Shown here in pieces: positions 1 to 37,595 of a DNA stretch of 37,595 nt. Each line of letters begins with the position of its first letter. The stretch's first letter is position 1. Both the position numbers and the translations under genes were made by a program. The notes beneath the pieces were generated by a model. The model did not search any database, was not told where the DNA came from, and was given only the letters and a program-made list of their open reading frames with translations. This stretch comes from an uncultured Bacilli bacterium (lineage in GTDB: Bacteria; Bacillota_I; Bacilli_A; RF39; UBA660). Where the stretch lies: contig CANRKL010000006.1 in the NCBI GenBank assembly GCA_947631205.1, positions 1 to 37,595 on the forward strand. Reading direction: 5' to 3'.

Positions 1-70
1 TATCATGAGTTTGTCTTTCAAAAATAATAAATTCAGCACTACTACTTCTTATAATTAAATCTTTTGCCAT
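1..70 (-). CDS. Partial: N-terminus of a probable RhuM-family protein
   Basis: A minus-strand reading frame starts with ATG at 68-70 and runs off the left edge after 23 codons. The start is supported by a strong ribosome site (GGAAGGAG, minus strand, about 80-87). The visible residues read MAKDLIIRSSSAEFIIF, which resembles the opening of RhuM/Fic-associated accessory proteins, typically IRxSTAEFLIF followed by a winged helix-turn-helix segment. Only 23 residues are visible, so the family call rests on this motif alone. Its neighbours (SWIM, KilA-N fragment, DinD-like) are also accessory, phage-linked families, which fits. Function cannot be judged from this fragment. Confidence 0.5.
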   Translation of the reverse strand, partial: MAKDLIIRSSSAEFIIFERQTHD

Positions 71-217
71 TTTCTCAAGCTCCTTCCTTTATTTATAAGA
101 CTTTTCAGTTGTTCTTAATTAAATCGTAATTAACCAGTTGATGTTTGTTTTGTAATTACTATTATCTTTTTCTTTCCCCATTTATTTTTACTCATTTATT
201 TATTTAATAATATACTA
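71..217. other. Intergenic leader upstream of the left-edge gene
   Basis: This AT-rich spacer has no supportable gene. It contains the ribosome site of the left-edge gene. The 13-bp string TAACCAGTTGATG at 131-143 lies about 60 bp upstream of that start. A similar string, TTACCAATTGATG at 1470-1482, lies about 70 bp upstream of the DinD-like gene. No convincing terminator hairpin is visible. Confidence 0.35.
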
Positions 218-664
218 TTAGTATAGATTTCTTTTTACAAAATCATTATATATCCATTCAGGACCATAATCAAAAACTTTAGTTAATTCTCTAATTAATT
301 CTTGTTTTGACATTTTATTCAAGCATTTAATTGCTTCATTATATTCATTCTCTTGTTCTTTTTCAAATTCTTTCTGTAATCTTATTTGTTCTTCTTCAAA
401 ATTAGTGGCTTCTTCTGGAATGGCGCTAAAATATGTTGCAACTATATGTTTACAAATTATTCTTTTTCCATTAGCCAAAGGACAATCACATGTACATTTT
501 CTTGGATGTTCAATGTCTAAATGAACATTGTAATTTTTAGTTCCTTTTACTACACTTAAATATTCATTTTCATTTATTTTATTCAATTTAGTTACCTTTT
601 TACTTTTGTAATAATCTAAACCTCTCCAACATGAATTGCCACTAGTTATTGATATTATTCCCAT
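218..664 (-). CDS. SWIM zinc-finger protein
   Basis: A small protein of about 148 residues with a SWIM-type zinc finger: a CTCDCP cluster followed about ten residues later by ICKHIVA, matching the family's CxC...CxH arrangement. The N-terminus (SCWRGLDYYKSKKV) fits the GLDYY-type lead-in common in short SWIM proteins. The C-terminal half is charged and helical, perhaps coiled coil. I place the start at ATG 664, which has AAGGAG seven bases upstream at 672-677; an ATG eight codons further up has no good ribosome site. SWIM fingers bind DNA or protein partners, often near chromatin or transposase-like proteins. The target here is unknown. Confidence 0.75.
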   Translation of the reverse strand: MGIISITSGNSCWRGLDYYKSKKVTKLNKINENEYLSVVKGTKNYNVHLDIEHPRKCTCDCPLANGKRIICKHIVATYFSAIPEEATNFEEEQIRLQKEFEKEQENEYNEAIKCLNKMSKQELIRELTKVFDYGPEWIYNDFVKRNLY

Positions 665-668
665 AATT

Positions 669-799
669 CTACTCCTTTTTATTTTCATTTCCTAAATTGT
701 TGCATAGTTTCTGATATTTAAACCCGTCGAATTCAACGGAATTAAAATTTGGATTATAAATAGATTCCCATGTTCCTAAAAACTTTAGAGTAATTCTCT
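669..799 (-). pseudogene. KilA-N domain gene fragment
   Basis: Downstream of the DinD-like stop, and overlapping it in another frame, a short open frame translates to RITLKFLGTWESIYNPNF followed by NSVEFDGF. This is the conserved core of KilA-N domain proteins (typically NTIEFLGTWE...NPNF...EFDGF). There is no start codon or N-terminal half, and a TAG sits directly before the motif (799-797 side). After about residue 28 the similarity ends and the frame runs into the start of the SWIM gene, stopping at 669. It is therefore a residue of a KilA-N gene (phage or mobile-element origin) left after rearrangement, not a working gene. Confidence 0.65.
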
Positions 800-1399
800 A
801 TAACGTAATTTTTTTCTTTTAAAAATATCATCAGCTGTTTCTCTATTATATAATCCTCTATATCCCACATTATGAAAATCTGACATATTTTTAACGCCCA
901 CAGATGAAGCAACTTTTTGAAGTGTATAATTACCTTGCTTAGTTAATTTTCTTTGATAAAATCTTTTTTCATCATCTGATAATGAATCATATTCTTGTCC
1001 TGTAATTTCCTGTTTTCTTGTTTGAATGGCAAAATAAGTTTGGCCCAAAGCAATAATTTCTTTGCTTGGGTCAGCATTTTGCACTATAAGATAGCATATA
1101 TATCTAGGCATTTTAAAATCTTTAATTATTTCTATTTTTCCCTTACCGGTTTTTATTGGCTTGTTGACTTCAACAACCCAATCTTCCCTATTTGAAATAC
1201 TATTTTTCGCTGATATGATTGCTTTATCTATTACTTTTTCAAAATTTCTCCATTCTTTATAATCTAACGTTTTTTGTAATTCACGGGCATACCAATATTC
1301 ATTCCCATATTCATCTAAATGTTTTATGCTTTCAAAAGTGCTGTCAGTATATTTATCATTTAAAACTTTATTCACTATTTTATTTGATTTTTTATTCAT
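785..1399 (-). CDS. DinD-like protein, C-terminally truncated
   Basis: This 204-residue protein resembles the N-terminal part of DNA-damage-inducible protein D (DinD). Diagnostic strings are FESIKHLDEYGNEYWYAREL, RYICYLIVQNADPSKEIIALG, TYFAIQTRKQE and the GYRGLYN...DIFKRKKL segment. Family members are usually about 280 residues and continue after KRKxL with a helical tail; here the frame stops seven residues later. The junction coincides with a KilA-N coding fragment in another frame, so the 3' end was probably replaced by recombination. The start ATG at 1399 is preceded by AAAGGAAG about nine bases upstream. E. coli dinD is an SOS gene; I see no clear LexA box here. Activity of the truncated product is uncertain. 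Confidence 0.75.
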   Translation of the reverse strand: MNKKSNKIVNKVLNDKYTDSTFESIKHLDEYGNEYWYARELQKTLDYKEWRNFEKVIDKAIISAKNSISNREDWVVEVNKPIKTGKGKIEIIKDFKMPRYICYLIVQNADPSKEIIALGQTYFAIQTRKQEITGQEYDSLSDDEKRFYQRKLTKQGNYTLQKVASSVGVKNMSDFHNVGYRGLYNRETADDIFKRKKLRYRELL

Positions 1400-1531
1400 T
1401 TAAATCACTTCCTTTTAACAATATATATGGCTTAATACCTTATTTTCTTATAATTACTATATTTTCATCTTACCAATTGATGGCTTTTTTATTTTCATTC
1501 ACTATTATTGCTTCTTTGAATATTATATAAC

Positions 1532-1843
1532 TTAAAATTCATAATTGATAGAGTTTTTCTTAGCATCCTTATAATCTATAAAGATTTTAACTTCAAGAGA
1601 GTTAGGTAAAATATCAAAAGCATTTCTTTCATTCATATAAGTAATTGTTTTTGATATATTTTCAAAATTAAAATAAAAACATAAATAATCGTTTGTTATT
1701 TTTTCTACATAAACTTTAGATGGCAAAATTAATGATGGTTCATTATTTTCATGCAATATATATTCATTAAATTCAATATTTTCTTTTTTACCAATTTTGA
1801 TGTTATTAAGTTCTTTCCAATTATAATATACACAAACTTGCAA
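1532..1843 (-). CDS. Unknown protein, probably the 3' part of an interrupted gene
   Basis: I do not recognise this 103-residue product. It reads like a compact beta-rich domain (alternating hydrophobic residues, VYVEKITNDYLCFYFNF, LEVKIFIDYKD). The only available start in frame is TTG at 1841-1843, with a weak AGGGAA upstream. The same frame continues upstream through an in-frame TAG at 1856-1858 into a 25-codon stretch beginning ATG at 1931-1933 (MILNGKNIGISKIELDKSDL). The likeliest reading is one gene of about 134 codons broken by a nonsense mutation; a TTG-started short protein is the alternative. The neighbours are decayed accessory genes, which favours the first. Confidence 0.4.
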   Translation of the reverse strand: MQVCVYYNWKELNNIKIGKKENIEFNEYILHENNEPSLILPSKVYVEKITNDYLCFYFNFENISKTITYMNERNAFDILPNSLEVKIFIDYKDAKKNSINYEF

Positions 1844-1855
1844 ACAATAAGTTCC

Positions 1856-1933
1856 CTATTTATCAATAATTCTTAAATCACTCTTATCTAATTCAATTTT
1901 ACTTATTCCAATATTTTTACCATTTAAAATCAT
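1856..1933 (-). pseudogene. N-terminal fragment in frame with the unknown gene downstream
   Basis: Twenty-five codons run from ATG 1931-1933 to TAG 1856-1858, then the same frame continues as the 103-residue product at 1532-1843. A TAA lies just upstream of the ATG, so this is a plausible original start, although no strong ribosome site is visible. See the downstream entry. Confidence 0.35.
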
Positions 1934-2374
1934 AATATTTTTGTTTTACATTTTATATCACCAATATTCTTACTTTCTTTTACTAACAAGTCCAATTTTG
2001 ATTTATATAATTTATCTTTTTTATTCTATATTTCTCAAATTTTTAAAATGCACTAACTATACTTGTAATTTATCTTTAAATAAATAATTTTTAGTAATGA
2101 TAATATCTCTTTCTATTATTTTTTTATTCAATATTTTTTAAAACTAATAAAATAGAAGATTTACTGAAAGCAGTTACCGAGGAATTCTAAAGAGCTCTCA
2201 TCACCTTTGTAATATATTATTTATTTTAAATTGCACTCCAAATTAATTATATATTAAAAATCATGATTTGTAATTTGTAATTTTTTTAAAGATAAAGTAG
2301 ACACTGTCGACCAAACTGAATAAAATTCATAAAAACTAATTATTTTTCTTATAGTAATTAAAGAAAAGTCATAA
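1934..2374. other. Gene-free AT-rich stretch with two less AT-rich islands
   Basis: About 440 bp hold no credible gene. Two short segments stand out as less AT-rich. At 2160-2212 there is a block with GAATTC and GAGCTC palindromes, readable on the minus strand as a 16-codon open run (YKGDESSLEFLGNCFQ) ending in TAA. At 2296-2322 there is a segment containing a GTCGAC palindrome. Both look like remnants of lost sequence. I see no hairpin followed by a T-run for cutA, whose stop is at 2375. Confidence 0.35.
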
Positions 2375-2689
2375 CTATTTTAAATTTTCATCTATCCAAT
2401 TTAAAAATTCTTTATTAGCATTTTTTATTTCACAACTAGATATTTCTGCAATTTTATAATCATGTATTTTTTTTATTTCATACTCAATTTCAGTAAATTT
2501 ACTTTCTTTTGTTCTAAATTCTAATTTGTATTCATCACATTCTTCCAATTTATTGTTCCAACAATATTTAGAGTGAACTTTAATAACCTGACTTCCAGTT
2601 ACTAATCTTTTTTCAAGTAATGTATCTATTATCTTATTTGCTATTTTTTCTTTATCACATAATGTTGTGACTATTATATACTTATCCAT
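2375..2689 (-). CDS. cutA: CutA1-like protein
   Basis: This 104-residue protein has the usual length and fold signature of the CutA1 trimer family. It opens with the beta strand YIIVTTLCDKEKIANKIIDTLLEKRL and ends with the family pattern IAEISSCEI...NKEFLNWIDENL. The middle strand reads YCWNNKLEE...EYKLEFRTKES, corresponding to the YWWxGxIEExxE...IKT region. CutA1 was linked to divalent-cation tolerance in E. coli; its real function in most bacteria is unsettled. ATG at 2689 is preceded by GAGGAG six bases upstream, inside the end of the phosphatase gene, with a three-base gap between the genes. It is co-transcribed with the phosphatase and HD genes. Confidence 0.85.
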   Translation of the reverse strand: MDKYIIVTTLCDKEKIANKIIDTLLEKRLVTGSQVIKVHSKYCWNNKLEECDEYKLEFRTKESKFTEIEYEIKKIHDYKIAEISSCEIKNANKEFLNWIDENLK

Positions 2690-2692
2690 AAT

Positions 2693-3475
2693 CTACTCCT
2701 CTATAATATACTTTTTAATTACATTGACAACTTCATCATGAACTTTTCCATTGCTTACTAATGCACCATTGATACTTTTATCATATCTTTGTTCATTTCC
2801 AAATAAATCTGTTACTTTTCCACCAGCTTCTTCAACAATAACTTTGACAGCTGCAATATCACAATGCTTATGTTCTGTTCCAGTAAAAATTGTTAAACTA
2901 TAATCTCCAGTAGCAACTAAGCACCCTGCTCTTGTAATACTTCCAATATCATTTAAATAAGTTTTCTTTCTTAATTTTTCAAATACTTTGCAAACATTAT
3001 ATTTTGCCTTAGACCACATATCACAATGGCATACTGTTCTAATATCATCTAATGTGTAATCATTTACTGATATTTTTTCATTATTTTTATAAGCACCTTC
3101 CCCTTTAATTGCTGTATATAAACTATCTGTAAAAGGGTCATAAATTACTCCAATGTTTGGTATGCCATCAATTACTAATGCTAGGGAAAATACAGCTATT
3201 GGTATATGTCTAGCATACATAGCGGTGCCATCAATTGGGTCACATACCCATACAAAATTACTTTGTCCAAATTGTTCTTCTTCACCATCTACACTATGTC
3301 TTGGATATTTTTCTTTTACTTTTTTAATTAAATATGAGTTAATTATTTTATCGGCAATAGTTACAATTGTCTTATCTTCTTTGTAGCTAGAGTCATTATT
3401 TTGATTAAAGTATTTAATCATTATCTTACCTGCATAATAGGCAATATCTTTTGCAAATTCTAAATATTCTTCCAT
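2693..3475 (-). CDS. Inositol-monophosphatase family phosphatase
   Basis: A 260-residue member of the Mg-dependent, lithium-sensitive phosphatase family (SuhB/IMPase). The metal-binding motifs are visible: VDGEEEQFG (glutamate pair), WVCDPIDGT near residue 80, and HCDIAAVKVIVEEAGGKVTD near residue 205. Family substrates include inositol-1-phosphate, histidinol phosphate, NADP and 3'-phosphoadenosine nucleotides; sequence alone does not pick one. The length is typical. The gene starts three bases after the HD-domain gene ends and is followed three bases later by cutA, so the three form one operon. No signal peptide; cytosolic. Confidence 0.85.
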   Translation of the reverse strand: MEEYLEFAKDIAYYAGKIMIKYFNQNNDSSYKEDKTIVTIADKIINSYLIKKVKEKYPRHSVDGEEEQFGQSNFVWVCDPIDGTAMYARHIPIAVFSLALVIDGIPNIGVIYDPFTDSLYTAIKGEGAYKNNEKISVNDYTLDDIRTVCHCDMWSKAKYNVCKVFEKLRKKTYLNDIGSITRAGCLVATGDYSLTIFTGTEHKHCDIAAVKVIVEEAGGKVTDLFGNEQRYDKSINGALVSNGKVHDEVVNVIKKYIIEE

Positions 3476-3478
3476 TTA

Positions 3479-3892
3479 CTAATCTTCACTCCTTAATTTT
3501 GATATTAATATTGTTGCATTTTTATAAGTTGTTGAATTTTCTTTATATCTGTTTTTAATGTCTTCTAATCTTTTGGTGTAACCTACATCATTACCACATT
3601 TATCAATTTGCATATCTGCTTTATTTAATATTTGTAAATATAATGATGAATATTCTGCGTTTATTTTTCCGTGATAATAAACTTCTTTCCAGTATTTGTA
3701 TCCATTTCTTTTTAATATTTCTCCACCGATATATTTATGATTGGAATTATTTCCGTATTCATAACCAATATCATGATTTAATCCTAATACAAATAAATCT
3801 TCTAACTCATTACTATCTAAATTATATTTTTTTCCTATTTCAACCATTTTTCTAGCAACGGCTAAGCTATGTTTTAATCTATTTTCATTCAT
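3479..3892 (-). CDS. HD-domain hydrolase
   Basis: A protein of about 137 residues with a compact HD superfamily domain: an upstream helix RLKHSLAVARKMVEIG carries the first histidine, then LGLNHDIGYEYG carries the HD pair, and NKADMQIDK provides the distal aspartate. This matches small metal-dependent phosphohydrolases of the nucleotidase/YqeK type, though the substrate is not deducible. I choose ATG 3892, which has GGAG seven bases upstream; a TTG ten codons earlier lacks support. It is first in an operon with the inositol-phosphatase-like gene and cutA. Confidence 0.75.
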   Translation of the reverse strand: MNENRLKHSLAVARKMVEIGKKYNLDSNELEDLFVLGLNHDIGYEYGNNSNHKYIGGEILKRNGYKYWKEVYYHGKINAEYSSLYLQILNKADMQIDKCGNDVGYTKRLEDIKNRYKENSTTYKNATILISKLRSED

Positions 3893-3981
3893 CTTTTCTC
3901 TCCATAATTGTTTTTTTATCAATATTTACTTTAGTTATATTTTTTTAATCATTCCTTAACTTTTTATAATCTAATTAATTT

Positions 3982-4674
3982 TCATATACTTATTTTCTTT
4001 TTTATTTCATTTTCTATTATCCAATTAATATATTCAATTGATTTATCAATATTAAATATACCATTACCTACTGGATAATAAACAGGATAAACTTTATATA
4101 TATCTTTATTTATTTTTATTTCATGACATATTTTTCTATTTTGAGATACAGCAATTTTTTTATTTAAAATAATAGAACTAACTTGATTTCCGAAGGTGAT
4201 AATTATCCTTGGTTTTATTATGTCAATTTCCATAAATAGTAAATCAAGATATTTTTTTAATACATCATCTGATAAAGGTCGGGCATCTATTTGGGTACAT
4301 TTTCCTAAATTAGTAATAAATACTTTATTATTAGTTATTTCTTCATACACATAATCACAAAAGTCATAATCCCATTCTTTGGCTTTCTTTTCTTCGATTT
4401 TTTTTAAAGTATCTTCACTTATTAAATGAACTTGGTAAAATAACTTCCATATATTTTTGGTTCCAAGCCAAGGAGATTTTCGGCCTTTCCATGATTTATC
4501 GCTTGCAATATTTTTGCCAGTTGGATTCATAAAAACAAAACAAATATCAGGATTTTTTTGGCAGCCACCACTATATATAGAATCTAATTCTTTAGCGCCA
4601 TATTTAACTTGTATTTTGTCATATTCTTTTTTCAAATCTTCTATTTTTAGAGGATTTTCACAAAGTTTTACCAT
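3982..4674 (-). CDS. Uracil-DNA glycosylase superfamily protein
   Basis: A cytosolic protein of 230 residues with the order of motifs seen in family 4/5-like uracil-DNA glycosylases. VFMNPTGKN corresponds to the water-activating GExPG loop, FITNLGKCTQ to the uracil-recognition N/K segment, PRIIITFGNQ to the central strand and glycine loop, and VYPVYYPVGNG to the HPS-type DNA-intercalation loop. The loop residues differ from the canonical ones, so substrate and activity are open. The start is ATG 4674 with AGGAG ten bases upstream; a GTG two codons earlier (4680) is the alternative. It lies in its own unit downstream of the queH terminator. Confidence 0.65.
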   Translation of the reverse strand: MVKLCENPLKIEDLKKEYDKIQVKYGAKELDSIYSGGCQKNPDICFVFMNPTGKNIASDKSWKGRKSPWLGTKNIWKLFYQVHLISEDTLKKIEEKKAKEWDYDFCDYVYEEITNNKVFITNLGKCTQIDARPLSDDVLKKYLDLLFMEIDIIKPRIIITFGNQVSSIILNKKIAVSQNRKICHEIKINKDIYKVYPVYYPVGNGIFNIDKSIEYINWIIENEIKKKISI

Positions 4675-4827
4675 TTTCACTCTTCTCCTTTCAATTTATA
4701 AATTTATAATTTCTTTACAATTTTATTTTACTATAGCTAATCAATTCTTATTTTACATATTAAATATTTTATCACTTATTCTAAACTTTTCAATTTAAAT
4801 ATTTTTCTAAGTATTTTAAAAGGCATT

Positions 4828-4865
4828 AAAAAAAGCATATTATATTTTTATGATATACGCTTTTA
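4828..4865 (-). terminator. Rho-independent terminator after queH
   Basis: On the minus strand a nine-base-pair stem, AAAGCGTAT paired with ATATGCTTT (one G-U), is followed by seven Ts. It overlaps the queH stop codon and ends the ftsQ-queH unit. Confidence 0.75.
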
Positions 4866-5465
4866 TTCTTGTCTTTTGGAATATATACAACCACAGTAAT
4901 TTTGCCGATAAAGATTATATTTCTTGGAGTATTCAATGCTTTTTAAGTAACCATTATTTTTCTTAAAATCATTTGGTAAATACTTTATACCTATTTCTTC
5001 GCTTAATTTTTTTCCTATTTCGTTTAACCAATTTGCATTTTTATACGGACTAACAGATAGTGATGAAGCAAAATAATCAAAGCCTAGTTCTTTAGCTTTT
5101 AGAGCTGTACTTTTAAGACGAAGAGTATAACAAGAGTAGCATCTTTTACCACCCTCTTTTTCTAATTCTAGTCCTTGGATAGCTTCTTTATATACAGAAT
5201 TATCATAATCACAATCTAAAAAATTAATAGGATATTTTGCAGGATATATTTTTAATAAATTTATTTGTTCTTCTTTTCTTTTTTGATATTCTTCTTCTGG
5301 TTCGATATTAGGATTATAATAGTATACTGTTACATAGAAATAATTAGCTAAGTATTCTAATACAGCAGTTGAACATGGTGCACAACAAGTATGGAGTAAA
5401 ATTCTTGGTACTTCGCCATTAGATTCTAATTCATTTAATATTTTTAACATTTCTTTATGATACAT
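4863..5465 (-). CDS. queH: Epoxyqueuosine reductase QueH
   Basis: A 200-residue protein of the QueH (DUF208) family, which reduces epoxyqueuosine to queuosine in tRNA in bacteria lacking QueG. The cysteine signature is complete: LLHTCCAPCS near residues 24-32, then KRCYSCYTLRL in the middle and NYCGCIYSK at the C-terminus. These cysteines bind an iron-sulfur cluster and an extra metal. ATG 5465 is chosen because AGGTGA sits five bases upstream; GTG and ATG codons a few codons earlier overlap that ribosome site. The ribosome site overlaps the end of ftsQ, so translation is probably coupled. tgt, an earlier step of the same pathway, is encoded at 18854-19978. Confidence 0.92.
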   Translation of the reverse strand: MYHKEMLKILNELESNGEVPRILLHTCCAPCSTAVLEYLANYFYVTVYYYNPNIEPEEEYQKRKEEQINLLKIYPAKYPINFLDCDYDNSVYKEAIQGLELEKEGGKRCYSCYTLRLKSTALKAKELGFDYFASSLSVSPYKNANWLNEIGKKLSEEIGIKYLPNDFKKNNGYLKSIEYSKKYNLYRQNYCGCIYSKRQE

Positions 5466-5474
5466 ATTCATCAC

Positions 5475-6176
5475 CTAAAACAAGCTGAAAGATATTTTAT
5501 CAGAAGATGAGTCTAAATACAAGGTTCCTTTTTTTCCTTCTAGGGTTGCATATATATCAATGTAGTTATTTAATTTATCTAAATGGATTAAATTTACATA
5601 GACATGATTGCCATCATTCATTCTTAAAAAAAATCTTGTATCATCTATTACGACATCACCATTTTTCCATGGTTCATATATTATTTCGCTAATTAATGAT
5701 ATAACATCATTGTCTATTTTAGAAAAATTAGCTATTAATCTTTCATATAAGCTATCTGGTACGTAATTAGTTAAAACTGGATAGCCTACTACACCAATTC
5801 CATCTACTTCTTTTTTATTACTTAGAATTAATTTGTTGTTGTTTCGATTATAAAATAAAATTTTAGCTTCTTCGATATCTATTATAACTTCTCCTAAAAT
5901 TGTTTTTCTAACCTTTGCATTGTTTATATAAGGGTTGTTTAATAAATTTTTTTTGATTTTGGAAGAAGATACAGAAAATAGTTTAGGATAATAAGTTAAA
6001 TCAGCTGATGTTATAACGTTTATATCGGATAAATATTTGTTGCCATTTATTTGAATATGTTTAATTGGTATATTTTTTAAAGCAAGATAAAAGAAGACAA
6101 TTATAATTATAAAAATCATAATTTTTAAGACTGATTTCCATTTAATTTTTTTTATGACTTTTTTTCTTTTTTTCAT
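5475..6176 (-). CDS. divIB: Cell-division protein FtsQ/DivIB
   Basis: A bitopic membrane protein of 233 residues with the DivIB/FtsQ plan: a lysine/arginine-rich cytoplasmic head, one transmembrane helix (about residues 17-36, rich in Ile and Phe), then a POTRA domain beginning IPIKHIQINGNKYLSD, and a beta domain with WKNGDVVIDDTRFFLRM and a C-terminal strand ending FSLF. In Bacillota it connects the early and late divisome, binding FtsL and DivIC. ATG 6176 has GGTGA five bases upstream; an ATG four codons earlier has no ribosome site. Here it is paired with queH rather than with mur or fts genes, which is unusual. Confidence 0.85.
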   Translation of the reverse strand: MKKRKKVIKKIKWKSVLKIMIFIIIIVFFYLALKNIPIKHIQINGNKYLSDINVITSADLTYYPKLFSVSSSKIKKNLLNNPYINNAKVRKTILGEVIIDIEEAKILFYNRNNNKLILSNKKEVDGIGVVGYPVLTNYVPDSLYERLIANFSKIDNDVISLISEIIYEPWKNGDVVIDDTRFFLRMNDGNHVYVNLIHLDKLNNYIDIYATLEGKKGTLYLDSSSDKISFSLF

Positions 6177-6205
6177 CTTCTTCACCATTCTATATATATT
6201 TTAGC

Positions 6206-6235
6206 AAAAATTAAAAAGCTATACAATGATAGCTT
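6206..6235 (-). terminator. Terminator of the cohesin-dockerin locus
   Basis: On the minus strand a seven-base-pair perfect stem, AAGCTAT / ATAGCTT with a six-base loop (6216-6235), runs into a T-rich tract. It lies 17 bases after the stop of the membrane cohesin gene and separates that locus from ftsQ-queH. Confidence 0.75.
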
Positions 6236-6251
6236 ATATGATAGACAATAA

Positions 6252-7052
6252 TTAGACAAATTTCTTTTTAGAATTTAATATCAAGAAAGTAATAACTAAA
6301 ATAACTACACTAATTATTACTCCCCATAATATTAGATTGTTATTATTAGTAGTAACAGTATATCTTTCTACATTAACAATTTCATTATTAGAGTTTTTTT
6401 CATATATTTCAACTTCACCATCATGATGAAAAGTAACAACTCCATTATCATCTATTGAGGCAATATAAGGATTACTACTTTCTAAATGATTTTCTGGATT
6501 AATTTTATTTTCTACAACTTCATTAGTTTTAACTTTTTTTTGAATTATTTCTTTTTCTTCTTCATTATCATTTACTAATGCTTGATTAATTATAGACACA
6601 CTTCCAGTTTCTACTTTAGAATCAAATTTTTGTAATGCAAAATTAGCATAATCAGTAACTTTTAATTCTATTTTACTTGTTACAGCATTATCTTTTACTT
6701 TAAATTTTAAATTCATTAAAGTAGTATCATTATCTATATGGACATCTTCTTTCATTGTTAAAGTATAAAAGACAATAACGTGACTATCATTTTCTACTAT
6801 ATCTTTCATTTCAAAATTATCAAAAAGACTTATATCGGCACCCATGTATTCTAAACTATTAAAATCATAAGTAAATCTTAAGCCAAGATAACTAAATCCT
6901 TTATTATTTTTTATATTAACTGGTATTGTTATTTCGTCTCCTATATAAGCATTAGAACTACCTATTTGAAAAATAGATAGTTCTTCAGCTTTAACACAGG
7001 ATATAGTAAATATTAAGAATACGCTTAAAAATATTTTAATTATTTTTTTCAA
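6252..7052 (-). CDS. Membrane-anchored cohesin protein
   Basis: About 266 residues. A signal peptide (KKIIKIFLSVFLIFTISCVKA) precedes one cohesin domain: IGSSNAYIGDEITIPVNIKN, then FSYLGLRFTYDFNSLEYMG, then TTLMNLKFKVKD and ETGSVSII strands, the usual order of cohesin beta strands. A charged linker and a small beta segment follow, then a C-terminal transmembrane helix (ILWGVIISVVILVITFLIL) and a lysine tail. No LPxTG or NPxTG motif precedes the helix, so I infer membrane rather than wall anchoring. The start is probably TTG 7052, which gives a clean signal peptide; a TTG ten codons upstream is also open. The gene overlaps the end of the scaffoldin gene by 17 bases. Likely partners are the dockerin proteins upstream in the locus. 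Confidence 0.8.
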   Translation of the reverse strand: MKKIIKIFLSVFLIFTISCVKAEELSIFQIGSSNAYIGDEITIPVNIKNNKGFSYLGLRFTYDFNSLEYMGADISLFDNFEMKDIVENDSHVIVFYTLTMKEDVHIDNDTTLMNLKFKVKDNAVTSKIELKVTDYANFALQKFDSKVETGSVSIINQALVNDNEEEKEIIQKKVKTNEVVENKINPENHLESSNPYIASIDDNGVVTFHHDGEVEIYEKNSNNEIVNVERYTVTTNNNNLILWGVIISVVILVITFLILNSKKKFV

Positions 7053-10000
7053 GACGGTATCTCTTATAACCAAATATTCCAAATAATCCTAATGAACTAA
7101 GTGAAATAATTAAGTTTTTAATATTTGCTTCCATACCAGTTTGTGGATTAATTGTATCTTCTTTTGTAGTTACGTTTGATACAACTTCATTTACTTCAAT
7201 TTCAATTTCTGATTTTAGTCCATTAGAAGCGGTTACTTTAATTTTAGCACTTCCACTTCCTACGGCTTTAATTTTACCAAATTCATCAACAGTTAGAATG
7301 TTTTCATCACTAGATTCATATGTAAATGTTAATTCATCAGTTGTATTATTTGGTAATATTTCTATATTGATTTTTTCTTCATCACCAATATTTAAATTAT
7401 CTTTTTCAACACTAACAATAATTTTTTCTGATTTAATTTCTTTTATTTCAATATTAATTTCTTTAGTTATATTGCCAACTTTAATAGTAATTGTAGCTTT
7501 ACCAGCTTTTTTAGCTGTTAATATTCCAAGTTCATCAACACTTACTATATCATCATCACTAGAACTATAAACTACATTTTCTAATTCAGTTGAATCAATT
7601 GGGTCTGGTGTAATTAATATTTGACCACTGCTACCTTTTAATAAATCATTAGGATAACTAACACTTATATCATCTAATGGAATAATTTTAACTGTAACGT
7701 TAATTTTGACTTCCATTCCATTGCTTAGACTACCAGTAATTATTGTTGTTCCTTCTTTTAAGCCAGTAATTAATCCATCTTTATCAACTGTAGCAATACT
7801 TTCATCATCACTTTTCCAAGTAATAGTTTTTGATTCAGTTGTATCACTTGGATTAATAGCTGGTGATACTTTTACAGCATTTTTTTTACCTTTTATAATA
7901 GTCATATTTTTATCACGTACTTCAAATGATGTAATTGGAACGATAACTTTTATTTTAATTGTATCTTCATGATTGTTTGCTTTTACTTTAATAGTTACAG
8001 TACCTGCTTTTCTTGCAGTTACAACACCAGTTGGACTAACAGTTGCAATTTCATCATCACTACTAGACCATTCTAATGTATATTTTTCAGTAGTATCAGA
8101 AGGATTAACTGTAGCTGTTAAATTAGTAGTATTATTTTTAACTAATTCTATATAATCTTTTGTTAAACCAGCTTTTTCATTTATCTTAACATCTTTAATT
8201 GGTGCAACAACTTTAATAGTTATAGTATCTTGTTTACCATCTCTTATTGCTGTAATAACTGTTGTACCAATAGCTTTAGCTGTAACAACTCCATTACCAT
8301 CAACTTCAGCTATGCCATCTTCGCTACTTTGCCATACAGTATTATTTTTATCTGTAAAATCATCAGGGTTGATTTTAATTTTTAAGGTTTTTTTTGAACC
8401 TCTTTCTATTTCAATAGTATCTTTTCCATCTTCTATTACTACACTACTAACTGGTACTTTTACTGTAATAGTTGCTTTGACACTTTTGCCATTTTTTAAA
8501 GTACCAGTAACATTAGCTGTACCTCCACCAACAGCATGAACTTTGCCATCTGCTTCGACAGTAACAACTTTTGTATTATCGCTTTCCCAAGTAACAGTTC
8601 TATCTTCTTCAGCATCATCTGGTTCAATTTTAACTGATAATTGTTGTTCTTCACCTTTATTCATTGTAAATTCAGCACTTGGTTGGATAGTTACACTATC
8701 AATAGGTTTTAATACTTTTACAGTAATTTGGTCTTGTTTATCATTATATTTAACAGTAATGGTTACAGTTCCTGGTTTTATTGCATGGATAGTTCCATCT
8801 TGGTCAACGCTTACTGTACCTTCTTCACTACTTTCCCATTTAATTTTATCTTTCTCACTTGTATCAGCAGGATTGATTACTAAATTTAATTTTTTAGATT
8901 GAGTTGGTAATAATTCCATATCACTATCTGTAATATCTAATGAATCAATATCAACGAAAACAGTTACATCAACTTCAAAATGATAAGTACCTAAGTTAGC
9001 AGTAATTTTAGTCTTACCACCACTTACAGCAACAATATGGCCATCATTGACTGTAGCAACACTATCTACTGTACTATTCCAATCTATTTTAGTACTGTCA
9101 GTTGTATCTAATGGATAATATGTTACTTGTAAATCTTTTGTTCCACCACGATTTAAAGTTATTGGACCACTTTCACTAATAGATGCACTAGTTATTGGAA
9201 TATTTACTGTAACATTTACACTTGCACTAATATCTTTTGTGGTCTTAGCTGTTATAGTTGCAACCCCCCCCCCGACAGCACTTATGGTACCTCCAGAGAC
9301 ACTAGCTACATCACCTTTGTTAGATTCCCAACTAATAGTTTGGTCATCACTAATTGGACCATCAGGATTTTCGGCAATAAGCTCAGCAGTAATTAGTTCA
9401 CTTCCTTTAGTTTCGCTACCACCTTGCATTTTTTTAATTTCTAATGTTACATCTTGTTTACTTAATTTTATTTCTTTTATTGGATTACTAACATTAATTG
9501 TAATTTCTTTAGTAAAACCATAAGCATTTACAGTAACTTTGGCTTCACCATTTTTATTTTTATTAGCAGTTACTAATCCTTCACTACTTACATCAATTAT
9601 GTCAGACCCTTGGGTAACATTAAATGATAGATTTTTTTCAGTAGTTGTTGTACCACCATTTTCAGTAACAGCATTTATAGGTATTTGATAATTATTCCCA
9701 TAAATCATATTAACTGTAGCATCTCCAACTGTAATATCGGTTGCTGGATTTTCAATTTTAATTGTTCCTGGAGCTGGAGAGTTATATGGAACATCTTCAT
9801 AATCCTCTAGGTTACCTGTCTCATTTTTAGTATATTTTTCTACTTCAATATCAAAATTATAATCACCAGCTGCTGCATTTAATACTTCTAATTCAACAAC
9901 CATAATTGGTCCATTATAATCGGAAGTTTTAGGACCACTTGATTTGCCAACATAGGCTAGTGCTACTAAAGCTTTGCTACCATCATCACTTTTATCATGA

Positions 10001-10311
10001 ACAGCTGCACCAAATGTCTTTAAAAAGTTCATATCTTCAGGTGCAGTTACATCAATTATTTTAAATGCGTCCTTATTAATATTTACACTTAAATTTAAAC
10101 CATTAAGACCCTTATTACCAGCCATTTTTAAAAATAGATAAATGTGTTCACCTTGTTTGGCTGTAGTTATGTTTTCACCATCAACGTTATTTTCCTTTTT
10201 AACTTCTACGCTAAAAGTTGTATTTTGGTCAGCCATTACAAAATATAATGGAACAGCTAAAACACAAACAATTGATAGTATCCCTAATAATTTTACAAAT
10301 TTTTTTCTCAT
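7036..10311 (-). CDS. Wall-anchored cohesin scaffoldin with ten Big_2 repeats
   Basis: 1091 residues. Signal peptide (1-27); cohesin-like domain about 28-185 (AKQGEHIYLFLKMAGNKGLN, LNLSVNINKDAFKIIDV, GPIMVVELEVLNAAAGDYNF); then about ten Big_2-like Ig repeats of roughly 85 residues, each with a W.S...VA.V...G.V.A...G...I pattern. A sorting signal follows: NPQTG at about 1055-1059, a hydrophobic helix, and KRYRLEKNN. NPQTG is a class B sortase type of motif, and a class B sortase is encoded immediately upstream. I infer a wall-attached stalk presenting an outer cohesin that binds dockerin proteins. A G10 tract lies at codons 347-350 in the second Big repeat. RBS AAAGGTGAT precedes ATG 10311, and a promoter-like pair lies just upstream. 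Confidence 0.85.
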   Translation of the reverse strand: MRKKFVKLLGILSIVCVLAVPLYFVMADQNTTFSVEVKKENNVDGENITTAKQGEHIYLFLKMAGNKGLNGLNLSVNINKDAFKIIDVTAPEDMNFLKTFGAAVHDKSDDGSKALVALAYVGKSSGPKTSDYNGPIMVVELEVLNAAAGDYNFDIEVEKYTKNETGNLEDYEDVPYNSPAPGTIKIENPATDITVGDATVNMIYGNNYQIPINAVTENGGTTTTEKNLSFNVTQGSDIIDVSSEGLVTANKNKNGEAKVTVNAYGFTKEITINVSNPIKEIKLSKQDVTLEIKKMQGGSETKGSELITAELIAENPDGPISDDQTISWESNKGDVASVSGGTISAVGGGVATITAKTTKDISASVNVTVNIPITSASISESGPITLNRGGTKDLQVTYYPLDTTDSTKIDWNSTVDSVATVNDGHIVAVSGGKTKITANLGTYHFEVDVTVFVDIDSLDITDSDMELLPTQSKKLNLVINPADTSEKDKIKWESSEEGTVSVDQDGTIHAIKPGTVTITVKYNDKQDQITVKVLKPIDSVTIQPSAEFTMNKGEEQQLSVKIEPDDAEEDRTVTWESDNTKVVTVEADGKVHAVGGGTANVTGTLKNGKSVKATITVKVPVSSVVIEDGKDTIEIERGSKKTLKIKINPDDFTDKNNTVWQSSEDGIAEVDGNGVVTAKAIGTTVITAIRDGKQDTITIKVVAPIKDVKINEKAGLTKDYIELVKNNTTNLTATVNPSDTTEKYTLEWSSSDDEIATVSPTGVVTARKAGTVTIKVKANNHEDTIKIKVIVPITSFEVRDKNMTIIKGKKNAVKVSPAINPSDTTESKTITWKSDDESIATVDKDGLITGLKEGTTIITGSLSNGMEVKINVTVKIIPLDDISVSYPNDLLKGSSGQILITPDPIDSTELENVVYSSSDDDIVSVDELGILTAKKAGKATITIKVGNITKEINIEIKEIKSEKIIVSVEKDNLNIGDEEKINIEILPNNTTDELTFTYESSDENILTVDEFGKIKAVGSGSAKIKVTASNGLKSEIEIEVNEVVSNVTTKEDTINPQTGMEANIKNLIISLSSLGLFGIFGYKRYRLEKNN
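9264..9273 (-). repeat. G10 homopolymer inside the scaffoldin gene
   Basis: Ten consecutive G on the coding strand encode GGG and the first base of the next valine codon. Other Big repeats encode similar glycine runs with mixed codons. With ten G the frame is open. With nine, the following codons read TTG CAA CTA TAA; with eleven, TGC AAC TAT AAC AGC TAA. Either slip stops translation within seven codons. Such a tract in AT-rich DNA is typical of slipped-strand phase variation. Confidence 0.75.
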
Positions 10312-10334
10312 TTTATATCACCTTTCATAATCAA

Positions 10335-10363
10335 AGTATATCACTATTTTTTTATGACATCAA
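10335..10363 (-). promoter_or_regulatory. Putative sigma-A promoter for the scaffoldin gene
   Basis: On the minus strand, TTGATG at 10358-10363 is separated by 17 bases from TATACT at 10335-10340, upstream of RBS AAAGGTGAT and ATG 10311. This could let the two cohesin genes be transcribed apart from the sortase and dockerin genes. The rest of 10312-10410 is AT-rich with no strong terminator. Confidence 0.55.
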
Positions 10364-10410
10364 GAAAATTTTTTTGCCAAAATTTGTGATTTTTTTACAT
10401 GATTTTTTAT

Positions 10411-11139
10411 TTAAATATCAATTATTTTACTTAATACAGCATGAACTATTATTCTTTTTTTTCCCGTATTATTGCAAGTTGATAAAGTTAAAGTTTTATT
10501 TTTTTGTTTTTCATAATTAGAAAAATTAACTTTATCTTCAAAAAAATTTTGATAAAAATTTAGTGGTACAGCATCATTAGGTGTTGTTATATAAGATGAA
10601 TATACACTATAAATCAATATTTTATTTTCTAAGTAAAGATATATGTCAACTTTATCTATTTTTTTCTCATATATATTTACTAAATCACTAAACATTTCTC
10701 TTGTATTCATATTATGACCATAAATTATTGAATTGTTATCATTAAAATATTCATCATTATTAGCATCAAGATATATAGAACCATTACGGTTATATTCCTT
10801 ATATATATTTCTATTTAAATAATATTCATTATCGTTGCCTTGTAAAATAGGATAATCAATATTAGTATTAGGAATTTTTAACCAACCAACAACATCTTCA
10901 TTAATATCTTTTAATTTATTGATGTCGATTTTCAAAATATTTTCATCAGAAGAAGGTTTTTCTTCGGATATTTTTACTTCAGATTTTAGTAATTCTATTT
11001 GTTTTTGATTAACATCGTCATCTTTTTGATTTTTAAAATATTTGTAACCATATAGTAAAGATATAACTAGAAATATAACCATTAAGACATTAACAATAAT
11101 AACTTGATACTTCTTTTTTAATTTAAAATTTTTTTTCAT
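10411..11139 (-). CDS. srtB: Class B sortase
   Basis: A 242-residue membrane-anchored transpeptidase. An N-terminal transmembrane helix (residues 12-31) follows a lysine-rich head, then the class B pattern VVGWLKIPNTNIDYPILQGN and NEYYLNRN...GSIYLDANND. Catalytic residues are visible: His142 in YGHN, Cys222 in TLSTC, and Arg229 in GKKRIIVHAVL. It should cleave a sorting motif on a surface protein and join it to peptidoglycan; the natural client is the NPQTG protein encoded next. The ATG is four bases after the stop of the dockerin-transglutaminase gene, with AAGTGATG overlapping, so coupling is likely. Confidence 0.92.
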   Translation of the reverse strand: MKKNFKLKKKYQVIIVNVLMVIFLVISLLYGYKYFKNQKDDDVNQKQIELLKSEVKISEEKPSSDENILKIDINKLKDINEDVVGWLKIPNTNIDYPILQGNDNEYYLNRNIYKEYNRNGSIYLDANNDEYFNDNNSIIYGHNMNTREMFSDLVNIYEKKIDKVDIYLYLENKILIYSVYSSYITTPNDAVPLNFYQNFFEDKVNFSNYEKQKNKTLTLSTCNNTGKKRIIVHAVLSKIIDI

Positions 11140-11143
11140 AACA

Positions 11144-11557
11144 TCACTTAATTAATAACTTTAATATTTCAATGGCATCTATTACGGTAATTTCTTTATC
11201 ATTATCAAAATCACCTATTAATAATTTATGGCTAGTTACTTCTCTTTTACCAATAGAATAATATAAAGCTTCTACGGCATCAATTACTGAGATGTCTCCA
11301 CTTTCATCTAGGTCACCTTTTATATATTCATTAATTCCTGTTCCCACTGTTACTAGACATTTGGCACTTTTTCCATTACTAGTTGTTACAGTAATTTCAC
11401 TTGTTCCGTTATTTAATCCTCTAACTCTTCCATTTTCATCTACTTCTGCTACTATTTTATTACTACTTTTCCAAGTTAATTTATTACTATCAGTTGTATC
11501 TATAGGATTTATAGTTGCAACAAGGTTATCATTTCCATTTATTTTTAAAGTTAAGTT
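11144..11557 (-). repeat. Long direct repeat, copy A (Big_2 plus dockerin tail)
   Basis: This 414-bp 3' end of the transglutaminase-dockerin gene is nearly identical to 13985-14398. I count about 14 mismatches by eye, most of them at third codon positions. Its last 180 bp also match 15999-16182 less closely. Confidence 0.85.
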
Positions 11558-13975
11558 ATCTTTACTTAATTTAACGCTATCAATGTGTTTATATTCTCCT
11601 GGAGTAAAATATTTCATATAATTGTTAAATTCGGCGGCATCACTAGTTGTTATATTTCCATCGCCATCAAAATCTGCTATTAATATATCATCAGCACTAG
11701 CTCCATATTTAAAAATATTTAATATCATATTTGTATCATTACTATCAAAAATTCCATCACCATTTATATCTCCATAATATTTTTTACTGCCATCACTTAA
11801 AGTAATAGGTAGACAAACATAAATTAAACATTCAGAACTTCCATATTTATCAGAAGTTGCTTTGATATAGACTAATCCACCTTTTTTAGGTGTTACTACT
11901 CCATCTTTTACTGAAGCAACTTCATCATCACTACTACTCCATTTAACATTATCATATTTTTCTTTTTCTACAGATGCAATTAAAGTCAATTTATCACTTG
12001 ATGAATTTAACTGATATTTTGTATGATTCAAACTTAATTTAATATCCTTAACTGTTATATGACAAGTTGCAATATTTCCTGTAACACTTTTAACTTTAAT
12101 TGTGACATCTCCTTTGCCAACTAATCTAACTTCGCCATCTTTTACAGTTGCAACTAAATCATTAGTACTACTCCAATCTAAATTTTTATCAAAGTAGTAT
12201 TTTGGAGTTACAGTATAATTTAAATTAATAGTATCTCCAACATTTCCACTTAATTCAGTTTCTTCAAAAACCACCTTTTGAGTTAATTCTTCATAAGGAA
12301 TATTATTTTCTTTAGCATAATTTTCAGTTTGACTATTTTTAGGTATATAAATAGTTTGACTAACATCTTTTAAGTCCATTTGTTCAACATTTTCACTAAG
12401 AATAATTATTTCTTCTAAATTTTTACTATTTAAAAAAGCATTTTTAGCAATTTCTTTAACATTTTTACCAACTATTACTGCACTAAGTTGATTATAGTAA
12501 GAAAAGGCACTTTGACCAATATACTCAACATCATCAGGAATTTCTAAAATTCCTTTTAATTCTCTACTCCAAGAAAAAGCACCACGAGAAAGATATTTAA
12601 GATTTTTACTTAATTTTAAAGAACTTATTGAAGTCTCATTAAAACTATTTACTCCTATATAGCTAACGTTATCAGGAATATTTAACTCTCCAGTGATAGG
12701 AACATTTAAAAAGGCTCCAGAACCAATTGATTTTAAAGTTGTTGGAAAACTAATGTTGCCACTTAGCTTTTCGGAATAAGCAAAAGCATCATCACCAATA
12801 TATAATAATTTTTTTGGTAAAATAATATTCCCAGTTAAATTAGTTCTTCGAAAAGCATAGTTACCAATTCCAACTACTGGCTTATTATTTATTGTATCAG
12901 GAATTACAAGATTGCCACTTATATCTCCATTATTTTTACTAACAGCTTTTACAATAACGACATTATTTGGTGATTCAATATAAGTTAAATTATAATTTTC
13001 ACCGCTTACATCATATGTTTTAATTTCTGACCAAGTAGTTAATTTCTTATAACTCGTTTCACTGGTTAATTTAGAACTACTATCATACACACTATAATAA
13101 ATATATCCATCTCTTATAAATACATTAATAATTCCTGATGTACCACTTAAACTTTTTAACTTAGTTATTTTATTATTTGTTATATCTATACTATTTAAAG
13201 ATTTATCAGTTCCAACATAATAAAGTAAATTATTTTCTTTAACTAATCCTGTATCATTAACGTCGTATAAAACATCAGTTAGTTTTTCTTTTGACCCACT
13301 AAGAATATTTTCTTTATATAAAGCGTTAGTCCAACCAGAACTACTACTTTGTCCCATTAAATAATATTTGTATCCAGAAACGTAAAAAGTCTGTGAATAT
13401 GAACTAATAGAAACATTACTTGTAACTCCCTCAGGTAAGTTAGTTGGAGTTGTTAAAAAATTATTGGATTTAAAATAAGCATCATTAAAATTTACCATAC
13501 TACTAACAGTGGAATTTTTAATATCAGTTTTACTTTTAAAACGAGTGGCAAAATTAAGTCTTGCAGGTTCTTTTCCAGATTTAGTTGAATCAAAATATGT
13601 CCACTCATCATCTAAATTACAAATATTCCAAGCATGATTTCCTAAATTACTAGCTAAATATTCACAAGAAATGCCAGCAGAACTATTTAAAAATTGATAT
13701 GCTTGATTAAATCCTGCACAAACTGAAGCATGTTCGACAAAAACAGAATCATAATCTTGTTGATTATTTCCAGTTGAACTACTTTTGTATCCATTTCCTT
13801 CTTGAACATATATCCCAAAAAACATGGCTTTTTCATGTTCACTCATTTGGTCATTAATTTGCTCTAGGGCATACAATCTATTTTGTTCAATTATAGCATC
13901 TTCATCAACTTCAGCTGCTTTTATAGGATTTATAATGCTTAATACTAACAATATACTAAATATTATCTTTTTCAT
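11144..13975 (-). CDS. Secreted dockerin protein with transglutaminase-like and LRR domains
   Basis: 943 residues. Signal peptide 1-20. The transglutaminase-like (papain-fold) domain about 25-150 keeps a Cys-His-Asp triad: Cys86 in ASVCAGFNQAY, His114 in NHAWN, Asp129 in YFDST. A spacer follows, then BspA-type leucine-rich repeats about 360-560 (IGNYAF, IGDDAFAYS, IGSGAFLN, IGQSAFSYY). Next come two Big_2-like domains, an internal dockerin about 731-795 (GDINGDGIFDSND and DFDGDGNITTSD loops), a third Big_2 domain and a C-terminal dockerin about 884-943 (DLDESGDISVID and DFDNDKEITVID). Both dockerins keep the calcium-ligand positions. It probably docks on the locus's cohesins. RBS AGGAGG lies just upstream. 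Confidence 0.85.
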   Translation of the reverse strand: MKKIIFSILLVLSIINPIKAAEVDEDAIIEQNRLYALEQINDQMSEHEKAMFFGIYVQEGNGYKSSSTGNNQQDYDSVFVEHASVCAGFNQAYQFLNSSAGISCEYLASNLGNHAWNICNLDDEWTYFDSTKSGKEPARLNFATRFKSKTDIKNSTVSSMVNFNDAYFKSNNFLTTPTNLPEGVTSNVSISSYSQTFYVSGYKYYLMGQSSSSGWTNALYKENILSGSKEKLTDVLYDVNDTGLVKENNLLYYVGTDKSLNSIDITNNKITKLKSLSGTSGIINVFIRDGYIYYSVYDSSSKLTSETSYKKLTTWSEIKTYDVSGENYNLTYIESPNNVVIVKAVSKNNGDISGNLVIPDTINNKPVVGIGNYAFRRTNLTGNIILPKKLLYIGDDAFAYSEKLSGNISFPTTLKSIGSGAFLNVPITGELNIPDNVSYIGVNSFNETSISSLKLSKNLKYLSRGAFSWSRELKGILEIPDDVEYIGQSAFSYYNQLSAVIVGKNVKEIAKNAFLNSKNLEEIIILSENVEQMDLKDVSQTIYIPKNSQTENYAKENNIPYEELTQKVVFEETELSGNVGDTINLNYTVTPKYYFDKNLDWSSTNDLVATVKDGEVRLVGKGDVTIKVKSVTGNIATCHITVKDIKLSLNHTKYQLNSSSDKLTLIASVEKEKYDNVKWSSSDDEVASVKDGVVTPKKGGLVYIKATSDKYGSSECLIYVCLPITLSDGSKKYYGDINGDGIFDSNDTNMILNIFKYGASADDILIADFDGDGNITTSDAAEFNNYMKYFTPGEYKHIDSVKLSKDNLTLKINGNDNLVATINPIDTTDSNKLTWKSSNKIVAEVDENGRVRGLNNGTSEITVTTSNGKSAKCLVTVGTGINEYIKGDLDESGDISVIDAVEALYYSIGKREVTSHKLLIGDFDNDKEITVIDAIEILKLLIK

Positions 13976-13984
13976 TTAACCCTC

Positions 13985-14398
13985 CTATTTAATTAATAAT
14001 TTTAATATTTCAATGGCATCTATTACTGTAATTTCTTTATCATTGTCAAAATCACCAATTAATAATTTATGGTTGGTTACATCTCTTTTACCAATAGAAT
14101 AATATAAAGCTTCTACGGCATCAATTACTGAGATGTCTCCACTTTCATCTAGGTCACCTTTTATATATTCGTTAATTCCTGTTCCAACTGTTACTAGGCA
14201 TTTGGCACTTTTTCCATTACTAGTTGTTACAGTAATTTCACTTGTTCCATTATTTAATCCTCTAACTCTTCCATTTTCATCTACTTCTGCCACTAGTTTA
14301 TTACTACTTTTCCAAGTTAATTTATCACTATCAGTTGTATCTATAGGATTTATAGTTGCAACAAGGTTATCATTTCCATTTATTTTTAAAGTTAAGTT
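13985..14398 (-). repeat. Long direct repeat, copy B (Big_2 plus dockerin tail)
   Basis: Partner of 11144-11557, about 96-97% identical over 414 bp by my count. The enzyme domains upstream of the two copies are unrelated, so the repeat is a shared interchangeable tail. The short leader ATTAAATAGGAGGG after the stop codon is also shared with copy C. Confidence 0.85.
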
Positions 14399-15988
14399 TT
14401 TTCTATCTAATGTTACATCAATAATTTCTTTATATCCATTAGTTGAAAAAAAATTTAAAGTATAAATGTCGATAATAGATGTATTATCTTCTAAATCAAT
14501 ATAACCATTATTATTGATGTCTCCTAAAATATTAATATCTTCATTATATTTTGCATCAAGTAAATAATCACTTATTAAAGATGAATCAATAGCGTTTATA
14601 TGACCATCTCTATTTAAATCACCAATATATCCTTTAGAACCATCACTTAAAGACACAGGAACACTTACATAAATTAAACATTCAGAACTACCATATTTAG
14701 CACTTTTAGCAGTAACACGAGCAAATCCTCCCCTAAGTGGTGTTACTTTTCCATTAACAACACTTACAATATTTGAATCTTTAGTACTCCATGTAACATC
14801 ATTCGCGGCATTACCATTACTTAATTTAGCTTCTAATTGTAAAGTTTCTCCTAAACTATTAATTTGATAATTTGAATAATTTAATTTTAATGAAATATTT
14901 TCTTCAACTTTAACTGTAAATGATGTAGCAATTTTTTTATTTATAGCCATTCCACTAACAGTGATTTTAGCTTGTCCTGTATTTTTACCAACTAAAAAGC
15001 CATCTGTAACATCAACAATATTAGGAGAATCACTGCTGTAATTAAGCTCATAAATAGTTGCATTACTAGGAACAATATTAGGAACAATTTTCTTAGATTC
15101 ATTAACTTTTATTGTATAATTATCAACTTTAAATGTATCTAATAAATAGCCAACATCAACATCATAATTTTTAGATTTTCCAAGCATAGTTCCTGTAAAA
15201 GAAGTTCTTCCCTCTTTAAGACCTGTTAAAACTCCATCTTTCAAGGTTAAATAATTAGTATCATAATTTTGGTATTTTAAAACTGATGATGGAATTTTTA
15301 CACTATAATTTTCATTATTCATATAAGCTATATATCTAATATTAAGAGGATTTCCAACCTCAACATAATAATGACCTGTTAAATCATTATATGAAGTAAT
15401 TTTTAAACTATAATCATTGATATAAGTATCAATAATTTCAACATCTTGAACAACCGTGTCGCTTTTTCCACTTTTATTGGAGATATTTGCCGTGTCATAC
15501 CTCGAAAACATCTGAACAGCTAAATAAGTTCCTGCTCCACCATTTTCAATTTTAGCAACACCTATTCCAATTGATTTCCAATCACTTCCTAAAATATTTT
15601 TTTTATGACCAGCAGATTTCATCCAAACTTCATTGACACAATAAGTACCATTCGACACATTGGCAGCAATATTTTCAGCAGAAGCGCTCATAGTATTACT
15701 ATCTACCATTGTATAAAATGATTTGCCATTTGGTCTTGTATGGTCGAAATAAAGGGCAATTTCATAAGCTCTTTTCATAGCTGCTTCTTGCAATTCAGCA
15801 TCCATTTTAAGAACATTTAAATTGGCACTTTTTCTGGCTTCATTAGTTGCTGCTAACGCATCGTTTGCCCAATCATAATCTCTAATCCCAGTTACTGGTA
15901 AACTATAGCTAGCTGCATGAACTAAAGATGCCCCAGTAAATAAGAAAATGAAACTGAAAAATAAATTTACTAACAATTTTTTTGACAT
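13985..15988 (-). CDS. Secreted dockerin protein with a CAP (SCP/PR-1) domain
   Basis: 667 residues. Signal peptide 1-25. CAP domain about 40-165 with the family's conserved cavity residues: His83 in FDHTRP, Glu105 in SAENIA, His128 in GHKKNIL, and the closing strand YLAVQMFSR. Bacterial CAP proteins of the YkwD type are secreted; their activity is not generally settled. Ig-like segments follow (including Big_2 with TWSTKDSNIVSVVNG), then an internal dockerin about 449-510 (DLNRDGHINAID, DINNNGYIDLED), a Big_2 domain and a C-terminal dockerin 608-667 nearly identical to those of its neighbours. RBS AGGAGGG precedes the start, and the gene lies between two other dockerin genes. Confidence 0.85.
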   Translation of the reverse strand: MSKKLLVNLFFSFIFLFTGASLVHAASYSLPVTGIRDYDWANDALAATNEARKSANLNVLKMDAELQEAAMKRAYEIALYFDHTRPNGKSFYTMVDSNTMSASAENIAANVSNGTYCVNEVWMKSAGHKKNILGSDWKSIGIGVAKIENGGAGTYLAVQMFSRYDTANISNKSGKSDTVVQDVEIIDTYINDYSLKITSYNDLTGHYYVEVGNPLNIRYIAYMNNENYSVKIPSSVLKYQNYDTNYLTLKDGVLTGLKEGRTSFTGTMLGKSKNYDVDVGYLLDTFKVDNYTIKVNESKKIVPNIVPSNATIYELNYSSDSPNIVDVTDGFLVGKNTGQAKITVSGMAINKKIATSFTVKVEENISLKLNYSNYQINSLGETLQLEAKLSNGNAANDVTWSTKDSNIVSVVNGKVTPLRGGFARVTAKSAKYGSSECLIYVSVPVSLSDGSKGYIGDLNRDGHINAIDSSLISDYLLDAKYNEDINILGDINNNGYIDLEDNTSIIDIYTLNFFSTNGYKEIIDVTLDRKNLTLKINGNDNLVATINPIDTTDSDKLTWKSSNKLVAEVDENGRVRGLNNGTSEITVTTSNGKSAKCLVTVGTGINEYIKGDLDESGDISVIDAVEALYYSIGKRDVTNHKLLIGDFDNDKEITVIDAIEILKLLIK

Positions 15989-15998
15989 ATATTCCCTC

Positions 15999-16182
15999 CT
16001 ATTTAATCAATAATTTTAATATTTCAATGGCATCAATTACCGTAATTTCTTCATCATTATCAAAATCACCAATTAATAACTTATGACTAGTTACTTCTCT
16101 TTTACCAATAGAATAATATAAGGCCTCTACGGCGTCAATTACAGAGATGTCACCACTTTCATCTAAGTCGCCTTTTATGTAA
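15999..16182 (-). repeat. Direct repeat, copy C (dockerin tail only)
   Basis: The 3' 184 bp encode the same dockerin as copies A and B, with more substitutions (roughly 90% identical by eye). The Big_2 part upstream is not shared at the DNA level. Confidence 0.75.
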
Positions 16183-18380
16183 TCTAAAACATTGATGGTA
16201 GTGGTCGCACTTACTCCTTTATAACTGGCTGTTATAACGGATTTTCCAACTTCTTTAGCTGTTATTTTTCCAGAATCATCAATACCAACGATATTATTAT
16301 AAGATGATTTCCAAGTTGGAGTGATTTCTAAATTAGGAGTAACAGTAAGCAATAAATTCATAGTTGAACCTTTAGGTAAAGAAATATTTTGAGGCAAGGA
16401 TAATTTTAAAGTATATGGTGAGACAATTTGATATTCTTTTGTAATTTCACCTGTATAATCACCAGAACCTTTAATAACTAGCTTAGCTGTTCCTGGACGA
16501 TAGGTATTAGAATAACTAACTCTATAATCTTTATTTTTTTCTAGTATTTTACCATCTAATTTAACAACAATTTCAGGTTCAATATTATTGTCATAGCTTT
16601 CCCATTCATAATATTCTTTTAAGTTTTCAATTACTGCTCTTGTAATATCTATTTTAGTAATTTTAAATTCTTCCATTTTAATACCAACATACTTATCAAT
16701 TCCTATAATCCAAGCTTGAGCATAATCAGTAACCATATTATTTTTAACATAACTAACTTTATAATCAACATTTTCTTCTAAAATTTTTCCATTATCTTTA
16801 ATTACTATTTCAGGAATATTTACATCGCCACTAATCTCCATATCGGAAACACTAATATCTAAATCCGTTATCTCTTTAAATTCTGTTTGGCCTTCTTCTA
16901 TAACTCCAAATGCACAATTGTTTTCTTGAGCATAATTTATAGCTGTAGAATTTTTATAACCATATATTGGAAAATATTTACTACATAAGCCTTTTCCTAA
17001 GGTAGTATTTTCATTTAAAATTACTAAATAATTTACATAGTCACCATTATTATAAGTTCTAAGATTATTATCTGGGTCAAAGGCTTCTTTACTAAAGACG
17101 TTATTACCAATTTTAGTAACACTTTTAGGAATAATAACTCCCTTAGTTAATTTATCTAAATCATAAAAAGCATTGTCATCAATAACTTGTAAATCTTCAT
17201 TCAATTCTAGTGAGCTAATATTATTATTGTAAGAAACAGCATATTCTTTAATTTCTTTGACACCATCTTTAATTTTTAGAACACCGCCTTCTTTTCCAGA
17301 TGGATATTGATATAAAATGTCACCAGTTTTAGAATACAAAATCCCATCTTCACTCATATAATTAGGATTTGACGCATCAACATTAATTTCTTTTAAGGTA
17401 GGAATATTCATAAATGCTCCAGTTCTAATTTCTGTTAAGGTCGTTGGAACTTTAACATTTTTAACAACTGTATATTTATTTTTGCCATAAAGAAAAGCAT
17501 ATTCCCCTAATACTTGATAATTATTAGGTATTTCAACGACTTCATCATAGCCATCATATTGAATATATATATATTGACCACCATTAATTCCTGTAGAAAA
17601 ACCACTATAAGTATTTTCTATTTTATAATATCTTGGAGGAGATTCATTATATGTGGCATCAATTACATAAATCTTACCATCTAATAAGGCAGCAACATTG
17701 TGATGATTATTTCCAGCTCCGGCATCTCTTATTGCATTTCGCAAATGAGCTTTTATCCCAGCATAATTAGCCATATATATTACAGCTTCACTTATTCCAA
17801 TACAATCAGCTCCATCGCCATAAATAAAATCAATATAATTAGAAGCCTTGGCACTGTAAGGATAATATCTAATAAAATCTTTGACAATAGTTTCCATTTT
17901 TTCATAATCATTCATGTTACTTCGAATATTTTCATCAACAAAATCTTTCATCTTTTTTTCAGCACTATAAACAGCATAATCAACAACATTTACATTTACT
18001 TCAAAAGTTTCACTTCCAACAACTACCGATATTTTAGAAGTTCCTACCTCAACTTTTTGATAAGTTCTATCATAACTTGAAGAATTAGAAGTACTACATA
18101 CATTTTCCTTACAATAATATGTGGTTACTTTTGGCGTAACAAGTCCATTCTCACTAACAAGAACACTATTTCCAGAAATAACTTTATATTTAGGATTTTC
18201 TGTAGAATCTAACACAGTAATTTGAAACTCTTTTTTTAATTCACTAGGAATTGATAGTTTATTATTATATGTTTCTCCTAAAGCATATATTGTAGCACTA
18301 TCTTCTTTAATACTAGCAGCATGAACATTAAAAGCTAAAAATAAACTAAATAATAAAAACAAGCAATAATTCTTTTTCAT
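15999..18380 (-). CDS. Secreted dockerin protein with transglutaminase-like and LRR domains
   Basis: 793 residues from ATG 18380, which has AAAGGA nine bases upstream; an ATG six codons earlier lacks a ribosome site. Signal peptide (KKNYCLFLLFSLFLAFNVHA). An Ig-like N-terminal domain precedes a transglutaminase-like domain with Cys193 in GADCIGISEAV, His226/227 in NHHNVAALL and Asp241 in YVIDATYN. BspA-type leucine-rich repeats follow (LGEYAFLYG, IRTGAFMN, IDDNAFYD, IGNNVFS), then two Ig-like repeats of the VDYKVSY/KDYRVSY type, one Big_2 domain and a C-terminal dockerin about 734-793. It has no internal dockerin, unlike its two neighbours. First gene of the locus, directly behind a consensus promoter. 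Confidence 0.85.
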   Translation of the reverse strand: MKKNYCLFLLFSLFLAFNVHAASIKEDSATIYALGETYNNKLSIPSELKKEFQITVLDSTENPKYKVISGNSVLVSENGLVTPKVTTYYCKENVCSTSNSSSYDRTYQKVEVGTSKISVVVGSETFEVNVNVVDYAVYSAEKKMKDFVDENIRSNMNDYEKMETIVKDFIRYYPYSAKASNYIDFIYGDGADCIGISEAVIYMANYAGIKAHLRNAIRDAGAGNNHHNVAALLDGKIYVIDATYNESPPRYYKIENTYSGFSTGINGGQYIYIQYDGYDEVVEIPNNYQVLGEYAFLYGKNKYTVVKNVKVPTTLTEIRTGAFMNIPTLKEINVDASNPNYMSEDGILYSKTGDILYQYPSGKEGGVLKIKDGVKEIKEYAVSYNNNISSLELNEDLQVIDDNAFYDLDKLTKGVIIPKSVTKIGNNVFSKEAFDPDNNLRTYNNGDYVNYLVILNENTTLGKGLCSKYFPIYGYKNSTAINYAQENNCAFGVIEEGQTEFKEITDLDISVSDMEISGDVNIPEIVIKDNGKILEENVDYKVSYVKNNMVTDYAQAWIIGIDKYVGIKMEEFKITKIDITRAVIENLKEYYEWESYDNNIEPEIVVKLDGKILEKNKDYRVSYSNTYRPGTAKLVIKGSGDYTGEITKEYQIVSPYTLKLSLPQNISLPKGSTMNLLLTVTPNLEITPTWKSSYNNIVGIDDSGKITAKEVGKSVITASYKGVSATTTINVLDYIKGDLDESGDISVIDAVEALYYSIGKREVTSHKLLIGDFDNDEEITVIDAIEILKLLIK

Positions 18381-18516
18381 TTTCCAAATTCCTTTCATTT
18401 TATGTATTTTATATCAAGCTCTTATTTCAAAAAAAATTATACAAAATATTTTTTTTCATTTCAATATCTATTATATTCTTTTTGAAAATATAAGCAATTA
18501 CATAAGTCATAAATAA

Positions 18517-18545
18517 ATTATATTACACATACATATGTTTGTCAA
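18517..18545 (-). promoter_or_regulatory. Perfect-consensus sigma-A promoter of the cohesin-dockerin locus
   Basis: On the minus strand TTGACA at 18540-18545 and TATAAT at 18517-18522 are exactly 17 bases apart. A leader of roughly 130 bases leads to ATG 18380. The pair sits just downstream of the terminator of the preceding unit and is the strongest promoter visible in the window. Confidence 0.85.
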
Positions 18546-18554
18546 AGCATTTTT

Positions 18555-18581
18555 AAAAAAACTACATTTCTACAAATGTAA
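18555..18581 (-). terminator. Terminator overlapping the end of the pilin-like gene
   Basis: On the minus strand TACATTT, loop GTAG, AAATGTA forms a seven-base-pair stem at 18563-18580, followed after one G by seven Ts. The hairpin includes the last codons and stop of the small gene at 18562-18861. It ends the bile salt hydrolase-tgt unit. Confidence 0.7.
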
Positions 18582-18861
18582 GTTCTTTTTTAGTTACATA
18601 ACTTTCATCGCTGTAATAAGTTTTAGTTAGAGGATTTATTTCTTTACTTAAGTAACCTTTTTTTATTAATTCACCTAATGTTACCTTATCATTTAGACAA
18701 ACATCATCATTAAAGCAGTCAAGAGCACTTTCAATAATTCTTTTTTGAACAACTAGAACAGTTCTTTCTAAATGCCTATTTGATACTTTCCAAAGAGTTA
18801 GAGCAATTGAACTAAAAACAATAATTAAAATTGTTATTAAAATGGCCGTCTTATTATTCAT
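18562..18861 (-). CDS. Small single-pass protein with a pilin-like tail
   Basis: 99 residues from ATG 18861, chosen because GGAG sits six bases upstream. A short head is followed by one transmembrane helix (about residues 5-24, TAILITILIIVFSSIALTLW), then a helix RHLERTVLVVQKRIIESALD and an extracytoplasmic domain with VTLGELIKKGYLSKEINPLT. The helix plus LxxxGYLxxxxNP layout recalls pseudopilins, but there is no prepilin peptidase site (GFTLIE type). The two cysteines (DCFNDDVC) could form a disulfide. It overlaps the tgt stop by eight bases, in the slot where yajC often follows tgt in other bacteria. I do not know its function. Confidence 0.6.
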   Translation of the reverse strand: MNNKTAILITILIIVFSSIALTLWKVSNRHLERTVLVVQKRIIESALDCFNDDVCLNDKVTLGELIKKGYLSKEINPLTKTYYSDESYVTKKELTFVEM

Positions 18862-19978
18862 GATTATCTCCATAATAATTTTTGATGAATTCATCACGAT
18901 ATTCTAATAATGAGTCATTTTTTATAGATTCTCTAATGTTTTCTGTTAGAGATGTTAAAAATCTTATATTGTGAATTGATAATAATCGCGCTCCAAAAGT
19001 TTCTTCAGCATTAATTAAATGTTTAATGTAAGCTTTAGAATAATTTTGACAAGCATAGCAATCACAATCACTAGAGATTGGTGAAAAATCATCTTTATAT
19101 TTCGCATTTTTCAAATTAATTTTGCCATATTTTGTTAAGGCATGACCGTGTCTTGCAAGTCTTGTTGGACTGACACAATCAAAAATATCAATGCCTCTAA
19201 TTACTCCTTCAATAATGTCTATTGGTTCTCCTATTCCCATAGCATATCTTAATTTATTTTCTGGTAAGTATTTTGTGGAATATGAAAAAGCTTTGTACAT
19301 ATCTTCTTTTGACTCATGGTCATTTGCTACTCCGCCAATACTATAACCATCAAAATCCATTTCAACTAATTTTAAAGCACTTAATTTTCTTAAATCTTCA
19401 TGAGCCCCACCTTGCACTATGCCAAAGAGTAATTGGTCAGGATTAGAATGAAAATCTTTTCCTCTTTTAGCCCAACGTAAAGTTCTTAATACACTATTTT
19501 TTAAATAATCATAACTAGCACTAGCAGGAGGACATTCATCAAAACTCATTATAATATCACTACCTAAATTTTCTTGTATTTCAATAGATTTTTCAGGAGT
19601 AAGTAATAATTCATCACCATTATATTGATTTTTAAATTTAACTCCCTCTTCACTAATATCTTTTGGATTTGCTAAAGAAAACACTTGAAAGCCTCCTGAA
19701 TCAGTTAAAATAGGTCCATTATAATTCATAAATTTATGAAGACCACCTGCTTTTTTAATTATATCATCACCTGGTCTTAGCCATAAATGATAAGTATTAG
19801 CTAATATAATCCCTGCATGTGCATCTTTTACTTCTTCAGGACTTAATGTTTTAACTGTAGCTTGGGTTCCCACTGGCATAAACATGGGGGTTTCATAAAC
19901 TTGATTTTGATACGTAATTTTACCAAGCCGTCCATTTGTTTTGCCATCTTTTTTTACTAATTCAAATTTTAACTTCAT
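18854..19978 (-). CDS. tgt: tRNA-guanine transglycosylase
   Basis: 374 residues, the usual bacterial length. It exchanges guanine 34 of GUN-anticodon tRNAs for the queuosine precursor preQ1. Signature segments are TPMFMPVGTQATVK, ANTYHLWLRPG, LTDSGGFQVFS (catalytic-pocket aspartate), FGIVQGG, YAMGIGEP, and FDCVSPTRLARHG, whose aspartate is the nucleophile. The zinc site CDCYAC...KHLINAEE is near the C-terminus. queH, for a later step, lies at 4863-5465; queA and the preQ1 synthesis genes are not in the window. It follows the bile salt hydrolase gene with 26 bases between and has no strong promoter of its own. Confidence 0.96.
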   Translation of the reverse strand: MKLKFELVKKDGKTNGRLGKITYQNQVYETPMFMPVGTQATVKTLSPEEVKDAHAGIILANTYHLWLRPGDDIIKKAGGLHKFMNYNGPILTDSGGFQVFSLANPKDISEEGVKFKNQYNGDELLLTPEKSIEIQENLGSDIIMSFDECPPASASYDYLKNSVLRTLRWAKRGKDFHSNPDQLLFGIVQGGAHEDLRKLSALKLVEMDFDGYSIGGVANDHESKEDMYKAFSYSTKYLPENKLRYAMGIGEPIDIIEGVIRGIDIFDCVSPTRLARHGHALTKYGKINLKNAKYKDDFSPISSDCDCYACQNYSKAYIKHLINAEETFGARLLSIHNIRFLTSLTENIRESIKNDSLLEYRDEFIKNYYGDNHE

Positions 19979-20004
19979 ATTTAATCAACCACTTCTATAT
20001 TGTT

Positions 20005-20979
20005 TTAATTTTGATAAAAAATTTGTTGTTCTTTAATTAAATCATAACTAATTAACTCATGAGAATCTAAATCTTCTTTATGAATATCGATACAGCTTAT
20101 TTGACTATTATCATAGGTTTTATAGTAATATAAGCCTTTATCTAAGTTACAACATGAACTATAAATTGTTATTTCATATTTATCTTCACCCATATGAACG
20201 CAGCCACGTTGTTGAACTACGGAATCTAATATATGAAAAAATTGACTGACACTACTAAGCTCTGAATCAGAAGATAATGAATTCATCTTAGTAAATGAGG
20301 CCTTAACAAATCTTGATGCAGAAGATAAATCTCCTGGTAAGCCTAAAGCTCCCATTCCTCTACTATACGTATCAAAGTTTAGTTTTGAAGAAAAATTATT
20401 AACTGGTGGCTCAATAGATAAACTCATATAATTGTTTAAATTAAATAGTTGCGTGTCAAAAGGAGGATTGTTTGTCAAAATACCAACAGGATTATCATAT
20501 ATTTTTAAGCCATCTTTTAATGATTCAACGGTGATAGCTTCTTTTTTGTCGGCAATAATCCAATGAAGGGGTGAAGCTGGTAATTGTTCACTAAAATTTT
20601 CATTTACAATATTTGTTTTGCTTAATAAAGTTTTGGCTTCTTGGACATTTTGACATTGAGATAAAATCCAGGGAATAAATTCAAAAGGAGCCACATTGTC
20701 TTTAGAGGCATCTTTTTCATGGTAAAAAGCATTAGTAGGAAAATTTAAGCCAGCTACTCCTAAGCCGTATTCATTTATCGCATCATAATATAAAGGATAA
20801 TTATCACTTACATAAGACATTCCAATAATAGCATAAGATTCTTTAGCTTTTTTATTGTTTCGAAAATTAAATTTATAATTTCTTGGGGTTATTGTAACAG
20901 TTTCATAGTAAGAATATTCTAAATCTAAGTTTCTTCCAAAATAATGATTTTTAGTATAATAAGTTGCTGCTGTACACAT
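20005..20979 (-). CDS. bsh: Choloylglycine hydrolase (bile salt hydrolase type)
   Basis: 324 residues. An Ntn-hydrolase that cleaves the amide bond of conjugated bile salts, or penicillin V in close relatives. ATG 20979 places the nucleophile Cys at position 2 (MCTAATYY), as the family requires; an ATG three codons earlier would be too close to the AAGGAG site. Other active-site segments are GRNLDLEYSY (Arg16, Asp19), GVAGLNFP (Asn79), GILTNNPPF, and LPGDLSSASRFVKASF with the conserved arginine. GLNFP and NNP suit bile salt hydrolase better than penicillin acylase, but assay would be needed. No signal peptide. It suggests life in an intestine. A palindrome overlaps its promoter. Confidence 0.9.
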   Translation of the reverse strand: MCTAATYYTKNHYFGRNLDLEYSYYETVTITPRNYKFNFRNNKKAKESYAIIGMSYVSDNYPLYYDAINEYGLGVAGLNFPTNAFYHEKDASKDNVAPFEFIPWILSQCQNVQEAKTLLSKTNIVNENFSEQLPASPLHWIIADKKEAITVESLKDGLKIYDNPVGILTNNPPFDTQLFNLNNYMSLSIEPPVNNFSSKLNFDTYSRGMGALGLPGDLSSASRFVKASFTKMNSLSSDSELSSVSQFFHILDSVVQQRGCVHMGEDKYEITIYSSCCNLDKGLYYYKTYDNSQISCIDIHKEDLDSHELISYDLIKEQQIFYQN

Positions 20980-21005
20980 AATTATCATTCTCCTTTTCTT
21001 TATTT

Positions 21006-21034
21006 ATTGTATCATGGATACACAAAGATGTAAA
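21006..21034 (-). promoter_or_regulatory. Promoter with overlapping palindromic operator for bile salt hydrolase
   Basis: On the minus strand TTTACA (21029-21034) and TACAAT (21006-21011) are 17 bases apart. A perfect inverted repeat, TGTATC-ATG-GATACA at 21008-21022, covers part of the -10 box and the spacer, a position suited to a repressor site. Confidence 0.6.
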
Positions 21035-21035
21035 A

Positions 21036-21064
21036 GAAAAAAGACTAGATTTTTTCTACTAGCC
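21036..21064 (-). terminator. Terminator after rpoC
   Basis: On the minus strand GGCTAG (21059-21064) pairs with CTAGTC (21043-21048), with one G-U, around an A-rich loop, followed by six Ts. The stem includes the rpoC stop codon. Confidence 0.75.
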
Positions 21065-24000
21065 TTCATTATTTAGAATGATATCTTCTTCATCACCCAT
21101 TAATTTTTCTTCTAATACTTCACTAGCTTCATCATTCATGAATTCTCTTTGCAAATCAATTTCAATATCACTATATTGTTTAGCTCCAGTACCAGCTGGA
21201 ATTAATTTACCAATAATGACATTTTCTTTTAAGCCTCGTAAGTAATCAACACTACCTTTAATAGCTGCATCTGTTAATACTTTAGTTGTCTCTTGGAATG
21301 AAGCAGCTGATAAGAATGAATCAGTTTGAAGACTACTCTTAGTAATACCTAACATAATTGGTCTTCCTTTAGCAGGAACGCCACCAGATATTAAGACAGG
21401 CTTATTTGCTTCTGTAAATTCATGTAATGAAATACTTAATCCTTCTACTAAATCTGTATCTCCTGGGTCAACTATTCTTACTTTGTTAATCATTCTCTTA
21501 ACAATTATTTCAATATGTTTATCAGAAATATCAACACCTTGTAATTTATAGACCATTTGAATTTCTTTTAAGATATATTCTTGGGCAGTAAGTGGGTCTG
21601 TTACAGCTAGTAATTCTTTTGGAGAAATAACTCCTTCTGTTAATTTGTCACCAGCTTCAACTTTATCGCCAACTTCTACTCTAACTTTCATGTTGTAATT
21701 AGTAATATGTTCTCTTGCTTCAACTTTATTTTCTACAACAATTTTATATTTACCATTATCTTCTTTAATTTGAGCTACAGTACCTGCTATTTCAGAAATA
21801 GTTGCTTTACCTTTAGGATTACGGGCTTCAAATAATTCTTCAACTCTTGGAAGACCTTGAGTAATATCTTCACTTGACGCTACACCACCTGAGTGGAATG
21901 TACGCATGGTAAGCTGAGTACCTGGTTCACCAATAGATTGGGCAGCCATAATACCTACAGCTTCACCAGTTTCTACTAAATTACCTGTTGCTAAATTACG
22001 ACCATAACATTTTTGACATACACCATTAGGGGTTTTACAAGTTAAGGCACTTCTTATTTCCACTGTTTTAATACCGGCATCAGTAATCTTTTTAACAATA
22101 TTTTCAGTAATCATTTGATTTTTATCAATAATTACTTCTTTGGTTTCTGGATTAATTACTTTTTGAGCTGTATATCTTCCAAGGATTCTTTCCGCTAAAG
22201 GTTCAATAACACTTCCATCTTTATCATTTATTAAATCGCTTACACTGACACCTTGAATTGAACCACAATCACTTTCTTTAACAATTATATCTTGAACTAC
22301 TTCAACTAATCTTCTTGTTAAATATCCAGAGTCGGCAGTTCTTAAGGCTGTATCAGCAGAACCTTTTCTTGAACCATGACTTGATAAGAAGAATTCAGAT
22401 ACAGTAAGTCCTTCAGAGAAGTTAGATGTAACAGGTATTTCAATTGTTGAACCATCAGGTTTAGCCATTAAGCCACGCATACCAGCTAATTGAGCAAAGT
22501 TAGATATTGAACCACGAGCTCCTGAATTCATCATCATAAACAATGGATTATCAAAATCACCATCAGCTATTTCTTTTAATTCGTTTTTAATTGATTCATT
22601 AGCTTTGTTCCATATTTCAATAACATTGTTATAACGTTCTTCTTCGGTTATAAGACCACGAGAGAATTGTTTATTAATTTTTTCTACTAAGGCCATACTA
22701 TCATCAATAACTTGTTTTTTAGTTTTTGATGGAACAATATCAGCAGCTGATACTGTAATACCCGCAACGGTAGAATACTTAAATCCTAAATCTTTTAATT
22801 TATCTAGGAAAATAGATGTTTCAGTTGTTTTATATCTTTTAAATACTTGAGCAATAATTTTCTCTAAAGTCTTTTTAATAAATGGAACAGTTATAGGTAG
22901 TTCGCTTACACATTTTTTAATATCGCTACCCATTGGTAAGAAATATTTACTAGGAGTCATTCCTTCAATATTTTCTTTAGATGGTTCATTAATATATGGA
23001 TAACTATCTGGTAATATTTCATTAAAGATAATCTTTCCACAAGTTGTAACTAAATATTTGTCAATTTGTTCTTCAGTAAATAATTTATGTTTAAATGATT
23101 TAGCTGGTAAGACAATTCTTGTATGAAGAGTTATTTCTTTTCTATCATAAGCCATTAATACTTCATTTGGGTCTTTATAGACTTTACCCTCATGTTCTAA
23201 GCCAGCTTTTTCTTGAGTTAAATAACAATTTCCTAAGACCATATCTTGACTTGGAGTAACGATTGGTTTTCCATCTTTTGGATTTAAAATGTTTTGAGCA
23301 CCTAGCATTAAAATTCGAGCTTCAGATTTAGCTTCTTCAGATAATGGAACGTGAACAGCCATTTGGTCACCGTCAAAGTCGGCATTAAATCCAGTACAAA
23401 CAAGGGGATGTAGACGAATAGCTTTACCACCAACTAATTTAGGTTCAAAAGCTTGAATTCCTAAACGGTGTAATGTTGGAGCACGGTTTAACATAACTGG
23501 ATGTTCAGTTATTACATCTTCCACAATATCCCAAACGCAATCATCTTTGGTTTCAATTAATTTCTTAGCTCCTTTAATATTATGAGCTAGGCCTTGTTTT
23601 ACTAAGCCATTTATAACGTGTGGTTTAAATAATTCTAATGCCATTTCTTTAGGAATACCACATTGATACATTTTTAAATTTGGTCCAACGACAATAACAC
23701 TACGACCAGAGTAATCTACTCTTTTTCCTAATAAGTTTTGTCTAAATCTTCCTTGTTTACCTTTTAACATACTAGATAAACTCTTTAATGGACGGTTTCC
23801 AGCTCCTTGAACACTTCTTCCTCTTCTTCCGTTATCTAATAGTGAGTCTACAGCTTCTTGAAGCATTCTTTTTTCATTTTGAACAATGATTGTTGGAGCT
23901 CCTAATTCTAGTAATTTTTTTAAACGATTGTTACGATTAATAATTCTTCTATATAAATCATTTAAATCACTAGTAGCAAAACGACCACCATCTAATTGAA

Positions 24001-24724
24001 TCATTGGACGTAAATCTGGTGGGATAACTGGTAAGGCCGTAATAATCATCCATTCAGGGCGATTTTTACTTTCTTGAAAAGCTACAAGGCAATCTAGTCT
24101 TTTAACTAATCTTAATCTTTTTTGACCAGTTGAGCCATCTAATTCTTTTCTTAATTCTTCTACTTCTTTATCGATGTCAACTTCTTCTAGTAATTCTTTG
24201 ATGGCTTCGGCACCCATGCCGACTCTAAAAGTATTACCATATTTCTCGTAATAAGTTCGATATTCTTTGTCAGATAATGTTTGTTTTTTAGCTAAAGGAG
24301 CTTTTCCTGGGTCTAAAACAACATAACTAACAAAATATAGTACTTCCTCTAAATCTCTTGGACTCATATCTAAGACAAGACCCATTTTAGATGGAACACC
24401 TTTAAAGAACCAGATGTGAGAGCAAGGGGATGCAAGTTCAATGTGCCCCATTCTCTCTCTTCTTACTTTAGATTTAGTAACTTCAACCCCACAACGGTCA
24501 CATACAACATTTTTATAACGTAATCTTTTATATTTTCCACATGAACATTCATAATCTTTGGTAGGCCCAAATATTTTTTCACAGAATAAGCCATCTCTTT
24601 CTGGTTTTAAGGTACGATAGTTGATAGTTTCAGGTTTTTTAACTTCTCCATAAGACCATTCTCTTATTTGTTCAGGACTTGCTAGTCCAATTTTAATTCC
24701 TTTAAAATTATTTACTTCAATCAT
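21059..24724 (-). CDS. rpoC: RNA polymerase subunit beta prime
   Basis: 1221 residues, the normal size for Bacillota without a large insertion. The N-terminal zinc site ([20 protein letters not shown]), the lid/rudder region, the catalytic [12 protein letters not shown] with the three magnesium aspartates, the second zinc site (SDCGSIQ...[13 protein letters not shown]) and the bridge/trigger-helix segment ([19 protein letters not shown]) are all intact. The ATG overlaps the rpoB stop by four bases (ATGA), so the two subunits are translationally coupled. A hairpin terminator follows directly. No unusual inserts seen. Confidence 0.98.
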
Positions 24725-27700
24725 AGAATTTCACCATCCTCATCTTCACTATCTAATTCTATATCCCCAGGAAATTCCAAATCATCTAAATCATCGGCAT
24801 ATTCATCTTCGTCTTCTTCATCTTCTATTAAAGGTTCTTCTTCTTTAATATCTTCTTTTGGTTCTAAATCTATTTCTTCAACTTTGATAAAGTCTTCTTT
24901 GTCTTCTTCTTTTTCAATATCTTTTAAATCTAAGACATTATCATTATTATCGATAATTTGAACATTTAATCCTAAAGCTTGGAATTCTTTTATTAATACT
25001 CTAAATGACTCTGGAACACCGGCTTGATTTACTGTCTTACCTTTAACTAAGGCTTCATAAACTTTAACACGTCCTATAACATCATCGGATTTAATTGTAA
25101 GTATTTCTTGTAAAACATGAGCAGCACCGTAAGCATATAAGGCCCATACTTCCATTTCTCCAAATCTTTGACCACCCATTTGAGCTTTTCCACCAAGTGG
25201 TTGTTGAGTTACCATACTATATGGTCCAGTTGCTCTTGCATGAAGTTTATCATCAACCATATGATGTAATTTAATCATATACATAACTCCAACATTAATT
25301 TTATGTTCAAAAGGTTCACCTGTTCGACCATTGATTAATGTTACTTTTCCATCTTCTGGCATACCAGCTTCAGCCATTTCTTCATGAATATCTTCTAGGT
25401 TAGCTCCATCGAAAACTGGTGTCGCATAATGAACGCCTAATCTCTTACCAGCCATACCTAAATGAACTTCTAAGATTTGACCAATATTCATACGTGATGG
25501 AACTCCTAATGGATTTAACATAATATCAACTGGAGTACCATCTGGTAAATATGGCATATCTTCTTCTGGTAAAACTAGTGATATAACACCTTTGTTACCA
25601 TGACGACCACTCATTTTATCTCCAACTTGAATTTTTCTTTTTTGGATAATATACACACGAACTAATTTAAATACGCCTGCAGGTAATTCATCGGAATTTT
25701 CTTTAGTATAGACTTTAACGTCATGAACAATACCAGCAGCTCCATGCTCAACTTTTAAGGAAGTATCTCTTACTTCTCTTGTTTTTTCACCAAAGATAGC
25801 ATGTAATAATTTTTCTTCACTAGTTAGCTCTTGAACTCCTTTTGGGGTTACTTTACCAACTAGAATATCGCCTTCTTTGACTTCTGTACCAATTCTTACA
25901 ATACCCTCAGCATCTAAGTTTCTTCTTGCTTCTTCACCAACATTTGGAATGTCTCTAGTTATTTCTTCTGGTCCTAATTTAGTATCTCGACATTCTATTT
26001 CATATGTTTCAATATGTAGTGATGTATAAACATCATCTTTAACTAATCTTTCATTTAAGATAACAGCATCTTCATAATTAAAACCGTTGTATGTCATGAA
26101 TGCAACTGTCATGTTTTTACCTAAAGCAAGTTCTCCTTGATTAGTACTTGGACCATCAGCAATTACTTGGCCTTTTACTACTTTATCACCTTTTTTAACT
26201 AATGGAACATGATTTATACAACTACTTGCATTACTTCTCTCATAATTAGCTAAATAATAAGTATCTTTTCCTTTAGCAGTTTTTACAATAATAGTTTTAG
26301 CGTCCGCATATTCTACTACGCCATCTCCTTTACAAACAATGGTACTTCCTGAGTATTTAGCAGCAACACATTCAACTCCTGTTCCAACAATTGGAGCTTC
26401 TGTTTGTAGTAGAGGAACTGCTTGTCTTTGCATATTAGAACCCATTAATGTACGATTCGCATCATCATAGTTTAAGAATGGAATACAACTTGTTGTGATA
26501 GATACAACTTGACTAGGAGATACGTCAACATAATTAACTTTTTCTCTTGGAACATAAATGTTATTTCCATTAATTCTTACAATAACATTATCATCAACAA
26601 TTCTATTATTATCATCTAATAAGACAGTTGCTTGAGAAATATAATAGTCAGCTTCTTCATCAGCTGTCATATAGACTACGTCATCCATTTGAACAACGCC
26701 ATCAATTACTTTACGATATGGAGTCATAATAAATCCATATTCATTAACTTTAGCATAACCTGCTAAAGAAGTAATTAAGCCGATGTTTTGACCTTCTGGA
26801 CTTTCTACTGGACAGATACGACCATAGTGACTAGCATTAACATCACGAACGTCCATTCCAGCACGGTCTCTTGATAATCCACCAGGTCCTAAACTAGATA
26901 AACGTCTTTTATCAGTCAACTCAGCAATTGGATTTATTTGGTCCATGAATTTAGATAATTGAGAAGAACCAAAGAATTCTTTTAAAACGGCTGTTACGGG
27001 ACGAATATTTATTAAAGATTTTGGCGTAATATCAGCCATTTCTTGAGTAGTCATTCGTTCTCTTATAACTCTTTCCATTCGAGAAATTCCTGTTTTAAAT
27101 TGATTTTCTATTAATTCACCAACTTGTCTTACACGTCTATTTCCTAAATGGTCTATTTCATCAGTATTACCTATTCCATCTTGTAAATTTAAATAATAAC
27201 TTACTGCTGCATAGATATCTGGTATAGTTAGTCTTTTTTCAGTAGTACTTGGGTCATTACCAACAATAGTTATAATTTTTTTAGAATCTTTTTTATCGTA
27301 TACCTTAATTGTTTGAATCATCTCATATTGGTCTAATTCTTCATTAATTAATACTTTCTTTAAATTATAACCATTTGCTAAAGTATCTTTAATACTATCT
27401 AAAACTTCTTTGGTAACTAGTGTTCCTTTAGATGCAATAACTTCTTTATCTACTTTAATATCTTCTGCTAATGTACAACCAATTAAACGGTCTTTAATAT
27501 TTAATTTTTTATTAAATTTATAACGACCAACTTTAGCTAAATCATAACGGAAATGGTCAAAGAAACGCATTACTAAATGATTCTTTGCTGAATCAAGAGT
27601 TGCAGGTTCTCCTGGTCTTAATTTTTCATATATTTCAATTAGAGCTTCATCAGTATTTTTAGTATTATCTTTTTCAAAAGTATTATTTAAATAGGTATTT

Positions 27701-28338
27701 TCCCCAAATACATTAATAATATCTTCATTACTAGATAATCCTAATGCTCTAAGTAATGTTGTTGCGGGAACTTTTCTTGTTCTATCAATTCTTACATAGA
27801 TAACATCTCTAGCATCTAATTCAAATTCTAACCATGTACCACGGTTAGGTATCATTTCACCAGTTATAATTCTTCTTCCATTTTTGTCTATTTCTCTTTT
27901 AAAATAAACACTTGGACTACGAACTAATTGGGAAACAATAACACGTTCTGCACCATTAATGATAAAGGTACCAGCGTCAGTCATTAAAGGCATATCCCCT
28001 AAGAATATTTCTTGTTCTTTAACTTCACCTGTTTCATGAATAAAGACACGAGCTTGAACCTTTAGTGGTGCCGCATAAGTAACCATTCTTTCTTTTGCTT
28101 CTTTAATCGTATAACGAGGCGTATCAAAAGAATAATCGCCAAAATCGATTGTTACATTTCCAGTAAAACTTTCAACTGGAAAAAATTCTTCAAATACTTC
28201 TTTAATTCCTACCTCTAAGAAATCCTGATAACTACTTTTTTGTATTTCAAGTAAATCAGCTAATTCCATCGTATTTTTACTTTTAGAGAAACTTCTTCTT
28301 GTTCTGTAATCTCCACATTTTTTTAGTTTATAAGCCAC
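24721..28338 (-). CDS. rpoB: RNA polymerase subunit beta
   Basis: 1205 residues, starting at GTG 28338 with GGGGTGA upstream. All conserved blocks are present, including [46 protein letters not shown] and the C-terminal [14 protein letters not shown]. In rifampicin cluster I the sequence is [15 protein letters not shown] then [12 protein letters not shown]: relative to E. coli numbering, Lys at 513, Ile at 518, Asp at 526 and Ser at 532. Changes at 513 and 526 are classic resistance substitutions. The last roughly 75 residues form a very acidic tail (runs such as [17 protein letters not shown]). It is transcribed with rpoC from its own promoter inside the end of the upstream methyltransferase gene. 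Confidence 0.98.
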
Positions 28339-28400
28339 AATTTCACCCCATCCACATTTTTTTTATTAACTAATAAAAACTAATAAATCACCAATTTATA

Positions 28401-28429
28401 ATTCTAACAGCTAAATCCCCCCTTGTCAA
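28401..28429 (-). promoter_or_regulatory. Sigma-A promoter of rpoBC
   Basis: On the minus strand TTGACA (28424-28429) and TAGAAT (28401-28406) are 17 bases apart. The -35 box overlaps the last codons of the methyltransferase gene. A G6 run follows the -35 box. The leader to GTG 28338 is about 55 bases, with no attenuator visible. Confidence 0.75.
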
Positions 28430-29016
28430 CGACTTTTTGCTTTAATACAATAAAAACCTTTGTCTTTTGCAATTATTTCATTTTCATATATTTCATCTAA
28501 CTCTTTTATTATACTTTTAGCACCTTGGTCTTTTCTAATAACATAGTAGAGGACTCCATCTTTATCTAAATGAGCATGCGCTCCTTTTAATATTTCTAAA
28601 ACAACTTTTTTACCAGCCCTTATGGGCGGATTAGTAACAATCATTTGATATGTCCCATCAATATTTTCGTAAGCATTACTAAGAATAACTTTGCCATCTA
28701 CATTGTTTTCTAAAATATTTTTTGAAGCTAATTTTAAAGCTCTTTCATTTATGTCACTTAAAGTTACTTTACTAGAGAGTATTTTACCTAAAGTAATGCC
28801 AATAAAGCCATAACCACAGCCTACATCTAAAAGATTTGGAGGCCTTATATTATCTTTAATTATTGCTTTAACTAAAGATTTACTTCCATAATCTATTTTA
28901 TTTTTAGAAAACACCCCTAAATCACTATAAAAAGTGAAAACAAAGTTATCTATGGTATGTTTAATTGTTCTCATACTACTTTTTAAATTTTGGTTGTTCG
29001 TAAAGTAATGTTCCAA
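28426..29016 (-). CDS. RsmC/YbxB-like rRNA methyltransferase
   Basis: About 196 residues. A class I SAM-dependent methyltransferase of the RsmC type: the SAM loop LLDVGCGYGFIGI near residue 60, acidic motif VTLSDINERAL, and the catalytic-site motif MIVTNPPIRAG. The N-terminus HYFTNNQ and the segment FSKNKIDYGSKSLV are typical of the single-domain Bacillota version that sits before rpoB. The probable substrate is a guanine N2 of 16S rRNA (G1207 in E. coli RsmC); this is by homology. TTG 29016 fits the family start (EHYFTNN), with GGTGA five bases upstream; a TTG four codons earlier is possible. In many Bacillota rplL precedes it; here a chaperonin gene does. Confidence 0.85.
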   Translation of the reverse strand: MEHYFTNNQNLKSSMRTIKHTIDNFVFTFYSDLGVFSKNKIDYGSKSLVKAIIKDNIRPPNLLDVGCGYGFIGITLGKILSSKVTLSDINERALKLASKNILENNVDGKVILSNAYENIDGTYQMIVTNPPIRAGKKVVLEILKGAHAHLDKDGVLYYVIRKDQGAKSIIKELDEIYENEIIAKDKGFYCIKAKSR

Positions 29017-29058
29017 AATTATCACCAATCATTCCCTTAAAAGCCTTATGTACAATCA

Positions 29059-29087
29059 ATTTTAGCAAACATTACTTTATTAGTCAA
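29059..29087 (-). promoter_or_regulatory. Sigma-A promoter for the methyltransferase gene
   Basis: On the minus strand TTGACT (29082-29087) and TAAAAT (29059-29064) are 17 bases apart, between the chaperonin stop and the methyltransferase start. I see no strong terminator for the chaperonin gene in this gap. Confidence 0.65.
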
Positions 29088-29127
29088 ACATTTATTTTGT
29101 CGTTTGACATATCTTTTGTATATATTT

Positions 29128-30642
29128 TTATATTTTGGCTTCATTAATTATTAAATAAGATGTGGTTAGGATAATACCGGCGATTGATACTGCTGTTTCT
29201 AAAGATTTTTGTAAGACTTTATAAGAATCAAAAACTTTGGTAGTTAAAATGCTTTCTATCTTATCTTTTTCTATATTATATATATAATTATAATTATCTT
29301 TAGCAACTTTTTTAAGCATTTCTTCAGGTTCTAGTCCTAAGTTTTTCATAATTTGAAGAAAAGGCATTTTCAAACATTTTTTTAATATTTTTTCTCCAAA
29401 GGTATTGGAAGATAATTTATCACTGACTTTTAAAAATGTAATTCCCTCACCTACACATATTCCTTCTTTGGCACTTTTTAGTGCCCACAGTGCATCAGTT
29501 ACTCGCATCATTTTTTCTTTAGCTTCTGTTTTAGTAAATCCCCCAACATAAATGATAGCTTCTAAGTTTTGTAATTTAGCTAGACGTTCATTTAAATATT
29601 CTAACTGATATAAATCATCGGTATGAAGAATTTCCTTTTTTATTTCATTAATTCTTTTTTGAGGAGGTGATGAACAAGAAATAATGGTCTTTTCATAGTC
29701 GCCACTTATATTTTCAATTTTTCCTAATTTATCAACTGTATACTCTTCTTCTTTAGAGATAATTTCTGATTTAGTAAGGTTTTTTAAGTCTTCTAATATT
29801 TCTTTTCTTCTAATAGCATAATCAGGATTATTTATTAATATTATTTTAGCTTTGTTTAATTCATTGATTTGAGTTATTTCATTTATAACATTTTCATCAA
29901 AAGAATTAGCTAAAATAGTTAAAGTACCATTTTCTATAAGGATATTATTAATTGTATCTTCTAAAAAGGATAAGTTATCTAAGTCCATATCTAGTATTAA
30001 TATGGAAGAATTAGAAAATGTATAATGAGAATTAATTCCAAGTAGATAAGGACTTACAAGACCAGAATCCAATTGATAACCTTCAATATATTTAACATAT
30101 GTTTCTGAGTTATTACTTTCTTTTACTTTTATGCCATAATAATTCTCTACTTTTTGGAAGACTTCGGAAGTAATGGTGCCTAAATGTTTACTATTAGCCG
30201 AATTAATAGCAATTTTTTGGTAATCTTCTTTTTGAGGTTCTTTTTTTAGACTAGCTAAAATAGTTTTCGCTTCTTCTAAAGATGACTCTAGTTCTTTTTG
30301 GAGATTAACGGGATTTACCCCTTCCCTTATTAATTTTATTCCTTGTAAAATTAAGGACTTTAAAAAAACAATAGTGGAAGTTGTTCCATCTCCTACTAGT
30401 TCATCAGTCTTTAGACTAGCTTCTTTTAAAATACTTAGAATAGTATCGACAACTTCATCTTCACTTTCAATATTTTTAGCAATGGTGACTCCATCATTTG
30501 TTATATAGGGAACTTCTACAGGACTATTTATTAAGACATTTCGTCCTTTAGGTCCAAGTGATGAAGATACGGCATTTCCTAAGAGATTAACAGCTTCTTC
30601 AATTTTTTCTAAAAGTTCATTATTACATATTATTTTTTTCAT
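29128..30642 (-). CDS. Divergent GroEL-like chaperonin
   Basis: 504 residues, about 40 shorter than GroEL and lacking the GGM tail. It is recognisable from SSLGPKGRNVLI, ITNDGVTIAKNIE, VGDGTTSTIVF and the equatorial segment KEKMMRVTDALWALKSAKEG. The ATPase aspartates in NDGVT, GDGTT and TDAL are kept, but the usual nucleotide-binding AGGG is VGEG, and the apical domain is poorly conserved. No groES lies beside it. It overlaps the DUF4130-type gene by four bases, so it is expressed with the radical SAM pair. It may be a specialised paralogue or this lineage's only chaperonin; the window cannot decide. Confidence 0.85.
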   Translation of the reverse strand: MKKIICNNELLEKIEEAVNLLGNAVSSSLGPKGRNVLINSPVEVPYITNDGVTIAKNIESEDEVVDTILSILKEASLKTDELVGDGTTSTIVFLKSLILQGIKLIREGVNPVNLQKELESSLEEAKTILASLKKEPQKEDYQKIAINSANSKHLGTITSEVFQKVENYYGIKVKESNNSETYVKYIEGYQLDSGLVSPYLLGINSHYTFSNSSILILDMDLDNLSFLEDTINNILIENGTLTILANSFDENVINEITQINELNKAKIILINNPDYAIRRKEILEDLKNLTKSEIISKEEEYTVDKLGKIENISGDYEKTIISCSSPPQKRINEIKKEILHTDDLYQLEYLNERLAKLQNLEAIIYVGGFTKTEAKEKMMRVTDALWALKSAKEGICVGEGITFLKVSDKLSSNTFGEKILKKCLKMPFLQIMKNLGLEPEEMLKKVAKDNYNYIYNIEKDKIESILTTKVFDSYKVLQKSLETAVSIAGIILTTSYLIINEAKI

Positions 30643-31382
30643 TTTTCGTCCCTCATTTCTATTAAATTATTCCAATATTTTTTAGGCATAAAATTTCTTT
30701 GACATTGATAGTTTTTGCGTTTTTCTATGCCGATTGTTTTAAAAAATGTTTGCCAAAGTTTTTCATATTCTTTTTCATCTTCACTATATAATAAAGAGTT
30801 ATTCTTAATATGAAAATTTACTAAGTAACTATGATGATTATAATATATATTAATTAAGTCTCTTTTTTTATCATATATAAACCAATTTTCATTAGGTAGT
30901 CTTTGTTCAAAGTGATGAATTATTAAAGGTAGGATATTATTAGTTGGTTCAATTATGGCAAAAAAGCTTTTGTTTTTTAATTCTTGAAACCTTATAAATC
31001 CTTTCATCTTGTGAGCTTCATGATGGACATATCTAGCTATTTTTATAGATTTAGAAACACAATTAAGATTAGTTAAATAAATTATTTTTTCACCGTGTTT
31101 AAAAGCATTAAGTAAAAAGTAGTAAATAATTAATTCTTTGTTTTTTTCACAAGATAAAAAGACGGCATATATAATATTATAAATTTTTTTTGAATAGCGA
31201 TATACTCCTATTCGGTATTTATTAGTATTACTATTAGTTATCGTAACACATTTATTAAACAGATTATCTTGATAGTTTATATTAGAAAGAATATTTTCTG
31301 GTCGTTTCTTTTCTTTTAATAATATTTCAATGGTATTTAAAAGATTATTAAAAGTTCCATCGTATAAGTATATATATTTCAT
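30639..31382 (-). CDS. DUF4130/TIGR03915-type DNA metabolism protein
   Basis: 247 residues, starting YIYLYDGTFNNLLNTIEILL, the characteristic opening of the TIGR03915 family (probable DNA metabolism protein). This family is nearly always encoded beside the TIGR03916 radical SAM protein, as here. Further family features are the helical segment KSIKIARYVHHEAHKMKGFI, RFQELKNKSFFAIIEPTNNI and HHFEQRLPNENWFIYDKKR. It overlaps both neighbours by four bases (ATGA). The biochemical role is not established; a DNA repair or base-modification role is inferred from the glycosylase-like partner family. Confidence 0.85.
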   Translation of the reverse strand: MKYIYLYDGTFNNLLNTIEILLKEKKRPENILSNINYQDNLFNKCVTITNSNTNKYRIGVYRYSKKIYNIIYAVFLSCEKNKELIIYYFLLNAFKHGEKIIYLTNLNCVSKSIKIARYVHHEAHKMKGFIRFQELKNKSFFAIIEPTNNILPLIIHHFEQRLPNENWFIYDKKRDLINIYYNHHSYLVNFHIKNNSLLYSEDEKEYEKLWQTFFKTIGIEKRKNYQCQRNFMPKKYWNNLIEMRDEK

Positions 31383-32590
31383 AAGGATAACTGAAGCTGT
31401 TTAGAAGAAGTATCAGAGGCACTTTTATCTTCTAAAACTAGATTATCTAAAATAAATTTCTTTTGAAAATATTCTTGACTTAAAAAATATTTACCATTAC
31501 ATAGAATAAAATATTTAGCTCTTTTTAAAACTACTCCCATTTTTTTCAAATCCTCCATTGTTAAAGTATAAAACTTTCTTGATTTAATTATTCTTTGAGC
31601 ACTTTTAGGTCCAATCCCTGGAATTTTTAATAAATCATTATAAGATACTTTGTTTACTTCTTTAGGAAACTCATTTAAATGATTTATTGCATAATTGGCC
31701 TTTGGGTCTAATAAAACATTAAAGGAAGGATTTTCTTTTGATAGTAAATCATCTACATGATAATGATAATAACGAAGAAGAAAATCAGCTTGATATAAGC
31801 GATGTTCTCTTTTTAGGGGTGGTGAGATTAAAGAAGGCAAATTTTTATCTTTATTAATAGAAATATATGCTGAATAAAAAACTCTTTTTAAACGGTAATT
31901 ATTATATAAGCCTTCACTTCTTTTCATTATTTCATAATCATTATCGTTACTAGCTCCAATAATTATTTGAGTACTTTGGCCAGCTGGAACAAAATTAGAA
32001 CTTTGATTATTTTTAACATTCTCCATTATATGACTTATTTTATCACTGTCTTTATTAGGGGCTAAAAGTTTTAAACTAGATTTACTAGGTAGTTCTATAT
32101 TGACACTTAATCTATCAACTAATAGACCTAATTTTTTTAAAAGATAATCACTACAACCTGGTATAGCTTTGGCATGAATATATCCATTAAAATGATATTT
32201 TTTTCTTAGTAAAGTTATCGTTTCAATAATTTTTTCCATAGTATAATCGGGGCTTTTAATAATTCCAGAACTTAAAAATAATCCTTCAATATAATTTCTT
32301 TTATAAAAATTAATTGTTATTTCACATATTTCTTCTGGTGCAAAAATGGCTCTTTTAATATTATTACTTTTTCTATTTAAACAATATTTGCAATCAAAAA
32401 TACAACAATTAGTAAGTAATATTTTTAATAAGGATATACATCTTCCATCACTTGCAAAAGAATGACAAATTCCACAGTTAGAAGCATTTCCTATCCCATT
32501 ATTATTTTTTCTATGGCTACCTGATGAAGAACATGAGGCATCATATTTAGCTGAGTCAGCTAAAATTTGTAATTTTTCTTCTTTACTCAT
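31379..32590 (-). CDS. Radical SAM protein, putative DNA modification/repair (TIGR03916)
   Basis: About 403 residues. It opens MSKEEKLQILADSAKYDASCSSSGS, the TIGR03916 signature, then GICHSF, then the radical SAM cluster motif CIFDCKYC (CxxxCxxC). The TIM-barrel part follows (YIEGLFLSSGI, GYIHAKAIPG, VDRLSVNIELPS), and near the C-terminus a helix-hairpin-helix DNA-binding motif LLKIPGIGPKSAQRII. ATG 32590 has GGTGAT five bases upstream and a promoter behind it; an upstream in-frame extension is not supported. It forms a coupled operon with the DUF4130 partner and the chaperonin. The substrate is unknown. Confidence 0.9.
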   Translation of the reverse strand: MSKEEKLQILADSAKYDASCSSSGSHRKNNNGIGNASNCGICHSFASDGRCISLLKILLTNCCIFDCKYCLNRKSNNIKRAIFAPEEICEITINFYKRNYIEGLFLSSGIIKSPDYTMEKIIETITLLRKKYHFNGYIHAKAIPGCSDYLLKKLGLLVDRLSVNIELPSKSSLKLLAPNKDSDKISHIMENVKNNQSSNFVPAGQSTQIIIGASNDNDYEIMKRSEGLYNNYRLKRVFYSAYISINKDKNLPSLISPPLKREHRLYQADFLLRYYHYHVDDLLSKENPSFNVLLDPKANYAINHLNEFPKEVNKVSYNDLLKIPGIGPKSAQRIIKSRKFYTLTMEDLKKMGVVLKRAKYFILCNGKYFLSQEYFQKKFILDNLVLEDKSASDTSSKQLQLSL

Positions 32591-32606
32591 TAGAATCACC
32601 ACATTA

Positions 32607-32635
32607 ATTATATAATAAAAAAAGACAATTGTCAC
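32607..32635 (-). promoter_or_regulatory. Promoter of the radical SAM-chaperonin operon
   Basis: On the minus strand GTGACA (32630-32635) and TATAAT (32607-32612) are 17 bases apart. A perfect palindrome, GACAATTGTC (32624-32633), overlaps the -35 box and could bind a regulator. It also contributes to the hairpin described in the next entry. Confidence 0.6.
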
Positions 32636-32650
32636 GAACAAATGATTGCC
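32616..32650 (-). terminator. Probable terminator of the phase-variable surface gene
   Basis: On the minus strand GGCAAT (32645-32650) pairs with ATTGTC (32624-32629, one G-U), closing an imperfect hairpin, followed by seven Ts. It lies about 60 bases after the surface gene's stop and overlaps the next operon's promoter, so one or both assignments may be loose. Confidence 0.45.
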
Positions 32651-32706
32651 TATTTTTACCATTATGTTTTACTCACGATTTTAAGATATGCGTCAATAAT
32701 AAAAAA

Positions 32707-34342
32707 TCAGTTTACCCCATCTATCACAAAGGGATTACCTTGACTTCCATAATCGCTTGCAGAACTTTCTTTAATTTTAACAGAAGACTTTAAATAGGCT
32801 GTAGGGCGAACGGCACGAGCAGTGTCGACATAGAAGTTGTTCACGCGCCCGCCAGAATGCACATGGAACACAGCGTTAGCATCCGACAAAAGAGGGGCAG
32901 GTGTTATGGTCCATTGATTATTACTACTATCATATAACCAGTCGTTTCCTTTACAATCTGGAGTACTTCCATCCCAGTTATACATTGTTTTGGCTAAACA
33001 ACTAACCCGCTCATCTCCTCCTACGGCATATCCATAGTCAGATGGGTACATTAGTCCTATAAATCCATCCCATGTCGTTGTTCTATCTACTTTATCATTG
33101 CAATAGCTTCCTCCTTTACTTTCACATTGCTCTTTTCCATTATGAGTACTTCGCTCTCCTTGATACATATAACTTGCTGTTATTTTACTATTATCATAGA
33201 CTTCTCCAGAGGTCCCCGTATTCCATCTTATTTTGGCTAATTTGTTTCTTACTTCCTTAGTTAGGCCTGTACTACTAAAATCGCATGCTTGCTGACTATC
33301 ATTTAAACCACTGTAACATTGTCCACTGGTCTTGCTCCAATATGCTCCTCTGTTTAAGGTAGTCATTATATCTGCTTGACTCCATTCGTTTACTCCAATG
33401 CCACTGTTTACTCCACTCGCTGATGAGTCCCAGCTATATGACCCTATGCTATCTGCTCTTATTATTTTTACTAAACTTTGTCCTGTACTTTCACTTTCAT
33501 CGTCATTAACAATTGTCATATTATTCATGACCCCGATGATTCGCCATAAGATTGGCTTATCTTCAGAATCCCTATCTCCTATATCTATATAATTATATGG
33601 ACTATTTCCGATATATCTTAAATTATTTTCTTCTGTATCATCATAGGCTAATTGAGCTTCTTCATTTTTATCATCATTTTTTAATAACAAACAATCTACA
33701 CTATCAGGATTTCCATTACATATATCATCTGATAGTTTTGGTGGAGTTACTGCTCCACTTAATACTATCTTACTTCTAAATGTTTTACTCATTGCTCCTT
33801 TATCTGCGTCATAATCTAACCATAGTCTTAGTTCATAATCTTTTTTACTTGGGTTTTCTTCTTCTGTTGTTGCTTCTAGTTTACCTTTTAATAGTATTCT
33901 TCCTTCTTTGGCATTTTCTATTATAATAGCTTCTTCTTCTGGAAAACTATTTAATAATTTAGAACTACTACTTGTTCCTTGTTCATTTATTAATACTTTA
34001 ACATATTTACTTTCTAAATTTGTATCACTTAACATTTCTAATCCTATCTCATAATCCATTTTAACATTACAATGATTGGTTACTGTAAATGTAAATGGGT
34101 CTAAATTTTGTCCTTCACTATCTTCTGTTGGATACGCATTATTAAGTTGTATATTATTTGTTTGATTATCTATAGTTAAGTCTACACACCCTGAAGTTAT
34201 CACATTATCTCCTGTTTGACTTTTTGTTATTTGCCAAAAAGCATAACTTCCTCCTATTGTTATGGTTATTGTAAGAATTAGTAGTATGATTACTATCTTC
34301 TTATTTAATAACCCCCCCCCCAATTGTCTTTTTATCTTTCAT
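32707..34342 (-). CDS. Secreted surface protein with a G10 tract at its start (off-frame as written)
   Basis: About 540 residues. N-terminal signal/anchor helix KKIVIILLILTITITIGGSYAFW, a TasA/camelysin-like beginning; an Ig-like region with TFTVTNHCNVKMDYEIGLEM; then a long domain with many aromatic and Cys residues ending ARAVRPTAYLKSSVKI...GNPFVIDG, a C-terminus shared by many secreted proteins of gut Bacillota (DUF6273-like, tentative). The best start is ATG 34342 with AGGA seven bases upstream, but the G10 tract puts it out of frame with the body: it stops at TAA after 13 codons. Nine G would join them. Only a poorly supported TTG (34323) starts in frame. Confidence 0.7.
34312..34321 (-). 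repeat. G10 homopolymer at the translation start of the surface gene
   Basis: Ten G on the coding strand lie seven codons after ATG 34342. With nine G the reading is MKDKKTIGGGLLNKKIV and the gene is open. With ten the frame reads GGGVIK then TAA; with eleven it stops at once. The written sequence is therefore the off state, unless the homopolymer length is an assembly error. Confidence 0.75.
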
Positions 34343-34381
34343 TTTTCATTCCTACTTTCTATATACATCTTAACACAAAAT

Positions 34382-34419
34382 AAAAAAGAAGTGTAAATTA
34401 TTTTCTTAACTTAACACTT
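34382..34419 (-). terminator. Terminator after the membrane protein gene
   Basis: On the minus strand AAGTGT (34414-34419) pairs with ACACTT (34389-34394), the stem extendable inward after one mismatch, and is followed by a run of Ts. It lies just after the stop at 34426. Confidence 0.6.
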
Positions 34420-34425
34420 TTAATA

Positions 34426-35403
34426 TTATTTACAACTATAACCTGATGCTTCTAATTCAAATTTTATAACTTTTGCTTCAGTATCTAAAGGATAATATGC
34501 TTTATTATTTAATACATCACTATTGGAATTTAAATTTACATTATTTAAATCTATGTTTGCCTCAAATTGAAAACCTTCGGTTGATGGATAAATATCCGCT
34601 GTAACTCCTTTTATTTTATTATAGCTTTGCGCAATACCTTCATATTCAGCAATATTTTCTTCGGTTGTATCAGTAACAATTATTCTATCAGTTATTCTTT
34701 CTAAAACATATGAATTATCTTGTAAATTGAAAGTGTAAACTAAATTTTCGTTATTTGTTTGACATAATAAATATGGTTGGTCATTATCATTTACATTGGC
34801 GACATTTATTCCTGGATAATCACTAGCATTTTTTTCAGTAATTAAAAAATATTTAACGTTATCAATTTGATAAGCTGATGAAATATCAAAATCATATACT
34901 TTTTTACTAACTAATTCTTCTCTATCAATTTTTAATCTTTGTAAGAATTGATGATTTTCAGAATATAATTCTACATAATAATTATTATTAATAAATAATT
35001 TAGAATTACCATTGCGATTTTCAATAGTTAAATTTAGGGTATGTAAGGTTTTATCAAATTGTAATTGAAAGTTAAATCCTAAAATATTTTGTTCATTTAC
35101 AACATCAATGTCTAAATAATTTTCAGTATCACTTGGATTTTCTGTAACTTCTGGATTGGTTGGATTACTTGGTTTTGAACTTACCACAGGAGTATTTGTT
35201 TCATTTTCTTTCTTTTCAGTAATTAAATCCGCTACAAAAGGTATAACAAATATTCCCACTATTAAAAGAATAAATATGCCAATAATGGTTACTAAGCTTC
35301 CCTCTTCTTTTACTATTTCTCCGATAGTTGTAGGAATTAAAGGGGTATTATTTATTACCACATTTTCATATTTCTTTTTGATATCTTTTTTCTTTTTCTT
35401 CAT
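34426..35403 (-). CDS. Unknown single-pass membrane protein
   Basis: 325 residues; family not recognised. A strongly basic head (MKKKKKDIKKK) and a cytoplasmic segment of about 35 residues lead to one transmembrane helix (TIIGIFILLIVGIFVIPFVA, about 39-58). A Ser/Thr/Pro/Asn linker (residues 62-95) follows, then an exterior beta-rich domain (NILGFNFQLQFDKTLHTLNL, then FLITEKNASDYPGI) ending in a single Cys. The layout resembles a membrane-tethered surface or sporulation-associated protein, but nothing in it fixes a role. It lies between the spoVA operon and the phase-variable surface gene, with its own terminator. RBS AGAAGG lies about eight bases before ATG 35403. Confidence 0.6.
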   Translation of the reverse strand: MKKKKKDIKKKYENVVINNTPLIPTTIGEIVKEEGSLVTIIGIFILLIVGIFVIPFVADLITEKKENETNTPVVSSKPSNPTNPEVTENPSDTENYLDIDVVNEQNILGFNFQLQFDKTLHTLNLTIENRNGNSKLFINNNYYVELYSENHQFLQRLKIDREELVSKKVYDFDISSAYQIDNVKYFLITEKNASDYPGINVANVNDNDQPYLLCQTNNENLVYTFNLQDNSYVLERITDRIIVTDTTEENIAEYEGIAQSYNKIKGVTADIYPSTEGFQFEANIDLNNVNLNSNSDVLNNKAYYPLDTEAKVIKFELEASGYSCK

Positions 35404-35445
35404 ATTTAATCCCTTCTTATTTTTTTTATTGTATCAAATTTTTGA

Positions 35446-35477
35446 AGAAAAAAAAAGACCTAAGCTAATCTTTAGGT
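35446..35477 (-). terminator. Terminator of the spoVA operon
   Basis: On the minus strand ACCTAA (35472-35477) pairs with TTAGGT (35458-35463), followed by nine Ts. It overlaps the spoVAE stop codon at 35465. Confidence 0.75.
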
Positions 35478-35815
35478 TTAAAAAATAATGCAAATATAAA
35501 AGCAAAGATAACAGCAGATACAATAGCTACTCCACATTTAGATAATACTCCGCCTATTAAACCAAGAAGGCCCTCTTCATGAAATCCCATGTAACTTCCT
35601 TGATATAGTAAATTACCAAAGTTGGAAATCATCATCGTAGCACCCGCTCCACCATAGGAAATTAATTTAGGGTATATTCCAATAAAAGATAGGAAAGCTC
35701 CTAATACTGTAAAAATACTTGTAACATGGCCTGGGGTAAGTTTGGTATTATCTAAAATTATCTCTCCAACTAAACAGAATAATCCACCGACTAAGAAGGC
35801 ATTAAAAAATGACAT
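35465..35815 (-). CDS. spoVAE: Stage V sporulation protein AE
   Basis: 116 residues, the same length as B. subtilis SpoVAEb. A hydrophobic protein with four likely membrane helices, opening FFNAFLVGGLFCLVGEIILDNTKLTPGHVTSIFTVLGAFL and containing the conserved GAGATMMISNFGN...GEEGLLG-type segment (here YQGSYMGFHEEGLLGLIGG). With SpoVAC it forms part of the inner-membrane channel that moves dipicolinic acid into the developing spore and out at germination. RBS GGAGGTGAT sits six bases before ATG, overlapping the spoVAD stop. Confidence 0.92.
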   Translation of the reverse strand: MSFFNAFLVGGLFCLVGEIILDNTKLTPGHVTSIFTVLGAFLSFIGIYPKLISYGGAGATMMISNFGNLLYQGSYMGFHEEGLLGLIGGVLSKCGVAIVSAVIFAFIFALFFKPKD

Positions 35816-35817
35816 TT

Positions 35818-36792
35818 TTAAATCACCTCCAAACTAACAGCATGGCTTATAGCAGGTATTGACATTTTTTGATTAACAAATAATGTATTGTGTAGTGACC
35901 CTGTACCAACAATTAATATTTTATGATACTTTTTTTGCTTAACTACTTTGTTTAATAAGTATAGAGGAAGTGCGACAGGACCACTTGCTCCTGCATATGT
36001 TTCTTCATTTGGTAAATATAATTCACTTCCAGCATCAAGATGATTTTTCATTTTAACATTATAAGCTTCTTTTAAGTATTCTTTTAATATTTTACTACCT
36101 ACTTCTCCTAAATCGCCTGTAAGTATCAAATCATAATAATCAATATTTCTTTCAAAATCTACTAAATGGTCCATAATAACTTTAGCTGCTGCTGGAGCCA
36201 TTACTGCTCCCATATTTTTAGCGTCTTTTATTCCCATATCAACTACTTTTCCTATAGTAAATCCCTCAATTTTTATGTTACTAGGGTTTCTTGTTATTAA
36301 GGTAGAGATGGCACCAGTTGCTGTAAATGTTGTGGTGTGAGGTTTAGGTGCTCCATATTCTATTGGAAAACGAAACTGTTTTTCAGCATGTAAATTATGG
36401 GAAGATGTAACACATAAAATATTAGTTTTTCGTTTATTTTCCGCTAAAATGCTTGCCACTATTAATTCTTCAGTAAAAGCAGCACAAGCTGAATATAAAC
36501 CTAAAAAAGGAATATTATAATAACTTGCAGCATAACTTGAAGTACTGATTTGATTAGATAAATCGCTACTAATTAAATAATCAATATCACTATTTAATAT
36601 TTTTGAACGTAAAAGAATGTTATCAATAACTGTTTTTTGCATTTTTATTTCAGCTTGTTCAAAAGTTTTTTCATTATAGTAATAATCATCCATAACTAAA
36701 TCATAGTCTTTAATGGTTCCTCTTTTTTCCATCGGACCTGCTATACTAAAATAATTAGAAATGTATACATTGTTTACTTTTTTACTAGCCAT
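35818..36792 (-). CDS. spoVAD: Stage V sporulation protein AD
   Basis: 324 residues with a thiolase-like fold, close to the B. subtilis protein in length. Family strings are VYISNYFSIAGPMEKRG, DLVMDDYYY, ISSDLSNQISTSSYAASYYN, FLGLYSACAAFTEEL, NILCVTSSHNLHAEKQFRFPIEYGAPK and HLDAGSELYLPNEETYAGASG. SpoVAD is the soluble subunit that binds dipicolinic acid on the forespore membrane. It overlaps spoVAC by eight bases and has GGGGTGAT as ribosome site. Confidence 0.95.
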   Translation of the reverse strand: MASKKVNNVYISNYFSIAGPMEKRGTIKDYDLVMDDYYYNEKTFEQAEIKMQKTVIDNILLRSKILNSDIDYLISSDLSNQISTSSYAASYYNIPFLGLYSACAAFTEELIVASILAENKRKTNILCVTSSHNLHAEKQFRFPIEYGAPKPHTTTFTATGAISTLITRNPSNIKIEGFTIGKVVDMGIKDAKNMGAVMAPAAAKVIMDHLVDFERNIDYYDLILTGDLGEVGSKILKEYLKEAYNVKMKNHLDAGSELYLPNEETYAGASGPVALPLYLLNKVVKQKKYHKILIVGTGSLHNTLFVNQKMSIPAISHAVSLEVI

Positions 36793-37222
36793 AAAATATC
36801 ACCCCTAATACTCCAAAAAAGAACCCGGATATTACTCCATAAAGTAAGACACTTCCAGCTAGTTTGAAAAATGAACTACCAAGACCAGTAATTAATCCAT
36901 CATTTTTGACATCTAAGGCTGATGATGTCATAGAATGAGCAAAACCAGTAGTAGGAATTATTAAGCCACACCCACATTTGCTAACCCAGTTATCAAAAAA
37001 TCTTAAAGCAGTTAAAAGAGATGCTATAAAAATGGTTAATACACAAAGCCAAATGTAAGCGATAGTTTTTTCCATACCAAACGTAGTTACTAAAATAGTC
37101 GCAATTACCTCGCCAATAAATGAAACTAATCCACCAACTAAAAAGGCAACTAAAGCTTTTCTTAATTTTGGTTCTTTTGGTTCTAATTTCTTTACAAGTT
37201 TTTGATATTCATCTTTATTCAT
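36785..37222 (-). CDS. spoVAC: Stage V sporulation protein AC
   Basis: 145 residues with four to five membrane helices. The N-terminus (MNKDEYQKLVKKLEPKEPKL) and FLVGGLVSFIGEVIAT, WVSKCGCGLIIPTTGFAHSMTSSALD segments match SpoVAC. In B. subtilis it is a mechanosensitive channel component for dipicolinic acid. First gene of the spoVAC-AD-AE operon, with GGTGAT five bases before ATG 37222 and a sigma-G-like promoter upstream. The other spoVA genes of B. subtilis (AA, AB, AF) are not beside it. Confidence 0.95.
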   Translation of the reverse strand: MNKDEYQKLVKKLEPKEPKLRKALVAFLVGGLVSFIGEVIATILVTTFGMEKTIAYIWLCVLTIFIASLLTALRFFDNWVSKCGCGLIIPTTGFAHSMTSSALDVKNDGLITGLGSSFFKLAGSVLLYGVISGFFFGVLGVIFYG

Positions 37223-37238
37223 ACTTAATCACCATTTT

Positions 37239-37267
37239 TATTATGAATAAGTTTAATTTATTTATAC
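37239..37267 (-). promoter_or_regulatory. Sigma-G-like forespore promoter of spoVA
   Basis: On the minus strand GTATA (37263-37267), a 17-base spacer and CATAATA (37239-37245) match the forespore sigma-G/F consensus (GnATR, 17-18 bases, CATnnTA) known from B. subtilis, where spoVA is sigma-G dependent. No good sigma-A pair is present here. Confidence 0.6.
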
Positions 37268-37294
37268 TAAAAAAGAGAATTTATTTTTTCTCTT
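37267..37294 (-). terminator. Terminator of the nuclease/transposase gene
   Basis: On the minus strand AAGAGAA (37288-37294) pairs perfectly with TTCTCTT (37273-37279), followed by Ts. It separates the right-edge gene from spoVAC. Confidence 0.75.
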
Positions 37295-37298
37295 AAGT

Positions 37299-37595
37299 TT
37301 ACTTTTTTAGATTAATATATTCTATTTCTTTTTCATCTAAACCTGTGACTTTTTGAATTAAATCTATTGGAAAGTTCATTTCAATCATTTTTTCAGCTAT
37401 TGATTTTGCTTTTTGCTCACTACCAAGTTTTTGACCAATCCTCTTACCTCTTCTTTCACCATGCCTCTCGCCACGTCGTTCTCCTCTTTTCTCACCAATA
37501 CTTATACCATTTTCTTCCGCCATAATAAGTCTTGTATTAAATTCTTTCCTATCTGCTTCTTCATGAGTTATTTTATATACATATTTTCCCTCTTC
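37299..37595 (-). CDS. Partial: C-terminus of a Rpn/PDDEXK-type transposase-nuclease
   Basis: The frame is open to the right edge, so the 5' end lies outside. The visible 98 residues end in features typical of Rpn-family (PD-(D/E)XK, recombination-promoting nuclease) proteins: a stretch of alternating Gly-Glu/Arg repeats (ISIGEKRGERRGERHGERRG) and a final helix pair KSIAEKMIEMNFPIDLIQKV then TGLDEKEIEYI. Internal Met codons at 37523 and elsewhere are not the start, since 24 good codons precede them. The catalytic domain is not visible, so activity cannot be assessed. An accessory gene, often present in several copies in such genomes. Confidence 0.6.
   Translation of the reverse strand, partial: EEGKYVYKITHEEADRKEFNTRLIMAEENGISIGEKRGERRGERHGERRGKRIGQKLGSEQKAKSIAEKMIEMNFPIDLIQKVTGLDEKEIEYINLKK

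Follow-up and report, generated by a model that had tools for sequence, protein, structure and literature searches.

A probable non-cellulosomal cohesin-dockerin surface-display cassette with a linked class B sortase in an uncultured gut Bacilli bacterium

We analysed a stretch of 37,595 nucleotides (the window) from contig CANRKL010000006.1 of assembly GCA_947631205.1, which derives from an uncultured Bacilli bacterium. The locus under study is a cassette of six consecutive minus-strand genes that runs from position 18398 to 6252 of the window. The original prediction had placed six genes here, D1, D2, D3, SrtB, Coh1, and Coh2, and all of them were confirmed at their positions. All five proteins other than the sortase have a hydrophobic signal-like segment at the N-terminus. 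The features are given below.

18517..18545, minus strand: promoter TTGACA-17-TATAAT upstream of D1, sigma-A type
15999..18398, minus strand: D1, with signal peptide, transglutaminase-like domain, BspA-type LRR, Big_2-like region, and C-terminal dockerin
16002..16193, minus strand: C-terminal dockerin of D1, two F-hand repeats (profile and fold)
13985..15988, minus strand: D2, with signal peptide, CAP domain, Big_2 repeats, and internal and C-terminal dockerins
15509..15856, minus strand: CAP domain of D2 (PF00188, 54.4 bits)
14486..14623, minus strand: internal dockerin of D2 (PF00404, 24.9 bits)
13988..14173, minus strand: C-terminal dockerin of D2
11144..13975, minus strand: D3, with signal peptide, transglutaminase-like domain, BspA-type LRR, Big_2 repeats, and internal and C-terminal dockerins
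11615..11776, minus strand: internal dockerin of D3 (PF00404, 29.4 bits)
11147..11332, minus strand: C-terminal dockerin of D3
10411..11139, minus strand: SrtB, class B sortase with a single N-terminal membrane helix (Pfam Sortase, 68.1 bits)
7036..10311, minus strand: Coh1, with signal peptide, N-terminal cohesin, eight Big_2 repeats, NPQTG signal, hydrophobic segment, and basic tail
9751..10221, minus strand: cohesin domain of Coh1 (AlphaFold model, fold search, and family profile)
7135..7149, minus strand: NPQTG sorting motif of Coh1
6252..7052, minus strand: Coh2, TTG start, with signal peptide, cohesin, short stalk, C-terminal membrane helix, and basic tail
6636..6968, minus strand: cohesin domain of Coh2 (PF00963, 42.5-44.6 bits; cut-off 24.1)
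6205..6235, minus strand: weak hairpin (6235-6216) with a T run, candidate terminator

The intergenic gaps in the order D1 to Coh2 are 10, 9, 4, 99, and -17 nt. The perfect sigma-A promoter that had been claimed was found as a 12/12 match at 18545-18517, where 0.045 such sites are expected per 13 kb. The claimed terminator exists as a hairpin with a T run, but it is weaker than had been stated (7 bp with 2 G-C pairs, -5.5 kcal/mol, z -1.9), and the hairpin at 6235-6216 was not picked up by a stricter terminator scan. A possible further promoter, TTGATG-17-TATACT, may lie within the 99-nt gap 5' of Coh1, in which case the dockerin and sortase genes need not share a transcript with the anchors. 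The true start of D1 may be its second ATG at 18380.

D1, D2, and D3 had been described as three secreted dockerin proteins. This was borne out by profiles and fold, but D2 and D3 also have a second, internal dockerin that had been overlooked, so that bridging of two cohesins by one cargo protein is possible. The C-terminal dockerins were identified by profile, repeats, and fold. They have the two calcium-loop F-hand repeats and the dockerin fold of type I (PF00404), and the internal dockerins exceed the PF00404 cut-off. Dockerin_1 was scored by Pfam at 26.0 bits in D3 and 23.1 bits in D2 (cut-off 22.9). The C-terminal dockerin of D1 reached only 13.7 bits in Pfam. Its family profile matched solved dockerins, and dockerins were the first Foldseek matches of its AlphaFold model (pLDDT 91.6). 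AlphaFold models in this study cover single chains. The proposed cargo modules were also recovered: besides the CAP domain of D2, LRR_5 was above the Pfam cut-off in D1 and D3, as was Big_2 in D2, D3, and Coh1. The transglutaminase-like domains were under the Pfam cut-off here (14.9 bits in D1), and homologues at two other loci (L112 and L137) exceeded it. Candidate residues are kept in both proteins (Cys199, His232/233, and Asp247 in D1; Cys86, His114, and Asp129 in D3).

The N-terminal domain of Coh1 was the doubtful one, for which structure prediction had been proposed. PF00963 alone gave no match on the first 190 residues. However, a family profile from nine genomes matched the solved cohesin 4ums (E 2e-7), and the top 38 PDB matches found by Foldseek with the AlphaFold model of this domain (pLDDT 78) were all cohesins. 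Homologues of Coh1 in other genomes were matched by PF00963 (57.6 bits in L112). Thus, the profile and jelly-roll fold of cohesins are present in both proteins, in Coh2 by its own profile match and in Coh1 by family profile and fold. The NPQTG signal reported for Coh1 is followed by a hydrophobic stretch and a basic tail, as in a sortase substrate, and the motif [NSI]P[QKH]T[GS] occurs at the C-terminus in 12 of the 13 homologues. The exception is G085, which has neither the sorting motif in Coh1 nor a linked sortase in the available sequence. On Coh1 of the window, the LPXTG domain model scored 13.2, below its cut-off of 15.9. Coh2 of the window has no sorting motif. Its PF00963 match, C-terminal membrane helix, and basic tail agree with its earlier description as a membrane-tethered cohesin protein.

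SrtB matched NCBIfam TIGR03064 with an E value of 8e-40. The score of 136.7 bits did not reach the curated cut-off of 153.75, so it is a divergent SrtB. Its best matches among solved structures were those of SrtB (E 4e-51), and His142, Cys222, and Arg229 are all present, in agreement with the prediction of a class B sortase with an intact catalytic triad. Across eight cassette sortases His and Cys are invariant, and the Arg column holds Lys in two (G312 and G374). In a sortase tree, 10 of the 11 cassette sortases, including three from a second family, formed one clade (95/93) apart from 22 other SrtB-like genes, mostly of the same genomes; the lone cassette sortase outside was that of G360. 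Six sortase-family matches in the genome of the window rule out SrtB as its only sortase, and it is conceivable that one of the other five could anchor Coh1.

The original prediction called the system self-contained, and this was not supported. Besides the five further sortase-family genes, a genome-wide search found dockerins in three further places. One is an M26 protease, one an SH3 protein, and one a weak calcium-repeat protein. The M26 protease, on contig C7, has both cohesin and dockerin, and the SH3-dockerin protein, on contig C24, adjoins a cohesin-like membrane protein. With these extra cohesin, dockerin, and sortase genes, cross-talk is possible and the system may not be closed.

A search of related genomes for the same gene set had also been proposed. 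When the 386 genomes of the window's family were searched by profile, full-length Coh2 turned up in 10, representing 7 genera, with no match between E 1e-74 and 1e-17. Eight of these 10 loci combine SrtB, Coh1, and Coh2 with one or more dockerin genes. At the G334 locus the contig ends within Coh1, and at the G085 locus Coh1, Coh2, and a dockerin gene truncated by the contig edge are present, with no sortase between the dockerin gene and Coh1. The full set was also found in a second family (G386, G531, and G430), the genome family of L112, whose Clostridia label comes from that one record. In G531 the cassette is embedded in a contig of 418 kb, which argues against binning error. A sample of 392 genomes from across the window's phylum contained no additional full-length match beyond the family. 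For the contig scan, a four-sequence Coh2 alignment was used since the ten-sequence alignment was too diverse, and short partial matches (L113-L117) were set aside. The cohesin proteins of G178 (L046) belong to another type of cluster, with a papain-like protease plus dockerin and two cohesin/cadherin-like proteins, which was not counted as a cassette.

The set recurs across genera of the window's family and in a second family, with order and neighbours changed. Genes flanking the window's cassette had no BLASTP match in the stretches around other copies, and of the five genomes in the window's genus, three lack the cassette. These results point to a cassette that is either mobile or lost time and again. 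Cohesins in general are common in the window's family (100 of 193 genomes). Transglutaminase-like plus LRR cargo occurs in both families and CAP cargo across genera of the window's family; by Pfam, the remaining cassette cargo has Big_2 only or no known domain.

We then compared the dockerins with the cargo that carries them. C-terminal dockerins were 74% identical within a genome and 34% between genomes, whereas cargo identity was about 25%; none of 5000 permutations gave a within-genome dockerin identity as high. Such likeness despite differing cargo is what would be predicted if all cargo docks on a shared receptor. Gene duplication or gene conversion could partly account for the similarity, and gene conversion alone would suffice; D2 and D3 share 95.7% identity over their final 416 nt. 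Together, the recurrence of the cassette, the sortase clade, and the homogenised dockerins support, at the sequence level, a surface-complex reading beyond this single locus.

A non-cellulosomal, sortase-anchored cohesin-dockerin surface complex appears to fit these data best. We estimate at roughly 0.78 the probability that the six genes form a compact surface-display cassette in which Coh1 is anchored by SrtB, Coh2 sits in the membrane, and dockerin cargo docks on both. In such a system, SrtB would link Coh1, a long cohesin stalk, to peptidoglycan via NPQTG, and Coh2 would keep a second cohesin near the membrane. The secreted transglutaminase-like plus LRR and CAP cargo would use its nearly identical C-terminal dockerins to attach to Coh1 and Coh2, and D2 and D3, with two dockerins each, could join two cohesins. 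By analogy with known dockerins, docking is expected to depend on calcium. The outcome would be an interchangeable protein layer, loaded non-covalently, which most likely binds and processes proteins or peptidoglycan on the surfaces of host, food, or neighbouring cells; digestion of plant polysaccharide is a less likely role. A broader proposal, to which we give a little less than even odds, is that the cassette is a horizontally moving "plug-in" platform. It would consist of a dedicated SrtB, a pair of anchors with one cohesin each, and a homogenised dockerin, and each genome would load it with protein-targeting cargo of its own. It would be shared by small-genome gut Bacilli and the Clostridia-labelled family, and would hold host- or peptidoglycan-directed enzymes with no role in carbohydrate use.

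The claims that the locus has no glycoside hydrolase or carbohydrate-binding module (CBM), and that it is not a cellulosome, were both upheld. The cohesin proteins of the cassette carry a single cohesin apiece, unlike the multi-cohesin scaffoldin of a cellulosome, and Pfam found neither a glycoside hydrolase nor a CBM in the cassette cargo; a cellulosome as such was rejected on these grounds. Cohesins and dockerins are encoded together here without a cellulosome. A reduced or remnant cellulosome-type system, with carbohydrate enzymes encoded elsewhere that dock on Coh1 and Coh2, is a different matter. Cohesin and dockerin ancestry, the other dockerin genes in the genome, and the membership of transglutaminase-like and LRR dockerin proteins in the Ruminococcus flavefaciens cellulosome all speak for it, and a gene could be missing from a genome that is 88% complete. 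However, Pfam found no plant-polysaccharide enzyme domain in the three other dockerin places of this 88% complete genome, and the single cohesins form no array, with the cargo free of glycoside hydrolase and CBM. We consider such a remnant quite improbable.

The further cohesins and dockerins of the genome, together with the many single cohesin-dockerin gene pairs in the second family, would also fit an operon of mixed surface genes rather than a closed complex. Coh1 and Coh2 would then bind other dockerins, such as those of the C7 M26 protease, the C24 SH3 protein, or another cell, and D1-D3 would dock elsewhere. This is improbable, as the genes of the cassette remain linked in different genera and in both families even where order and neighbourhood have changed, and its cargo dockerins are homogenised within each genome. 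It is highly improbable that these are adhesins or envelope-remodelling enzymes whose cohesin- and dockerin-like domains no longer pair and serve as ordinary beta-sandwich and calcium-binding modules. Cohesin-like folds are known in other adhesive proteins, and the first loops are degenerate in some dockerins (G158), but nearly every dockerin retains both F-hand repeats, and in the cassette cohesins are found alongside dockerins.

Most ingredients of the cassette were known before, and the earlier claim that no such system had been described stood in part. Among openly readable papers, we found no cassette that joins a linked class B sortase to two anchors with one cohesin each and to cargo free of CAZymes, but most ingredients have a close precedent in R. 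flavefaciens. Cohesin and dockerin modules outside cellulosomes were reportedly surveyed by Peer et al. in 2009, and the cassette belongs to this general kind. The structure 2ozn, matched in the profile and fold searches, is the Clostridium perfringens NagJ/NagH cohesin-dockerin pair. This pairing also lies outside a cellulosome, but it joins glycoside hydrolases to one another and is not known to have a linked sortase. The substrates of Clostridium difficile SrtB are not known to belong to a cohesin-dockerin operon. The signal proposed for this class B sortase is SPxTG/PPxTG, close to the SPxTG/NPxTG type of Coh1 (PMC4371152).

In R. flavefaciens FD-1, the group 4b operon (ORF01263-01267) encodes transglutaminase-like and LRR dockerin proteins head to tail with conserved C-termini, and ScaE is a single-cohesin anchor with a sortase signal (PMC2930009). 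The cassette resembles this set in its tandem of secreted transglutaminase-like/LRR dockerin proteins and its sortase-anchored single cohesin. Unlike the cassette, the R. flavefaciens set belongs to a large cellulosome for plant fibre that has numerous scaffoldins, glycoside hydrolases, and CBMs, and the passages on the operon report no class B sortase in it (PMC2930009). Features of the cassette's own are the compact CAZyme-free unit of anchors, sortase, and cargo, the CAP cargo, the Big_2 stalk, and the small gut genome. The Limousia mucinolysome, described in 2026, is a cohesin-dockerin complex of the gut that targets mucin and has cSca5, an LPxTG protein, as its cohesin anchor (PMC12997984). 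Like the cassette, it is not directed at plant fibre, but it has multi-cohesin scaffoldins and mucin-degrading CAZymes and the cassette has neither (PMC12997984); Pfam found no mucin-degrading CAZymes in the cassette cargo. Both cohesin and dockerin modules are held by 4333 human-gut MAGs (PMC12997984), and a 2024 genome survey of cellulosome-displaying bacteria noted sortase anchoring in Ruminococcus (PMC11557425).

Cohesin-dockerin pairs have so far been known mainly from cellulosomes. If the surface-display reading is true, these plug-and-socket parts would be a general display system in uncultured gut bacteria, and a testable means by which those with small genomes keep proteins at the host interface. 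The cassette also supplies natural cognate sets of cohesin, dockerin, and SrtB for specificity tests and surface-display engineering.

In the second family, six loci (L141, L145, L147, L151, L153, and L155) lack a directly linked sortase and pair one large dockerin protein with a lone cohesin of LPxTG or membrane type. They were counted as a simpler related arrangement and not as cassettes. Named matches other than L112 were Bacilli-labelled MAGs with isolate names starting with "Lapin", which we take to mean rabbit.

The genome that carries the window also encodes cohesin or cohesin-like proteins and dockerin proteins on two other contigs. On contig C7, a metallopeptidase of the M26 (IgA1-protease) family (2369 aa; L011:8742-15851) has a cohesin at its N-terminus and also contains membrane helices and a dockerin. 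Similar cohesin proteins of 2.5-3.1 kaa were found in other genomes of the window's family (L180, L181, L182, L183, and L184); all five matched the C7 protein, and an HExxH motif was present in each (5/5). On contig C24 (L012:5788-9159), an SH3-like-domain protein with a C-terminal dockerin adjoins a 516-aa membrane protein. This membrane protein contains a cadherin-like domain and is related to cohesin proteins in other genomes. Genes of these two types were also neighbours in L040 and L042.

In genome G178, we observed a cohesin cluster (L046:1997-14719) unlike the sortase-containing cassette of the window. It encodes a papain-like protease bearing List-Bact repeats and a dockerin, a Big_2 protein with two dockerins, and two proteins with cohesin and cadherin-like domains, one of which carries NPQTG. 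A simpler arrangement was seen in the family of L112, a MAG labelled Clostridia, where very large dockerin proteins adjoin single LPxTG or membrane cohesins (L141, L145, L147, L151, L153, and L155). No directly linked sortase was found at these six loci. The large dockerin proteins that were scanned contained NPCBM, F5/8-type C, or transglutaminase-like domains.

The dockerin search also returned a weak match to an 856-aa protein (L013:1729-4299), which consists mostly of calcium-loop-like repeats (NVDTDGDGKPD...) preceded by a single membrane helix.
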